Shown here: one piece after another, positions 1 through 64,000 of the stretch
Layout of the letters: each line of letters starts with the position of its first letter
Numbering within the stretch: the first letter of the stretch is position 1
NCBI GenBank assembly: GCA_016869975.1
Contig: VGCZ01000001.1
Location: 1 to 64,000, forward strand
Direction: 5' to 3'
Origin: Alphaproteobacteria bacterium
GTDB taxonomy: Bacteria; Pseudomonadota; Alphaproteobacteria; Reyranellales; Reyranellaceae
Length of the DNA: 64,000 bases
Program-made: the position numbers and the translations under genes
The notes under the pieces: model-generated
Told to the model about the DNA's origin: nothing
The model's input: the letters and a program-made list of their open reading frames with translations, nothing else
Databases searched by the model: none

Positions 1-64
1 TCAAGACATCGGCTTGTCGGAGTCTCGAAACGATCTCTTCAGGCTTGTGCCTCTTCTTCGGCAT
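1..64 (-). CDS. IS3-family transposase OrfA, N-terminal fragment
   Basis: The first 21 codons of a transposase OrfA are visible; the gene runs off the left edge. The residues MPKKRHKPEEIVSRLRQADV match the N-terminus of OrfA proteins of IS3-family elements of the IS407 type, which carry the helix-turn-helix that binds the element ends. The start is well supported: an AAGGAGG ribosome-binding site lies just before the ATG. In this family OrfA is normally followed by a frameshift-fused OrfB with the DDE catalytic domain, which is not visible here. Confidence 0.8.
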   Translation of the reverse strand, partial: MPKKRHKPEEIVSRLRQADVL

Positions 65-127
65 TGCAGTCCTCCTTCTTGTCAAAAGACATAGTTCAGG
101 GCGGACCACTTTTCAGGGGGAGGACCA
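1..127 (-). mobile_element. IS3-family insertion sequence, terminal fragment
   Basis: This is the left end of an IS3-family element, read on the minus strand. It holds the start of an OrfA reading frame and about 60 bases of leader. The outer edge is inferred at base 127. There the minus strand begins TGGTCCTCCCCCTGAAAAGT, with the 5'-TG typical of IS3 ends. From base 128 onward the plus strand reads without a stop as a histidine kinase. The other end, and so any target-site duplication, lies outside the window. Confidence 0.75.
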
Positions 128-553
128 CGCGCCCGGGAGAGCAACATCAACGTGGCGTTCCGCATCGATCCCGGCGTCGACTTTGTCCTCGCCGACCGCA
201 TCCAGATCCAGCAGGTGTTGGTCAATCTGATCCGCAACGCGGTCGATGTACTGGCCGGGTTCGACGGCTCCCGCGCGATCGATGTCGAAACCCGCGCCGG
301 CGCCAATGGCATGGTCCAGATCAGCGTCGCCGACACGGGCAGCGGGCTGGCGCCCGAGGTCGCGCGCCAGCTCTTCCAGCCCTTCGTGACCACGAAGCAG
401 AAGGGCATGGGGCTGGGCCTGTCGATCTGCCGCACCATCATCGAGGCGCATGGCGGCAGGATCTGGGTCGAGGCGCGGCCGGCCGGCGGGACCATCTTTC
501 ACTTCACCCTACGCGCCGCCAGTGGCCACGGGGAGGACGCGCGTGACGAGTAG
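128..553 (+). pseudogene. FixL-like sensor histidine kinase, C-terminal ATPase part, cut by IS insertion
   Basis: Only the ATP-binding part of a histidine kinase remains. An N-box (NLIRNAVD), a G1 box (VADTGSGLAPEV) and a G2 box (GMGLGLSICRTIIEAHGG) are present. The sensor region and the phosphoacceptor histidine are missing. The frame is open right up to the IS boundary, so the insertion explains the truncation. The stop overlaps the start of the downstream FixJ-like regulator by 11 bases, as expected for a fixLJ operon. A GTG at 152 could start a short fragment, but without the histidine domain it could not autophosphorylate. The missing half may lie on the far side of the element. Confidence 0.75.
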
Positions 554-1157
554 CCCGGTCGTCCACGTCGTCGACGACGATGCCGACGTGCGCGATTCGC
601 TCACTTTCCTGCTGGGTGCGACCGGGCTCGCGGTGCGCGTCCACGAATCGGCGGTCGCCTTTCTCAAGGTGCTGCCCGAGATCGAGGACGGCTGCGTCGT
701 CACCGATGTGCGCATGCCCGAGATCGACGGCATCGAGCTGCAGCGCCGGCTTCGCGCCCAGGGCTGCCTCCTGCCCGTCGTGGTGATGACCGGCCACGGC
801 GACATCGCGCTGGCGGTCGAGGCGATGAAGGCTGGCGCTGTGGATTTCATCGAGAAGCCGTTCGACGACGACGTGCTGCTGGCCGCCATCCGCGCCGCCC
901 TGGCGCAGCGCGGCAGCGAGCGCGAGCGCGCGGCGCGGGTCGCCGAGGTGCGCGCCCGGCTGCGATCGCTGTCGGAACGCGAGCGCCAGGTTCTCGATGG
1001 TCTGGTGGCCGGCAAGCCCAACAAGATTATCGCCTACGATCTGGGCATCAGCCCGCGTACCGTGGAAATCTACCGCGCCAACGTCATGACCAAGATGGAT
1101 GCCGACAGCCTGTCGGCCCTGGTGCGCATGGCGATGCTCGACGCCGCCGCGACGTGA
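543..1157 (+). CDS. fixJ: FixJ-family two-component response regulator
   Basis: A 204-residue regulator with an N-terminal receiver domain and a C-terminal LuxR-type helix-turn-helix. The receiver shows the acidic cluster VVDDDADVR, the phosphoacceptor Asp in VVTDVRMPE, the TGHGD switch motif and the EKPF lysine motif. The DNA-binding half contains LSERERQVLDGLVAGKPNK followed by SPRTVEIYRANVM, a FixJ/NarL signature. The GTG at 543 is chosen because it overlaps the kinase end by 11 bases and gives the usual family length. In rhizobia FixJ is phosphorylated by the oxygen sensor FixL and activates fixK. Here its kinase is broken, so its activation state is uncertain. Confidence 0.88.
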   Translation: MTSSPVVHVVDDDADVRDSLTFLLGATGLAVRVHESAVAFLKVLPEIEDGCVVTDVRMPEIDGIELQRRLRAQGCLLPVVVMTGHGDIALAVEAMKAGAVDFIEKPFDDDVLLAAIRAALAQRGSERERAARVAEVRARLRSLSERERQVLDGLVAGKPNKIIAYDLGISPRTVEIYRANVMTKMDADSLSALVRMAMLDAAAT

Positions 1158-1166
1158 GCGCCGAGC

Positions 1167-1180
1167 TTGCGCTAGATCAA
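1167..1180 (+). promoter_or_regulatory. Candidate FixK/FNR box
   Basis: The 14 bases TTGCGCTAGATCAA fit the rhizobial FixK-box pattern TTG(A/C)-N6-(T/G)CAA exactly and match 8 of 10 defined positions of the FNR consensus. The site ends 61 bases before the ATG of the single-domain receiver at 1242, a normal distance for class II activation. A fixK-like gene lies 540 bases downstream, so feedback through this site is plausible. Inference only; no binding data. Confidence 0.55.
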
Positions 1181-1241
1181 CCTGCAGCGGCCGGAAAACA
1201 GGTACAGAACGCCGTTCCCACGCGGGGAGGAAGGCGAAGCC

Positions 1242-1616
1242 ATGGCCCAGTCGGCGCGGAGCATAGCCGTCGTCGACGACGACGCGGCGGTTCGCGACGC
1301 CCTGAAGTTCGCGCTGGAGTTCGAGGGCCTGTTGGTATGCCTCTATGACGGCGCGCAGGCGCTGCTTGCCGATCCTGAGCTGGCCCATCACGGCTGCCTG
1401 GTGATCGACTACCGCATGCCCGAGATCGACGGCCTGGAGCTGGTCGAGGTCCTGCATGCGCGCGGCCTGGCCATACCGGTCATCATGATCACCGGCCGCG
1501 CCAACAACGGCATGCGGGCACGGGCCAGCCGGGCCGGCATCCTGGCGGTGCTCGAGAAGCCCCTGTCGAGCAACGCGCTCGCCGACGCCATCCGCTCCGC
1601 CCTCGCCGGCCGCTAG
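1242..1616 (+). CDS. Single-domain response regulator (receiver only)
   Basis: A 124-residue stand-alone receiver. It has the acidic pair in AVVDDDAAVRD, the phosphoacceptor Asp in LVIDYRMPEIDG, a TGRA segment in place of the usual switch motif, and the conserved lysine in LEKPLS near residue 108. It has no output domain, so it probably acts as a phosphate sink or docking protein for the FixLJ-type pair beside it. The SD-like sequence GGGGAGGAAGG lies upstream of the ATG. A candidate FixK box precedes it, suggesting induction by the downstream Crp/Fnr regulator. Similar lone receivers occur near fixLJ/fixK genes in several alphaproteobacteria. Confidence 0.85.
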   Translation: MAQSARSIAVVDDDAAVRDALKFALEFEGLLVCLYDGAQALLADPELAHHGCLVIDYRMPEIDGLELVEVLHARGLAIPVIMITGRANNGMRARASRAGILAVLEKPLSSNALADAIRSALAGR

Positions 1617-1623
1617 CGCGGAC

Positions 1624-1656
1624 CCTACGTAGTAACCCTTAGGTCGTTTCCCTGAA
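1624..1656 (+). promoter_or_regulatory. Candidate FixJ-binding region upstream of the fixK-like gene
   Basis: The core CCTACGTAGTAACCCT is one base away from the FixJ selection consensus GTAMGTAG and is followed by GTTTCCCTGAA, a run also seen in rhizobial fixK promoters. It sits 60 to 90 bases before the ATG at 1717, a suitable place for a FixJ-activated promoter. This would link the regulator at 543 to the gene at 1717. The match was made by eye. Confidence 0.45.
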
Positions 1657-1716
1657 TGGTGGCCTGACGGCGCGCTCGTTACTTGAGGCCATACCGCACG
1701 CCTCGAGGAGCGACCG

Positions 1717-2403
1717 ATGCAAGCCATCAGCCCCGCCGCCGCCCGCCACTTCCCGCCGGCCGCCCTCGCGATGCGCGGCCCGGCCGCGATACCACGCCGC
1801 CCGGCGGCTGAACCGGGCGTGCGCCTTCGTTTCGCCAAGGGCGAGGCGATCTACACCGAAGGCGACGAGGCGGAACGCTTCTACAGGATCGTGTCGGGCA
1901 CCGTGCGCATCTGCAAGATGCTGCACGACGGTCGCCGCCAGATCGAGGCGTTCCACTTCGCCCGCGACATCTTCGGCCTGGAACGCGGCGACGGGCATCG
2001 CTTCACGGCCGAGGCGGTCGACGACGTGGTGGTCCTGGCGTTCCGCGCCCGCGGCCTCGAGGATCTGATCCGCGACGATCCCGACCTCGGCGGCGAGCTC
2101 ATGACCTCGCTGCTCTCCAGCCTTGATCGCGCGCGCGACCACCTGGTGCTGCTGGGCCGCAAATCGGCGCGCGAGAAGATCGCCGCCTTCCTGCTGGACA
2201 TCGCCGAGCGGCTGTCGGGCGACGACCACTTCGAGTTGCCGATGCAGCGCGGCGACATCGCCGATCACCTCGGCCTGACCATCGAGACCGTGTCGCGCAC
2301 GCTCACCCGGATGGCGCGCGACGGCCTGATCGGCCTGCAGGCCTGCGGCCGCACGGTCGAGATCCTGAACCGCGACGGCCTCACGGCCGCCGACGCCGGC
2401 TAG
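1717..2403 (+). CDS. fixK: Crp/Fnr-family transcriptional regulator, FixK-like
   Basis: A 228-residue regulator with a cyclic-nucleotide-binding-type beta barrel (about residues 35-130), a dimerisation helix and a C-terminal helix-turn-helix, IADHLGLTIETVSRTLTRM. The recognition helix contains the E..SR pattern of FNR and FixK proteins, predicting a TTGA-type half site. The N-terminus lacks the FNR four-cysteine cluster, so it should not sense oxygen through an Fe-S centre; this is the FixK arrangement, in which oxygen is sensed by FixL. GGAG lies before the ATG. It converges on the epimerase gene with only 10 bases between stops. Confidence 0.85.
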   Translation: MQAISPAAARHFPPAALAMRGPAAIPRRPAAEPGVRLRFAKGEAIYTEGDEAERFYRIVSGTVRICKMLHDGRRQIEAFHFARDIFGLERGDGHRFTAEAVDDVVVLAFRARGLEDLIRDDPDLGGELMTSLLSSLDRARDHLVLLGRKSAREKIAAFLLDIAERLSGDDHFELPMQRGDIADHLGLTIETVSRTLTRMARDGLIGLQACGRTVEILNRDGLTAADAG

Positions 2404-2413
2404 CGACCAGTTC

Positions 2414-3418
2414 CTACACGCGGTAGTAGTCGCGGTACCAGCGGACGAATTCCGCCACTCCGGTCTCGATCGGCGTGGCGGGCCGGAAGCCGATCAGCGC
2501 CTCGAGCAGCTCGGTCGAGGCCTCGGTGCGCAGCACGTCGCCCGGCTGCATGTCCATGTAGTTGCGCTCCGCCTTGCGGCCGAGCGCCTGCTCGATCGCC
2601 TCGACGAAGCGCAGCAGGCTGACCGGATGGCCGCCGCCTATGTTGACGATGCGATAGGGCGCCACGGGGCTCAGCGAATCGGTCGCCGCGATTCGGGTCG
2701 CACCACGTGCCGGCACCGTCTCGCACAGCCGCGCGATGCCCTCGACCAGGTCGTCGATATAGGTGAAGTCGCGCTCCATGCGGCCGTGGTTGTAGATGTC
2801 GATCTGCCGGCCGGCGAGGATGGCCTCGACGAACTTGAACAGCGCCATGTCGGGGCGGCCCCATGGGCCATAGGCGGTGAAGAAGCGGAAGACGGTGGTC
2901 GGGATGTCCCAGAGATGGGCGTAGCTGTGCGCCATCGTCTCCATCGACTTCTTGGTCGCCGCGTAGATCGTCAGCGGATGGTCGGTGGAGCCGGTCTCGG
3001 CGAGCGGGAACGTGGCGCTGGCGCCATAGGCCGAGCTGGTCGAGGCCATCACCAGGTGGCGCGGCCGAAGCTCGCGGCACAGCTCCAGCACGTTGAAGCT
3101 GCCGGTGACGTTGGAGTCGATATAGGCTCGCGGATTCTCCAGGCTGTAACGCACGCCGGCCTGCGCGGCGAGATGGACCACGAGCTCCGGCCTGGCCTCG
3201 CGGAATATGCCCGCCAGGCTGCTCCAGTCCTCGAGCATGCAGCGATGCGCCTGGAAGGCGTTGTGCCGTTCCAGCTGCGCGACGCGGTCCTCCTTGAGCC
3301 GCACGTCGTAGTACGGCGTCATGCCGTCGACGCCGACCACTTCGTGGCCATCGGCGATCAGGCGCCTGGCAAGATGGAAACCGACGAAGCCCGCGGTACC
3401 AGTCACCAGGCAACGCAC
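2414..3418 (-). CDS. NAD-dependent sugar-nucleotide epimerase, UDP-glucuronate 4-epimerase type
   Basis: A 334-residue extended short-chain dehydrogenase. It shows the nucleotide-binding glycine motif G-TAG-FVG (residues 7-13), the catalytic serine region STSSAYG and the YAATK catalytic motif (Tyr152, Lys156). Local sequences such as [16 protein letters not shown] and [13 protein letters not shown] are typical of UDP-glucuronate 4-epimerases (LpsL/Cap1J group), which make UDP-galacturonate for surface polysaccharide. It starts 4 bases after the end of the sugar-nucleotide dehydrogenase, so the two are co-transcribed and may act in sequence. Exact substrate not provable from sequence. Confidence 0.85.
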
Positions 3419-3422
3419 GGCG

Positions 3423-4802
3423 TCACGCCTTGACGATATGGCCGCCGACCACGCCCTGTCGGGCGCAGGCGTTGCGGGTGTCGATCACGAGGCGCGACCA
3501 GCGCGCGACGTCGCGATAATCGACCGCGTCGTGGTCGGTGCAGATCACCGTCGCGTCGATCGTGGCGAGCAGCGCCTCGCTCAGCGCGACCGAGCGCCGC
3601 CCAGCGAATCCGGGATGCTCGCGGCTGGCGCCGATCTCGGCCACGTGGGGGTCGTGGAACAGCACCTCGGCGCCCTGCTCTTCGAGCAGCTCCATGATGC
3701 GGAACGACGGGCTCTCGCGCGTGTCGTCGACGTTCTTCTTGTAGGCGACGCCAAGGATCAGGATACGCGCGCCCTTCGCCGCCCGGCCGGCCTGCCGGTT
3801 CATCGCCTCGATGGTACGCGCCACCACGCGCAAGGGCATGGCGGTATTGATCTCGCCGGCGAGCTCGACGAAGCGCGTGGTCACACCGAACTCCCGCGCC
3901 TTCCACGTCAGGTAGAAGGGATCGATCGGGATGCAGTGCCCGCCCAGGCCCGGGCCGGGATAGAACGGCATGAAACCGAAGGGCTTGGTCTTGGCGGCCT
4001 CGATGACCTCCCAGACATCGATGCCCATGGACTCGAAGACGACCTTGAGCTCGTTGACCAGCGCCACGTTGACCGAGCGAAAGATGTTCTCGGTCAGCTT
4101 CACCGCCTCGGCGGTATCCAGCGACGAGACGGCAACGGTGCGGGGCACGATCTGGTCGTAGAGGGCGCAAGCCAGCCTGAGCGCGTCGGGGCCATCGCCG
4201 CCGACCACCTTGGGGATGTCCGCCGTCGCGAACGCCGCGTTGCCGGGATCCTCGCGCTCGGGTGAATAGGCCAAGAAGAAGTCCTGGCCCGAGCGCAGCC
4301 CGCCCTTCTCCAGGATCGGCCGCACGACCTCGCTCGTGGTGCCGGGATAGGTCGTCGATTCGAGGACGACAAGCTGGCCACGCCGCAGGTGGCACGCCAC
4401 CTGCTCGCTGGTGCGCACGACGTAAGACAGATCCGGCTCGCGCTGGCGGGTCAACGGCGTCGGCACGCACAGGATGATCGCGTCGACATCCTTCAGGCGC
4501 GCGAAGTCGTCGGTGGCGTCCAGGCGGCCCGCCCCGCGCAGCTCGCCCAGCAGGGCGGCGGAGACATGGCCGATATAGGAGCGCCCGGCCGCGAGCTGGT
4601 CGATTTTTGCCGGGTCGATGTCGAAGCCGAGGACGCGCAGACCCTTGCGCGCGAAGGTGCAGGCAAGCGGCAGGCCGACATAGCCGAGGCCGACGACGCC
4701 GATACGCGCCGTGCGATCCCGGAAGGTGCCGGCAAGAGCCGATACCGACGGGCCTTTTCCGGCGCCGGTCATCGGGTTGTCATGGCTTGGGTCATCAGTC
4801 AT
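3423..4802 (-). CDS. Nucleotide-sugar dehydrogenase (UDP-sugar 6-dehydrogenase, WbpA/TviB group)
   Basis: A 459-residue member of the UDP-glucose/GDP-mannose dehydrogenase family. The N-terminal Rossmann motif [13 protein letters not shown] starts near residue 35. The central domain has the helix with Lys235 (AEAVKLTEN). The catalytic Cys290 lies in [14 protein letters not shown]. These enzymes oxidise the C6 alcohol of a UDP sugar to the acid with two NAD+. The GGHCIPIDP form is typical of the UDP-N-acetylhexosamine dehydrogenases. Paired with the epimerase downstream, it points to uronic-acid precursor synthesis for an exopolysaccharide or O-antigen. ATG 4802 is assumed; a second in-frame ATG ten codons later is possible. 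Confidence 0.85.
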
Positions 4803-4909
4803 CGGGCGGGGCCACCGATGTCAGCTACCAGCCGAAGGCGCTCAACGCGAGTCCCCAGATTCGACCGCAGCCGGCGCCCCGCCTTGTTGAACGAACCTCG
4901 GCAAACACC

Positions 4910-7900
4910 TCAGCCGATGAATCCGTTCCCATTGAGGTCCTGATTAAGCAGCGTTTCCATTGCGAGCAACTCAGGGGCGCTGCCCGAGACGACACCGGTC
5001 AGTGAAGAGGCATAGTTGCCGGTGGCGTCGGTTTTCCAAACCGTGTACTGGTCGGCGGTGCCGAACTTGAGAGCCACGTTGTAGCCACCGCCCGCCGCAG
5101 CGTCGGCGCCGATCGGCGTCCAAGCCCCGAACTGACCCGCCACGACATCCGCCCCAGAGTACTTCAACGTCGCGTCGGGCGTGCCGCTGTTCAGCAGGAA
5201 GTACCGGCTCTCACCCGCGCTCAGGCCGGTCACACCGGCCGCCTCGATCACCGTCAAGGCGACGCCAACCGTCCCATCGCCGTTGAGGTCCTGATCGAAG
5301 AGCGTTTCCAGCACGCGCAGCTGCGTGGCGCTGCCCGAGACGATGCCGGTCGGTGAAGAGGCGTAGTTGCCGTTACCGTCGGTATGCCAGACGCTGTACT
5401 GGTCGGCGGTGCCGAACTTGAAGACCACGTTGTAGCCACCGCCCGCCGCGGCGTCGGCGCCGATCGGCGTCCAGGCCCCGAACTGGCCAACCACGACATC
5501 CGCACCGAGATACTTCAGCTTTGAATCGAGCCCCTCGGTGTCGAGGAAGTACCGGCTGGCAAACTTGTTCAGCCTTACCGCGCCATTCGCCTCGACGACA
5601 TCATCACCCGGCAGAGTCCCTTCGCCAACGTTGGTCACCCCGATGCTGTAGGTCTGCTGCGAGCTGTTGCCGCTGGCGTCGGTCGCTCGCACGGTTACGC
5701 TGTACACGTTGTTCTGGTCGCCGTCGCTCGGCAACTCGAAGTTCGGTGTCGAGCCGAAGCGCAGCACGCCGGTCGTCGCGTTGATCCGGAATCGCCCGCC
5801 GTCGAGGCCGGGCACGATCGAGTATGTCACGCCAGAGGTATCGCCACCGGCGGCGTCGACGTCGCCGACGACGACGGAGTTCTCCGTCACGGGCCCCATG
5901 GTCGTCCGCAGCGAGGGGTTCGTGTTGGTCACGGCGACCGAGACCGACTGGACGACGGAGCCGCCATTGGCGTCCGCGGCCCGTACCTGCACCTCGTAGA
6001 CGTTGTTGGCGTTGGCGTCCGTCGGGTTGTCGAAGTCACGGGCGCTGACGAAGCTGAGCGCGCCGGACGACGCGTCGATCGCGAACCGCGCCGCGTCCGC
6101 GCCGCCGCTGATCGAGTAGCTCAGGACGGCGCCGGCGTCGACGTCCGTCGCGACGACCGAGCCGATAGCGGTGAGATTCTCCGCCACCGAGAAGGCGTTG
6201 CCCGAGGTGATCACCGGCGCGTCGTTCACGCCCGTCACGGTGATCGACAGCGTCGCGGTGTCGAACCCGCCCAGGCCGTCACTCACCTGGTAGGTGAAGG
6301 CGTCGACGGCGCTCGCACCTACGGCCAGTGCGTCCGCCGCCGCCTGATCCGCGACATAAGTGTAGGAGCCGTTCGCGTTCAGCGTCAGCGTACCCAGCGT
6401 GCCCACGACCGCCGCGCCCACGTTGACGGCCGAGCCGTTCACCTGGCTCACGGTCTTGATTGGGAACGGATCCACATCCGTGTCGTTCGCCAGCACGCCG
6501 GTCGCCGCCGTGGCGCTCACCGTGCCGTCTTCCGCCACCGTGTTGTCGTCGTCCACCGCCACCGGGGGAGTGTTGAGGATCACCGCGACGGAGACGGTAA
6601 TCGCCGCGCTGGTCGCAGAGCCGTCGGAGACTGTGTAGGTGAAGCTCGCCGTGCCGAGGAAGTTGCTGGTAGGCGTGAAGACGACATCGCCGTTGCCGTT
6701 GAGCGCGACGGTACCGCCGGTGCCCGAGGTCACCGAGGCGATGCTGAGCGTCGCGCCGGTGTCGACATCGATATCGTTGCCGAGCAGCGCCGACGCCGCG
6801 TAGGTGGTGGTGGTGTTCAGCGCAGCGGACAACCCGTCGGCCACGGCCACTGGCGCGTCGTTGGCGCCGGTGATGGTGATGGTGAGCCGCGCGTTATCGG
6901 TCGCGCCGTGCACGTCGCTCAGCGTATAGGCGAACACATCCTGCGCCGTCGCGCCGGCGGCCAGCGCCTGGGTGTCGGCGTCGGCGTTGTCGAGCGTGTA
7001 GGTCCACGTACCATCGGCGTTAAGGGTCAGGCTGCCGTAGCGGCCGGCCCGCGCCATGCCGACAACGCCGGAGGAGCCGGTCGTCACGCTCGACACCGCC
7101 GTCACCGTCGTCGTATCGCCCAGCGCGGCATCGGCGTCGCTGTCGTTGAGGCGAACATTGCCCGACGCCGACGGATCGCCCGTCACGTCGCTGGCGCCGC
7201 CCTCGCGCACGGTGTCGGCGCCGTTGACGTCGTCGTTCGCCACCGGCGCGTCGTTGACGATGTCGCCGGCCGCGAAGGTGCCGTTGCTGAACTGGAACTG
7301 CTCGACATTGCTGACCCGGTCCGTGCCGTCGGGACCGACCAGGGTCAGGACGCCGCCGGCCTCGGTGATCGTGTAGGCGCTCCACGCGCCGGAGAAGATC
7401 GCCCAATCGGCCGCGCCCGATCCGCCGTCGAGGAAATCGTTGCCGGCGCCGCCGATCAGCCTGTCGTTGCCGTCGCCGCCGTATAGCGTCTCGGCGCCAC
7501 CGCCGCCGGTGAGCGTGTCGTCGAAGCTCGACCCGTAGGCGACCTCTATGCTCGAGAGCAGGTCGTTGCCATCGGCGCCGCTCGCCGTGCCGACGCCGAG
7601 GTCGACAACCACGGCGCCTGACGCGTTTTCATATATGGCGCCGTCGATGTCCTCGCCGCCATACAGCGCGTCGTTGCCCAGGCCGCCCTCGAGCAGATCG
7701 TCGCCGGGGCCGCCATAGAGCGTATCGTCGCCGGCGCCGCCCACGATCAGATCGTCGCCGTCCTCGCCGCTGAGCGTATCGTCGCCGTCACCGCCATAGA
7801 TCGAGTCGTGGCCGCTCTGGCCCGATAGCGTGTCGTTGCCGGGGGTACCCTCGATCGATTCGCCGGTGGTGAAGAAGGCGAAGCTCGAGGCCGTCAGTTG

Positions 7901-10792
7901 CGAAAGGCTAATGTCGAGGATACGGACCTGGTGGGGCTGGACGCCGGTCTGCAAGGTCAGCACGACATCGTTGCCATCCTGGACCAAGCCGCTGCCATCG
8001 CCCACGATTTCGGCGAGGTTCGCGTAACCGTAAGCCGACACATCGATGCGGTCGCCGGCCGCGAAATCGACGATGGTATCGCTGCCGCCGCCCGACGGCA
8101 GGAAGACGAAGCGATCGCCGCCGACGCCGCCGGTCATGCGATCGTTGCCGACGCCGCTGATCAACCTGTCGTTGAACGCCGAGCCGATTACCTCTTCGAT
8201 CGAGTGGAATCGGTCGGTGTCGCCGCCGCTCGACGCCGTGCCGGCACCGAAGTCGAAGACCACGGCCGCGCCCGTAGCCGCGTAGGACGCCGTGTCGAGG
8301 CCCGCGCCGCCATAGAGCGTGTCGCTGCCGACGCCGCCGATCAGCGTGTCGGCGCCGAGGCCGCCATACAGGACGTTGACGCCGCCACCGCCGATCAGCG
8401 TGTCGGCCTGCGCCGTGCCGACGGCGTTCTCGATGCCGCTCAGCGTGTCGGACCCACCCGTCGCGGTGGCGGTGCCGGCGCCCAGGTCGAGCGTCACCCC
8501 GACGCCAAGTCCGTCGTAGCTCGCGGTGTCGTTGCCGACCCCGCCGAACAGATGATTGTCGCCCGGCCCGCCGGCGAGGGTGTCATCGCCATCCCCACCG
8601 CCCAGCGTGTCGTTGCCGCCATTGCCGGTCAGCAGATTGTCGGAGTCGTCGCCCGTCAGCGTGTCGCCGGCCGAGCCGCCGGCGAGGCCCTCGATGTTGA
8701 GCAGCGTGTCGACGCCGTTGCCGACGATGGTGCCGCCGCCGCCGACCAGGGTGGCGATGATGGCGGTGGTGGCGTCGCTGTAGTCGGCGACGTCCCTGCC
8801 CGCGCCGCCATCAAGCGTGTCGTCGCCGGCGCCGCCCTGCAGCGTGTCGTCGCCGCCCTTGCCGCTGAGCACGTCGTTGTCGGCTCCGCCGTAGAGCGTG
8901 TCGCCGGCGTTGAAGCCGTCGATGGTGTCGTTGCCGGCTTGGCCCTGGACGATCAGCGGCGTGCCATCGGCGCCCTGGCCGATCTGACGGCTGCCGTAAA
9001 CGAGATAGGTGACGCCGGCGTTACTGTTGGCGTCGACGCCGCTGATCAGGATGTCGGCCAAGCCGTCGGCGTTGACGTCGCCGGCGCTGGTGGCGCGCAG
9101 GCCGACGCCGCTGCCCGCCGGCGCCTCGATGCGGAAGCTGTCGCGGCCGTCGACGAGGCCGGCGTCGATGCTGGCATCCCAGTCACCGGCGCGGCCGAAC
9201 AGGATGTAACCGATGCCGGCGTCGGTGCCGCTGGCGCCTACGCCCGGCGCGCCGACGATCAGGTCGCCGAAGCCGTCGCCGTTGATGTCGCCCGCCGACG
9301 ACACCGAGCTGCCGAAGCCGTCGCCGGAGGTCACGCCGGTGATGACGAAGCCGTTGACGCCGTTGAGCGCCGACAGATCGACGCGCCAGGCGCCCGAGCC
9401 GTCGTCCCAGTCGCCGAGTTTGCCGAAGATCACATAGGCCGCGCCGGCGCCGCCGGCGTTGCGCGCACCCAGCATCAGGTCGTCGAGGCCGTCGCCGTTG
9501 AAGTCGCCGGCGCTCGACACCGAGAAGCCGAGATTGTCGCCGAATGCCAGGCCCTGGAACTCGATACCGATTTGGTCGGCGGCGACCTGCTGGAGGTTGA
9601 TGTTGGCGCTGAGCGAGGCGGCGCCGAACAGCAGATAGGCCACGCCGCCGCCGTTGGCGCCGTTGACCCGGGCGCCGATCAGCATGTCGCCGAAGCCATC
9701 GTTGTTGATGTCGCCGGCCGCGGCCACCGCGCCGACATTGGCGCCGGTGAGCGTCAGATGCGGCACCGCGCCAAGGCCTTCGACCGGGTTCGCCGCCTGC
9801 CATGAACCGGCCTGGCCGAACACGACATAGGTGCGGCCGTCGAAGCCGGCGGCGTCGGGCGCCGAGATCACCAGCTCGGCGCGGCCGTCGTTGTTGATGT
9901 CGCCGGCCGACGACACGGCGAAGCCGAACTGATCGGCCGTGCTCGAGGCGTTGTGCAGCATGAAGCCGTTGGCGCCGTTGAGCGTCGTCAGGTCGATCGG
10001 GATGGTCGCGCCGCCGGTGTCGGTCCAGCCGCTCGCCTTGCCGAACAGGACATAGGCCTGGCCGGGCGGGGTGCTGCCGGAGCCGGCGGTATTGGCGGCC
10101 ACGAGCACGTCGCCGAAGCCGTCGCCGTTGACGTCGCCGGCGCCCGAGAGGGCGAAGCCGGTCTGGCCGGTGCCGGTGAGGACCACGACATTGGGATCGG
10201 CGACGCCCAGGTTCACCGAGTCGGGCAAGCCATCGGCGCTACCGAACACGAGATAGGCACGGCCGCTGTCGTTGCCGAACTTGGGCGCGCCGATGACGAA
10301 GTCGTCGAAGCCGTCGCCGTTGACGTCGCCGACACCCGAGATGGCGTAGCCGCTCTCGCTGGCCACGACGCCGTCGAAGCGGGTGCCGGCCGAGCTCTCG
10401 AGGTTGGCGAGGTCGAGGGTGGCGCCCACCGTGCCCTGCAGGGTGACGGCGAAACGATCGTCGCCGGCGCCGAGCTGGATAAGCGCACCATCGAGCCACA
10501 GGTCGCCGGTGATGATGTCGGCGCCGCCGTTGTAGAGGATGGTGTCGACGCCGGTGCCGCCCTTCAGCGTGCGGTCCTGGACATCGGCCAGCAGCGTGTC
10601 GTCGCCGGCGCCGCCGAAGAGCGCGTCGGCGCCCGAGCCGCCATCCACCGTGTCGTTGCCGGAACCGCCGAAGAGGAAGTCGACGCCGCCTAGGCCGGAA
10701 ATTGTATCGTCACCGCCGAGGCCTAGACCGATGTCATTGTCAGCGCCGCCCGAAAGACTCTCTCCGGCTGACGTCCCGGCAAAATATGCCAT
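4910..10792 (-). CDS. Giant RTX/FG-GAP/cadherin-like exported calcium-binding protein
   Basis: A 1960-residue repeat protein with no classical signal peptide. From the N-terminus it has a short block of RTX nonapeptides (GGxGxDxxx, about residues 14-90), then several FG-GAP repeats (DVNGDGFDDFVIGA type, about 150-600) likely forming an integrin-like beta propeller. Two larger RTX blocks follow (about 615-950 and 980-1175), then VCBS/cadherin-like domains (about 1180-1735) with NDAPV linkers. It ends in two tandem domains resembling the W_rich_C family (about 1735-1960). Such proteins leave by type I secretion and fold on external calcium. No ABC exporter, membrane-fusion or outer-membrane partner is in the window. 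Likely role: adhesion or surface layer. It lies beside sugar-nucleotide genes. Confidence 0.85.
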   Translation of the reverse strand: MAYFAGTSAGESLSGGADNDIGLGLGGDDTISGLGGVDFLFGGSGNDTVDGGSGADALFGGAGDDTLLADVQDRTLKGGTGVDTILYNGGADIITGDLWLDGALIQLGAGDDRFAVTLQGTVGATLDLANLESSAGTRFDGVVASESGYAISGVGDVNGDGFDDFVIGAPKFGNDSGRAYLVFGSADGLPDSVNLGVADPNVVVLTGTGQTGFALSGAGDVNGDGFGDVLVAANTAGSGSTPPGQAYVLFGKASGWTDTGGATIPIDLTTLNGANGFMLHNASSTADQFGFAVSSAGDINNDGRAELVISAPDAAGFDGRTYVVFGQAGSWQAANPVEGLGAVPHLTLTGANVGAVAAAGDINNDGFGDMLIGARVNGANGGGVAYLLFGAASLSANINLQQVAADQIGIEFQGLAFGDNLGFSVSSAGDFNGDGLDDLMLGARNAGGAGAAYVIFGKLGDWDDGSGAWRVDLSALNGVNGFVITGVTSGDGFGSSVSSAGDINGDGFGDLIVGAPGVGASGTDAGIGYILFGRAGDWDASIDAGLVDGRDSFRIEAPAGSGVGLRATSAGDVNADGLADILISGVDANSNAGVTYLVYGSRQIGQGADGTPLIVQGQAGNDTIDGFNAGDTLYGGADNDVLSGKGGDDTLQGGAGDDTLDGGAGRDVADYSDATTAIIATLVGGGGTIVGNGVDTLLNIEGLAGGSAGDTLTGDDSDNLLTGNGGNDTLGGGDGDDTLAGGPGDNHLFGGVGNDTASYDGLGVGVTLDLGAGTATATGGSDTLSGIENAVGTAQADTLIGGGGVNVLYGGLGADTLIGGVGSDTLYGGAGLDTASYAATGAAVVFDFGAGTASSGGDTDRFHSIEEVIGSAFNDRLISGVGNDRMTGGVGGDRFVFLPSGGGSDTIVDFAAGDRIDVSAYGYANLAEIVGDGSGLVQDGNDVVLTLQTGVQPHQVRILDISLSQLTASSFAFFTTGESIEGTPGNDTLSGQSGHDSIYGGDGDDTLSGEDGDDLIVGGAGDDTLYGGPGDDLLEGGLGNDALYGGEDIDGAIYENASGAVVVDLGVGTASGADGNDLLSSIEVAYGSSFDDTLTGGGGAETLYGGDGNDRLIGGAGNDFLDGGSGAADWAIFSGAWSAYTITEAGGVLTLVGPDGTDRVSNVEQFQFSNGTFAAGDIVNDAPVANDDVNGADTVREGGASDVTGDPSASGNVRLNDSDADAALGDTTTVTAVSSVTTGSSGVVGMARAGRYGSLTLNADGTWTYTLDNADADTQALAAGATAQDVFAYTLSDVHGATDNARLTITITGANDAPVAVADGLSAALNTTTTYAASALLGNDIDVDTGATLSIASVTSGTGGTVALNGNGDVVFTPTSNFLGTASFTYTVSDGSATSAAITVSVAVILNTPPVAVDDDNTVAEDGTVSATAATGVLANDTDVDPFPIKTVSQVNGSAVNVGAAVVGTLGTLTLNANGSYTYVADQAAADALAVGASAVDAFTYQVSDGLGGFDTATLSITVTGVNDAPVITSGNAFSVAENLTAIGSVVATDVDAGAVLSYSISGGADAARFAIDASSGALSFVSARDFDNPTDANANNVYEVQVRAADANGGSVVQSVSVAVTNTNPSLRTTMGPVTENSVVVGDVDAAGGDTSGVTYSIVPGLDGGRFRINATTGVLRFGSTPNFELPSDGDQNNVYSVTVRATDASGNSSQQTYSIGVTNVGEGTLPGDDVVEANGAVRLNKFASRYFLDTEGLDSKLKYLGADVVVGQFGAWTPIGADAAAGGGYNVVFKFGTADQYSVWHTDGNGNYASSPTGIVSGSATQLRVLETLFDQDLNGDGTVGVALTVIEAAGVTGLSAGESRYFLLNSGTPDATLKYSGADVVAGQFGAWTPIGADAAAGGGYNVALKFGTADQYTVWKTDATGNYASSLTGVVSGSAPELLAMETLLNQDLNGNGFIG
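4913..5580 (-). repeat. Tandem C-terminal W_rich_C-like coding repeat, two copies
   Basis: The last 220 or so codons of the giant protein are two copies of one module, offset by 351 bases (117 codons). Stretches around 5045-5135 and 5396-5486 are almost identical in DNA, including silent positions. Both copies contain GQFGAWTPIGADAAAGGGYN and end in QDLNG. The near identity suggests recent duplication or gene conversion. Edges approximate. Confidence 0.8.
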
Positions 10793-11186
10793 TGGATCAA
10801 TATCCTAGGAAGAATATCGGAGCAAAAAGACGTGAACTATGTTGCCACCATAACGTAATATCGGAGATTAGAAAATATCTTTAAGCAATTGTAATGTAGG
10901 CTAATTATCGACCAAAGAAGCTTCCCTTCGAGCGCAAGAACCGGGCGGCACCAAGCTGCGGCGCAGCGTCGACCGAGATACGTGGATAGACTGATAATCA
11001 TTTGAATTATAGTATTTTTTCGACGTCTGGATGGCAGATTACAGTGGCCATCCCCGGCCCGTCTCGGAGCAGAAACCACGCTGATAAAATAACAGTGTAC
11101 GAGAGAGTTGGCCTCGATACTTGATTGACGGGTTTAGATATTGATGGTAGTTTAACGATATATTTTTTCTTTTTTTGGAGCGACTG
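10793..11186. other. AT-rich divergent intergenic region
   Basis: This 394-base spacer separates the minus-strand giant protein gene from the plus-strand membrane protein gene. It is markedly richer in A and T than its surroundings, with a T-rich tract at 11162-11176 and a minus-strand TATAAT at 11011-11006. It probably holds both divergent promoters, and its composition would suit binding by a nucleoid silencer. I see no gene in it. Confidence 0.7.
11125..11153 (+). promoter_or_regulatory. Possible promoter for the small membrane protein gene
   Basis: TTGACG at 11125-11130 is a good -35 element. Seventeen bases later TAGTTT at 11148-11153 is a weak -10 element. The predicted start near 11160 would give a leader of about 27 bases. 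The surrounding DNA is AT-rich, so chance matches are likely. Confidence 0.3.
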
Positions 11187-11648
11187 ATGATCACCGCCAC
11201 TGTCGATTCTCCCGCGCCATCCGCTTCGCTCAGTCGAGATGACAAGGTCGTTCGTACCACCGTCGTGGCGGCGATGGTGATGCTGATCGCCGCGCCGACC
11301 ATCCTCATGCTGGCCTCGCTGCCCCCGCCGCTCCTGCTGTCCGCGATCGCCGTCATCCTCGGCATTGTCGCCACGGCGGGGTGCATCGTCTTTACCGCCG
11401 ACGATCATCAACGGGCGATCTCTCGCGGGCTCATCCTGGCCGGCGTCATCCTGCTGGCCTTCCCGATCCCGATCGCCAGCGGCGCCTCCGCGCCGACGTC
11501 TGGGCTCATCGATATCGCGTTGCGGAATGAGGCCCTGCTCACCCTGGCCGTGTTCTCGGTCAGCGTCGGTGCGTCGTGCCTGGCGCTGGGCCTGGTCATG
11601 GCCCGTCGCGAGGCGCCTTCCCAAGAGGCCGTCGACGCCGTGCAATAG
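11187..11648 (+). CDS. Small integral membrane protein of unknown function
   Basis: A 153-residue protein that I do not recognise. It has four likely membrane helices: about residues 25-45 (TVVAAMVMLIAAPTILMLAS), 50-70, 82-103 and 119-141. The cytoplasmic N-terminus is short and polar. ATG 11187 is preferred over an in-frame TTG 12 bases upstream because GGAG stands six bases before it. It stands alone after an AT-rich promoter region and is followed by an unrelated gene. Confidence 0.6.
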   Translation: MITATVDSPAPSASLSRDDKVVRTTVVAAMVMLIAAPTILMLASLPPPLLLSAIAVILGIVATAGCIVFTADDHQRAISRGLILAGVILLAFPIPIASGASAPTSGLIDIALRNEALLTLAVFSVSVGASCLALGLVMARREAPSQEAVDAVQ

Positions 11649-11711
11649 GCCGTGCGCATCCGATAGGCCCGCCCTAGCGTGCCTCCCGTTGACCGACGGG
11701 AGGCATGCGCC

Positions 11712-12122
11712 ATGACCAAGTACGCATTCGACGAGAACGAGGCCTTCAAGAAGGGCCGCGAAGTGTGGTTCGAGATGCGCGGGCCCAAGGTGGCCCAGGC
11801 GGCGATGGAGCAGGCCGCCGAGCACGATATAACCCGCGACCTGCGCCAGTACCTGTTCGAGCACTGCTTTGCCGCCGTCTGGGCGCGGCCTGGCCTTGAG
11901 CGCGCCACCCGCTCCATCATCACCATCTCGGTGCTCACGGCGCTGGGCCGCGCCGAGGAGCTGAAATCGCATATCCGCATGGGCATCAACAACGGGCTCA
12001 CCCGCGAGGAGCTCAAGGAGATCTTCCTGCATGTCGGCATCTACGCCGGCGTGCCCACCGCCGTCGCCGCCGTGCGCGCGGCGATGGAGGAGTTCGCCGC
12101 GCTCGACAAGGCGAATGCCTGA
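11712..12122 (+). CDS. Carboxymuconolactone decarboxylase family protein (PcaC-like)
   Basis: A 136-residue all-helical protein of the carboxymuconolactone decarboxylase family. The segments RSIITISVLTALGR, HIRMGINNGLTREELKEI and HVGIYAGVPTAVAAV match PcaC, which decarboxylates 4-carboxymuconolactone in the protocatechuate branch of the beta-ketoadipate pathway. The C-x-x-C pair of AhpD-like members is absent. No other pca gene is nearby, so the substrate is open. The ATG follows a clear GGGAGG site. It converges on the monooxygenase gene with a palindromic repeat between the stops. Confidence 0.8.
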   Translation: MTKYAFDENEAFKKGREVWFEMRGPKVAQAAMEQAAEHDITRDLRQYLFEHCFAAVWARPGLERATRSIITISVLTALGRAEELKSHIRMGINNGLTREELKEIFLHVGIYAGVPTAVAAVRAAMEEFAALDKANA

Positions 12123-12131
12123 GCGACTGGC

Positions 12132-12160
12132 TGTCATCCCTCGCTGCGCTCGGGATGGCA
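12132..12160. repeat. Palindromic repeat, family A, single unit
   Basis: The unit contains CATCCCTCGCTGCGCTCGGG and recurs in inverted-pair form at 16206-16285 and 52736-52799. Its arms TCATCCC and GGGATGG can pair. Here it fills the gap between two convergent stop codons, where the RNA hairpin could end transcription from both sides. Confidence 0.75.
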
Positions 12161-12164
12161 GACT

Positions 12165-13772
12165 TCACGCCACGAAGCGGATGCCCTCGTAGTCCTTGGC
12201 CGCGACCTCGTTGATGCGCTGGACGTACTTGGGCGCGCCGCCGTTGTAGACCATGTAGCGCGGGCGGCCGTATTCGTGGCCCGGCACGTTCGAGTTGTAG
12301 CCGGTGAACCACGACTTGGCCTTGCGCATCAGCATGATCGAGTACATCTGGACCACGTGCTCGGTCCAGCGCGCCTCGGCCTCGGCCGTGGCGTCGGCCC
12401 GAACGTGGCCGTTCTTCCGCATGTACTGCAGCAGATCGGTGCACCAGTTCACACCGGTCTCGATGCCGCGGGGAAAGTTGGTCGAGGCGGAGCCGCTCTG
12501 TGGGCCCGAGGGCATCAGCAGATTGGGGAAGCCGCTCACCATCATGCCGAGATAGGTCGTCGGCCCGTCGTTCCAGCGATCGCGCAGCTTCGCGCCGCCC
12601 ACGCCCCGGATGTCGATATGGTCGTAGGCGCCGGTGATGGCGTCGAAACCGGTGGCGTAGACGATGATGTCGAACTCGAAGTCGCGCTCGGTAGTCCGAA
12701 GCCCCTTCTCGGTGACCTGCACGAGGGGCGTCTCGCTGATGTCGACGAGATGGACGTTGGGCCGGTTATAGGCCTCGAAGTAGTTGGTCTCCATCGGCAC
12801 GCGCTGCACGCCGAAGCCGTGATCACGCGGGATCAGCTTCTCGGCGGTCTTGGGATTCTTCACCCGCTGGCGGATGCGGTTGGCGATGTACTCGCTGAAC
12901 TCGGCGTTGGCTTCCTCGTTGGTGAAGATCTCCCGGAAGTTCCTGAGCCAGATGGCGAAGCCGGGACTGCCGTACAGGCTGTCCCAGAGCTTCACCCGCT
13001 CCTCGCGCGAGACCTCGAAGAAGCCGCGCCGATCGGGCTCGTGCTCGAAGCCGCCGGGTGTACGCGCGCAGGTCTTGAAGATCTCGTCGTAGCGTTTGCG
13101 GATCTCGGCCATCTCGGCGTCGGAGATCGGCCCGTTGCTGAGCGGCGCGCTCCAGTTGGGCCGGCGCTGGAACACGGTGAGTTCGCCCACCTTGTCGGCG
13201 ATCTCGCCGATCACCTGGATACCGGTGGCGCCGGTGCCGATCACAGCCACCTTCTTGCCGGCCAGCTCCACCTTCTCCTGCGGCCAGTAGAAGGTGTGGA
13301 ACGAGCGGCCCTTGAAGCGATCCATGCCCTCCAGCTTGGGCAAGGTCGGGATCGACAGCAGGCCCAGCGCCAGGATCACGAAGCGGCAGGTGAGCGTGCG
13401 GCCGTCGCTCAAGGTGAGCCGCCACAGATTGGCCGCCTCATCGAAGCGCATCGACTCCACTTTGCAATTGAATTGCATGTGTTTGCGCAGGTCGAACTTG
13501 CCGGCGACGAAATTCAGGTAGCGCAGATTCTCGGGCTGGCCGGAGAAGCGCTCCTTCCAGTGCCACTCGTCGAGCACCTCGCGCGAGAAGGAATAGCCGT
13601 AGGTGTAGCTCTCCGAATCGAAGCGCGCGCCGGGATAGCGGTTCCAGTACCAGGTGCCGCCCAGATCGGCGCCGGCCTCAAGCACCGTGGCCTTGATGCC
13701 GAGATCGACCAGCCGCTTGATCTGATAGATGCCGCCGACGCCGGCGCCGATGACGATGACCTCATAGTCCAT
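12165..13772 (-). CDS. Flavin-containing monooxygenase, Baeyer-Villiger type
   Basis: A 535-residue FAD- and NADPH-dependent monooxygenase. The FAD-binding motif GAGVGG lies at the N-terminus and the NADP-binding motif GTGATG near residue 180. Between them FKGRSFHTFYWP fits the Baeyer-Villiger fingerprint FxGxxxHxxxW. Such enzymes insert oxygen next to a ketone to make an ester or lactone. ATG 13772 is chosen because the flavin motif follows at once and GGAG precedes it; an ATG 30 bases further out is less likely. The substrate cannot be read from the sequence. The gene stands alone on this strand. Confidence 0.88.
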   Translation of the reverse strand: MDYEVIVIGAGVGGIYQIKRLVDLGIKATVLEAGADLGGTWYWNRYPGARFDSESYTYGYSFSREVLDEWHWKERFSGQPENLRYLNFVAGKFDLRKHMQFNCKVESMRFDEAANLWRLTLSDGRTLTCRFVILALGLLSIPTLPKLEGMDRFKGRSFHTFYWPQEKVELAGKKVAVIGTGATGIQVIGEIADKVGELTVFQRRPNWSAPLSNGPISDAEMAEIRKRYDEIFKTCARTPGGFEHEPDRRGFFEVSREERVKLWDSLYGSPGFAIWLRNFREIFTNEEANAEFSEYIANRIRQRVKNPKTAEKLIPRDHGFGVQRVPMETNYFEAYNRPNVHLVDISETPLVQVTEKGLRTTERDFEFDIIVYATGFDAITGAYDHIDIRGVGGAKLRDRWNDGPTTYLGMMVSGFPNLLMPSGPQSGSASTNFPRGIETGVNWCTDLLQYMRKNGHVRADATAEAEARWTEHVVQMYSIMLMRKAKSWFTGYNSNVPGHEYGRPRYMVYNGGAPKYVQRINEVAAKDYEGIRFVA

Positions 13773-13897
13773 GACTGCCGCTCCACACGCTGCGCCCGGC
13801 AATTCTACGCCGCGCGCGAACGCCGTCGTATCTCACTGCGGCACGGCGATCCTTTTGCCGCAGTGGCAGAGCGATCCCATGTGGCCTTCGGAACCAT

Positions 13898-13920
13898 CTT
13901 CCCCCGGAGGGGAAAGTAGG
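13898..13920. repeat. Palindromic repeat, family B, short copy
   Basis: CTTCCCCCGGAGGGGAAAG forms a compact hairpin and shares the CTTCCCC / GGGGAAAG arms of the longer family-B units at 18180 and 46738. It lies between the end of the phage-like gene and the start of the monooxygenase gene. Confidence 0.55.
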
Positions 13921-13930
13921 AGTCGCGCGC

Positions 13931-14602
13931 TCAAGTCCCCGGCGGCGCCGCGGCCAGGCGGCGGGCGCGATTGGCCTCGGCGAAGGCCGCCGCCGCGGCC
14001 AGGCCCAAAGGCGCGCCGAGATCGGGCGACGGGCGGCAGGCCAGGCTGATCGCCGGCAGCACGTCGGACGCCAGGTCGTAGCCCTCGCCGATCCAGTGGT
14101 CGATCCACTGCTCTGTGTCGCCCGGTGGCCCGTTGGGCAGCATGCGCCGCAGCGATCGGCCGATCACCTGGCGCCATGTGGCCACCACGGTCGACACGGC
14201 GGACGGCGGCGGCTCGGGCGCGGCGGCGGGCACTGCCGCCTGGACCGGTTCGGGCACCGGATCCGGCCGCGACGGATCGCCGGGATAGCGCCGCCGCGCG
14301 CGCTTGCCGACGCGCTGGATCTGCCGCCAGTCGACGACCTCGAGATACTCGGCCTCGTCGACCCCATAGATCCGCACCAGCCCGCGCGTCACCAGCTCGT
14401 CGATCATGGCGCGCACGGCCGTATCGTCGAGCGGATCGCCGGGAAAGACCTGCAGGCGGATGGTGCGGGGCCGCAGCGGCAGCACGCCGAAACTGTCGGC
14501 GAAGTTCCACAGGCCGAGGAACAGCAGGCGGGTCATCGCCGCGCAGTCGATGACGGCCTCCCAGGTCCAGAAGTCGCAGGGCAGCTTGCGGTCGCGGGCC
14601 AT
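13931..14602 (-). CDS. Phage-type DNA-binding/replication-like protein, hypothetical
   Basis: A 223-residue protein. The first 110 residues resemble the N-terminal winged-helix part of phage replisome-organiser proteins: MARDRKLPCDFWTWEAVIDC, then a segment with FLGLWNFADSFG, and IDELVTRGLVRIYGVDEAEYLEVVDW. Next comes a basic RVGKRARRRYPGD, a proline/alanine linker, and a helical tail. The ATG at 14602 is chosen because homology-like sequence begins there, although the frame is open further upstream. There are no other phage genes nearby, so it may be a domesticated relic. Function not assigned. Confidence 0.5.
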   Translation of the reverse strand: MARDRKLPCDFWTWEAVIDCAAMTRLLFLGLWNFADSFGVLPLRPRTIRLQVFPGDPLDDTAVRAMIDELVTRGLVRIYGVDEAEYLEVVDWRQIQRVGKRARRRYPGDPSRPDPVPEPVQAAVPAAAPEPPPSAVSTVVATWRQVIGRSLRRMLPNGPPGDTEQWIDHWIGEGYDLASDVLPAISLACRPSPDLGAPLGLAAAAAFAEANRARRLAAAPPGT

Positions 14603-14956
14603 CGGGTGGGGCTCCAGGTTGAAACGCTGGAGAGGGTGTAATCCCGCCGCCGATCGCTTTTCCATTTCCGCGGCTAGGCGCGCGCAATGCGAGCCTCCGA
14701 TGCCGATGGCACAGGCATTTCGCCTGCCCCTACGGCGGACATCCCCTCGCACGGCGAACCAGGGCGATCGCGGATGACGTTCTTCCCTTCTCCCTCGGGG
14801 GCCGTTCGCGGCCCCTGACCGTCGCGGCAAGACGGCGAGAACGCGACAGGCGATGGCCATGCCCCGCGGTGTGAACGTCCACGCCGGCGGCAAAGCAGGC
14901 GTTGCCCGCTCACGGTCGCCTGACTAGGTTGCGCCCAACCGATCTGGAGGGATTCC
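14603..14956. other. Divergent intergenic region with a TTCG-loop hairpin
   Basis: About 350 bases lie between the minus-strand phage-like gene and the plus-strand importer operon. The clearest structure is a 7-bp hairpin with a TTCG loop, GGGGCCGTTCGCGGCCCC at 14798-14815, next to CTTCCCTTCTCCCTC, which resembles family-B palindromic repeats. No T-run follows, so it is not a classical terminator. GGAGGG just before 14957 is the ribosome-binding site of the next gene. I see no gene here. Confidence 0.5.
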
Positions 14957-16198
14957 ATGTCCAAGCGCTTCACCCTGGGCCGCCGCCGCTTCGCCGCGGT
15001 CGCCGCCGCTTCCACCCTTGCGGCACCACTGCCGCTGCGCCACGGCTTCGCCCAAGGCGCGCCGCTGAAGGTCGGCCTGCTGCTGCCGACCTCCGGCGTG
15101 CAGGCGCTGATCGGCCAGGCTTGCGCGCGCGCCACGGCGGTGACCGCCGACGTGCTGGCCGATTCCAAGGTCGCGTCCAAGCTGGAGATCGCCAGCTACG
15201 ACACCGAATCCAACCCCGACACCGCGCGCACCCAGGCCGAGAAGGCGATCGCGGCGGGCGCGCATGTGCTGGTCGGCGCCTTCGACTCCGGCCAGACCAT
15301 GTCGATCGCCCAGGTTGCCGAGCAGAAGGGCATCCCCTTCATCGTCAACATCGCCGCCGCGCCGCAGATCACCGAATCGGGCTTCAAGTGGGTGGTGCGC
15401 AACTTCCCGACCGCGCCGATGCTGGTCACCGGCGCGCTCAGCCTGCAGAAGGATCTGTTCGCCGCCACGGGCAAGACGCCGAAGACCGCCGTGCTGATGT
15501 CGGTCAACGACACCTTCGGCGAGGCGATGATGCGGGCGATCCCGGCGATCGCGAAGCGTCTGGAGATGCCCTACGAGATCGTCGATACGATCTCCTACGA
15601 TCCGCGCGCCAAGGATCTGTCGGCCGAGGTCGCCAAGGCCAAGGCGACCAAGGCCGAGCTGGTGATGCCGGTGTCGCGGCTCAACGACGCAAAGCTCCTG
15701 ATCCAGGAGATGGTCAAGCAGCAATACGAGCCGATGGGCATCGTCAATCCCGGCGCGCCCGGTCTCTACGAGCCGGACTTCCTCAAGACCATGGGCAAGT
15801 TCGCCAACTTCCACGTCTCCAACGTGCCGTGGGTCAACCCGAAATCGGCGATGAGCCAGTCGCTGGAGAAGCGCTACGCGGCGAAGTTCAAGGACGGCCA
15901 GGTCGATATCAACATCGGCTTCACCTTCGAGGCGCTGCTGGTGGCGGCCGACGCCTATGGGCGCGCCAAGGTGAGCGGCGCGGCCGAGATGATGGCGGCC
16001 ATCAAGTCGACCAATATCGCCGAGCACGTCATGACCGGCGGACCGATCAAGTTTGACGACAAGGGCCAGAACACCGGCATCGTCGCCGCCGCCGTACAGA
16101 ACCTCAACAACAAGCCAACGGTCGTGCTGCCGACCGCTTTCGCGGTCGCCAAGCCGATCTTCCCGATGCCGGGCTGGCGCGCGAAGGAGCGGGGTTAG
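14957..16198 (+). CDS. ABC transporter substrate-binding protein, branched-chain amino acid type (LivK-like)
   Basis: A 413-residue periplasmic binding protein of the Leu/Ile/Val family. The N-terminus carries an RRRFAAVAAASTL segment and a cleavage-like AQG near residue 34, so it is exported, possibly by the Tat route. The mature part opens with LKVGLLLPTSGVQAL and contains AHVLVGAFDSGQT, typical of the two-lobed fold. It heads an operon with two permeases and two ATPases and should set its specificity. This family also binds amides, urea and aromatic acids, so the ligand is open. A palindromic repeat separates it from the permease genes. Confidence 0.85.
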   Translation: MSKRFTLGRRRFAAVAAASTLAAPLPLRHGFAQGAPLKVGLLLPTSGVQALIGQACARATAVTADVLADSKVASKLEIASYDTESNPDTARTQAEKAIAAGAHVLVGAFDSGQTMSIAQVAEQKGIPFIVNIAAAPQITESGFKWVVRNFPTAPMLVTGALSLQKDLFAATGKTPKTAVLMSVNDTFGEAMMRAIPAIAKRLEMPYEIVDTISYDPRAKDLSAEVAKAKATKAELVMPVSRLNDAKLLIQEMVKQQYEPMGIVNPGAPGLYEPDFLKTMGKFANFHVSNVPWVNPKSAMSQSLEKRYAAKFKDGQVDINIGFTFEALLVAADAYGRAKVSGAAEMMAAIKSTNIAEHVMTGGPIKFDDKGQNTGIVAAAVQNLNNKPTVVLPTAFAVAKPIFPMPGWRAKERG

Positions 16199-16205
16199 TC
16201 CCAAT

Positions 16206-16285
16206 CGTCATCCCGAGCGCAGCGAGGGATCTCCCGGCAATGGAGTCCGGTTGTCAGGAGATTCCTCGCTAAGCTCGGAATGACG
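16206..16285. repeat. Palindromic repeat, family A, inverted pair
   Basis: Two arms, CGTCATCCCGAGCGCAGCGA and the complement of CTAAGCTCGGAATGACG, face each other about 25 bases apart. They match at roughly 24 of 29 positions. The element lies between the binding-protein gene and the first permease gene, the place where REP hairpins stabilise upstream mRNA in other ABC operons. Confidence 0.8.
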
Positions 16286-16295
16286 GAGCGCGTCA

Positions 16296-17162
16296 ATGCT
16301 GACCGACATCGTCCAAGCCACGATCATGGGCCTGCTCACCGGCATGGTGTATGGGCTGATGGCGCTCGGGCTGTCGGTGATCTTTGGCGTCATGCGCGTC
16401 GTGAACTTCGCGCATGGCGAGATGATGGTCGTCGGCATGTACCTCGCCTGGCTGCTGTTCGAGCGCGCCGGCATCGATCCGCTGCTCGCCGTGCCGCTGG
16501 TCGCCGCCGCCTTGTTCGCCGCCGGCTACGGCCTGCAGCGCGGCCTGATCAACCCGTTCATCAACGTCGCCGAGCACATGCAGTTCATGCTGCTGCTGGC
16601 GCTGTCGATCATCATCGTCAATCTCTGCCTGCTGATCGCCGGGCCCGACACCCACGGCGTGCAGGTCGACTACATGTTCGACTCCTACGCACTGGGCCCC
16701 TTCACCTTTGACGCGGTGCGCGTCTACGCCGCGCTCGCGGCGATGGCCATCGCCTTCCTGCTCTATCTCTTCTTCACCCGCACGCGCATCGGCAAGTCAA
16801 TCCGCGCCGCCGCCGACAACCATACCGGCGCGCTGGTCGTGGGGCTGGACGTGCCGCGCCTCTACGCGCTGACCTTCGGCGTCGGCGCGGCCTGCGTCGG
16901 CGCCGCTGGCGCGCTGATGATCCTGGTCGTGCAGGCCCAACCCTTCCTCGCCATCGACTACACGCTCCTGGCCTTCGTCATCGTCATCGTCGGCGGCCTG
17001 GGCAGCATGCCGGGCGCGCTGGCCGGCGGCCTGCTGATCGGCGTCTCGGAGTCGCTCGCTGGCCTTCTGATCCAGCCCTCGCTGAAAAGCGTCTTCAGCT
17101 TCGGCCTGCTGATCCTCGTGCTGCTGCTGCGGCCGCAGGGCCTGTTCACGCGGCGGGGCTGA
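16296..17162 (+). CDS. ABC transporter permease, branched-chain type (LivH-like)
   Basis: A 288-residue inner-membrane permease. It has about eight hydrophobic segments and family motifs such as GLSVIFGVMRVVNFAHGE near residue 25. The RTRIGKSIRAAADN cytoplasmic loop contacts the ATPase. With the LivM-like gene next to it, it forms the translocation channel. The ATG at 16296 lies 11 bases after the repeat end and follows GGAGCG. It is the first permease of the operon and is five bases short of the second. Confidence 0.88.
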   Translation: MLTDIVQATIMGLLTGMVYGLMALGLSVIFGVMRVVNFAHGEMMVVGMYLAWLLFERAGIDPLLAVPLVAAALFAAGYGLQRGLINPFINVAEHMQFMLLLALSIIIVNLCLLIAGPDTHGVQVDYMFDSYALGPFTFDAVRVYAALAAMAIAFLLYLFFTRTRIGKSIRAAADNHTGALVVGLDVPRLYALTFGVGAACVGAAGALMILVVQAQPFLAIDYTLLAFVIVIVGGLGSMPGALAGGLLIGVSESLAGLLIQPSLKSVFSFGLLILVLLLRPQGLFTRRG

Positions 17163-17166
17163 TACG

Positions 17167-18213
17167 ATGCGGCTGTGGCATCGCCTGACGGGGGATATGA
17201 CGACGCGCGGGCAGGTCGCGCTCGCGATGTTCGCGGCGCTGCTGCTCGCGGCGCCGGCGTTCATCGGCTCCTATCCACTGTCGATCCTGATCCTCGTCGT
17301 CTACTTCGCCTATATCGGCCAGGCGTGGAACGTGATGATGGGCTTCGCCGGCCAGCTCTCGCTGGGCCACGCGCTCTACCTCGGCCTGGGTGGCTACACC
17401 GCCGCGGCGCTCGCCTTTCATTTCGGCGTCTCGCCGTGGATCGGCATGATCGCCGGCGTGCTGGTCGCGATGCTGGCCGGCGGCATCGTTGGCTTCCTCG
17501 GCTTCCGCTTCTCGCTCGCCGGCGTCTACTTCGCGCTGCTGACCATCGCCTTCGCCGAGTTCACGCGCATCCTGTTCGACCACTTCAAATGGGTCGGCGG
17601 CTCGGCCGGCCTGTTCCTCAAGGTCTCCGGCGATCCCGGCCTGTGGCACCTGCGTGGCGGGCCGGTGATGTTCTACTACGTTATCCTCGCCATGGCGGCG
17701 CTTGCGCTGGTCGCCTGCCGCCTGATGCTGACCAGCCGGCTTGGCTATCACTGGCTGGCGATCCGCGAGGATCCCGAGGCGGCGCAGGCCAGCGGCGTCG
17801 ATGTCTTCCGCGGCAAGATGATCGCCGTGCTGATCTCCTCGGGCATGGCGGCGGTCGGCGGCGTGTGGGCGGCGTTCTATTACAAGAACCTGTTCCCCGA
17901 GACCGCCTTCGCCATGGGCCGCTCGATCGAGGTGATCCTGGCGCCGATCATCGGTGGCCTGGGCACTCTGATCGGACCGTTCATCGGCGCGGCCGTGCTG
18001 GTCAGCCTGGGCGACGTCTTCACCATCGCCGCCGAGAAGATCGGCGAGATCTTCGGTGTGAAGACCGCGGGATTGAAGCAGATCTTCTACGGCCTCGCGC
18101 TGCTCGCCATCGTCGCCTTCCGCCGCGACGGCGTCTGGCCCTGGCTCGCGCGCAAGCTGGGCTTCGTGCATAGCGACCCCTACCTTCCCCCGCCAGCGGG
18201 GAAAGGTAGATGA
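17167..18213 (+). CDS. ABC transporter permease, branched-chain type (LivM-like)
   Basis: A 348-residue inner-membrane permease with about nine hydrophobic segments. Signature stretches are WNVMMGFAGQLSLGHALYLG and GSAGLFLKV, followed by the ATPase-contact loop around YHWLAIREDPEAAQASG. The last residues, YLPPPAGKGR, are unusual: they are encoded by the family-B palindromic repeat at 18180-18209. The normal end of the protein is therefore replaced or extended by repeat sequence. Its stop overlaps the start of the next gene (ATGA). Confidence 0.88.
   Translation: MRLWHRLTGDMTTRGQVALAMFAALLLAAPAFIGSYPLSILILVVYFAYIGQAWNVMMGFAGQLSLGHALYLGLGGYTAAALAFHFGVSPWIGMIAGVLVAMLAGGIVGFLGFRFSLAGVYFALLTIAFAEFTRILFDHFKWVGGSAGLFLKVSGDPGLWHLRGGPVMFYYVILAMAALALVACRLMLTSRLGYHWLAIREDPEAAQASGVDVFRGKMIAVLISSGMAAVGGVWAAFYYKNLFPETAFAMGRSIEVILAPIIGGLGTLIGPFIGAAVLVSLGDVFTIAAEKIGEIFGVKTAGLKQIFYGLALLAIVAFRRDGVWPWLARKLGFVHSDPYLPPPAGKGR
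18180..18209. repeat. Palindromic repeat, family B, inside a gene junction
   Basis: CTACCTTCCCC and GGGGAAAGGTAG flank a short CGCCAGC loop, giving a strong hairpin. The left part codes the tail of the LivM-like permease. The right part, AAAGG then TAG, stands just before the ATG of the LivG-like gene and must act as its ribosome-binding region. The same unit occupies the same kind of position at 46738-46767. Confidence 0.85.
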
Positions 18214-18944
18214 GTACCGGCGGCGCGACGTTGAACGTGCGGGGGCTGGGCAAGAGCTTCCGTGGCCTGCGCGCGGTGCATGACGTCGGCTTCGACGTGC
18301 CCGCGGGCGCGATCCACGCGCTGATCGGCCCCAACGGCGCTGGCAAGACCACGACCTTCAACATGATCGCCGGTGTCTTTCCGCCCAGCGCCGGCACCGT
18401 CCAGCTCGATGGCCGCACGATCACCGGGCTCCGGCCCGATCGCGTCTGCGATGCCGGCATCGGCCGCACGTTCCAGATCGTCAAGCCCTTCCCCGGCCTC
18501 TCCGTGCTCGACAACGTGCTGATCGGCGCGCTCAAGCGCGAGCCCGATGTCAGCCGCGCGCGCGATCGGGCGCTGACCGTGCTGCGCGAGCTGGGCCTGC
18601 ACGACAAGCGCGCCATGACCGCGTCGAACCTCACCCTGCCCGACCGCAAGCGGCTGGAGGTGGCGCGCGCGTTGGCTACGCAGCCGCGCCTGCTGCTGCT
18701 CGACGAGGTGATGGCTGGCCTGCGGCCGACCGAAACCGACCAGATGGTCGCCTTCCTGCGCGAGCTCAACGCGCGCACCGGACTCACCATCCTGCTGATC
18801 GAACATGTCATGCGCGCGGTGATGGCGCTGTCGCAGCACATCGTCGTGCTGAACTATGGGGAGAAGATCGCGGAAGGTTCGCCCGAAGCGATCGCGCGCG
18901 ACCAGCGCGTACTCGACGTCTATCTCGGGCAGGACGCGCACTGA
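18210..18944 (+). CDS. ABC transporter ATP-binding protein (LivG-like)
   Basis: A 244-residue ATPase. It has a Walker A GPNGAGKTT, the LivG-type Walker B LLLDEVMAGL, and the switch histidine in IEHVM. The usual LSGGQ-type signature reads NLTLPDRKRLEVARAL, a divergent form also seen in LivG proteins. It powers the importer with the LivF-like protein next door. Its start codon overlaps the upstream stop and its ribosome-binding region lies in a palindromic repeat, so translation may depend on reading through the hairpin. Confidence 0.88.
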   Translation: MSTGGATLNVRGLGKSFRGLRAVHDVGFDVPAGAIHALIGPNGAGKTTTFNMIAGVFPPSAGTVQLDGRTITGLRPDRVCDAGIGRTFQIVKPFPGLSVLDNVLIGALKREPDVSRARDRALTVLRELGLHDKRAMTASNLTLPDRKRLEVARALATQPRLLLLDEVMAGLRPTETDQMVAFLRELNARTGLTILLIEHVMRAVMALSQHIVVLNYGEKIAEGSPEAIARDQRVLDVYLGQDAH

Positions 18945-18946
18945 CG

Positions 18947-19651
<705 letters not shown>

Positions 19652-19698
19652 TCACGCGGCTGGGGACGCCGGCGCCTCTGTGAAGGTAAGATGACGCC

Positions 19699-21210
19699 GT
19701 GACCGATCGCGCTCTCCCGCTCGACGACGAGGCGCGCCGGGTGATCCGGCGCTACTACCTCGCCATGTCGCTGATCTTCGTCGTCGACACGGTGATCAGC
19801 TTCATCTTCTGCTGGATGTACGACGCCTTCCGGTTGTTCGCGCTCAACCTCGCCGTCGACGTCGTCGTGCTGCTGGGCGTCAATCTCTACGGCGCCAGTC
19901 GCATCTTCAGGCCGGTGCGCGCCTTCATCGCTTCGGGCGAGAACTTCGCCGGCATCGAGCGCACCCTGACGCAGTTGCCGCTGCGCTCCGCCTTCTGGGT
20001 CGCCATCCTGTTCATGGTGATCATGAGCGAGCGCCTCTTCCTGCCACGCTTGCTGGGCGCCACCGCCTCCCAGGTGCCGCTATCGACCTGGGGCGACACT
20101 TTCTCGACCATTTTCGTGCAGACGGCGCTGGGCTTCGTCCTGACCTACTTCATCGTCAGCGGCTATCTCGAAGGCCTGTGCCACTTCCTGTTCCGTCGCC
20201 ACGGCGTGAACCTCGGCCTGTTCTTCGGCAGCTTTTCCCTGAAGATCGGCGTGGCCCTGGGCTTCACGGCGATCGCGCCGCTGCTGCTGATCGCGGTCGA
20301 GGTGCTGAGCTACACCGGCGATCGGCTGGTGCAGGAGATCCTGATCGACCTGATGGCCGCCGCCTTCGTGCTGCCGATCGCGCTCTATTGGGTGTCGCGC
20401 ACCCTGACCAACCCGCTGCGCCGCCTCGATCAGGGCATGGAGAAGGTCGCCGGCGGCGACCTGTCGATCCGTCTGCCCGTGACCTCGAACGAGGAGGTCG
20501 GCGAGCTCACCCAGCGCTTCAACCAGATGGCCGTGGGCCTGCGCGAGCGCGACAAGCTGCGCGAGACCTTCGGGAAGTATGTCAGCGAGAGCGTCGCCAG
20601 CCAGTTGCTGCAGGAAGCGCCCGACGGTCGCCTCACCGGCCAGACACGCGAAGCCACGTTGATGTTCACCGACATCGACGGCTTCACCACCTTGTCGGAG
20701 CGCGCCGATCCCGACGCGCTGATCGCCGCGCTCGACGAGTACCTCGCCGTCGTGCTGCCGCCGATCCAGCGCCATGGCGGCGTGGTCAACACCTTCATCG
20801 GCGACGGGTTGTTCGCCAGCTTCAACCTGCCGCTGGCCAACGACGATCACGCCGCCGCTGCCGTGGCCGCGGCGCTGGAGATCGTCGAGGCCACACAGGA
20901 GCGTGTCTTCACCGGCGGCCTGCGCCTGCCGACGCGCATCGGCATCAACACCGGGTTGGTGATCGGCGGCACGATCGGCGCCGGCGACCGGCTGAGCTAC
21001 ACCCTGCTGGGCGACGCGGTGAACACGGCGGCACGCCTGCAGGAGCTCAACAAACGGCACGGCACGCGCATCCTGGTGGCGCAAACCAGCCTGCTGCGCG
21101 CCGGGCCGAAATTCCGCTACACGTCGCTGGGCGACATGGAGATCCGAGGCCGCAGCGAGCGGCTGCCGATCCACCGCGTCGACGGCCGATTCCTGGAGAA
21201 GGTGGGATGA
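19699..21210 (+). CDS. Membrane class III adenylate/guanylate cyclase with HAMP domain
   Basis: A 503-residue enzyme. Several membrane helices lie in residues 1-240, a HAMP linker at about 235-290 (TNPLRRLDQGMEKVAGGDLS), and a class III cyclase domain at about 310-490. The metal Asp is in FTDIDGFT and the second in GDGLFASF; the NTAAR loop is present. The residue that usually selects adenine, a lysine in (D/N)KxxGD, is Thr here (VNTFIGDG). Substrate choice may therefore be unusual. The start is GTG with a weak ribosome-binding site. The stop overlaps the acyl-CoA dehydrogenase ATG, so the two are coupled. Confidence 0.85.
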   Translation: MTDRALPLDDEARRVIRRYYLAMSLIFVVDTVISFIFCWMYDAFRLFALNLAVDVVVLLGVNLYGASRIFRPVRAFIASGENFAGIERTLTQLPLRSAFWVAILFMVIMSERLFLPRLLGATASQVPLSTWGDTFSTIFVQTALGFVLTYFIVSGYLEGLCHFLFRRHGVNLGLFFGSFSLKIGVALGFTAIAPLLLIAVEVLSYTGDRLVQEILIDLMAAAFVLPIALYWVSRTLTNPLRRLDQGMEKVAGGDLSIRLPVTSNEEVGELTQRFNQMAVGLRERDKLRETFGKYVSESVASQLLQEAPDGRLTGQTREATLMFTDIDGFTTLSERADPDALIAALDEYLAVVLPPIQRHGGVVNTFIGDGLFASFNLPLANDDHAAAAVAAALEIVEATQERVFTGGLRLPTRIGINTGLVIGGTIGAGDRLSYTLLGDAVNTAARLQELNKRHGTRILVAQTSLLRAGPKFRYTSLGDMEIRGRSERLPIHRVDGRFLEKVG

Positions 21211-22403
21211 GTATCACGCTTGACGCTTCACAGACCGCGCTGCGGGCCAAGGCTCGCGAGCTCGCCAATGGCCCGGTGAGCGCGCGCGCCGCCGAGGTCG
21301 ATCGAAGCGAGCAATACCCCTGGGACAACGTCACGCTGCTCAAGGACGCCAAGCTGCTGGGCATGACCATCCCGCCCGCCTATGGCGGCCAGGGCAAGTC
21401 GTGGCTCGACGCGGTGGTCGTGATCGAGGCCTTGTCGGCGGCCTGCTCGGTGACGGGCCGCATCGCCGTCGAGACTAACATGGGCGCGATCAGCGCCATC
21501 ATGGCCTATGGCTCGGAGGACCAGAAGAAGATGGCCGCCGCGATGGTGCTCGACGGCGACAAGCCGGCGATCTGCATCACCGAGCCCGAGGCCGGCTCCG
21601 ACGCCAGCGGCATGACCACGCGTGCCGATCGACGCGGCAACCGCTTCGTCGTCAACGGCAAGAAGCACTGGATCACCGGCGGCGGCGTGTCGCGCCTGCA
21701 CCTGATCTTCGCCAAGGTCTACGACGAGAAGGGTAACGAAGAGGGCGTCGGCGGCTTTCTCGCCATCCGCGACGAGACCCAGGGGCTGAAGATCGTCAAG
21801 CGCGAGCCGACCATGGGCCTGCGTGGCATCCCCGAGGCCGAGATCGCCTTCGAGGATATGGACCTGCCGCCCTCGGCGCTGGTGATCCCGCCACGCGGCC
21901 TGCGCAAGGGCTTCGCCGATCTGATGAACGCGTACAACAGCCAGCGCGTCGGCGCGGCGACCGTGGCGCTGGGCATCGCCGACGGCGCCTACCAGCTGGC
22001 GCTGGACTGGTCGGAGGAGCGTGAGCAGTTCGGCCGGCCGATCAACGAGTTCCAGGGCCTGCAATGGAAGCTCGCGGACATGTCGATCAAGCTCGCCGCG
22101 GCGCGCGCGCTGGTCTATGGCGCGGCGAAGAGCGGCGAAGGCGGCTTCCCAGACATGCTGCTGGCGGCTCAAGCGAAGGTGTTCACCTCGGAGAACGCCA
22201 TTTCAGTCGTCAACGATGCGCTGCAATTCTTCGGCGCGCGTGGCTACTCCCGCAACCTTCCATTGGAGCGCATGGCGCGCGACGTACGCATGTTCACCAT
22301 CGGCGGCGGCACGGCCGAGGTCTTGCGCAACGTCGTCGCTGGCGCGATCCTGAAGAAGAAACTGCCGCAGACCCGCGACGGCTGGCTGAAGTCGGCCGAC
22401 TGA
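21207..22403 (+). CDS. Acyl-CoA dehydrogenase family protein
   Basis: A 398-residue FAD enzyme of the acyl-CoA dehydrogenase family. The flavin-contact signature ICITEPEAGSDASG and the WITGGG loop are in the middle. The C-terminal helices contain REQFGRPINEFQGLQWKLAD and DALQFFGARGYSRN. By eye the segment that normally reads YEGTSEI is FTIGGGTAEV, and the alternative catalytic position reads NSQRVG, so neither usual catalytic Glu is obvious. It may use another base or a modified reaction. ATG overlaps the cyclase stop; the next gene, a dioxygenase, starts 8 bases downstream. Confidence 0.83.
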   Translation: MSITLDASQTALRAKARELANGPVSARAAEVDRSEQYPWDNVTLLKDAKLLGMTIPPAYGGQGKSWLDAVVVIEALSAACSVTGRIAVETNMGAISAIMAYGSEDQKKMAAAMVLDGDKPAICITEPEAGSDASGMTTRADRRGNRFVVNGKKHWITGGGVSRLHLIFAKVYDEKGNEEGVGGFLAIRDETQGLKIVKREPTMGLRGIPEAEIAFEDMDLPPSALVIPPRGLRKGFADLMNAYNSQRVGAATVALGIADGAYQLALDWSEEREQFGRPINEFQGLQWKLADMSIKLAAARALVYGAAKSGEGGFPDMLLAAQAKVFTSENAISVVNDALQFFGARGYSRNLPLERMARDVRMFTIGGGTAEVLRNVVAGAILKKKLPQTRDGWLKSAD

Positions 22404-22410
22404 GGAGACC

Positions 22411-23295
22411 ATGGCGATCGAGGTCGCGCCGCTGACGCCGGTCTTCGCCGGTCGCATGACCGGCATCGACGCGCGCCGCACGCAAACGGCCGAGGAGGTC
22501 GCGGCGGTCGACGCCGGCATGGCGCGATACGCCGTGCTGGTGCTGCCCGGCCAGGACATCACCGACGAGCAGCAGCTCGAGTTCACACGAAATTTCGGCC
22601 CGCTGCAGGACGGCGCCAACTCGACCGAGCGCCGCCATGAGCTGCGGCTCGATCCGGCCTTCGCCGACGTCTCCAATATCGGCAAGGACGGCCGGATGCT
22701 GGCGCGCGACGATCGCCGCCGCATGGCCTCGCTGGGCAATCGCCTGTGGCACTCCGACGCCAGCTTCCGAATAGTGCCCGCGCGCTACTCCCTGCTGAGC
22801 GGCCGCGTCGTCGTGACCGAGGGCGGCAATACGGAGTTCGCCGACATGCGCGCGGCCTACGACGCGCTCGACCGGACGACCAGGAACGACATCGAGGACA
22901 TGATCTGCGAGCACTCCCAGATCTTCTCCCGCGAGCAGCTGGGCTTCACCGAGTACCTGCCGGAGGAGCGCGCCAGGATGAAGCCGGTGCGCCATCGCCT
23001 GGTGCGCACCCATCCGATCTCGGGCCGCAAGTCGATCTTCCTGTCGGCGCATATCGGCGGCATCGTCGGCTGGCCGATGCCCGAAGCGCGCGCCTTCATC
23101 CGCGACCTGATGGAGCACGCCACGCAGCCCAGGTTCGTCTACGCGCATCGCTGGACGCGGCACGACCTGGTCATCTGGGACAACCAGGCCACCATGCACC
23201 GCGTGCGCCGCTACGACGATCTCACGATGGTCCGCGACCTGCGGCGCACCACGACCAAATGCGACGGCCCCACCGCCGCGCAGGACGCCGCGTAG
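22411..23295 (+). CDS. TauD/TfdA-family 2-oxoglutarate- and Fe(II)-dependent dioxygenase
   Basis: A 294-residue dioxygenase. The iron facial triad shows as the HxD pair in LWHSDASF (about residue 112) and the distal His in ATMHRVRRYD (about 268). A C-terminal Arg in the RDLRRTT stretch would hold 2-oxoglutarate. Related enzymes open taurine, 2,4-D or other ether and sulfonate substrates. It follows the acyl-CoA dehydrogenase by 8 bases, with AGGAG before the ATG, and the two probably share a catabolic pathway. Substrate unknown. Confidence 0.85.
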   Translation: MAIEVAPLTPVFAGRMTGIDARRTQTAEEVAAVDAGMARYAVLVLPGQDITDEQQLEFTRNFGPLQDGANSTERRHELRLDPAFADVSNIGKDGRMLARDDRRRMASLGNRLWHSDASFRIVPARYSLLSGRVVVTEGGNTEFADMRAAYDALDRTTRNDIEDMICEHSQIFSREQLGFTEYLPEERARMKPVRHRLVRTHPISGRKSIFLSAHIGGIVGWPMPEARAFIRDLMEHATQPRFVYAHRWTRHDLVIWDNQATMHRVRRYDDLTMVRDLRRTTTKCDGPTAAQDAA

Positions 23296-23302
23296 GCCGC
23301 TG

Positions 23303-23704
23303 CTACGGCGCGCGGATCGTGAAGCCCGGCACCGGGCGACGCTCGATGTAGTCCGGGTGGTACATGTCCATGTACACCAAGCGCTTCGTGCCGGCGCAGT
23401 CGACGTCGTAGCCATCGATGACCGTGCCATAGACGCCGACGCCGAAATTGCCGACACGACGGAAGGTCGGCGGCGCGCCATTCGAACACACGAGGCGCGA
23501 CAGGTAGGCGTGCTGGCCAGGCGGCATGTGCACGCGCACCGGGTTGCCCTTCTCGCCCAGCGGCACCGCGTTGATCGCCGCCCAGTCCGGCGTGATGGTC
23601 TTGCGGCCCTCCAGCACGGATTCAATCACAATGCTGCCGGAGGTCTGCTGCGCAACGGCGGGCAGAGCCAGCAATGCGGCGGCGAGGGCGAGGACGAGGC
23701 GCAT
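23303..23704 (-). CDS. Small secreted protein of unknown function
   Basis: A 133-residue protein with a clear Sec signal peptide, MRLVLALAAALLALPAVAQQ, cleaved near residue 19. The mature part of about 114 residues has two cysteines (LVCSNG and DVDCAG) that could form a disulphide, and it ends in an aromatic-rich tail (YMDMYHPDYIERRP). ATG 23704 is supported by CAGGAG upstream and by the signal peptide. It converges on the dioxygenase gene. I do not recognise its family. Confidence 0.6.
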   Translation of the reverse strand: MRLVLALAAALLALPAVAQQTSGSIVIESVLEGRKTITPDWAAINAVPLGEKGNPVRVHMPPGQHAYLSRLVCSNGAPPTFRRVGNFGVGVYGTVIDGYDVDCAGTKRLVYMDMYHPDYIERRPVPGFTIRAP

Positions 23705-23821
23705 ACCCAGATCTCCTGATTCGACCACGGACCAAGAAGCCTTCGATCGGTCGACGCTCAAGTTACGCCGGGACTTGGACCACATCGAGGCGCGGGCGCG
23801 ACGCCAAGTTGGCGCGGTCGG

Positions 23822-24232
23822 TCAACGCGCCCGGTTCCGGTGCGCGTGCTTGAGCAGCGTCTCCAGGGTGACCGAGCGCAACGTCGCCTCGGCGATCTCG
23901 TCGACCTCCGCCAGCACACGGCCCAGCGCGCGGCCCACGTCGGTGCCGTCGCCCGGCTCGGCGGCGCGATCACCCGGGCTCTCCTCGAACAGCGCGACGA
24001 TGTCCATCAAGGTCGTGCGCCGGGGGTTGCCGCAGAAGCGGTAGCCACCGCCGGCGCCGCGCTCGGCCTCGACCAACCCGGCGCGGCCCAGCTCGCGCAG
24101 CACCTTGGCGAGATGGTTGGTCGAGACGGCGAAGCGTTCCGACAGGTCGGTGGCCGAGAGCTGGCGCGTCGGATCGCGCGCCAGCTCGAGCGCCGCGTAG
24201 AGTCCCAGCCGCGTCGCCATCTGCAGCTTCAC
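23822..24232 (-). CDS. Rrf2-family transcriptional regulator, BadM-like
   Basis: A 136-residue winged-helix regulator of the Rrf2 family. The helix-turn-helix reads LSATDLSERFAVSTNHLAKVL, then LRELGRAGLVEAERGAGGGY with the wing. Only one cysteine is present (RFCGNP), so it cannot bind an Fe-S cluster as IscR or NsrR do; BadM of Rhodopseudomonas, the repressor of anaerobic benzoate genes, is a comparable family member. The GTG start overlaps the GNAT stop (GTGA), so the two are coupled. It lies divergent from boxC, which it most likely controls. Confidence 0.8.
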   Translation of the reverse strand: MKLQMATRLGLYAALELARDPTRQLSATDLSERFAVSTNHLAKVLRELGRAGLVEAERGAGGGYRFCGNPRRTTLMDIVALFEESPGDRAAEPGDGTDVGRALGRVLAEVDEIAEATLRSVTLETLLKHAHRNRAR

Positions 24233-24744
24233 GGCTGCAACTCCATCTCCAGCTCCAGCGACGGGCCGGCGGTCATCCCCTGGGCGCGGAAGAACGCCAG
24301 GATCAGGTGGTCGCGGCGATTGACCATGGTGCGCACCAGGCCGACGCCGGCGGCGCGAAAGCGCGCGCACAGCCCCTCGAGCAGCGCGGTGCCGACGCCC
24401 GCCTGGCGACGATCGGGGTCGACCTGGATGGCGAAGACCCAGCCGACTGGCGGCGAGCCGAACTCCCAGGCGCGGATCTCGCCGATGGCGAAGCCGGCGA
24501 ACACACCGCCCATGGTCTCGGCAACGAGGAAGAAGCGGTCGGCCTGCGGCGCGACGCCGGCCTTCCAGTAGGCGGGCTTGGCCTCGCCGGTCAGGCGTCG
24601 ATCAAGGTCGACGATCGCCGGCAGATCGGTCGTAGCCACGTCGCGCAGATGGATCGCCGCGGCCTCACGCGCGCCGTCCGCCACCGATGCGGGCTTGCGC
24701 GGCGACTTTGGCCGACCGCCCCGATCGCGTTTTTCCACAGCCAC
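24229..24744 (-). CDS. GNAT-family N-acetyltransferase, possible BadL counterpart
   Basis: A 171-residue acetyltransferase. The acetyl-CoA loop is visible as VFAIQVDPDRRQAGVGTALL (about residues 105-125), and the fold ends with HLILAFFRAQGM. A basic N-terminal stretch, EKRDRGGRPKSPRKP, precedes the domain. The GTG at 24744 follows AAAGGGG; a second GTG lies two codons later. It is coupled to the Rrf2 regulator and divergent from boxC. In Rhodopseudomonas a GNAT protein, BadL, works beside BadM in benzoate control and acetylates aminobenzoates; a similar role here is inference. Confidence 0.75.
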   Translation of the reverse strand: MAVEKRDRGGRPKSPRKPASVADGAREAAAIHLRDVATTDLPAIVDLDRRLTGEAKPAYWKAGVAPQADRFFLVAETMGGVFAGFAIGEIRAWEFGSPPVGWVFAIQVDPDRRQAGVGTALLEGLCARFRAAGVGLVRTMVNRRDHLILAFFRAQGMTAGPSLELEMELQP

Positions 24745-24840
24745 GGCTACCCCTTTCGCCGGTTGACAGCGTGGCCGATGGCCGGCAAACTGTAAATACG
24801 TATTTACGTACCGAATTACGAATTTCACCCGCGAGGCACC
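24745..24840. promoter_or_regulatory. Divergent box promoter region with a 16-bp palindrome
   Basis: This 96-base spacer separates the GNAT-Rrf2 pair from boxC. GTAAATACGTATTTAC at 24792-24807 is a perfect 16-base palindrome and a good repressor operator candidate. TTGACA at 24763-24768 is a consensus -35 element; a matching -10 at the normal spacing is poor (CAAACT), but the palindrome would cover the -10/+1 zone. A related ACGTA..TTACG pattern follows at 24805-24820. Binding by the Rrf2 protein is inferred. Confidence 0.6.
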
Positions 24841-26511
<1,671 letters not shown>

Positions 26512-26521
26512 GAGGACCACC

Positions 26522-27940
<1,419 letters not shown>

Positions 27941-27983
27941 TCGGGCCGGCCACGCTATACTGCGGCGTCATCGGACAACGACC

Positions 27984-28196
27984 ATGGACATCCGATCGCT
28001 CGACATCTCACAGCTCACCCGCCAGGAGCCGCTCGATCTGATTGGGCGGCCCAGGGATTCGGTTGAAGCCGCGATCGGCGAACCGCGACCAGGTGAGAGA
28101 CATTGGCCTCGGGAGCCCAAGGCGTTCGTCGACGCCTTGCAGCTCGAAGTCGCTCCAGCATTCTCGATGCACGACCGACACCGAACTCCACCGTGA
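27984..28196 (+). pseudogene. Decayed copy of an addiction-module antitoxin-like gene
   Basis: The first 30 residues (LDISQLTRQEPLDLIGRPRD then SVEA) are close to the intact antitoxin-like gene at 29616 (SVAERLDLIDRLWASIEE). After that the frame reads into unrelated residues and lacks the usual E-L-xRRL and VPWEDV ends. It therefore looks like a degraded paralogue rather than a working gene. No toxin follows. It starts 44 bases after boxB. Confidence 0.5.
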
Positions 28197-28209
28197 CAGG
28201 AGCGACCTA

Positions 28210-28566
28210 ATGCCCGCGGGCGGCATCTCGATCCATGTCTTCGATGTGTCGCGCGGCATCGCCGCCGCGGGGTTGAGGGTTGAACTGCGCGGCCCGGAGG
28301 GCAGGTCGCTAGCCGACGGCGTCGTCGGCGCCAGCGGCGCGTTCGACCATCCGACCGTGCGCGGCGAGGGCGTCACCGCGACCGGCGTCTACGAGGCGCT
28401 GTTCCACGTCGGCGATTGGTACCGGGCGCAGGGCGTCGCCCTGCCCCGCCCCGCCTTCCTGGAGGTCGTGCCCTATCGCTTCGGCATCGCCGATCTGGCG
28501 CAGCACTACCACCTGCCGCTCAAGATGACGCCCTGGGGCTTCTCGCTGTTCCGCGGCGGCGCCTGA
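28210..28566 (+). CDS. uraH: 5-hydroxyisourate hydrolase (transthyretin-like)
   Basis: A 118-residue protein of the transthyretin-like family that hydrolyses 5-hydroxyisourate from uric acid oxidation. The start GGISIHVFDVSRGIAAAGL carries the catalytic His, and the C-terminus HYHLPLKMTPWGFSLFRGG corresponds to the family end HYHxPLLLSPxxYSTYRGS. The final Ser is Gly here and Tyr is Phe, mild departures. AGGAG precedes the ATG. No other uric acid gene is nearby; it sits between antitoxin debris and a TctC-type receptor. Confidence 0.85.
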   Translation: MPAGGISIHVFDVSRGIAAAGLRVELRGPEGRSLADGVVGASGAFDHPTVRGEGVTATGVYEALFHVGDWYRAQGVALPRPAFLEVVPYRFGIADLAQHYHLPLKMTPWGFSLFRGGA

Positions 28567-28621
28567 CCGCCGGCACGGCCGTTGCTTGTCCCTTTCCGAC
28601 CATCGGTTTCGGGAGGATTTC

Positions 28622-29593
28622 ATGATCGCGCGCAGACAGATATTGGGCATGGCGGCGGCCGCGTCGCTGGCGGGCAAGGCCGCGTGGGCACAGACGGCGT
28701 GGCCCAGCCGGTCGGTGAAGCTGGTCGTCACCTTTCCGCCGGGCGGCGCGTCGGACGCCGCCGCGCGCGTGATCGCCGGCCCGCTGTCGGAGAAGCTCGG
28801 CCAGACCATCATCGTCGACAACAAGCCGGGCGGCGGCACGACCATCGGCGCCAACGCAGTGCTGCAGGCCAAGGACGAGTTCCATACGCTGATGCTCAGC
28901 AACAGCGCGCCGATCTCGATCGCACCCTACCTGTTCGACAAGCCGCCCTACGATCCGATCAAGGACTTCGCGCATGTCGTCTATGTCGGCTCGGTGGCCA
29001 ACGCCTTCGTCGTGCGCCCCGCCGTGCCGGCCAAGACCATGCCGGAGCTGATCGCCTGGATCAAAGGTCAGGGCAAGTCGGTGCCGTTCGGCTCAGGCGG
29101 CCAGGGCTCGATCGGCCACATCATCGGCGAGATGTTCAAGGGCGAGCTCGGCCTCTCCATGGAGCATATCGGCTATCGCGGCGCCGCGCCGATGTTCCAG
29201 GACATGATGGCCGGCCAGCTCGACTTCGCCGTCGTCACGCTGACTGAAGTGCTGCCGCTCGCCAGGGACGGCAAGCTGCGCATGATCGCGCTGACCTCGA
29301 CGCAAAAGGCGCCCAGTGCGCCCGATGTGCCGACCGTGATCGAGCTGGGTTACCCGAAGCTGGTAGCCGAGAACTTCGTCGGCATCTCGGCGCCGGCGGG
29401 CTTCCCCGCCGAGGCGCAGGCGAAGCTGCACAAGGCGATGAGCGAGGTGCTGGCGGACGCCAAGATCGTCGAGCGCCTGGGCGATCTCGGCTTCGTCACC
29501 AAGCCGATGAGCCCGGCGGAGTTCACCGCGTTCGTGGCCGCCCAGGTGCGAACTTTCCAGACGCCGGTGAAAGCGTCCGGCGCTAAGCTGTAG
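28622..29593 (+). CDS. Tripartite tricarboxylate-type (TctC/Bug) periplasmic binding protein
   Basis: A 323-residue extracytoplasmic receptor of the Bug/TctC family. The start MIARRQILGMAAAASLAGKA has a signal peptide with an RR near its start and an AQTAWPSR junction typical of the family. The mature protein contains VTFPPGGASDAAAR and GGGTTIGANAVLQ loops that hold a carboxylate ligand. No TctA or TctB membrane partner is nearby, as is common for Bug proteins. ATG 28622 follows GGGAGG. Ligand unknown; an aromatic or dicarboxylic acid would fit the surroundings. Confidence 0.88.
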   Translation: MIARRQILGMAAAASLAGKAAWAQTAWPSRSVKLVVTFPPGGASDAAARVIAGPLSEKLGQTIIVDNKPGGGTTIGANAVLQAKDEFHTLMLSNSAPISIAPYLFDKPPYDPIKDFAHVVYVGSVANAFVVRPAVPAKTMPELIAWIKGQGKSVPFGSGGQGSIGHIIGEMFKGELGLSMEHIGYRGAAPMFQDMMAGQLDFAVVTLTEVLPLARDGKLRMIALTSTQKAPSAPDVPTVIELGYPKLVAENFVGISAPAGFPAEAQAKLHKAMSEVLADAKIVERLGDLGFVTKPMSPAEFTAFVAAQVRTFQTPVKASGAKL

Positions 29594-29615
29594 GAAGACG
29601 CTCGCGGAAAGCATC

Positions 29616-29858
29616 ATGGACATCAACGCCCTCGAAATTGCCGGATTATCCGTCGCCGAGCGACTCGACCTGATCGATCGCCTGTGGGCGAGTATCGAAG
29701 AAGACTGGGGCACGCCGCCGAACTCGCTGTCCACGGAGGCTCTCATGGAGGAGCTCGAACGGCGCCTGGAAGCGCATCGCCGCGATCCGACAGCCAGCGT
29801 GCCTTGGGAGGACGTGTTGGCGGAACTCAACAAGGAAATCGATCGCCATCGCAAATGA
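29616..29858 (+). CDS. Addiction-module antitoxin-like protein (RelB/ParD-type component family)
   Basis: An 80-residue protein of the short addiction-module component family. The layout VAERLDLIDRLWASIEEDWG, then ELERRLEAHRRDP and VPWEDVLAELN, is that of plasmid and chromosomal antitoxins found before RelE/ParE toxins. Its stop overlaps an ATG (ATGA) that opens a toxin-like frame, the usual operon form, but the toxin is cut to about 17 codons. It is thus an orphan antitoxin. A decayed paralogue lies at 27984. Confidence 0.75.
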   Translation: MDINALEIAGLSVAERLDLIDRLWASIEEDWGTPPNSLSTEALMEELERRLEAHRRDPTASVPWEDVLAELNKEIDRHRK

Positions 29859-29905
29859 GCTGGGTGGTTCGCTTCGTTTCGGCGGCCCGTACGGACGCCT
29901 TCGAC
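29855..29905 (+). pseudogene. RelE/ParE-type toxin, truncated to its N-terminus
   Basis: The frame MSWVVRFVSAARTDAFD resembles the first strand of RelE/ParE-type toxins (M-xx-V-RF-x-PAA-xxD). It starts at an ATG overlapping the antitoxin stop by four bases. After about 17 codons homology ends, and the same frame runs on without a stop into benzoate-CoA ligase at 29930. The rest of the toxin appears to have been deleted. Confidence 0.5.
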
Positions 29906-29929
29906 ATGCGGTCGGATCGAGGAGTCGAT

Positions 29930-31489
<1,560 letters not shown>

Positions 31490-31493
31490 GCGA

Positions 31494-33319
31494 GTGACCG
31501 AAGACAACCCGACACCTTCGGGCTGGCCGATCGCGCGACTGTTGCCCGCCCTCCTCGTCGCCCTTGTCTTCGTGGCGATGGCCCCGGTGATCGGCATCGC
31601 CTGGTATGCCGCCGACAGTAATCAGGCCGACGCCGCCCGCGACCGCCGTCAGCTCAGGCTGGATCTGATCGCCCGACGCCTGCAGACGCACCTTGAGCCC
31701 GTGCGAGCACAGCTCACCTACCTCAGCCAGGCCATCGAAAGCGGCGAGATCGATTTCGACAATCCCGAGCAGTGGCGCAGCTTCGCGCTGGGAGCCCTCG
31801 CCGCCGCACCCCAGGCGGTCGGCTACCTGGTCTACCCGGTGGAGGGTCAGCCGATACGCTTCATCCGGGCTGACCGCAGCACGAGCCCGGAGCCAAGAGA
31901 GAGCGTTCCGCAGGCGGCAGACATCATGGCGCGTGCGCGGGGCATGTCGGGACCCGCCTGGGCCGAACCGGTCTGGTCGATCGTCGTCGGCGAGCCCATT
32001 CTGCCCCTCATCGTGCCGATCCGGGTCCGCGGCGAATTCAGGGGATTCATCGGCGCCGCGATCGGAACCTCGGACCTGTCGCGTTTCCTCAAAGAGCTCG
32101 ACATCAGCGGCGAGCGCAAGCCGTTCATCTTGGTCGGCCGCGAAAGTGTACTGGCGCATCCGCACCTCAGCGAAGAGACCGGGCGCGCCGAGCAACACGA
32201 CCGCCGCAGGCTTGCGACTCTCGACGAGGTGAACGATCCGGTGCTGGCCTCGATGTGGGCGCCCGATGCCAATCCGCTGCCCACGATCACCGGCGAGCAA
32301 CCGATAAGCGGGCACTGGAACTGGGTCGGCGACCGCAGCTTCGCCTGGCACTATCGTTCGGTCGATGACTACGCGCCGGCCCGGTTGACGATCGGCTCTA
32401 TCACGAAGCCGGCCGCGAAACCGCCCGTGCGCGCTGGATCGTTCGTGGCATCCTGATCGCCGGTGGTCTGCTGATGGTGCTGACAGGCGTCGCGGCGGTA
32501 CTCTTCGGCAGGCGTCTCGCCAACCCGATCCTGGCGCTGGCCGACGCGGCGCGATCGGTCGAGCGGCTGGAGCTCGACCGCTTCCCGGCGCTGACGAACA
32601 GCCCGGTCCGGGAAGTCAGCCTGGCCAACCAGGCCTTCGAACGTATGGCGCGTGGTTTGCGCCTCTCCGCCACCTACTTGCCGCGCGCGCTGGTCGCGCG
32701 CCTGACGGCGCGACAAGGTGGGCTGCCGGTCAGTGAGAATCGCGGCCTCACCGTGATGTTCTGCGACCTCGAGGGCTACACGAGCTATTCGCGCGGCCGT
32801 CCCGCTTCGGAGGCGGCGGCGTATCTCAATGACCTGCTCGCGAGAGTCGGGCCAGCCATCGAGGCCAGCGGCGGCACCATCGACAAGTATCTCGGCGACG
32901 GATTGATGGCGTTCTGGGGAGCGCCTGAACCGAACGCCGACCACGCCCGCGCCGCCTGCCTCGGCGCGCTCGCGGTCGCGGCGGAGGTCGAGGCTTTCAA
33001 CCGCGAGCGCCAGGCCTGCGGCTCGTTCGCCTGCCGCATGCGGATCGGACTGCACACTGGGACGGTCATGGTCGGCAACGTGGGTTTCGCCGGCCGTATC
33101 GACTACACGGCTATCGGCGAAGCGGTGAACGTCGCCGCGCGACTGGAGCAGTTCGGCAAGCAGGCGCCCAAGTCCGCGGAGATCACCATCGTCGTCAGCG
33201 CAGCCTGCGCCGGCGCTGCCGGCGACGGGTTCCGGCACGAGCCGCTGGACGGCAAACCGGCGGATGTCGCGGCCGAGGGCGTCCTGCCCCTCACCCTCCT
33301 GGTTGGCCGCTCGACCTGA
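31494..33319 (+). pseudogene. CHASE/Cache-type adenylate cyclase split by a frameshift
   Basis: One gene read in two frames. The first part, from GTG 31494, has a membrane helix (LLPALLVALVFVAMAPVIGI) and an extracellular sensor domain to about base 32380. The second frame then continues without a gap through VDDRLYHEAGRETARARW, a second helix, a HAMP-like linker and a class III cyclase domain (MFCDLEGYTSYS, DKYLGDGLMAFWG, NVAARLE). A single missing C in the run at 32380-32382 would restore one protein of about 607 residues. It is either a mutation, an assembly error, or less likely programmed slippage. The cyclase domain itself looks complete, with the adenine-selecting Lys. It follows benzoate-CoA ligase by 4 bases. 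Confidence 0.7.
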
Positions 33320-33412
33320 TCCGCATTCACGGCACGAGGCCAGCAACATCCCGCGCTTCACGTTGCCCGCCCGACCCCGATCCGCTTACCTTTCCGACCG
33401 AGGGAGGCTCTC

Positions 33413-33832
33413 ATGAAGCCCAGGATCATGCGCGCCGGCGATCGCAAGACGTCCAAGGTGGAGGCGGCGAACTTCGTCGGCCCGGTTGTGTCCGATCCAG
33501 TGTGGGCGCCCGAAGGCCCGTCGAAGCTGCGCGCCTCGCGCGTGACATTCATGCCGGGCGGGCGCACCAACTGGCACCAGCACGCGGTCGGCCAGATCCT
33601 CTACGTGCTGTCGGGAATCGGGCGCTACCAGCTCGAGGGGCAGCCGGTGCAGGAGATCAGGCCGGGCGACACCGTGGTGATCCCACCCAACGCGCGCCAT
33701 TGGCACGGCTCGGCGCCCGACACCATGATGTGCCACCTCGCCATGTCGGAGACCGACGAAAAGGGCCAGGCGACGACATGGCACGAGCCAGTGAGCGACG
33801 CCGACTACGGCAAGGCGCCGCCGAAGGCGTGA
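33413..33832 (+). CDS. Cupin-domain protein, hydroxynitrile lyase-like group
   Basis: A 139-residue single-cupin protein. The metal site is WHQHAVGQ with the His pair, a Gln, and the second motif PPNARHWHGSAP. The pattern WHxHxxGQ..HWHG is close to the small manganese cupins described as hydroxynitrile lyases and to carboxymuconolactone-fused cupins. No substrate can be read. ATG follows GAGGGAGG. It stands between a broken cyclase and a convergent nuclease-like gene. Presence of the metal ligands suggests it is active. Confidence 0.8.
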   Translation: MKPRIMRAGDRKTSKVEAANFVGPVVSDPVWAPEGPSKLRASRVTFMPGGRTNWHQHAVGQILYVLSGIGRYQLEGQPVQEIRPGDTVVIPPNARHWHGSAPDTMMCHLAMSETDEKGQATTWHEPVSDADYGKAPPKA

Positions 33833-33843
33833 TCACGCACCGC

Positions 33844-34557
33844 CTATTGGTTGTCGACGCCGCGCGCTGCCCGCCATTCCCAAGGCGGGGTGAACTCGCC
33901 AGACCATAGTCCCAGCCGCAGGCTTCTCGCATGCGCTTCCTGGGACTTGTAGTCAGGCGGGCCGATCGGGACCGCCAGAGACCAGCCGTTCTCGACCGAC
34001 CAGGCCGCGACGTCGAAGCCTCTGACCGTGCACCGCACGACGGGACGACGATACTTGTCGATGGCGTTGCTCAGGCAGGTGAGAATGCTGCCACCGATCC
34101 AGTCCTTCAGCGCGGCGCCCGACTGTTCCCCGCAATTCCAGATCTTGCCGCCGCGAGTACAGGTCTGATCTTTCTCCGGCGCGTCGATCCCGGTCAGGCG
34201 CAGCCGTAGCCCGCGCATGGATACCGTGTCACCGTCGACCACACGAACGGTCCCCACGAATTCGCTGTCCAGCTCGCTGGGGCGCTGGATGCTCCCCGTG
34301 ATGCCAGGAATCCGCGGCTGTTCGAGTGCGACGTAGATCGCAAGGCCGACGAAAATCGAGATCAGGACCGCCGGGCGCATCCAACCAACGCGGCGACCGC
34401 GCGCTACCGCCGCGGCCCTGGGCTCGACACGGGGCACCGACCTGCCGCGCTGCGCCGAGGCGCCGGAGGCCTTGTCGTGTCGATCAATGATGCCAGCCAG
34501 TAGAGCCTGATCGTCGCCAGGCCGACGTCGACGCAACCGATCGATGAAGCGCGACAT
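33844..34557 (-). CDS. Membrane-anchored thermonuclease-like (SNase) protein
   Basis: A 237-residue protein. A basic cytoplasmic N-terminus of about 60 residues is followed by a single membrane helix (VLISIFVGLAIYVALEQ). The C-terminal staphylococcal-nuclease-type domain shows VVDGDTVSMRGLRLRLTGID and APEKDQTC with the calcium/catalytic Asp residues. The arginine-rich SRRP region seen in active nucleases is weaker (KYRRPVVR). A periplasmic or surface nuclease role is likely. It converges on the cupin gene with 11 bases between stops. Confidence 0.75.
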   Translation of the reverse strand: MSRFIDRLRRRRPGDDQALLAGIIDRHDKASGASAQRGRSVPRVEPRAAAVARGRRVGWMRPAVLISIFVGLAIYVALEQPRIPGITGSIQRPSELDSEFVGTVRVVDGDTVSMRGLRLRLTGIDAPEKDQTCTRGGKIWNCGEQSGAALKDWIGGSILTCLSNAIDKYRRPVVRCTVRGFDVAAWSVENGWSLAVPIGPPDYKSQEAHARSLRLGLWSGEFTPPWEWRAARGVDNQ

Positions 34558-34611
34558 TTGTGATGTTGGGGCTCCAGGCCCGAGATCGGCGATGTGTTCG
34601 AGGCACTCTGC

Positions 34612-35577
34612 CTAGTCGGCCCGAATGTTTCCAGCGCGGATCACCTCACGCCAACGATCGAGCTCATTGCGGATCAGGGCGGCATAGCCCCTCCCGTCCA
34701 CCGTGCTCGGCCGGACGCCGATCCTGGCGAACTTCTCCTTGACCTCGTCGCTTCTGAGCTCGGTCGCAATCTCCGTCTCCCAGCGCTTGGCGATGTCCGC
34801 AGGAAGATCCACCGTGGCCGAGAAACCGAACCAGTTGGTGGTCACAACGCCCGCGACGCCCGCTTCGCGGAAGGTCGGCACATCAGGCAGTGCGGGCGAG
34901 CGCTCGTCTTCGCTGACCGCCAGCGGCCGCATACGCCCCGAGGTGAAGTGACCGATCGCCGTCGGCAGACTCTCCATCAGCGCCGCGATCTGGCCGCCCA
35001 TCAGATCGTTCATCGCCGGCGCCGAACCCCGATAGGGTACATGGGTCAGCGTCACGCCGGCCTGCCGCGCGAGCACCTGCCCGGTGAGGTGATTCATGGT
35101 GCCGTTGCCGCCCGAGCCGTAGGTCACCTTCCCCGGCTCGGCGCGCGCCTGGTCGATCAGCTGCGCGACGGTCTTGATCGGCGACGCGCTGTTGACCGCG
35201 AGCACCGACGGGAACGTGCCGACCAGTTGGATATGGGTGAAATCGGCCAACGCGTCATAGGGTACGTCCTTGTAGAGCACCGGCCCGATGCCGTGCGAGG
35301 CGGCGCTCGACATCATGACGAGATGCGTGTCGCCTTTCGCCTTGGCGACGATGTCGGCGCCCAGCAGGCCACCGGCACCCGGCTTGTTCTCGACCACGAT
35401 CGGCTGGCCCAGCCGCGTACCGAAGCGTTCGGTCAGCGTACGCGACAGGATGTCGGCCGCGCCGGCCGGCGGGAAGTTGACGATCCAGCGGATCGGCTTG
35501 GTCGGCCAAGCGGTCTGCGCCCGGGCGATGCCTGGCACCGCGGCGGCGGCGATCACAAACGTCCGTCGTGACAGCAT
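34612..35577 (-). CDS. Tripartite tricarboxylate-type (TctC/Bug) periplasmic binding protein
   Basis: A 321-residue receptor of the Bug/TctC family, paralogue of that at 28622. It has the signal MLSRRTFVIAAAAVPGIARA and the same AQTAWPTKPIRW junction. The ligand loops NFPPAGAADILSR and GAGGLLGADIVAKA are present. ATG 35577 is assumed from the signal peptide, though AGGAGG lies 13 bases upstream, a long spacing. It is divergent from the amidohydrolase gene, with which it may form a catabolic pair. Confidence 0.85.
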   Translation of the reverse strand: MLSRRTFVIAAAAVPGIARAQTAWPTKPIRWIVNFPPAGAADILSRTLTERFGTRLGQPIVVENKPGAGGLLGADIVAKAKGDTHLVMMSSAASHGIGPVLYKDVPYDALADFTHIQLVGTFPSVLAVNSASPIKTVAQLIDQARAEPGKVTYGSGGNGTMNHLTGQVLARQAGVTLTHVPYRGSAPAMNDLMGGQIAALMESLPTAIGHFTSGRMRPLAVSEDERSPALPDVPTFREAGVAGVVTTNWFGFSATVDLPADIAKRWETEIATELRSDEVKEKFARIGVRPSTVDGRGYAALIRNELDRWREVIRAGNIRAD

Positions 35578-35656
35578 GGCGATCGATGGACCTCCTGTAA
35601 CTGTGACGCAGTCTGGTGCAACATCCATGCCGCCTACAAGGGGAGCGATACCGCGG

Positions 35657-36898
35657 ATGGACTTCGATCTCGTGTTGCGTGACGTGCGGCTGGCCGAGAG
35701 CAAGCCCGATCAACCGACCACCGACATCGGCGTGAAGGATGGCCGCATCGCGGCGATCGCGCCCCGGCTGGGCGGCGGCGCGCGGGAAGAGGTCAAAGGC
35801 GGCGGCCGGCTGGTCTGCTCGGGCTTCGTCGAGACCCATATCCATCTCGACAAGGCCTGCATCCTTGGCCGCTGCGAGCACACGACCAAGCGCAATCCGC
35901 ATCTCGCGATGGAGCGCGTGTCGGCGGTCAAGCACACCTTCACCGTCGAGGACGTCATCGAGCGCGCCTCGGGCACGATCGAGAAATGCATCGGCCACGG
36001 CGCCACGCGCATGCGCACCCATGTCGAGGTCGATCCCAAAATCGGCATGCGCGGCTTCGCGGGCGTGAAGGCGCTGATCGACAGGTACAAATGGGCGATC
36101 GATCTCGAGATCTGCGTCATGCCGCAGGAAGGCCTGACCAACAACCCTGGAACAGACGAGCTGATGGTCGCCGCGCTGAAGAACGGCGCCACCGTCGTCG
36201 GCGCGGCGCCGAACTACGACAGCGATCGCGCCGCGCAGATCCGCCGCGTCTTCGAGATGGCGCGCGAATTCGACATCGACATCGACATGCACCTCGACAG
36301 CGGCGCCTCCGCCGAGGAGCTCGACACGCTGCTGGTCTGCGACCTCACGGAGAAATACAAATGGGGCGGCCGCGTCGCCGTCGGCCATGTCGGCAAGCTC
36401 TCCACCATGCCGTGGAAGGACCTGGACACGGTCGCCAAGCGCATGGCCGACACCGGCGTCGCCGCGACCGTGCTGACGGCGACCGATCTCTACCTCGGCG
36501 GCCGGCACACCGACCACAACGTGCCGCGCAACGTGGTCGACCTGAATCGCCTGACCGAGCAGGGCGTCACCTGCTCAATCGGCACCAACAATATCCTCAA
36601 CCCGTTCACGCCGTTCGGCGACGGCCAGCTCCTGCGCCAGGCCAACATGCATGCGATCGTCACCCAGCGCGGCAACGACGACGAGGTCAAGGCGATCTGG
36701 GACATGACCACCTCGGCCGCGGCGCGGATCATGCGCAAGGACGACTACGGTGTCGCCGTCGGCAATCCCGCCGATCTGGTGGTGCTCGACGCGACCGACG
36801 CCGTCACGGCCCTGCGCACAGTCGCGCCCGTGCTGGCGGCCTTCAAACGCGGCCGTCGGACTGTTACACGCGAACCCGTGCGATTGCACAAGCCATAG
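35657..36898 (+). CDS. Metal-dependent amidohydrolase, cytosine deaminase-like
   Basis: A 413-residue TIM-barrel amidohydrolase. The metal motif THIHLD is near residue 60, with further site residues in MHLDSGAS, GHVGKLS and the GTNNILNPFTPFGDG loop. The sequence layout is that of the cytosine deaminase/N-isopropylammelide amidohydrolase group, which removes amino or amide groups from ring compounds. The usual final metal Asp is in the Asn-rich loop (GTNN), a departure worth checking. ATG 35657 has GGGAG upstream. It is divergent from a TctC-type receptor gene. Confidence 0.8.
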   Translation: MDFDLVLRDVRLAESKPDQPTTDIGVKDGRIAAIAPRLGGGAREEVKGGGRLVCSGFVETHIHLDKACILGRCEHTTKRNPHLAMERVSAVKHTFTVEDVIERASGTIEKCIGHGATRMRTHVEVDPKIGMRGFAGVKALIDRYKWAIDLEICVMPQEGLTNNPGTDELMVAALKNGATVVGAAPNYDSDRAAQIRRVFEMAREFDIDIDMHLDSGASAEELDTLLVCDLTEKYKWGGRVAVGHVGKLSTMPWKDLDTVAKRMADTGVAATVLTATDLYLGGRHTDHNVPRNVVDLNRLTEQGVTCSIGTNNILNPFTPFGDGQLLRQANMHAIVTQRGNDDEVKAIWDMTTSAAARIMRKDDYGVAVGNPADLVVLDATDAVTALRTVAPVLAAFKRGRRTVTREPVRLHKP

Positions 36899-36908
36899 GG
36901 ACGTTGCT

Positions 36909-38051
36909 TCAAGCCGACCGACGGATGAAGTCCACGAGCAGGCCGTTCACCACCGCGTGCTGTTCCTGCTGTACCCAGTGGCCGGCGCCGTCGATCAGGT
37001 GGAAGTCGGTCATCCGCGTGCAGGCCCTCTCGCGCATGCGTTCGAGCGCGCCGGGGCGCTGCTGGATGCCCCAGTCCTGACGACCGGCGATGAAGGCGGA
37101 GGGCACATCGATTGTGCGGCCGCTGAAGATCTGCAGGTCCGTCTGATACCGGGGATCGGTCGAGCAGCGGTACCACTGCAAACCGCCCTGGAAACCGTTG
37201 CGCTCGTATTCGGCGCTGTAGACCCGCATCTCCTGATCGCTCAGCCAACGATTGGCGGCGATCTCATCGGCCGAGGGCATGTAGGGCGCCACGGTCGCGG
37301 CCATGCCGACATCGCGGTCCATGACGTAGTAGGTCGGCATCTTGGCCAACTCGTCCGCCGTCCAGCCCTTCAGCGGGAAGGGCGTGTTGCCGCGCCAGTC
37401 CGCGCTCTTGTAGTGGTAGTAGGCGCGCAGGAAGTCGTGCACGCCCTGGGGCGCGCGATGCATGTCGGCATCGGCGCCGCGCGTCGAGTAGTGCCACTGG
37501 TAGTGCTTGCGTGGGCGGGGCAGCGCCACGAGCGCGTCGTGGATCGGATCCTTCGCCGGCGCCGGCTTGCCCGCAGTGTCGAACGGTAGTGGCGGCGCAC
37601 CGCCGAACGGCGCGCTCATCAGCACGACCGAGCGGAACACGTCGGGCCGAATCAGCGCGCACCACGCCGCCACCGGCGAGCCGAAATCGTGCCCGACCAC
37701 CGCCGCCACCGAGCGATAGCCCAGCGCGAAGACCAGGCCGATCGCGTCGCGCATGAGATTGACCATGCGGAACGAGGCGACGTCGCCGTCGTAGCCTCCA
37801 TCCCAACCCGTCGTGCGGCCATAGCCGCGCTGGTCGGGCGCGATCACGTGGTAGCCCGCGGCGGCGAGCGCCGGCATCACCTTGCGCCAGCTCCAGGCCA
37901 GCTCGGGAAAGCCATGTAGCAGCAGCACGCAGGGCCGCCCAGGTGTTTCGAAACCGGCCTCCAGCACATGCAGGCGCAGGCCGTTGACGTTGTCGATGAA
38001 ACGCGCGCGGATACCGGCGGGCGCGACCGGGCTGTCGTAGGGTGTGCTCAT
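36909..38051 (-). CDS. Alpha/beta-hydrolase, epoxide hydrolase type
   Basis: A 380-residue alpha/beta-hydrolase. It has the oxyanion motif HGFPELAWSW, the Asp nucleophile in VVGHDFGSPVAAW, a catalytic acid near FIAGRQDWG, and the catalytic His in DGAGHWVQQE. The lid contains Tyr-rich segments, as in epoxide hydrolases. A nucleophile Asp rather than Ser favours epoxide or haloalkane hydrolysis. Near the box genes it could detoxify aromatic epoxides, but this is a guess. It converges on the amidohydrolase gene with 10 bases between stops and diverges from the GST gene. Confidence 0.83.
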   Translation of the reverse strand: MSTPYDSPVAPAGIRARFIDNVNGLRLHVLEAGFETPGRPCVLLLHGFPELAWSWRKVMPALAAAGYHVIAPDQRGYGRTTGWDGGYDGDVASFRMVNLMRDAIGLVFALGYRSVAAVVGHDFGSPVAAWCALIRPDVFRSVVLMSAPFGGAPPLPFDTAGKPAPAKDPIHDALVALPRPRKHYQWHYSTRGADADMHRAPQGVHDFLRAYYHYKSADWRGNTPFPLKGWTADELAKMPTYYVMDRDVGMAATVAPYMPSADEIAANRWLSDQEMRVYSAEYERNGFQGGLQWYRCSTDPRYQTDLQIFSGRTIDVPSAFIAGRQDWGIQQRPGALERMRERACTRMTDFHLIDGAGHWVQQEQHAVVNGLLVDFIRRSA

Positions 38052-38090
38052 CGCGCGATCAAACCACGGAAAGCCGCCGGGCGAACACCC

Positions 38091-38732
38091 ATGAGCGACC
38101 CCATCCTCTTCGGCTCCGCCTACAGCGTCTACACGCGGACCGCCCGGCTCACCCTGGCCGAGAAGGGCGTCGACTACCGTTTCGACGAGGTCGACATCTT
38201 CGCGGCCGGCGGCCCGCCGGCCACGCACCTCGCGCGCCATCCGTTCGGCAAAATACCGGCCTTCGAACACGGCGAGCTGCGCCTCTACGAGACCGCCGCG
38301 ATCTGTCGCTATGTCGACGAGGCCTTCGAGGGTCCGGCGCTGCAGCCGGCCACGTCAGCCGATCGCGCGGTGATGGCGCAGGCGATCGGCATTTGCGACA
38401 GCTACCTGTACCGCGCCGGCGTGTGGGACATCTATGTCGAGCGGATGCGGGTGCCGGCGCGCGGCGGCACCGCCGACGAGGCCAAGATCGCCGCGGCGAT
38501 CCCGACGGTGCGCAAGGCCCTGTCCGAACTCGCCCGGCTGTCCGCCGGCCGGCCGTTCATCGCCGGGCCGGATCTCAGCCTCGCCGACCTGCACGCCTAT
38601 CCGATGCTGACCCTTCTCCGACTGGCGCCGGAAGGCCGCGACCTCATCATGGAGATGCCGGCCATCGAGTCCTGGCACCAGCGCATGGCGACACGCGCCA
38701 ACAGCGTCAAAACGCGCTTCGCTGTTGAATGA
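38091..38732 (+). CDS. Glutathione S-transferase family protein
   Basis: A 213-residue protein with an N-terminal thioredoxin-like domain (LFGSAYSVYTRTARLTLAEK, then FGKIPAFEHGELRLYETAAI with the glutathione-contact ET/AI) and a helical C-terminal domain (FIAGPDLSLADLHAYPML). The usual catalytic Ser/Cys position is in the SAYSVYTR loop. Such enzymes conjugate or isomerise electrophiles; next to an epoxide hydrolase this suits epoxide handling. ATG is 39 bases from the divergent gene start. Confidence 0.83.
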   Translation: MSDPILFGSAYSVYTRTARLTLAEKGVDYRFDEVDIFAAGGPPATHLARHPFGKIPAFEHGELRLYETAAICRYVDEAFEGPALQPATSADRAVMAQAIGICDSYLYRAGVWDIYVERMRVPARGGTADEAKIAAAIPTVRKALSELARLSAGRPFIAGPDLSLADLHAYPMLTLLRLAPEGRDLIMEMPAIESWHQRMATRANSVKTRFAVE

Positions 38733-38831
38733 AGCGTTGTGGCGATTGGGCTTTTCGGCTTCTATAGGACGCATGGGAACCTGCCCCGCTGAGGCAGGAG
38801 CGGGTGTGGAATTCACGAGGGAGATTTCTGG

Positions 38832-40004
38832 ATGTTGACCAGACTGGCCGCCGGCGCCGCCGCGCTGTCGCTCTTTGCCGCGCCCGCGATGGCGCAGAGC
38901 ACGATCAAGATCGGCTTCATCTCGACCTTCTCCGGGCCGCAGGCGGCGATTGGCGAGGACATGCGCCGCTCGGCCAACCTCGCGCTCGAGCACCTCGGCG
39001 GCAAGATGGCCGGCAAGACGGTCGAGATCATCTACGAGGACGATACGTTCAAGCCGGATGTCGGCAAGGCCAAGTCCGAGAAGCTCACCGTCCAGGACAA
39101 GGTGAACTTCGTCACCGGCTACATCTGGTCGAACGTGCTGCTGGCCTCGCTCAAGACCGTGGTCGACGAGGCCGATACCATCCTGATCAGCGCCAACGCC
39201 GGCCCCTCCCAGATCGCCGGTGAACTCTGCCACAAGAACTATTTCTCGACCTCGTGGAACAACGACCAGACGCCGATGGCGATGGGCGCCTATCTGCAGA
39301 GCAAGGGTGTGAAGAGCCTGTACCTGATGGCCGGCAACTATGCCGCCGGCAGGGATATGCTCGCGGGCGTCAAGCGCACCTACAAGGGCACGATCGTCGG
39401 TGAGGACCTCACCAAGTGGCCCGACCAGCTCGATTTCTCCGCTGAGCTGGCGAAGATCCGCTCGGTCAAGCCCGAGGGCATCTACATCTTCTACCCCGGC
39501 GCGCACGGCGTGCAGTTCCTGTCGCAGTACGCCCAGTCCGGCTTGCGCGGCCAGGTGCCGCTCTATCAGGCCTTCAGCATCGACGCGCTGTCGCTGCCGC
39601 AGCAAAAGGACCTGGCGCTCGGTGTGCCCGGCGCGCAGCAGTGGGTCAACGACCTGCCGAACGAGCAGAACAAGAAGTTCGTCGCCGACTTCCGCAAGAA
39701 GCACGGGACGTATCCGTCCTTCTACGGCGCGCAGAGCTACGACTCGATCATGCTGATCGCCTCGGCGGTCGAGGCCCTGAAGGGAGATCTCGCCAACAAG
39801 GACGCCGTGCGCGCGGCGATCAAGAAGGCCAACTTCAAGTCGGTGCGCGGCGACTTCGCCTTCAACAACAACAACTTCCCGATCCAGAACTTCTACATCC
39901 AGGAGACGGTGAAGGATTCCGACGGCAACTTCACGCTCAAGACCGTGGCCACGGCGATGACCGCGGCCAAGGATCCGCACCACGAGAAGTGCCCGATGAA
40001 GTGA
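38832..40004 (+). CDS. ABC transporter substrate-binding protein, branched-chain type (aromatic acid candidate)
   Basis: A 390-residue periplasmic receptor with a Sec signal (MLTRLAAGAAALSLFAAPAMA). The mature start TIKIGFISTFSGPQAAIGED and the LISANAGPSQIAGELC loop belong to the Leu/Ile/Val-binding family. It heads a second full importer operon (to 43609). The proximity of benzoate-CoA ligase and box genes suggests benzoate or a relative as ligand, as in some Rhodopseudomonas and Azoarcus clusters. A hairpin with a short T-tract follows the stop. GAGGGAG precedes the ATG. Confidence 0.85.
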   Translation: MLTRLAAGAAALSLFAAPAMAQSTIKIGFISTFSGPQAAIGEDMRRSANLALEHLGGKMAGKTVEIIYEDDTFKPDVGKAKSEKLTVQDKVNFVTGYIWSNVLLASLKTVVDEADTILISANAGPSQIAGELCHKNYFSTSWNNDQTPMAMGAYLQSKGVKSLYLMAGNYAAGRDMLAGVKRTYKGTIVGEDLTKWPDQLDFSAELAKIRSVKPEGIYIFYPGAHGVQFLSQYAQSGLRGQVPLYQAFSIDALSLPQQKDLALGVPGAQQWVNDLPNEQNKKFVADFRKKHGTYPSFYGAQSYDSIMLIASAVEALKGDLANKDAVRAAIKKANFKSVRGDFAFNNNNFPIQNFYIQETVKDSDGNFTLKTVATAMTAAKDPHHEKCPMK

Positions 40005-40027
40005 CGCGGACTGGGCAACACAGGAAC

Positions 40028-40057
40028 GGGAGCGCCGCGCGCGCTCCCGTTTCGTTT
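40028..40057 (+). terminator. Intercistronic hairpin with T-rich tail
   Basis: GGGAGCGC and GCGCTCCC form an 8-bp stem around a 5-base loop, followed by GTTTCGTTT. It lies 24 bases after the binding-protein stop and 15 bases before the permease ATG. It probably ends or thins transcription so that receptor is made in excess of permease. The T-run is interrupted, so termination is likely partial. Confidence 0.55.
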
Positions 40058-40071
40058 GCGGGCGACACCCT

Positions 40072-40986
40072 ATGGAATACTTCCTCCTCCAGGTCCTGAA
40101 CGGTATCCAACTCGGTCTGCTGATGTTCCTGCTGGCGGCCGGGCTGACACTGGTCTTCGGCATCATGGACCTGGTGAATCTCGCCCATGGCTCCCTCTAC
40201 ATGCTGGGCGCCTATTTCGCCTGGACCTTCATGGGCTGGACCGGCAGCTTCGTGCTTGGCGCGCTGCTGGCGCTGCCCGCCGCGCTGGCGCTGGGCGTCA
40301 TCGTCGAGCTGGTGATCGCGCGCCGGCTCTATGCGCGCGACCATCTCGACCACGTGCTGGCGACCTTCGGCCTGATCCTGTTCTTCAACGAGCTGGTGCG
40401 TGTGCTGTGGGGACCGGCCGGCAAGAGCATTACCTTGCCGCCCGCGCTCGCCGGGACGATCGACATCCTGCCCGGCGTGCCCTACCCGACCTACCGCTTC
40501 GCCATCATCGTCGTCGGCGCGGTGGTCGCGTTGTTCCTGGCCTGGCTGGTGACGCGCACGCGCATCGGCATGTTGATCCGCGCCGGCGCATCGAACCGGC
40601 GCATGGTGGCGGCGCTGGGCGTCAACATCGAGCTGCTGTTCACCCTGGTGTTCGGCCTGGGCGCGATCCTGGCGGCGATCGCCGGCCTGATGGCGGCGCC
40701 GATCGTGTCGCTGAAGATCGGCATGGGCGACGACATCCTGATCCTGGCCTTCGTCATCATCGTCATCGGCGGCATCGGCTCGATCAAAGGCGCCTTCATC
40801 GCCGCAATGGTCGTCGGTCAGGTCGACATCATCGGCCGCGCCTTCCTGCCCGACCTGCTGAAGAAGGTGATGTCGAGCTCGGCGGCCTCGACCGCCGCGC
40901 CGTCGATTTCGCAGGTGGCCGTCTACGTGCTGATGGCTGCGGTCCTGGTGTGGCGCCCGACCGGCCTGTTCGGTCAACGGCAATGA
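40072..40986 (+). CDS. ABC transporter permease, branched-chain type (LivH-like)
   Basis: A 304-residue inner-membrane permease with about eight helices. Motifs include GLTLVFGIMDLVNLAHGSLY and the loop RTRIGMLIRAGASNRRM that meets the ATPase, followed by AFVIIVIGGIGSIKGAF. It is the first permease of the second importer. The ATG is about 66 bases after the receptor stop, beyond a hairpin. Ligand selection is set by the receptor, so it gives no separate clue. Confidence 0.88.
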   Translation: MEYFLLQVLNGIQLGLLMFLLAAGLTLVFGIMDLVNLAHGSLYMLGAYFAWTFMGWTGSFVLGALLALPAALALGVIVELVIARRLYARDHLDHVLATFGLILFFNELVRVLWGPAGKSITLPPALAGTIDILPGVPYPTYRFAIIVVGAVVALFLAWLVTRTRIGMLIRAGASNRRMVAALGVNIELLFTLVFGLGAILAAIAGLMAAPIVSLKIGMGDDILILAFVIIVIGGIGSIKGAFIAAMVVGQVDIIGRAFLPDLLKKVMSSSAASTAAPSISQVAVYVLMAAVLVWRPTGLFGQRQ

Positions 40987-40998
40987 GTCTGCGGCGCC

Positions 40999-41143
40999 CA
41001 TACCTTCTCCCGCTTCGCGGGGGCGGGTGCCCGAACGGCGGATGGAGGTGGCGACATCGCGGCCACACAGCGCCCCTTGAGTCGTCGCACTGCCAGCCCC
41101 ATCCGACGCTTCGCGCCGCCTTCCCCCGCCAGCCGGGGACGGC
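40999..41143. repeat. Composite palindromic repeat, family B related
   Basis: ACCTTCTCCCGCTTCGCGGG at the left and CCTTCCCCCGCCAGCCGGGG at the right each form a hairpin; between them is about 80 bases of non-coding sequence. It fills most of the gap between the two permease genes and resembles mosaic repeats of rhizobial genomes. The right end lies just before the GTG of the next gene. Confidence 0.6.
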
Positions 41144-41158
41144 ATCTGGTGCGCACCT

Positions 41159-42149
41159 GTGAAAGACCTGCTCACCGCCCTGCGCACGCCGCGCGGCATC
41201 GTGGTCGCGGCGCTGCTGGTGCTGCTGGGTGTCCTGCCGCTGCTGACCCAGGCCTTCGACCAGCGCTATGTTCTGTCGATCGGCACTCGCGTGGTGATCT
41301 GGTCGATCGCCGCCATGAGCCTCAACCTGATCCTCGGCTACGGCGGCTTGGTGAGCTTCGGCCACGCCGTCTTCTTCGGTATCGGCGGCTACACCGTGGG
41401 TATCCTCGCCCATCACGACGTCTTCAGCGGCTGGATCCAGTGGCCGCTCGGCCTGCTGGTCTGCGCTCTGTGGGCCGCGGCGGTGGGCGCGCTCAGCCTG
41501 CGCACCCGCGGCCTCTACTTCATCATGATCACGCTCGCATTCGCGCAACTCGTCTTCTATGTCGGCGTCGGCCTGGAGGCCTATGGCGGCGACGACGGAC
41601 TCAACATCGCGCGGCGCAGCGTCTTCTCCGGCCTGATCGACCTGCGTCACCGGCCGACCTTCTACTGGCTGTGCTACGCGCTCTTGCTGGCGACGACCTT
41701 CGGCCTGTGGCGAATCGTCAATTCGCGCTTCGGTATGGTGCTGCGCGGCGCAAAGTCCAACGAGACGCGCATGCTGGCGCTGGGCTTCCCGGTGTTCCGC
41801 TACCGCCTCACCGCCTTCGTCATTTCAGGCACGCTGGGCGGCCTGTCCGGCCTGCTCCTGGCCAACCACGACGCCTACATCTCGCCCTCGATGATGTCCT
41901 GGGTGAAGTCGGGCGACCTCATCGTCATCGTCGTGCTGGGCGGCATGGGCAGCCTGACCGGCCCGATCTTCGGCGCCATCGCCTTCTTCGTGCTCGAGGA
42001 GTCGCTGAAGCCGCTGATCGACCTCGGGCGCAAGGGCTGGGGCGAGTACTGGCAGATCGTCTTCGGCCCATTGCTGATCCTGGTCGCGCTCTACGCGCGC
42101 GGCGGCATCGACTCGCTGCTCGGCCGCCCGCCTCGCTCCGGGGGTGGTC

Positions 42150-42157
<8 letters not shown>
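41159..42157 (+). CDS. ABC transporter permease, branched-chain type (LivM-like)
   Basis: A 332-residue inner-membrane permease with about nine helices. Family motifs are MSLNLILGYGGLVSFGHAVF and FYVGVGLEAYGGDDGLN, with a later SNETRMLALGFPV loop. The start is GTG 41159 with only a weak ribosome-binding site, right after a palindromic repeat. The stop overlaps the next ATG by 8 bases, so translation is coupled to the LivG-like gene. Confidence 0.87.
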
Positions 42158-42913
<756 letters not shown>

Positions 42914-42914
<1 letters not shown>

Positions 42915-43609
42915 TGCTGAAGGTCGCGGGCCTCGAAGCCGCCTATGGCGACAGCCAGGTGCTGTTCGGCGTCGACCTGTCGGTGGGCGCCGGCGAGGTG
43001 GTCACGCTGATGGGCCGCAACGGCATGGGCAAGACGACCACGGTGCACGCGATCATGGGCGTGATGCCGCCGCGCGCCGGGACTGTCACCTTCGACGGCG
43101 AGCCGATCCACGGCCTGCCCTCCTACCGCATCGCCCGGCTCGGGCTGGGGCTGGTGCCGGAGGGCCGGCAGATCTTCCCCAACCTGACGGTGCGCGAGAA
43201 CCTGATCGCCACCTCGCGCGCGATGGGCGCGCCCACTTGGACACTGCAGCGCGTCCTGGAGTTCTTCCCGCGCCTGGCCGAGCGGCAGGGCAACATGGGC
43301 AACCAGCTCTCCGGCGGCGAGCAGCAGATGCTGGCGATCGGCCGCGCGCTGATGACCAACCCGCGTCTGCTGATCCTCGACGAGGCGACCGAGGGACTCG
43401 CTCCCCTGGTACGCCAGGAAATCTGGAGCGTGCTGGGACGGCTCAAGCGCGACGGCCAGTCTATCCTGGTGATCGACAAGAACGTCGGCGCGTTGCTGGC
43501 GCTGGCCGACCACCACCACATCGTCGAGAAAGGCCGGGTCGTGTGGGCCGGCACCTCGGCCGCGCTCGCCGCCGATGTCGAGCTGCAGCATCGGTATCTC
43601 GGTGTCTGA
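42914..43609 (+). CDS. ABC transporter ATP-binding protein (LivF-like)
   Basis: A 231-residue ATPase. Walker A is GRNGMGKTT, the signature LSGGEQQMLAIGRAL, Walker B LLILDEATEGL. The LivF mark GLVPEGRQIFPNLTV is present. The switch position reads IDKNV rather than VEQNV, a small change. The ATG shares one base with the upstream stop (TGATG); a GTG three bases earlier is equally possible. Last gene of the second importer. Confidence 0.9.
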
Positions 43610-43673
43610 GTTAAGGACTTGCCTTCCACAACGCGGCGCCTGAAAGATGCGCGAAACTCGCCCGGAGATACCG

Positions 43674-44762
43674 ATGCGCCGTACGCTGCCCTCGCTCATC
43701 TTCGCCGCCGCGCTGGCGGCCCTGCCGGCCTGGGCGCAAGAGCGCGTCGTCAACGTCTATAACTGGAACGACTACATCGCCGAGGACGCGGCCAAGAACT
43801 TCCAGCAGGTCACCGGCATCAAGGTCAACTATACGACCTATGACGGCAACGAGATCCTCGACGCCAAGCTCAAGGCCGGCGGCGGCTACGACGTGGTGAC
43901 GCCCACCGCCTCGCCCTTCTTCGTGCGCCAGCTCGCGGCGGGGCTGTACCAGAAGCTCGACAAGGCCAAGCTGAAGAACTACGGCAATCTCGACCCCGAG
44001 GTGATGAAGGCGCTGGCCAAGTATGACCCGAACAACGAGTTCGGCATTCCCTGGATGTGGGGCACCACGGGCATCGGCTACAACGTCGAGGCGATCAAGA
44101 AGCGCATGCCCGACGCGCCGCTCGACAGCCTGCGCATGATCTTCGATCCGGCCGTGGTGTCGAAGTTCAAGGATTGCGGCGTGATGCTGATGGACAGCCC
44201 GACCGACGTGCTGCCGGCCGCCCTGCTCTATCTCGGGCTCGATCCCGACAGCAAGGCGGCGGCCGATCTCGAGAAGGCGCGCGACGCCGTCATGAAGATC
44301 CGCCCCAACATACGCAAGATCCACACCGGCGAGATCATCGACGCGCTGGCCGGCGGCGATGTCTGCCTCGCCTTCGCCTACTCCGGCGATATCCTGCAGG
44401 CGCGCGATCGCGGCGCCAAGGCGGCCAAGAAGCAGGGCATCGAATACGCCATCCCGCGCGAGGGCGCGCAGCTGTGGCTCGACGTGCTGGCGATCCCCCG
44501 GACCGCCAAGAACGTCGACAACGCCCATCGCTGGCTCGACTACATGCTGGAGCCCAAGGTCGCCGCCGAATCGAGCAACCTGACCGGTTACGCCAACGCC
44601 AACCGGCTGGCGCCGCCCCTGATGAACAAGGCGGTGTCGGAGAGCCCGCTGATCTACCCGCCGCGCGAGGTGCGCGCGAAGTTCTACACCATCAGCGCCG
44701 GCGACGCCGAGCACACGCGCCTGCGCACGCGCGCCTGGACGATGGTCAAGACCGGGCGGTGA
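43674..44762 (+). CDS. Polyamine-type ABC transporter substrate-binding protein (PotD/PotF-like)
   Basis: A 362-residue periplasmic binding protein with signal MRRTLPSLIFAAALAALPAW. The mature start VVNVYNWNDYIAEDAAKNF and the GYDVVTPTASPFFVRQL region are typical of putrescine/spermidine receptors. ATG 43674 is preferred over one 27 bases earlier because of the signal and GGAG seven bases upstream. Its stop overlaps the GTG of the ATPase gene. With the next three genes it forms a full polyamine importer. Confidence 0.88.
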   Translation: MRRTLPSLIFAAALAALPAWAQERVVNVYNWNDYIAEDAAKNFQQVTGIKVNYTTYDGNEILDAKLKAGGGYDVVTPTASPFFVRQLAAGLYQKLDKAKLKNYGNLDPEVMKALAKYDPNNEFGIPWMWGTTGIGYNVEAIKKRMPDAPLDSLRMIFDPAVVSKFKDCGVMLMDSPTDVLPAALLYLGLDPDSKAAADLEKARDAVMKIRPNIRKIHTGEIIDALAGGDVCLAFAYSGDILQARDRGAKAAKKQGIEYAIPREGAQLWLDVLAIPRTAKNVDNAHRWLDYMLEPKVAAESSNLTGYANANRLAPPLMNKAVSESPLIYPPREVRAKFYTISAGDAEHTRLRTRAWTMVKTGR

Positions 44763-45844
44763 CGGACGCCGCCGCTCCGCCGCTCGCGCTGAGCGTCGTC
44801 GGGCTTCGCAAGAAGTTCGGCGACGTCACGGCCGTGGCCGACGTGTCTTTCGACATCGGCAGGGGCGAACGTCTGGCGCTGCTGGGTGAGTCGGGCTGCG
44901 GCAAGACCACGCTGCTGCGCATGATCGCCGGCTTCGAGCGCCCCGATACGGGCCGAATCCTGGTCGAGGGAAGCGACATCACCGACCTGCCGCCCTACGA
45001 GCGGCCGGTGAACATGATGTTCCAGTCCTACGCGCTCTTCCCGCACATGACCGTGGCACGCAATGTCGGCTTCGGCCTGGTGCAGGAGGGCGTGGCGCGG
45101 GCCGAGATCGAGCGCCGCGTCGAGGAGGCGCTGGAGCTGGTGCGCATGGCGGAGCTGGCCGAGCGCCGGCCCGATCAGCTCTCGGGCGGCCAGCGCCAGC
45201 GCGTGGCCTTGGCGCGCGCCATCGTCAAGCGACCCAAGCTACTGCTGCTCGACGAGCCGATGGCGGCGCTCGATCGCAAGCTGCGCGAGCGCACGCGGCT
45301 GGAGCTGGTCGAGCTGCAACGGCGCCTGGGTATCGCCTTCGTCATCGTCACGCACGATCAGGACGAGGCGATGAGCATGGCGAGCAAGGTCGCGGTCATG
45401 GATCGCGGCACCATCGCTCAGCTCGGCACACCGACGACAATCTACGAACGCCCGCGCAGCCGCTTCGTCGCCGATTTCTTCGGCAGCGCCAACATTCTGG
45501 AGGGCGAGGCCGCGGGCCGGCTCGTGCGCTGCCCGGCACTGGGCATCGACATCAAGACGGATCACGCCGCCGATGCCGGCGACGGGCGGCGCGTCGGTGT
45601 GGCGATCCGGCCGGAACGAATCGCGTTGTCGACGCACCGGCCCGAAGGTGCGGACAACGCCGCCATGGGCGTCGTGCAAGCGCTGTCCTATCTCGGCGAC
45701 CGCTCGATCTGCCACGTCGAGATGGCGCCCGGCCTGACCCTGCGCGCCGCGATCGACACGCGCCACGACCAGCCGCGGCCGGGCCACGGCGACAATATCT
45801 GGCTCGCCTGGGCGGCGCGCGACGCCATCGTGCTCGGCGACTGA
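44759..45844 (+). CDS. Polyamine ABC transporter ATP-binding protein (PotA-like)
   Basis: A 361-residue ATPase of the CUT1/Pot type. Walker A is GESGCGKTT, signature LSGGQRQRVALARAI, Walker B LLLLDEPMAAL and switch His THDQDEAM. A C-terminal TOBE-like domain (about 280-361) follows FFGSANILEGE. The GTG start overlaps the receptor stop, and VTDAAAPPLALS precedes the domain. It couples ATP hydrolysis to the two permeases after it. The permease gene begins one base after its stop. Confidence 0.9.
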   Translation: MTDAAAPPLALSVVGLRKKFGDVTAVADVSFDIGRGERLALLGESGCGKTTLLRMIAGFERPDTGRILVEGSDITDLPPYERPVNMMFQSYALFPHMTVARNVGFGLVQEGVARAEIERRVEEALELVRMAELAERRPDQLSGGQRQRVALARAIVKRPKLLLLDEPMAALDRKLRERTRLELVELQRRLGIAFVIVTHDQDEAMSMASKVAVMDRGTIAQLGTPTTIYERPRSRFVADFFGSANILEGEAAGRLVRCPALGIDIKTDHAADAGDGRRVGVAIRPERIALSTHRPEGADNAAMGVVQALSYLGDRSICHVEMAPGLTLRAAIDTRHDQPRPGHGDNIWLAWAARDAIVLGD

Positions 45845-45845
45845 C

Positions 45846-46718
45846 ATGGCGGCGCGCCCTTCCGACCCGACGAGGCTCGCCCGCGCGGCGATCGTCGGCC
45901 CGCCTTTCGCCTGGCTGCTGCTGTTCTTCCTCGCGCCCTTCGCCATCGTCGCGGCGATCAGCTTCGGGCAGAACGCGCCCGACGCCGCGCCGCCGGTGGC
46001 GATGACCGGCACGGCGCGCAACTACGCCTTCCTGCTGTCGGACGCGCTCTACGTCGACGCCTATCTCAGCTCGCTGCGCATCGCGGCGATCGCCACCGTG
46101 CTGACCCTGCTGATCGGCTACCCGATGGCCTACGCCATCGCCATGGCCGCGCCATCACGGCGACCCATCCTGCTGATGCTGGTCATCTTGCCGTTCTGGA
46201 CCTCGTTCCTGATCCGCATCTACGCCTGGCGCGGGCTCTTGTCCGAGCATGGCCTGATCAACGCGCTCCTTCGCGCGATGGACATCAGCGGCGATCCCGG
46301 CACGATCCTCGGCAGCGAGTGGGCGATCTACCTGGGCATCGTCTACGCCTATCTGCCGTTCATGGTTCTGCCGCTCTACGCCGCGCTGGAGAAGCTCGAC
46401 CGATCGCTGCTCGAGGCCGCCGCCGATCTCGGGGCAAGACCCTGGCGCGCCTTCCTGTCGATCACCCTGCCGCTGTCCTTGCCGGGCGTCATCGCCGGCT
46501 GCCTGCTGGTGTTCATCCCCGCGGTGGGCGAGTTCGTGATCCCCGACCTGCTGGGCGGTACCGAGACGCTGATGATCGGCAAGGTGCTGTGGGACGAGTT
46601 CTTCACCAACAGCGACTGGCCGCTGGCCTCGGCCGTCGCGGTGCTGATGCTGCTCGCGCTCCTGGCGCCGATCGCACTCTACCAGCGCCTGCGCGCGCGA
46701 GAGTTCGGTGGCTCATGA
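45846..46718 (+). CDS. Polyamine ABC transporter permease (PotB-like)
   Basis: A 290-residue permease with about six helices. It starts with a basic N-terminus and WLLLFFLAPFAIVAAISFG, and carries the ATPase-contact EAA loop LLEAAADLGARPWRAFLSIT then LPLSLPG. ATG is one base after the ATPase stop. It pairs with the PotC-like permease, from which it is separated by a palindromic repeat. Confidence 0.88.
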   Translation: MAARPSDPTRLARAAIVGPPFAWLLLFFLAPFAIVAAISFGQNAPDAAPPVAMTGTARNYAFLLSDALYVDAYLSSLRIAAIATVLTLLIGYPMAYAIAMAAPSRRPILLMLVILPFWTSFLIRIYAWRGLLSEHGLINALLRAMDISGDPGTILGSEWAIYLGIVYAYLPFMVLPLYAALEKLDRSLLEAAADLGARPWRAFLSITLPLSLPGVIAGCLLVFIPAVGEFVIPDLLGGTETLMIGKVLWDEFFTNSDWPLASAVAVLMLLALLAPIALYQRLRAREFGGS

Positions 46719-46737
46719 GGGCGCGTGTGCAACTCGA

Positions 46738-46767
46738 CTACCTTCCCCCGCCAGCGGGGCAAGGGAG
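46738..46767. repeat. Palindromic repeat, family B, at a ribosome-binding region
   Basis: CTACCTTCCCC and GGGGCAAGGGAG enclose CGCCAGC, almost the same as the unit at 18180-18209. The right arm AAGGGAG directly precedes the ATG of the PotC-like gene at 46768, so the repeat supplies its ribosome-binding site. The left part follows the PotB stop by about 20 bases. Confidence 0.85.
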
Positions 46768-47556
46768 ATGAAACGCTTCCCGCTCGCGGTGTTGGCCTTC
46801 GGCTACGCGTTTCTCTACCTGCCGATCGCCACGGTGATCGCGTACTCCTTCAACGAGTCCCGACTGGTCACGGTGTGGAGCGGCTTCTCGACCAAGTGGT
46901 GGAGCGCGCTGTTCGCCAACGAGGCGATGATCGACGCCGCCCTGCTGTCGCTGCGCATCGCCTTCGTTAACGCCTGCGCCGCCACCGTGCTGGGCACCCT
47001 GGCCGGCATCGCGCTCGCGCGTCATCCCCGCTTCGCCGGGCGCTCCATCTTCGTCGCGCTGGTGATCGCGCCCCTGGTGATGCCCGAGGTGATCATGGGC
47101 GTCTCCATGCTGCTGCTCTTCGTCGGGCTGGAGCGCCATATCGGCTGGCCCGAGCGCGGCTTCGCCACCATCGCCATCGCCCACATCACCTTCTCGATGG
47201 CCTATGTCGCCGTCGTCGTGCAGGCGCGGCTCGCCGATTTCGACCGTTCGTTGGAGGAAGCGGCGATGGACCTCGGCGCGCGGCCCTTCGCCGTGTTCCG
47301 CTCCATCACCCTGCCGCTGATCGCGCCGGCGCTGGTCTCGGGTTGGCTGCTGGCCTTCACGCTCTCGCTCGACGACCTGATCCTGACCCAGTTCGTATCA
47401 GGGGCGGCGTCGCAAACCCTGCCCATGGCGGTCTATTCCAGCGTCCGCCTGGGCCTCAATCCCCAGATCAACGTGATCGCCACCATCGTGATCGCGATAT
47501 CCACCGTCGGTCTCGTCGCCTCGGCCCTGCTGCTGCGCCGAAAGCGTCGCGCGTGA
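46768..47556 (+). CDS. Polyamine ABC transporter permease (PotC-like)
   Basis: A 262-residue permease, six helices. The start MKRFPLAVLAFGYAFLYLPI is preferred because it opens the first helix; an ATG 60 bases upstream would read through the palindromic repeat. The EAA loop SLEEAAMDLGARPFAVFRSI contacts the ATPase. It completes the polyamine importer. Its ribosome-binding site is formed by the repeat arm AAGGGAG. Confidence 0.88.
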   Translation: MKRFPLAVLAFGYAFLYLPIATVIAYSFNESRLVTVWSGFSTKWWSALFANEAMIDAALLSLRIAFVNACAATVLGTLAGIALARHPRFAGRSIFVALVIAPLVMPEVIMGVSMLLLFVGLERHIGWPERGFATIAIAHITFSMAYVAVVVQARLADFDRSLEEAAMDLGARPFAVFRSITLPLIAPALVSGWLLAFTLSLDDLILTQFVSGAASQTLPMAVYSSVRLGLNPQINVIATIVIAISTVGLVASALLLRRKRRA

Positions 47557-47604
47557 GGGTGGTTTTCGGCTAAGGTATCGGCGATACCCAAGACGGAGGG
47601 AATC

Positions 47605-48945
47605 ATGGCCAAGCGTGAACGTGGCATGCACGAGCTCTACACGGACGATCCGGAGCGCGCCGACGCGCTGGTCTTCGGCCGCCGTACCGGCCGCTCGCGA
47701 CGCGGCTTCCTCAAGGGCGCCGGCCTTGCCACCATGGGCGCCGCGATCGGCGCCACGATCCCCTTCGCCGGCAACATGCCGGCAGGTCTGGTACCGGCGG
47801 CGTTGGCGCAAGCCACCGCGACGCCCAAGGGCCCGACCCTTCTGAAGATGGACGGCAAGGCCAACCTCGTCGTGCTGGGCGACCGGCCGCTGGTCGCCGA
47901 GACGCCAGCCGAGCTGATGGACGACGAGGTCACGCCGACCGACAAGTTCTTCATCCGCAACAACGGCCTGCTGCCCGACGCGGCGAAGATGCCGTCTGAC
48001 CCGCGCATGTGGAAGTTCAAGGTCGACGGCGAGGTCGACAAACCGCTGGAGATCAGCCTCGGCGACCTGATGGCGCGTTACGAGGCCGTGTCGCTGAAGC
48101 TGCAGATGGAGTGCGGCGGCAACGGCCGCTCGTTCTTCACGCCGGAGGCACGCGGCAACCAGTGGACCAATGGCGGCGCGGGCTGCGCCGAGTGGACGGG
48201 CGTGCGGCTGGCCGACGTGCTCAAGGCCGCCGGCCTGAAATCCACCGCCGTCTACACAGGCCATTACGGCGCCGACGTGCATCTCTCCGGCGACGCCACG
48301 CGGCCGACGATCTCGCGCGGCATGCGCATGGCCAAGGCGATGGACCCGCATACGCTCATCGCCTTTCGCATGAACGGCAAGGATATCCCGCTGATCCATG
48401 GCGGGCCGGTACGCCTGATCGTGCCGGGCTGGGCCGGCTCGCTGTCGGCGAAGTGGCTGACGCGGGTCTGGATCCGCGACAAGGAGCATGACGGTTCGGG
48501 TATGACCGGCTTCTCCTACCGCGTGTCCAAGACGCCGATGATCCCCGGCGACAAGGGCGACGAGAAGAACACGGCGATCCTCGAATCGATGCCGGTGCGC
48601 TCGATCGTCACCTTCCCGGCGCATGGCGCGAAGCTGCCCAAGGGCACCACCAAGATCGACCTGCGCGGCTCGGCCTGGGCCGGCGACAATTCGATCCAGT
48701 CGGTCGACGTCTCGATCGACTACGGCGTCACCTGGGTCAAGGCCGAGCTCAAGGCAGCAGCCAACAAGTTTGCCTTCCAGCGTTTCAGCGCCTCGATCCC
48801 GGTGCCGAGCGCCGGCTACTACGAGGTCTGGAGCAAGGCGACGGATTCCAGCGGCAAGACCCAGCCCTTCCAGGCCGGCAACTGGAACCCGCAGGGCTAC
48901 GGCGCCAATCCGGTCAGCCGTGTCGCGGTACTGATCGAAGCCTGA
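47605..48945 (+). CDS. Sulfite-oxidase-like molybdenum enzyme (SorA-type sulfite dehydrogenase)
   Basis: A 446-residue periplasmic molybdoenzyme with a long Tat signal (SRRGFLKGAGLATMGAAIGA, about residues 31-50). The oxidoreductase molybdopterin-binding domain contains the Mo-ligand Cys in LQMECGGNGRSFF. The C-terminal Mo-co dimerisation domain includes DYGVTWVKAELKA. Enzymes of this type oxidise sulfite to sulfate and pass electrons to cytochrome c. The next gene, overlapping by one base, is a small cytochrome c, as in sorAB operons. GAGGG precedes the ATG. Confidence 0.87.
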   Translation: MAKRERGMHELYTDDPERADALVFGRRTGRSRRGFLKGAGLATMGAAIGATIPFAGNMPAGLVPAALAQATATPKGPTLLKMDGKANLVVLGDRPLVAETPAELMDDEVTPTDKFFIRNNGLLPDAAKMPSDPRMWKFKVDGEVDKPLEISLGDLMARYEAVSLKLQMECGGNGRSFFTPEARGNQWTNGGAGCAEWTGVRLADVLKAAGLKSTAVYTGHYGADVHLSGDATRPTISRGMRMAKAMDPHTLIAFRMNGKDIPLIHGGPVRLIVPGWAGSLSAKWLTRVWIRDKEHDGSGMTGFSYRVSKTPMIPGDKGDEKNTAILESMPVRSIVTFPAHGAKLPKGTTKIDLRGSAWAGDNSIQSVDVSIDYGVTWVKAELKAAANKFAFQRFSASIPVPSAGYYEVWSKATDSSGKTQPFQAGNWNPQGYGANPVSRVAVLIEA

Positions 48946-49391
48946 TGAACCTGACCACCGTCATCACGGCGGGCATCCTGATGATGGCCGCGCTGATGCT
49001 GCTCGACCGCGCGGGCAGTTTTCGCCCGCCGGCCGAGCCATTGGCTACGGCCAAGCCCGCGCCCGCGCCAACCGTCGCAGCGCGCGGCAAGGCCCTGCCA
49101 AAGGCGCTGCCGCCCGATGTCAAGCACCAGGACACGTTGGACACCATGCCGGCGGGCAAGGGACAGGAGGAGACGTTCTACCTTTGCGCCGCCTGCCACG
49201 GCACGGCGATCGTCAAGGCGCAGGGCATGACCCGCGAACGCTGGGATGCGACTTTCCAGTTCATGGTCGACCGTCACGGTATGGCCGATCAGGACAAGGC
49301 CGACCGGGACCTGATCGTCGACTACCTCGCCGAGCATTTCCCGCCTCGCCGGCGAGGCCGCGGCCAGGACAATCCGTTCCTGAAGAACTGA
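48945..49391 (+). CDS. Monohaem cytochrome c (SorB-like)
   Basis: A 148-residue protein with an N-terminal signal/anchor (LTTVITAGILMMAALMLLD), a proline-rich linker and a C-terminal haem c domain with CAACH (about residues 81-85). A likely Met ligand is in FMVDRHGMAD. It overlaps the molybdoenzyme stop by one base (TGATG) and is probably its electron acceptor. After oxidation electrons would go to the respiratory chain. A repeat lies just downstream. Confidence 0.83.
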   Translation: MNLTTVITAGILMMAALMLLDRAGSFRPPAEPLATAKPAPAPTVAARGKALPKALPPDVKHQDTLDTMPAGKGQEETFYLCAACHGTAIVKAQGMTRERWDATFQFMVDRHGMADQDKADRDLIVDYLAEHFPPRRRGRGQDNPFLKN

Positions 49392-49397
49392 CCCGTT

Positions 49398-49447
49398 CCT
49401 TCTCCCCGCGCAGAACAGGGGCCGCCGACGGTCCAGAGGGAGAAGGG
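49398..49447. repeat. Imperfect inverted repeat after the cytochrome gene
   Basis: CCTTCTCCCC near the left edge pairs with GAGGGAGAAGG at the right, about 28 bases apart. It resembles family-B elements. It lies just past the cytochrome stop and before pyrB, where the hairpin may limit read-through. Confidence 0.5.
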
Positions 49448-49515
49448 AATGGTCCACAGCCGCGGACGAGCCACGCTTGCTCTCGCCGGCAAGCGGTGCT
49501 TAGTGTGCGGCTTTA

Positions 49516-50481
49516 ATGACAATGCGCTCCCTCTCCGTCTCGATGCCGCGCGACCTGCTGGGCATCGAGGGACTTCCGGCCGCCTCGATCTCGGCCCTGC
49601 TCGACCTTTCCGAGACCTACATCGACACCAACCGCTCGCTGGTGAAGCGGCGCGACACGCTGTCGGGCCGCACGGTGATCAACCTGTTCTTCGAGGCGTC
49701 GACGCGCACGCGCACCTCCTTCGAGGTCGCCGCCAAGCGCCTGGGCGCCGACGTGATCAACATGGAGGTCGCCGCGTCCTCGGTGAAAAAGGGCGAGACG
49801 CTGCTCGACACCGCGATGACGCTCAACGCCATGCTGCCCGACGCGCTGGTCGTGCGACACCACGACTCCGGCGCCGTGAATCTGCTGGCGCAGAAGGTCA
49901 ATTGCTCGGTGATCAACGGCGGCGACGGCCAGCACGAGCATCCGACCCAGGCGCTGCTCGACGCGCTCACCATCCGCCGCCGCAAGGGCAGACTGGAAGG
50001 CCTGCTGGTAGCGATCTGCGGCGACATCCTGCATAGCCGCGTCGCGCGCTCCAACATCCACCTGCTGAAGACCATGGGTGCGCAGGTGCGCGTCGTCGGG
50101 CCGGCCACGCTGATGCCCACCGATATCGACCGGCTGGGCGTCGAGGTGCATTACAGCATGCGCACGGGCCTGAAGGACGTCGACATCGTCATGATGCTGC
50201 GCCTGCAGACCGAGCGCATGAGCGGCTCCTTCGTGCCCTCGGTCAGCGAGTTCTTTCGCTTCTTCGGCCTCGACGAGGAGAAAATGAAGGCGACCAGGCC
50301 GGGCGCGTTGATCATGCATCCCGGCCCGATGAACCGCGGCGTCGAGATCGACTCGGCGGTGGCCGACGACCTGCAACGCAGCGTCATCCACGAGCAGGTC
50401 GAGATGGGCGTGGCGGTGCGCATGGCCTGCCTCGACGCGCTGATCGGCGGTCGCCGCAACGCGCTGCCGGGGGCCGCCTGA
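49516..50481 (+). CDS. pyrB: Aspartate carbamoyltransferase
   Basis: A 321-residue catalytic subunit that makes carbamoyl-aspartate in pyrimidine synthesis. The carbamoyl-phosphate motif STRTRTSFE is near residue 60, the second-site Lys in SVKKGETL, and HPTQALLD near residue 138. An MRLQTERM segment and MHPGPMNRG complete the site. It is followed after one base by a degenerate dihydroorotase, the pyrB-pyrC' arrangement in which the second protein is structural. No pyrI is present. Confidence 0.92.
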
Positions 50482-50482
50482 G

Positions 50483-51814
50483 ATGGCCAATGGCAGCGAC
50501 GGGCGGCCGGTCGCCTATATCAACGCCCGCCTGATCGACCCGTCGGCCGACACCGACCAGCGCGGCGCGGTGCTGATCGGCGACGGCAAGATCCTCGACT
50601 ACGGTGCCAACCTGTTCTCCGGCGGCGCGCCCTACGGCATCGCCACTGTCGATTGCCGCGGCCATTGCCTGGCGCCGGGCATCGTCGATCTGCGCGTGCA
50701 CACCGGCGAGCCGGGCGAGGAGCACAAGGAGACTTTCGACACCGCCGGCCGCGCCGCGGCGGCGGGCGGCGTCACCTCGATGTGTATCCTGCCCGACACC
50801 GAGCCGCCCTTCGACGACGCCTCGCTGATCGAGTTCGTGGCGCGTCGGGCTCGCCAGGTGAAGCTCGCCAAGATGTACGCCTACGGCGCGCTGACCTTGG
50901 GCTTGAAGGGCGAGCAGCTGGCCGAGATCGGCCTGATCGCCGAGGCCGGCGCGGTGGCCTTTACCGACGGCGATAGGGCGATCGCCAGCGCCCAGTTGAT
51001 GCGCCGGGCGCTCTACTACGCCAAGACATTCGACGTGCTGATCGTGCAGACGCCGCAAGAGCCATCGCTGTCGACCGGCGCGATGAACAGCGGCGAGATC
51101 GCGACCCGGCTGGGCCTGGGCTCCAGCCACAGACTGGCGGAGGCGATCCAGCTCGAGCGCGACATGCGCCTGGTCGAGATGACCGGCGGCCGCTATCACG
51201 CCAGCAAGATATCGACCGCCGAGGGCGTCGACATCGTCCGTCGCGCCAAGGCGCGCGGGCTGAAGGTGACCTGCGACACCGCCCCGCACTATTTCGCGCT
51301 CAACGAGATCGCCGTCGGCGACTACCGTACCTTTGCCAAGGTCGTGCCGCCGCTGCGCGCCGAGTCCGATCGTCAGGCCGTGGTCGAGGGCGTGCGCGAC
51401 GGCACCATCGACTGCATCGTTTCGGACCACAGGCCGCAGGACGTCGAGAGCAAGCGCGTACCGTTCGCGCTGGCCGAGCCCGGCGTCGTCGGCCTGGAAA
51501 CGCTGCTGCCGATCGCGCTGGAGCTCTATCACAACGGCCAGATGAGCCTGCCGCGCATCTGGCAGCGGCTGGCCGCGACGCCGGCGACGCTGTTCAAGCT
51601 GCCCGGCGGACGGCTGGAGAAGGGCGCGCCGGCCGATCTCGTGCTGTTCGATCCCGACATCGCCTGGGTCATCGACCCCGAGAAGTTCGAGAGCAAGACC
51701 GGCAACACGGCGTTCGACGAACGGCCGACCCAGGGCCGCGCCTTGATGACCGTGCTCGATGGCCGCGTGATCCACCGCGACAACAAGCTGTGGCCCGAAA
51801 CCGTCGCGGCGTGA
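50483..51814 (+). CDS. Dihydroorotase-like protein, probably catalytically inactive (PyrC')
   Basis: A 443-residue protein of the dihydroorotase fold. The normal metal motif DxHxH reads DLRVH (Arg71, His73), so the first His is lost, and GEPG replaces REPG. Two later metal His positions also differ (VLIVQTPQEP and ASKISTAEG, where His is expected). The final site SDHRPQD is kept. By comparison with pyrBC' operons, it most likely stabilises the adjacent aspartate carbamoyltransferase instead of acting as an enzyme. A true PyrC should exist elsewhere in the genome. Confidence 0.8.
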   Translation: MANGSDGRPVAYINARLIDPSADTDQRGAVLIGDGKILDYGANLFSGGAPYGIATVDCRGHCLAPGIVDLRVHTGEPGEEHKETFDTAGRAAAAGGVTSMCILPDTEPPFDDASLIEFVARRARQVKLAKMYAYGALTLGLKGEQLAEIGLIAEAGAVAFTDGDRAIASAQLMRRALYYAKTFDVLIVQTPQEPSLSTGAMNSGEIATRLGLGSSHRLAEAIQLERDMRLVEMTGGRYHASKISTAEGVDIVRRAKARGLKVTCDTAPHYFALNEIAVGDYRTFAKVVPPLRAESDRQAVVEGVRDGTIDCIVSDHRPQDVESKRVPFALAEPGVVGLETLLPIALELYHNGQMSLPRIWQRLAATPATLFKLPGGRLEKGAPADLVLFDPDIAWVIDPEKFESKTGNTAFDERPTQGRALMTVLDGRVIHRDNKLWPETVAA

Positions 51815-51880
51815 TCACAATTACGCCGCACGGCGTGTTAATCTTGCGCCCGTGCCCGACCAGGCCTTCCAGGAATCCGC

Positions 51881-52723
51881 ATGGCTCGCATTGTCCTTTC
51901 TGCCGTGACCGCTCTCGTCGCTGTCAGCGTCGCCGGTGGCGCCTCCGCCCAACGCGGCGCCGACCGCTCGAGTGAGCTGCTCGACGCGCTGGCGAGGCGC
52001 CTGAAGATCTGTTCGGAGATGACCGACAATGGCCAGCGGCTGGCCTGCTACGACCGCATCGAGACCGACGCCACCAGCGGCGCGGCGGCCGCACCGCCGC
52101 CAATCGCCGCGCCGCGTCCTGTCGGGCCGCCGCCAGGCGCCGGGCCGGTAACCGCGCAACCGCTACCGCCGCCTCCCGGCACGCCGCAGCCTCAGCCCGG
52201 CGACGCGCGTCCGCTGACGCCGCCGCCCGCCGCTCAGCCGCAGGTGTTCCGCGATCCGGTGACCGGTCGCGTCTACGATCCCGGCAAGGTCGGTCAACCG
52301 GACGATAAGCCGGTCCCGCCTGAGGATCGCGCCTTCGATCCGCGCGCGCAGGGTCGCGGCGCGCCACCAAGCGGCGCGTCGGCCGCGCCACGCGCGATCG
52401 AGGCGCGGACGCGAGTCATCGGTACGGTGCCCAAGGTCTCCGGCCCGGGCTCGAGCGTGCCGCTGGTGGGCTTGGAGATTCCCTCGCTGCACATTGGCCC
52501 CCAGGGTCGCTGGGTGCTGCAGATTAATCTCGCCAACAACTCGGGGCAGCCCTTCGACGCCTCGCTCGCCTGCAGCTTCCGCAACGGCGATCGGTCGGTT
52601 GACGACGTGCTGATCGCGATACGCGGCGTGCGCGGCGGCGACAAGGTCACCACCGAGGTGACGGGCCCGGCCGCCCAGGTCTACGTCGACAACGCGCCCT
52701 GCACGGTGCGCTCGCCGCGGTAG
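51881..52723 (+). CDS. Secreted proline-rich protein of unknown function
   Basis: A 280-residue protein with a Sec signal (MARIVLSAVTALVAVSVAGG then ASA). The mature N-terminus has a C-x9-C pattern ending ACYDRIE, as seen in some secretion-associated periplasmic proteins. A proline-rich linker follows (about residues 70-170), then a beta-rich C-terminal domain with two further cysteines (SLACSF, NAPCTV). I do not recognise the family. It follows pyrC' by 66 bases with its own start region. Confidence 0.6.
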   Translation: MARIVLSAVTALVAVSVAGGASAQRGADRSSELLDALARRLKICSEMTDNGQRLACYDRIETDATSGAAAAPPPIAAPRPVGPPPGAGPVTAQPLPPPPGTPQPQPGDARPLTPPPAAQPQVFRDPVTGRVYDPGKVGQPDDKPVPPEDRAFDPRAQGRGAPPSGASAAPRAIEARTRVIGTVPKVSGPGSSVPLVGLEIPSLHIGPQGRWVLQINLANNSGQPFDASLACSFRNGDRSVDDVLIAIRGVRGGDKVTTEVTGPAAQVYVDNAPCTVRSPR

Positions 52724-52735
52724 CTGCGCGCACGA

Positions 52736-52799
52736 TATCATCCCGAGTGCAGCGAGGGATCCAGGCTATTCGAGATCGCTCGCTACGCTCGGGATGACA
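52736..52799. repeat. Palindromic repeat, family A, inverted pair
   Basis: TCATCCCGAGTGCAGCGAGG and the complement of CGCTACGCTCGGGATGA face each other across a short spacer. It matches the units at 12132 and 16206. Lying between two convergent genes, it is a likely bidirectional terminator or mRNA end. Confidence 0.8.
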
Positions 52800-52805
52800 G
52801 TCGGG

Positions 52806-53450
52806 CTACCGGCCGGCGCGCAACGCCTTGACGAAATCGGAGAGGCCGATCTGGCGGTGACGCTTCAGGCGCTCGGCCTGAAGGATGGCGCGCAGCTCGA
52901 CCAGGCTGCTGGTGATCTCGCGATTGACGATGACGTAATCGTACTCGGCCCAGTGGCTCATTTCGTCCGCCGCCTTCGCCATACGCCGCGCCACGATCTC
53001 GGCCGAGTCCTGGGCGCGCGTCACCAGGCGGCGTTCCAGCTCCTGGGTCGAGGGCGGCAGGATGAAAACGCTGACCAGATCCTCGCGCGCCCGCTCGACC
53101 AGCTGCTGCGTGCCCTGCCAGTCGATGTCGAACAGCATGTCGCGGCCGGACGACAGGGAGGTCTCCACCGGCGCGCGCGGCGTGCCATAGTAATTGTCGA
53201 AGACCTGCGCCCATTCCAACAGCTCTTCGCGCTCCACCATGCCGCGGAAGCGGGCGCTGTCGATGAAATGATAGTCGACACCGTCGCGTTCGCCCGGCCG
53301 CTTGGGCCTGGTCGTCGCCGAGATCGACAGCTCGATGCCGCTATCGTGCTCGAGCAGCAGGCGCGACAGGGTGGTCTTGCCGGCGCCCGACGGCGAGGAC
53401 AGCACCAGCATCAGGCCGCGGCGCACGATGGACGCGCCGTCACTCGACAT
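52806..53450 (-). CDS. gmk: Guanylate kinase
   Basis: A 214-residue kinase that phosphorylates GMP to GDP. The P-loop SSPSGAGKTT is near residue 18, the GMP-binding ISATTRPKRPGE at about 43, and DIDWQGTQQL at about 107. ATG 53450 lies inside the end of yicC, an 11-base overlap. The yicC-gmk order is standard in many bacteria and supports both calls. Confidence 0.92.
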   Translation of the reverse strand: MSSDGASIVRRGLMLVLSSPSGAGKTTLSRLLLEHDSGIELSISATTRPKRPGERDGVDYHFIDSARFRGMVEREELLEWAQVFDNYYGTPRAPVETSLSSGRDMLFDIDWQGTQQLVERAREDLVSVFILPPSTQELERRLVTRAQDSAEIVARRMAKAADEMSHWAEYDYVIVNREITSSLVELRAILQAERLKRHRQIGLSDFVKALRAGR

Positions 53451-54324
53451 TCTGCACCTGCTCGCGCATCTGCTCGATGGCGCTCTTGAGCTCGATGCCG
53501 ATGCGCGTGAGCTCGATATCGGCCGACTTGGAGCACAGCGTATTGGCCTCGCGATTGAACTCCTGGCAGAGGAAATCGAACTTGCGTCCCACCGGCTGGT
53601 CGCGTCCGCCGCCGGCCAGCAGATCGCGCGCCTGTGCGATATGCGCCGAAAGCCGGTCGAGCTCCTCCCTGACGTCGGCCTTGCCGACCAGCAGCGCCAC
53701 TTCCTGCGCCAGCCGCTCCTCGCTGAGCGCCGGCACGCGGCCCAGCACGTCGGCGAGCTGCGTCTCGAATCTCGCGCGCACAACTTCCACCTGAGCGCCG
53801 GCGCGACCGGCTGCCCGCTGGTGCAAACCGGCGACCTCGCCGAGGCGCTGCTTCAGGATGGCGTCGAGCCGCGCCCCCTCCTCTGCCCGCGACTTCGACA
53901 GACCCTCCAGCGCGCGCTTCAGCGACGCCATGATGGCCGCGTCGCGGCGCGTCAGCTCCTCCTCGCTTGGCGCGGCCGGCTGATCGTCCTCCAGCACGCC
54001 GCGCACGCGCAGCAGGCCGTCGGCGGTGGGCGCGGCGATCTCGCCCTGCGTCCTGAGCTCGCCGATGACGCCCAGCAGCTCGCGCACCAGGTCGCGGTTG
54101 ACGCGCGGCGCCTGGCTGGCGCGGCGCTCGGTGACAGTGAGCGAGATCGAGACGTTGCCGCGCTTCACCGCTTCGCCGACGGCGGCGCGTGCTGGATGAT
54201 CGAGGCGCTCGTAGCCCGGCGGCACGCGCGTGCGCGCTTCCAGGGTGCGGCCATTGACGCTGCGTGTCTCCCAGATCCAGGACAGCGGCCCGTCGCTGCC
54301 CTCCGCCCGCGCGTAGCCCGTCAT
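53440..54324 (-). CDS. YicC-family endoribonuclease-like protein
   Basis: A 294-residue protein of the YicC family, described as stress-linked endoribonucleases. The start MTGYARAEG and the SVNGRTLEARTRVPPGYE region are characteristic, and the C-terminal REANTLCSKSADIELT with RIGIELKSAIEQMREQVQN ends it. The ATG at 54324 fits the family start; a TTG 15 bases earlier (reading MPIHSM) is possible. Overlaps gmk by 11 bases. Confidence 0.85.
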   Translation of the reverse strand: MTGYARAEGSDGPLSWIWETRSVNGRTLEARTRVPPGYERLDHPARAAVGEAVKRGNVSISLTVTERRASQAPRVNRDLVRELLGVIGELRTQGEIAAPTADGLLRVRGVLEDDQPAAPSEEELTRRDAAIMASLKRALEGLSKSRAEEGARLDAILKQRLGEVAGLHQRAAGRAGAQVEVVRARFETQLADVLGRVPALSEERLAQEVALLVGKADVREELDRLSAHIAQARDLLAGGGRDQPVGRKFDFLCQEFNREANTLCSKSADIELTRIGIELKSAIEQMREQVQNVE

Positions 54325-54376
54325 GCTGTGTATCGGCAAACCCCTGCTCTCCTCATTGTCACGCTATCGCCTTTGA

Positions 54377-54406
54377 CTCCCTCTCCCCGCAGGCGGGGAG
54401 AGGGAG
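54377..54406. repeat. Perfect 14-bp inverted repeat, family B related
   Basis: CTCCCTCTCCCCGC and GCGGGGAGAGGGAG enclose just AG, a very stable hairpin. It lies between the end of the DUF2147 gene and the start of yicC, both minus strand. It could lower read-through into yicC-gmk. Confidence 0.75.
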
Positions 54407-54452
54407 AAGACCCGCTACACGCGTTGGCCCTCGGCGGAAACTCACCGGAGCG

Positions 54453-54920
54453 CTACTTAACGCGCGTCCAGATCTGCGTCTTGCCGAGAATCGGCGCGCC
54501 GACATAGCCGCGCAGCCGCAACGTGCCGTCGGCCTGCAGCGACAGATTGGCCCTGTATATCTTGCCATCCTCGGCGCTGTAGATCGCACCCTCCTCGAAG
54601 CTGCCGGCCGTCGCGGTCGGCTTGAAGCCGTAGAGGAACACCATTTGCAACACCTTGCGGGTCCGCAGATTGGCATCAGGGTTGCGATGGTCGACCGCGT
54701 CCTCGGGCTTCACCGGCTTGCCGTCGGCGCCCTTGGGATCGAGCAGGCGCACGATGCGGCCGCAGACCGGCCCGTTCGTGGCGTCCGGGCACTTGTAGAT
54801 CTCGACATGCGCCGCCTTCGACTCGGTGAGCCATACGCCGTGGATATCGGCGGCGAACGCCGGCGAGGCCAGCAGCGCGCCGGCCAGAACGGCCGGCGCC
54901 AGGTACCGCACACCGCGCAT
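54453..54920 (-). CDS. DUF2147-domain secreted protein
   Basis: A 155-residue protein with signal MRGVRYLAPAVLAGALLASP ending near AFA (residue 23). The DUF2147 domain shows DIHGVWLTESKAAHVEIYKC, a second Cys in GPVCGRIV, and KIYRANLSL then GYVGAPILGKTQIWTRV. Family members are small periplasmic beta proteins of unknown role. The ATG overlaps the SDR stop by one base, so the pair is co-translated. Confidence 0.82.
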   Translation of the reverse strand: MRGVRYLAPAVLAGALLASPAFAADIHGVWLTESKAAHVEIYKCPDATNGPVCGRIVRLLDPKGADGKPVKPEDAVDHRNPDANLRTRKVLQMVFLYGFKPTATAGSFEEGAIYSAEDGKIYRANLSLQADGTLRLRGYVGAPILGKTQIWTRVK

Positions 54921-55699
54921 CAGTAGGTGCCTGGATACTGACCGCCATCCATCAGGATGTTCTGGCCGGTCATGTACCCCGCGTGCACGCTGCACAGGAA
55001 AGCGCACATCGCACCGAACTCGTCGGCGGTGCCAAAGCGTCCCGCTGGATGCGCGGCGGCGGCCTGGTCGCGCTCCTGCTCGAAGCTGCGGTTGTTCATC
55101 CGCGCGCGCGCCGCCATGGTGCCGCGCAGGCGGTCGGTGTCGAACGGACCCGGCAGCAGGCCGTTGATGGTGACGCCGTGCTTCACGGTCTTGCGCGCGA
55201 TGCCGGCGACGAAGCCGGTGAGCCCGCTGCGCGCGCCGTTGCTCAATCCCAGCACGTCGATCGGCGCCTTCACCGAACTTGAGGTGATATTCACGATACG
55301 GCCGAAACCGCGCTTCATCATGCCGTCGACTGTCGCCTTGATGAACTCGATCGGCGTCAGCATGTTGGCGTCGATCGCCTTGATCCAGTGATCGCGCGTC
55401 CATTCCCGGAAGTCGCCCGGCGGCGGGCCGCCGGCGTTGTTGATCACGATGTCCGGCTCCGGGCAGGCTTTGAGCACGGCGGCGCGACCCTCGGGCGTGG
55501 TGACATCGATCGCCACCGTGGTGACCTTCACACCCGTGGCCTTACGGATCTCCTCGGCCGTCGCCTCCAGCTCGCTCGCCGTGCGCGCGTTGATCACCAG
55601 ATCGACGCCCTCGCGCGCCAGATGCATCGCGCAGCCCTTGCCCAGACCCTTGCTGGCGGCGCAGACGATGGCCTTGCGGCCTTTGATTCCGAGATCCAT
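54920..55699 (-). CDS. SDR-family oxidoreductase with a non-standard active site
   Basis: A 259-residue Rossmann protein. It has the glycine motif CAASKGLGKGCA at residue 13 and NNAGGP near 87. The catalytic Ser stretch is NITSSSVKAP, but the YxxxK motif aligns to S-N-G-A-R (LGLSNGARSGL), so Tyr is Ser and Lys is Arg. The rest (GVTINGLLPGPFDTDRL) is canonical. It may work on another principle or only bind. Annotated relatives of this subgroup are 3-oxoacyl reductase-like. It is followed by the DUF2147 gene with a one-base overlap. Confidence 0.83.
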   Translation of the reverse strand: MDLGIKGRKAIVCAASKGLGKGCAMHLAREGVDLVINARTASELEATAEEIRKATGVKVTTVAIDVTTPEGRAAVLKACPEPDIVINNAGGPPPGDFREWTRDHWIKAIDANMLTPIEFIKATVDGMMKRGFGRIVNITSSSVKAPIDVLGLSNGARSGLTGFVAGIARKTVKHGVTINGLLPGPFDTDRLRGTMAARARMNNRSFEQERDQAAAAHPAGRFGTADEFGAMCAFLCSVHAGYMTGQNILMDGGQYPGTY

Positions 55700-55732
55700 G
55701 AACTCCTCCCAGGTTGCGGCGGCGAGCCTAGC

Positions 55733-56422
55733 CTATCCGTCGTCCGCCGCGAACAGTTCCGACAGCAGCTTCACCGAGACTGGCCGCTTCTGCGCCAGCG
55801 CCCGCCGATCGGCGGCGTCGACGATGGCGCGCGCGGCGGCGAGCGAGCGGTCCATGCGCCGGATCAGGTAGTCGACCACCTCGGCGGTGATCTGGACCTG
55901 ACGGTCGCGGAACAGCTTCACCAGCACGGCGGCGAGCAGCGCGTCGTCGGGCGAGTCGATCTCGGCGACCTGCGCCGTGCGCAGACGCGATGCGAGATCC
56001 GGCAACGCGACCCGCCAACGCGACGGCGGCTCGCCGGCGGCCATCGCCAGCCAGCCACCACGCTCGCGCAGCCAGTTGAACAGGTGGAACAGCTGGCGCT
56101 CGCGGTCGGCGTCGCCGGCCACGCCCTGGGCGTCGTCGAGCGCGATCGCTCTCGCCTCGCCGATCGCATCGAGCACCGCCGGGAACGCGCCGACCGAAAG
56201 ATCGGCTGGCGTCAGCAGGCGCGCCTTCGCCCGGTCAGCCCAGACACGCAGCAGGTGCGTCTTGCCGCTGCCCGAGGGGCCCGCCAGCGCCAGGACAGGG
56301 CCCGGCCAATCGGGCCAACGCTCGACCCAGGCCAGGGCAACGGCGTTGGCCGCCGCCGGCAGGAAATCATCGCGGCGATACGAGGGATCGCCCGACAGGT
56401 CGAGCGGCAATTGTCGGTTCAT
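55733..56422 (-). CDS. hdaA: DnaA-related regulatory inactivator
   Basis: A 229-residue AAA+ protein related to DnaA domain III that turns off DnaA by stimulating its ATP hydrolysis with the DNA clamp. It starts with the clamp-binding-like QLPLDLSG, has Walker A AGPSGSGKTHLLR near residue 47, and Walker B-like AIALDDAQG. The C-terminal AAA lid shows SLAAARAIVDAAD. No DnaA domain IV is present. The ATG overlaps the permease stop (ATGA). The operon with AI-2E-type permease and a phosphatidyltransferase is common in alphaproteobacteria. Confidence 0.88.
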   Translation of the reverse strand: MNRQLPLDLSGDPSYRRDDFLPAAANAVALAWVERWPDWPGPVLALAGPSGSGKTHLLRVWADRAKARLLTPADLSVGAFPAVLDAIGEARAIALDDAQGVAGDADRERQLFHLFNWLRERGGWLAMAAGEPPSRWRVALPDLASRLRTAQVAEIDSPDDALLAAVLVKLFRDRQVQITAEVVDYLIRRMDRSLAAARAIVDAADRRALAQKRPVSVKLLSELFAADDG

Positions 56423-57504
56423 GCCGGCGGTGGCGTGTCCTGCTCGCCGCGGTAATACGCGCTCTCGCGGTAGCGGGCGACGAAGAAGCGCACGACGACG
56501 CCGAGCACGGCGGCGACCGGCACAGACAGCAGCAGGCCGACGAAGCCGAACAGCGCGCCGCCGGCGAGCAGCGCGAACATCAGCCACACCGCGTGAACGC
56601 CGACGCGATCGCCGACCAGCTTGGGCGTGAGGACATTGCCTTCGAGGAACTGGCCCAGCGCGAAGATGGCCAGCACGATTCCCACCTTGATCCAATCCGG
56701 CGGGAACTGGGCCAGCGCCATGCCGATCGCCAGGATGGCGCCGACCCAGCTGCCGATAAAGGGGATGAAGGCGATGACGCCGATGATCAGTCCGATGATC
56801 AGGCCGAAATCGAGACCCACGATCATCAGGGCCACGCTGTAGAAGACCGCCAGCGACAGGCAGACGATCGCCTGGCCGCGAACATAGCCACCGACGGCGC
56901 GGTTGGAGTCGCGGGCGATCTGGCGGATCGCGGGCGCCTGGTTACGCGGCAGCAGCCCATCGACGATGGCGATCAGGCGCGGCCAGTCGCGCATCAGGTA
57001 GAACGCGATTACCGGCGTCAGGAAGACGAGCGCCAGCATGTTCAGCACCGCGAAGCCCTGGCTGAGAGCGCCGCCGAGGAACGTGCCGATGAACTTCAGC
57101 GCGTCGCCGGCGATGCCGGCGGCGCCTTCGACGGTGGCCCCGGCTGAGCCGGGCGCCATGCCCAGCCGCTCGCGCACCGGATCGAGCAGCGGCTGGAACC
57201 GCTGGTACAGGCGCGCGATCTGCTGCGGCGCCTTGGTCGCGAGGCTCTGCGCCTGTTCGGCGATCATCGGCGCGATCGCCAGCACCAGGCCGATCGCCAC
57301 CAATGACACCACGGCCAACGTCACCAGGGTGGCGAGGGCGCGCGATCGCAGCGGCTTTTGCAGGCGCTCGACAAGCGGGTCGAGGAAATAGGCGATGGCG
57401 ACGCCGGCGACGAAGGGCAACAGCATGTCGCGCAACAACCACAGCGCCGCGACGAACAGCGCGCCACCGATCAGCCAGAACCTCAGATGCTTGGTCGCGT
57501 TCAT
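56419..57504 (-). CDS. AI-2E transporter-family membrane protein (PerM)
   Basis: A 361-residue membrane protein of the AI-2E exporter/PerM family. It has about eight helices, a large loop after the second or third, and the family stretch GLIIGLIIGVIAFIPFIGSW then VGAILAIG near residue 250. GNVLTPKLVGDRVGVHAVWL is a hallmark. Substrate unknown; many members are not AI-2 exporters. It overlaps hdaA and the phosphatidyltransferase on both sides (4 bases each). Confidence 0.88.
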   Translation of the reverse strand: MNATKHLRFWLIGGALFVAALWLLRDMLLPFVAGVAIAYFLDPLVERLQKPLRSRALATLVTLAVVSLVAIGLVLAIAPMIAEQAQSLATKAPQQIARLYQRFQPLLDPVRERLGMAPGSAGATVEGAAGIAGDALKFIGTFLGGALSQGFAVLNMLALVFLTPVIAFYLMRDWPRLIAIVDGLLPRNQAPAIRQIARDSNRAVGGYVRGQAIVCLSLAVFYSVALMIVGLDFGLIIGLIIGVIAFIPFIGSWVGAILAIGMALAQFPPDWIKVGIVLAIFALGQFLEGNVLTPKLVGDRVGVHAVWLMFALLAGGALFGFVGLLLSVPVAAVLGVVVRFFVARYRESAYYRGEQDTPPPA

Positions 57505-58094
57505 GCGCCCTCGCCGCCCGGGCCGGACTTACCGGGGCTAGTGCTTTCCCATGCCCCCACGCGCCGCCACCCTGTTATCACGTAAGCGGCGCCCGAGAGC
57601 ACCGTCGTCGCCGCGACGCCATAGATCGCCACGCGCGATATCGCGGCGTCATGGAAGCCGAAGGCGAGACCGGTCAGCACCCAGGCCGCCAGCGCGATCT
57701 GCGCCGCGGTGTTGATCTTGCTGATCATCATCGGCCGCATCTCCAGGCTGTGCGTCACGATGCGCACCAGCAGGGCGCCGCCGACGATCAAGAGGTCGCG
57801 AAACACGACCAGGGCCACCAGCCAGACCGGTAACCATGCATAGGCCGCGAGCACCACGTAGGTAGCGACAAGCAGCGCCTTGTCGGCGATCGGATCGAGA
57901 TAGGCGCCCAGCACGCTGTTGAGCTTGAAGCGCTTGGCGAGGAAGCCGTCGAGCGCGTCGGAGACGCCGGCGGAGACGAATATCCAGAACGCCGCGGCGT
58001 GCTCGACCGCCACGATCGCCCAGACCATCGCCGGCGCGCAGGCCAGCCGCGCCAGGCTGAGCGCGTTGGGCAGTTGCGCGAGAACGGCGCGCAT
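57501..58094 (-). CDS. CDP-alcohol phosphatidyltransferase (PgsA-like)
   Basis: A 197-residue membrane enzyme. The CDP-alcohol signature, DG-x2-A-(K)R-x8-G-x3-D-x3-D, is read in DALDGFLAKRFKLN then SVLGAYLDPIADKAL near residue 46. About five helices follow. Family members make phosphatidylglycerol phosphate or cardiolipin precursors. It overlaps the permease start, so it is in the same minus-strand operon as hdaA. A gap of 7 bases separates it from the DUF2066 gene upstream. Confidence 0.85.
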   Translation of the reverse strand: MRAVLAQLPNALSLARLACAPAMVWAIVAVEHAAAFWIFVSAGVSDALDGFLAKRFKLNSVLGAYLDPIADKALLVATYVVLAAYAWLPVWLVALVVFRDLLIVGGALLVRIVTHSLEMRPMMISKINTAAQIALAAWVLTGLAFGFHDAAISRVAIYGVAATTVLSGAAYVITGWRRVGAWESTSPGKSGPGGEGA

Positions 58095-58101
58095 CGCCAC
58101 G

Positions 58102-59199
58102 TCAGCGCTCGACGACCACGAACTGGCCGGCCTGCTCGCGCAGCGCCAGATTGAGCTGGCCCAGCGCCTTGGTGAGCTGATCGCGGGTGCCGAAATGCTC
58201 GAGCCGCACATAGGCCCGCTCGGTCTCCAGCGCGCGCACGTTGACGCGGCGGATGATCGGCGAGTACTGCAGGCGCTTGCGGATCCTGATCCAGTCCTCC
58301 AGCGCCTTGATCGGCACCACTGCGTCGAGCGCGTTGGCCCAGTCGCGCGACACCATGGCGATCGCCTTGTAGTCCTCCTCGATGCGCGTGCGCTGGCGCA
58401 CCGCCGCCTCGAGCAGCTTGCCGGCGGCGATTCCGGTGACCTGCGGCTGCTCGAAGCGCTCGCCGATCGCGAGCTCGTGCAGCGCGGAGGAGATGGCGTA
58501 GGGGCCCTCCGGCTCGCCCGTGGCGATCACCACCAGGACACGCTTGGCGTTGTAGCGCTCGGCCAGCTTGGTGACCGCCGCCATATCGCCGACGAAAGCC
58601 TGCTCAGGGCTCATCGCGTCCTGGTCGGGCTTATCGGCCTTGATCAGGGTCATGGGCACGATGCCGTCGATCGCCGCGACACGCGTCCAGGCTTCACGCC
58701 AATCCGTACGGTCCTCCAGCGGCGAGACGCCGGTCTTGGTGCGCAGCAGCGGTACGACCAGCATGGGCGTCGCCATGCGATCGATGAAGGGGACGCCGGC
58801 GCCGCGCAGATACGCCCTGACCTGGTCGGGCACGAAGGCGACGCGCAGCGTCGCGACGTAGCGGCTGGGCGAGGTCCGCTCGTTCTCGAACTCGAAGCCG
58901 CTGACCATGGTCTCGATCTGCGCCGGCTCCAGCGGCGGCAACTTTTCCACATCCGCCTCAGCGACGAGTCGACGGACCAGAAGCTCCAGCGCCTTCTTCT
59001 CGGCGTCGGGCAGCGCCTTGTCGCGTGCCTTGACCAGATCCGGACCGGTGACCTCGATCAGCACGCCGCCAACGGTGAAGATCGGGTCGCCACGCTGCGC
59101 CAGCGCCGCCGGCGCGGCCAGGACCAGCGGCAAGACCAGCGCCAGACCCAGCGCGATGATCAGTCGCGGCACGCGGCGGAGGGTCGGGAGCGGCGCCAT
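58102..59199 (-). CDS. DUF2066-domain exported protein
   Basis: A 365-residue protein with a signal peptide [20 protein letters not shown] then ALAQ. The DUF2066 domain covers most of the mature part, with [18 protein letters not shown] and [20 protein letters not shown]. The role of the family is unknown. It is the first gene of the minus-strand hdaA operon, and diverges from purM. The gene start codon is adjacent to a possible upstream start of purM. Confidence 0.8.
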
Positions 59200-59258
59200 T
59201 GCAATGCCTCGACGATGGGGTATTTTCGCGCCCGATTTCTAGCACGATCGGGCGCCGC

Positions 59259-60350
59259 TTGAAGCCGTCTTCCCGCGACCACAACAATCCCCCGCTCACC
59301 TACAAGGCCGCCGGCGTGGATATCGACGCGGGCGACGCCCTGGTCGAGCATATCAAGCCGCTGGCCAGGTCGACGGATCGGCGCGGCACCATGGGCGGGT
59401 TGGGTGGCTTCGGCGCCCTGTTCGACCTCAGGGCCGCGGGCTTCAAGGATCCGATCCTGGTCTCGGGCACGGATGGCGTCGGCACCAAGCTGAAGCTCGC
59501 GATCGAGAGCGGTATCCACGACACGGTAGGCGTCGACCTCGTGGCGATGTGCGTCAACGACATCGTCGTGCAGGGCGCCGAGCCGCTGTTCTTCCTCGAC
59601 TACTACGCCACGGGCAAGCTCGAGGTCGCGGCCGCGCGCGACGTGGTCGCCGGCATCGCCGAGGGCTGTCGCCAGGCCGGCTGCGCGCTGGTCGGCGGCG
59701 AGACCGCCGAGATGCCGGGCATGTACAGCGAGGGCGATTTCGACCTCGCGGGCTTCGCGGTGGGCGCCGCCGAGCGCGACGATCTGCTACCGCGCGCCTT
59801 CATCAAGCCCGGCGACATCGCGCTCGCTCTGCCTTCGGTCGGCGCGCACTCCAACGGCTTCTCGCTGGTGCGCAAGATTGTGGAGCGCAGCGGGCTGAAG
59901 CTCGACGCGCCGGCGCCCTTCGCGCCCGATGTCGGTCTCGCGCGCGCGCTGCTGACGCCGACGCGCATCTATGTGCGCGCGGCGTTGGCGGCGATCCGCA
60001 CGACGGGCGCCGTCAAGGCGCTGGCGCACATCACAGGCGGCGGCCTGCCCGGCAACGTGCCGCGCGTGCTGCCCGATGGCCTGCGCGTCGTCCTCGACGC
60101 CACCCGCTGGCGCCCGCCACCGGTGTTCCGCTGGCTGCGCGAGGTCGGAAACGTGCCGACCAGCGATATGCTCGACACGTTCAACTGCGGCATCGGCATG
60201 GTGGTGATCGTGGCGCCCGACGACGTGGCGCGCGTGCGCGAGGCCTTCGCCGAGGCGGGCCAGGAGAGCCTCGAGGTCGGGCGCGTCGAGACGCATGAGG
60301 GCGAGGCCGATTGCGTGGTCGCCAGCGCGGAGCGGCTATGGCGAAGCTGA
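59259..60350 (+). CDS. purM: Phosphoribosylformylglycinamidine cyclo-ligase
   Basis: An enzyme of about 363 residues forming the imidazole ring of purines (AIR synthetase). [20 protein letters not shown] at the start and the [23 protein letters not shown] and [14 protein letters not shown] motifs are characteristic. The start is uncertain: no ATG fits, and TTG at 59259 or 59199 are the options (GGAG precedes the latter). The 3' end overlaps purN by 13 bases, the usual purMN operon. Confidence 0.88.
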
Positions 60351-60997
60351 AGGTCGGCGTCCTGATCTCCGGCCGCGGCTCGAACATGGCGGCGCTGATC
60401 GCCGCCACGCGCACCGAGGACTTTCCGGCCGAGATCGTCCTGGTGGTCAGCAACCGCGCCGACGCCGGCGGCCTGGCGATCGCGCGCGCATCGGGCGTGC
60501 CGACGGCCGTGGTCGCGCACCGCGACTATCCCGACCGCGAGAGCTTCGACCGCGCCGTCAGCGCCGAGCTGGAGCGCGCCGGGGTCGACCTGATCTGCCT
60601 CGCCGGTTTCATGCGCATCTTCAGCCCGTGGTTCCCGGCGCGCTGGCCCAACCGCATCCTCAACATCCACCCCTCGCTGCTGCCGGCGTTCAAGGGCCTG
60701 CACGTGCAGCAGCAGGCGATCGACGCCAACGCGCGCGTCAGCGGCTGCACCGTACATATCGTCACCAGCGATCTCGACGACGGACCGACCGTCGCCCAGG
60801 CGGCCGTGCCGGTGCTGGCGACCGACGACGCCGAGACGCTGTCGACCCGGATTCTTGCGACAGAGCACGAGCTGTACCCGCTGGTGCTACGCTGGTTCGC
60901 CGAGGGCCGGGTGCGGCTGGAGCCGCGCGAGGGGCAGCCGCCGCGCGTCGTGATCCAGGGCGTGCCGCCCGACGCCGCACTGCTCTGGCGCCCGTGA
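60338..60997 (+). CDS. purN: Phosphoribosylglycinamide formyltransferase
   Basis: A 219-residue enzyme that adds a formyl group to GAR with 10-formyl-THF. The start [17 protein letters not shown], the catalytic [15 protein letters not shown], and [20 protein letters not shown] with the conserved Asp are visible. It overlaps purM. The end overlaps the GTG of the HutD-like gene, which makes this an odd three-gene unit. Confidence 0.92.
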
Positions 60998-61563
60998 TCG
61001 AGCGCATTCGTATCGCTGCGGTGTCCAAGTCACCATGGCGTAATGGTGGAGGCATGACGGCGGCGATCGCCGCCGAGCCCGAGGGCGCGTCCTTCGACGA
61101 TTGCCTGTGGCGGGTCGATGTCTCCGATATCGGCCGCGCCGGCCCGTTCTCGCATCTCGCCGGCCTCGATCGCACCTTGGTGCCGCTGGCCTCGGGGCTG
61201 GCGCTGACGATCGACGGCGTGCGCCACGAGTTGGCGCCCTTCGAGCCGTTCGCCTTCTCGGGCGACAGCGCGACCAGCTGCGAGATCGCGGGCCCGATGC
61301 AGGCGTTCAACGTCCTGACCCGGCGCGGCAAGGCCACGGCGAGCCTGGGGCGCTGGCCGGGCGCCGGCCGGATCGCGGGACCGGGCGCGCTGGTCTTCCA
61401 CGTCGTGCGCGGCGGCTTCAGCGTGGTCGAGGGCGGCGGTCGGCCGAGCCAGATCGAGGCCGGCTCGGCGGCGATCGTCAGGTCGCTCGATCAGCCCGTC
61501 GCCTTCGAGCCCACGGCGGCCTGGTCGCTGGCGTTCAGCGTCCTGATCGGCGTCGTCAGGTAG
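60994..61563 (+). CDS. HutD-family cupin-like protein
   Basis: A 189-residue protein of the HutD family. SPWRNGGGMTAAIAAEPEGA and WRVDVSDIGRAGPFSHLAGL then DRTLV are hallmarks. HutD proteins often lie near histidine-use genes, and their role is unclear. GTG overlaps purN stop (GTGA), so it is translated from the same mRNA. The stop lies at 61561-61563, where the opposite strand carries a TetR fragment. Confidence 0.8.
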   Translation: MIERIRIAAVSKSPWRNGGGMTAAIAAEPEGASFDDCLWRVDVSDIGRAGPFSHLAGLDRTLVPLASGLALTIDGVRHELAPFEPFAFSGDSATSCEIAGPMQAFNVLTRRGKATASLGRWPGAGRIAGPGALVFHVVRGGFSVVEGGGRPSQIEAGSAAIVRSLDQPVAFEPTAAWSLAFSVLIGVVR

Positions 61564-61731
61564 CCCAGCGCCGCGCGCACGACCCTGTCCTCGATATCCG
61601 ATGGCGGTGCGTCGGGAGCCGCGTCGAGATCGGCATGGGTGTGCTCGATCAGCGCCACCGTCAGCGCGTCCTTGTTGGAGAAGTACTGATAGAGCGAGCC
61701 GACGCTGACGCCGGCGATCTCGGCGACCTGC
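61564..61731 (-). pseudogene. TetR-family regulator, internal fragment
   Basis: The minus strand reads LQVAEIAGVSVGSLYQYFSN then KDALTVALIEH, the helix-turn-helix and third helix of TetR-type regulators. The upstream N-terminal helix is missing: just beyond base 61731 the frame turns into unrelated sequence. The downstream part runs into hutD and lacks a recognisable ligand domain. It is a remnant, not a working gene. Confidence 0.65.
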
Positions 61732-61868
61732 AAGCCTGGTCCTTCCTGGTCGACACCCTGCGCGATTCGGCGTTCTTCGCCGAGCCCTGTTTCGAGCTGC
61801 TCGACATCATTCCGGCGATCGAGGATGGCTGGCGCGCGCATGACCGCGCCCGCGAAGCGGCCGCCTGA
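61731..61868 (+). pseudogene. C-terminal fragment of an unidentified gene
   Basis: The plus-strand frame LQAWSFLVDTLRDSAFFAEP then CFELLDIIPAIEDGWRAHDR reads like a genuine protein end with a stop at 61866-61868. It begins exactly where the opposing TetR fragment stops, so a rearrangement joined two broken genes here. Family not recognised. Confidence 0.4.
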
Positions 61869-61949
61869 CACGTCGTCGCGGGGCCTTTTCGCTCCGTGTC
61901 GCGTTGGTTATAAACTGTCTCAGGATTGCGATTTCCCTGGGGGACACGA

Positions 61950-62153
61950 ATGGCCGACGGCGAATTCGACATACGCGCGCACCGCGAGACCTATTCGGGC
62001 GTGATGAAGCTCACAACCTTCACCATCGCCGCGCTGATCGTCATCGTGCTCGGTCTGGCGTTCGGGCTGATCGCCAAGCTGCCGCTGATCGGCTTCGGCG
62101 GCATGATCTTCGGGCTGATCGCGCTGATGCTGTGGGCCCTGATCAGCGACTGA
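61950..62153 (+). CDS. aa3-type cytochrome c oxidase subunit IV-like small membrane protein
   Basis: A 67-residue protein. The N-terminus (EFDIRAHRETYSGVMKLTTF) with two hydrophobic stretches (TIAALIVIVLGLAFGLI and LIGFGGMIFGLIALMLWALI) matches the short alphaproteobacterial aa3 oxidase subunit IV family. ATG 61950 is preferred since CTGGGGGAC stands before it. The oxidase genes themselves are not near, so it is an isolated copy. Confidence 0.7.
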   Translation: MADGEFDIRAHRETYSGVMKLTTFTIAALIVIVLGLAFGLIAKLPLIGFGGMIFGLIALMLWALISD

Positions 62154-62167
62154 CCCGGCCAAAGGAC

Positions 62168-62281
62168 ATGCTCAGGAACACGACCCCTTGTGACCGACGC
62201 CGACGTCGCCGCACCCCAGCGGCGGCTCTTCAGGCCGCGCGTCGATCCGCGTCCGTCCATGTGGTGACCGTCTCGCCGTAG
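62168..62281 (+). promoter_or_regulatory. Candidate argC leader with an arginine-codon run
   Basis: Between the small membrane gene and argC is a 37-codon frame, MLRNTTPCDRRRRRRTPAAA and onward to a stop at 62279-62281. It contains six Arg codons in a row (62195-62212) and two more later. An intrinsic terminator follows 40 bases downstream, 29 bases before the argC ATG. That layout fits transcription attenuation by arginine supply. Its ribosome-binding site is poor (AAGGA one base from ATG). An overlapping GTG frame at 62190 (VTDADVAAPQRRLFRPRVDP) could be the real short peptide. Unproven. Confidence 0.35.
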
Positions 62282-62320
62282 GTCCCACAAGCCGGAGCGA
62301 CCCCGGCCCGCGTTTCTGAA

Positions 62321-62351
62321 CCCCCGCAGCCCTCGGCTTCGGGGGTTTTTT
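62321..62351 (+). terminator. Intrinsic terminator before argC
   Basis: CCCCCG-C-AGCC and GGCT-T-CGGGGG form a 10-bp stem with one mismatch around CTC, followed by six T. It could end the small membrane gene's transcript. Only 29 bases remain between the T-run and the argC ATG, too little for a separate promoter unless it overlaps the hairpin. An attenuator role is therefore possible. Confidence 0.85.
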
Positions 62352-62380
62352 GTTTTGCCCAACCCCGAAAGGACATCACC

Positions 62381-63358
62381 ATGAGCATTCGCGTCGGCAT
62401 TGTCGGCATCAGCGGTTTTGGCGGCGGCGAGGCGCTGCGCCTGATCGCCAGCCACCCGTCTTTCGAGCTGGTCTACGCCGCGGGCGAGGGCAGCGCCGGC
62501 AGCCGTCTGGTGGACCGCTTCCCCGGCGTACCGGCCAAGCTGGCCGAGCTGGTGATCGAGAAATGGGACCCCGCCAACCTGCCGAGGCTCGACGTGCTGT
62601 TCGCGTCACTGCCCACGGGCGCCTCGGCCGAGCCGCTGGCGCGCGTGCCGAAGGCGGTGAAGATCGTCGATATCGGCGGCGACCACCGCTACGTCGAGGG
62701 TTGGGTGTACGGCCTGGCCGATGTCTGGCCAACCCGGATCGAGGGACAGACCCGCGTCGCCAATCCCGGCTGCTTTCCCGCCGCGGTGCTGACCGCGCTG
62801 GCACCGCTGCTCGCCACCCAGCTGATTGAGCCCGGCAACATCGTGATCGACGCCAAGACCGGCATCTCTGGCGCCGGAAGGGGCGGCGGCGACAGCAGGT
62901 TCGGCTTCGCCGAGAGCAACGAGAATCTGGTGCCCTATGGCCTGCTCAAGCACACCCACATGCCCGAGATGGCGAGCACCATCGAGCGGCTGAGCGGCGG
63001 CAGCGCGGCCGGGCTGGTGTTCACGCCGCATTTGGTGCCGATGACCCGCGGCGTGCTCGCCACCATGTACTGCCGCGGCCGCGCCACCACGGAGCAATGC
63101 CTGGAAGCGGCCCGGCGCTTCTACGCCGGCCGCGCGTTCGTGCGCGTGACCGACAAGCCGCCGCAGACCAAATGGGCGACGGGATCGAACCTCGCCTTCG
63201 TCGGCTACGCGGCCGATCCCGAGCGCGACCTGGTGATCGCGATGGGCGTGGTCGATAATCTGGGCAAGGGAGCCGCCGGCCAGGCGGTGCAGAACGCGAA
63301 CCTGATCTGCGGCCTGCCGGAAACCGCGGGGCTGGACGGCGCACCGGTTTGGCCGTGA
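62381..63358 (+). CDS. argC: N-acetyl-gamma-glutamyl-phosphate reductase
   Basis: A 325-residue NADPH enzyme that makes N-acetyl-glutamate semialdehyde in arginine synthesis. The start VGIVGISGFGGGEALRLIAS binds NADP. The catalytic Cys is in RVANPGCFPAAVL (about residue 132), and the loop DAKTGISGAGRG is typical of ArgC. GGGAVQNANLIC-like end (AGQAVQNANLICGLPETAGL) supports the call; lysine-pathway LysY is less likely. AAAGGACATCACC precedes the ATG. It follows an intrinsic terminator. Confidence 0.9.
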   Translation: MSIRVGIVGISGFGGGEALRLIASHPSFELVYAAGEGSAGSRLVDRFPGVPAKLAELVIEKWDPANLPRLDVLFASLPTGASAEPLARVPKAVKIVDIGGDHRYVEGWVYGLADVWPTRIEGQTRVANPGCFPAAVLTALAPLLATQLIEPGNIVIDAKTGISGAGRGGGDSRFGFAESNENLVPYGLLKHTHMPEMASTIERLSGGSAAGLVFTPHLVPMTRGVLATMYCRGRATTEQCLEAARRFYAGRAFVRVTDKPPQTKWATGSNLAFVGYAADPERDLVIAMGVVDNLGKGAAGQAVQNANLICGLPETAGLDGAPVWP

Positions 63359-63413
63359 TCCAGCGCGCCTCAGAGTGTGCTCGGCTCCGCAATTGCGAGG
63401 CTACAACCGGAAG

Positions 63414-63440
63414 AAAAAAGCGGCCCGCGAGGGCCGCTTT
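63414..63440 (-). terminator. Intrinsic terminator of ndk
   Basis: On the minus strand AGCGGCCC, TCGC and GGGCCGCT form a perfect 8-bp stem followed by TTTTTTC. It begins about 25 bases after the ndk stop. On the plus strand the tail has only three T, so it mainly serves ndk but could slow argC transcripts. Confidence 0.9.
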
Positions 63441-63464
63441 GTCGATTGAAGCCCGAGCGTCGGC

Positions 63465-63887
63465 TCAGCCGACGATCTCGTTGCCGGCGAAGAAATAGGC
63501 GATCTCGATCGCCGCGTTCTCCGGCGAGTCCGAGCCGTGCACCGAGTTGGCCTCGATCGACTCGGCGAACTCCTTGCGGATGGTGCCGGCGGCGGCGTTG
63601 GCCGGGTTGGTGGCGCCCATGATGTCGCGGTTCTTGGTGATGGCGTTCTCGCCCTCGAGCACCTGGATAACCACGGGCCCCGAGGTCATGAACGACACCA
63701 GGTCCTTGAAGAATGGCCTGGCCTTGTGCACGCCATAGAAGGTCTCGGCCTGCTGCTGGGTCATCTGGATCCGCCGCTGGGCGACGATCCGCAGGCCGGC
63801 GTCCTCGAACTTGGCGTTGATCTTGCCCGTGAGGTTGCGACGCGTGGCGTCCGGCTTGATGATCGAAAACGTGCGCTCCAAGGCCAT
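63465..63887 (-). CDS. ndk: Nucleoside diphosphate kinase
   Basis: A 140-residue enzyme that balances nucleoside triphosphates. The start [20 protein letters not shown] and the active-site His in [20 protein letters not shown] are diagnostic. The Kpn loop and the C-terminal Glu-rich end are regular. Length is typical. It faces argC and ends at a strong terminator. The gene upstream of it lies outside the window. Confidence 0.95.
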
Positions 63888-63971
63888 GTCATTGCTCCGC
63901 CTGCGGAAAAAGTGGCCGGCTTATAGACGCAAAGGCGGGCCGGCGGCAACCGGCGTACGGAGGGCCCGGCT

Positions 63972-64000
63972 CCACCTTCGCCCGCCAGCAGGGGAAGGTA
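63972..64000. repeat. Palindromic repeat, family B, at the window end
   Basis: CACCTTCGCCCGCCAGCAGG then GGAAGGTA is the same element as at 18180 and 46738, with two changes. It runs to the edge. It lies about 85 bases upstream of ndk. Confidence 0.7.

Follow-up and report, generated by a model that had tools for sequence, protein, structure and literature searches.

Gene content at the left end of the contig

The window analysed, a 64-kb stretch of DNA, is the first part of a contig of 185,327 bases (C1) and starts at contig base 1. The genome from which it comes (G000) was assembled into 96 contigs, amounting to 4.84 Mb, with a listed completeness of 100, and is smaller than the same-genus genomes G001 and G003 (6.4 and 6.2 Mb); the same-genus genome G002 is 67% complete. 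From left to right, the window begins with the left end of an IS3-type element on the minus strand (positions 1..127), which is cut off by the contig start, followed on the plus strand by the 3′ remnant of a FixL-type sensor kinase gene (128..553), a fixJ-like response regulator gene (543..1157) that overlaps the fixL stop, a gene for a single-domain receiver (1242..1616), and a gene for a fixK-like CRP/FNR regulator (1717..2403).

On the minus strand of bases 1-64, the first 21 codons of an OrfA-like frame were found at 64-1, encoding MPKKRHKPEEIVSRLRQADVL. The tip of the element is common to C1, C37 (bases 1-98), and C76 (bases 1-102) up to window base 127, and all three contigs diverge at 128; the C1 tip is identical to that of C37 at 96/98 bases and to that of C76 at 99/102, and the exact 12-mer TGGTCCTCCCCC was found in G000 only at these three left tips. 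The tips of C37 and C76 agree with each other at 98/98 bases, the C1 copy (window 26-127) differs from C76 at 3/102, and the C1 copy may be an older one. Elements of the IS3 family have TG...CA ends and an OrfA/OrfB transposase with a DDE (rve) domain. Both tips, the start of OrfA, and the end of OrfB were observed in G000, and relatives of the element on plasmids are annotated as IS3. A similar tip, at 60-90% identity, is present in 33 plasmid records, and among the matches listed an annotated IS3 family transposase lies under the match in 11 of 20 plasmid records, 19 of which we take to be from Alphaproteobacteria genera and one from Pseudomonas. The length of the element is 1.23-1.27 kb in six plasmid relatives. 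An rve search of the G000 assembly gave no match to the interior of the element, and therefore the assembly does lack repeat DNA.

The kinase remnant consists of the last 141 codons of the gene. Its product contains a HATPase_c domain (E 1e-27), in agreement with the initial annotation, which had read 128-553 as the ATPase half of a histidine kinase; the PAS and HisKA domains are missing. In G001, the corresponding kinase is 392 aa long, has PAS, HisKA, and HATPase domains, and shares 80% identity with the remnant product over its residues 253-392. DNA likeness to the same-genus kinases (85% for G001, 76% for G002 and G003) begins at base 129, and the shared IS tip ends at 127, which confirms that an IS3-type tip adjoins a fixL gene truncated at the element. 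The further statement that the kinase had been cut exactly at the frame was right about the IS end at 127 but overstated, as the frame is already open from base 95, following a TAG (92-94) within the IS tip, and its first ATG, GTG, or TTG is the GTG at 152.

The name FixL refers to the ancestral kinase and comes from the relatives only. The full-length G001 kinase and its PAS domain match FixL chains in the PDB (PAS against heme-PAS chains: E 1.3e-48 for 1dp6, with similar values for others), and the aligned heme-pocket segments read RHD and GIGR in G001 and QHD and GIGR in G003, in which the His and Arg are presumably the FixL heme-pocket residues. The window gene has HATPase-type domains only, not the PAS, HisKA, and HATPase domains of a FixL in one protein. 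A match to the kinase at E ≤ 1e-20 was obtained in 33/61 genomes searched (G000 included). The pN/pS ratio of the remnant was 0.44, 0.35, and 0.36 relative to G001, G003, and G002, near the values that intact genes give across these codons (0.48 for G001-G003 and 0.37 for G001-G002). Relaxed selection on the remnant was thus not seen, which leaves no basis for a date.

The frames of fixJ, the receiver gene, and fixK are all open in the window. The FixJ-like protein has Response_reg and GerE (LuxR-type HTH) domains, with FixJ 5xso as its best PDB match (E 1.7e-67 over 199 residues). The receiver (Response_reg, E 2.8e-21) is in the place of Bradyrhizobium bll2758, and a solo receiver is found at the same place in G001, G003, and G002. 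The FixK-like protein has cNMP_binding and HTH_Crp_2 domains, and the best of its 17 PDB matches was 4i2o (FixK2; E 1e-41). The order fixL, fixJ, receiver, fixK is intact in G001, in which about 1.5 kb separates the receiver gene from fixK, and in G003; G002 keeps the order as well, the examined stretch ending within fixK. Relative to G001, pN/pS was 0.30 for fixJ and 0.33 for fixK, with no clear relaxation.

Upstream of fixK, at 1625..1632, there is a putative FixJ box, CTACGTAG followed by CCCTTAGG, the assignment of which is our assumption. It is kept in the relatives: both parts are present before fixK in G003 and G002, and G001 has CTCCGTAG plus the CCCTTAGG part. A loose FixJ-box pattern had a second match in the window at 54453 (minus strand), and the available part of PMC4999443 yielded no FixJ motif. 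The FixK-like protein has a Q at the residue taken for Cys183 of FixK2, which is S in 4i2o (C183 and C183S of FixK2 are treated in the accessible portion of PMC9104804). Because Cys183 of FixK2 is redox-sensitive, oxidation control may differ in the window protein.

Elsewhere in the window, the minus strand of 4910-10792 is a 1960-aa open frame with repeats that by eye resemble FG-GAP, cadherin-like, and RTX calcium-binding motifs, and a related region of G001 gave repeated matches. An interspersed palindromic repeat of ~70 bases with a strong hairpin is present at window 52738-52800, at C1:91052-91121 and 96586-96660, and on many other contigs, in about 30 places in G000 among the matches listed, as well as in G001.

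The fixL sensor half and cbb3 oxidase genes in G000 and its relatives

When the 252 N-terminal residues of the G001 kinase were used to search the G000 assembly, only paralogues of 34-35% identity were found (17/17 candidates scored). The proposal that FixJ had lost its partner therefore holds for this assembly, in which no FixL was found. The FixO and FixN-like oxidase is the usual output of a Fix module. FixO had no match in G000; the single COX1-family match in G000 is on C23, and G001 FixN did not match that protein at E<1e-3. Thus, the initial view that the rest of the module was intact is correct for fixJ, the receiver, and fixK, but it does not extend to the oxidase.

FixO is present in 3/3 other same-genus genomes. 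Overall, a FixO match was obtained in 24/37 genomes searched (G000 among the 37), 22 of them over the cut-off, and in 2/14 control genomes (Caulobacter and Synechococcus). In 13/14 family genomes with a close fixL match, fixO and fixL share a contig and are 7.1-50.8 kb apart, the exception being G002, in which they are on two contigs. Among 22 other members of the family that were examined for both proteins, FixO was over the cut-off in each of the 14 whose kinase match reached E ≤ 1e-45, compared to 3/8 of the rest (Fisher p 0.002, for related genomes and an E cut-off chosen after seeing the data).

At the DNA level, the 12.3 kb before and into G001 fixL were compared with G000. Among the best 40 of 1134 candidates, nothing was longer than the matches to a Usp-like gene on C24, to a CRP/FNR gene that is the window's own fixK, and to short interspersed repeats; in a second search, with a 2.5-kb query, the best 40 of 464 candidates were scored. 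The Usp gene on C24 is 70% identical in DNA and 49% in protein to the one in this stretch and is presumably a paralogue. In G001, a gene for an AAA_33 protein with weak phosphotransferase- and zeta-like matches lies upstream of fixL, between the cbb3 genes and fixL (L040 5604-7187).

The opposite end of the element and a probable deletion

Because the window begins at contig base 1, the other side of the element was sought on other contigs. With a tolerant pattern of the right tip, 76 matches were obtained over both strands, and since a reversed-pattern control gave 57, nearly all of the 76 are ascribed to chance. One 24-mer was repeated at four sites, on C4, C34, C70, and C79, in each case less than 130 bases from the right contig end, and the sequence past it encodes the last part of an IS3-type transposase, without a mismatch in any overlap. 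The tip on C4 is the opposite end of the C1 element, in matching orientation.

The last ~18 kb of C4 are collinear with G003:C2 48345-71858 in the same orientation, with 82-93% identity per block, and two pieces similar to the C4 end are found elsewhere in G003, at 68% and 74%. Past the element, C1 parallels G003:C2 99618-101883; to the right of fixK, it matches G001:C15 rather than G003 over at least 12 kb, except for one 0.4-kb match elsewhere. Between the C4 and C1 points, G003 has 27,757 bases (27.8 kb) that hold FixG, FixP, FixO, FixN, a DsbD-like protein, Hsp20, an FtsH-like protease, a Usp protein, and the beginning of fixL. The last gene of C4 encodes a GMC-type oxidoreductase, and 230 bases separate its stop codon from the element. 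These 230 bases match neither G003:C2 71-100 kb nor G001:C15, and no counterpart of the GMC gene turned up in the examined stretches around the fix genes of seven other genomes.

In bases 1-200000 of G003:C2, nine FixK-type boxes (TTGA-N6-TCAA) were found, all within the stretch missing from G000, for which 0.10 boxes are expected from 30 simulated sequences. There were none in the 64-kb window (0.17 expected) or in a further 130 kb of G000. In 90.8 kb of G001, nine boxes were found, four in the fix stretch (our limits being 53083-71217) and five outside, one of which (52801) is identical in sequence to the first box of the G003 stretch. FNR-type proteins may use the same boxes as FixK, so their presence is no proof of a FixK regulon. 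A wider consensus for FixK2, TTG[AC]-N6-[TG]CAA, taken from the available portion of PMC9104804, is less clean: it gave 11 matches in the lost stretch of G003, 0 to the left, and 5 in 100 kb to the right, with 1 in the window.

The initial annotation had proposed a target duplication of 3-5 bases as a check. Flanks were compared by eye at 2 to 5 bases for the three left tips (C1, C37, and C76) and four right tips (C4, C34, C70, and C79) in G000, and none of the 12 pairings agreed at 3, 4, or 5 bases; this expectation was thus not supported for C1 or for the other tips. Only 2 bases agree between C76 and either C4 or C70, and the flanks of C4 and C1 at the element are CTGGG against CGCGC. Nine plasmid copies of such elements were delimited by script, and six with a right end scoring ≥21/24 were kept (three of them score 24 as references); L205, L206, and L209 were dropped (scores 12-16), and L139, a match without the terminal bases, was left out. 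One of these six well-delimited copies had a duplication, of 4 bases. The other copies of the element in G000 may also mark deletions.

The opposite, matching tips on C4 and C1, the collinearity with G003, and the missing fixL N-terminal half and FixO together make a deletion at C4, the element, and C1 the most likely reading. The IS3-type element probably marks the junction left by a deletion that, as measured in G003, covered about 28 kb and removed the sensor half of fixL and the cbb3 genes. The left breakpoint would be 230 bases past the GMC-type oxidoreductase gene at the right end of C4, and the right breakpoint inside fixL, at window base 127/128. Such a deletion would have taken the heme-PAS and phosphoacceptor half of fixL, the fixLJ promoter region, and the neighbouring cbb3 oxidase genes, along with all nine TTGA-N6-TCAA boxes found in the 200 kb of G003, and would have left fixJ, the receiver gene, and fixK without a kinase and without their main nearby targets. 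With the fixLJ promoter gone and FixJ not phosphorylated by FixL, the circuit would most likely be off unless another kinase feeds it. The element could have inserted at one breakpoint and then given rise to an adjacent deletion, or two direct copies could have recombined; the two routes give the same end state and are not told apart. In three LTEE populations, 14/83 IS events were accompanied by deletions, of 14 to 48,894 bp, and all 14 involved IS150, of the IS3 family, without target duplications (PMC11708052, in the part available). The event proposed here is therefore ordinary in kind and of a well-known type, albeit a tidy instance.

We infer the physical joining of C4 and C1, as well as the mechanism, and we regard the deletion as probable and not more, because the joint is unassembled and a contig lying between two copies of the element may be missing. 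The synteny, moreover, is with one genome only (G003), and the GMC gene was not seen in the stretches examined around the fix genes of the seven other genomes. Identity to G003 is higher for C4 (82-93%) than for the fix side (76%), and so the two flanks may have different histories. Since four right tips and three left tips were found, at least one IS-flanked edge is unaccounted for, and the fact that C4 and C1 share no duplication is weak evidence, as only one of six plasmid copies has a duplication.

If two copies of the element flank a fix segment that is still in the cell, a contig of ~28 kb between them would be absent from the assembly or the bin. The missing interior of the element, which means that repeats broke the assembly here, and the unequal counts of left and right tips favour this reading, and the C4-C1 pair without a duplication fits it equally well. 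However, IS-edged contigs as short as those of C79, C76, and C70 (8.1, 9.5, and 12.8 kb) were retained, as were contigs down to 1599 bases, and with a listed completeness of 100, the one contig lost would be 28 kb of host-like DNA; we consider this unlikely. Much less probable is a simple insertion into fixL, as the initial annotation proposed, with the N-terminal half across the element on an absent contig and the synteny of C4 a coincidence. The remnant is open and conserved, as it would be after a recent insertion, but the N-terminal half was not found, and the probable neighbour C4 corresponds to a point 27.8 kb before the remnant in G003. For the right tip of C4 to be on the correct side, in the correct orientation, and no more than 28 kb from the fixL remnant in G003 has a chance of about 1% for four right tips in 4.84 Mb, by plain arithmetic, and a simple insertion also requires the loss of a contig with the fixL N-terminal half and fixO.

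A question of function, compatible with any of these structural readings, is whether FixJ and FixK are still active through another kinase or an outward promoter of the IS. This is doubtful, although the open frames of fixJ and fixK with the pN/pS values given above, the putative FixJ box retained before fixK, and a kinase on C47 (39% identical over 236 residues, PAS-like by eye) agree with it. A recent deletion accounts for the open frames equally well, and no link was found between the C47 kinase and FixJ. An outward IS promoter, suggested initially, received no support: in 1-2500, 0 sigma-70-like sites were found, with 0.1 expected in shuffled sequences, in a weak test that covers the sigma-70 type only (an equally weak test for terminator-like sites also gave 0, with 0.7 expected). 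It is a very improbable extension of the deletion that one IS event removed the sensor, all local FixK-type boxes, and the cbb3 oxidase while FixJ, the receiver, and FixK were kept by selection and rewired to another kinase and other targets, as a step in an IS-driven loss of microaerobic respiration in the lineage of G000.

If the probable deletion is correct, it illustrates how a single insertion element could remove an environmental switch along with its output and leave an orphan regulator pair. For annotators, a match to FixJ or FixK need not imply FixL or a cbb3 oxidase in the same genome. Should reads confirm the deletion, G000 would be a natural example without fixL and cbb3 in a family where the two occur together. 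A literature search by titles and the starts of abstracts gave nothing on this locus for an IS-made loss of fixL or cbb3, or for Reyranella with cbb3.

Comparison with known systems

The order fixL, fixJ, single receiver, fixK is like that of fixLJ-bll2758-fixK2 in Bradyrhizobium diazoefficiens, an order that we assume for the part beyond the fragment holding the last three genes. The presence of fixJ, bll2758, and fixK2 on one Bradyrhizobium fragment is given in the accessible part of PMC9104804. The likeness to the B. diazoefficiens cascade extends to FixJ and FixK2 as the best PDB matches and to the cbb3 genes and FixK-type boxes nearby in the relatives; in contrast, in the window fixL is the ATPase part only, the cbb3 genes were not found in G000, and the FixK-like protein has Q at the presumed Cys183.

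The receiver at 1242-1616 is similar to FixT of Caulobacter in being a solo receiver beside a FixLJ system. According to the available portion of PMC7078487, FixT is a feedback inhibitor with a 4-Cys motif that binds an Fe-S cluster, whereas the window receiver has 2 cysteines and is not assigned to FixT. As for the element, the IS150 adjacent deletions of the Lenski experiment (PMC11708052, in the part available) were seen in a time series, whereas the deletion proposed here is inferred from synteny between contigs; an IS3-family element stood at the edge of those deletions, as the IS3-type element would here, in neither case with a target duplication.
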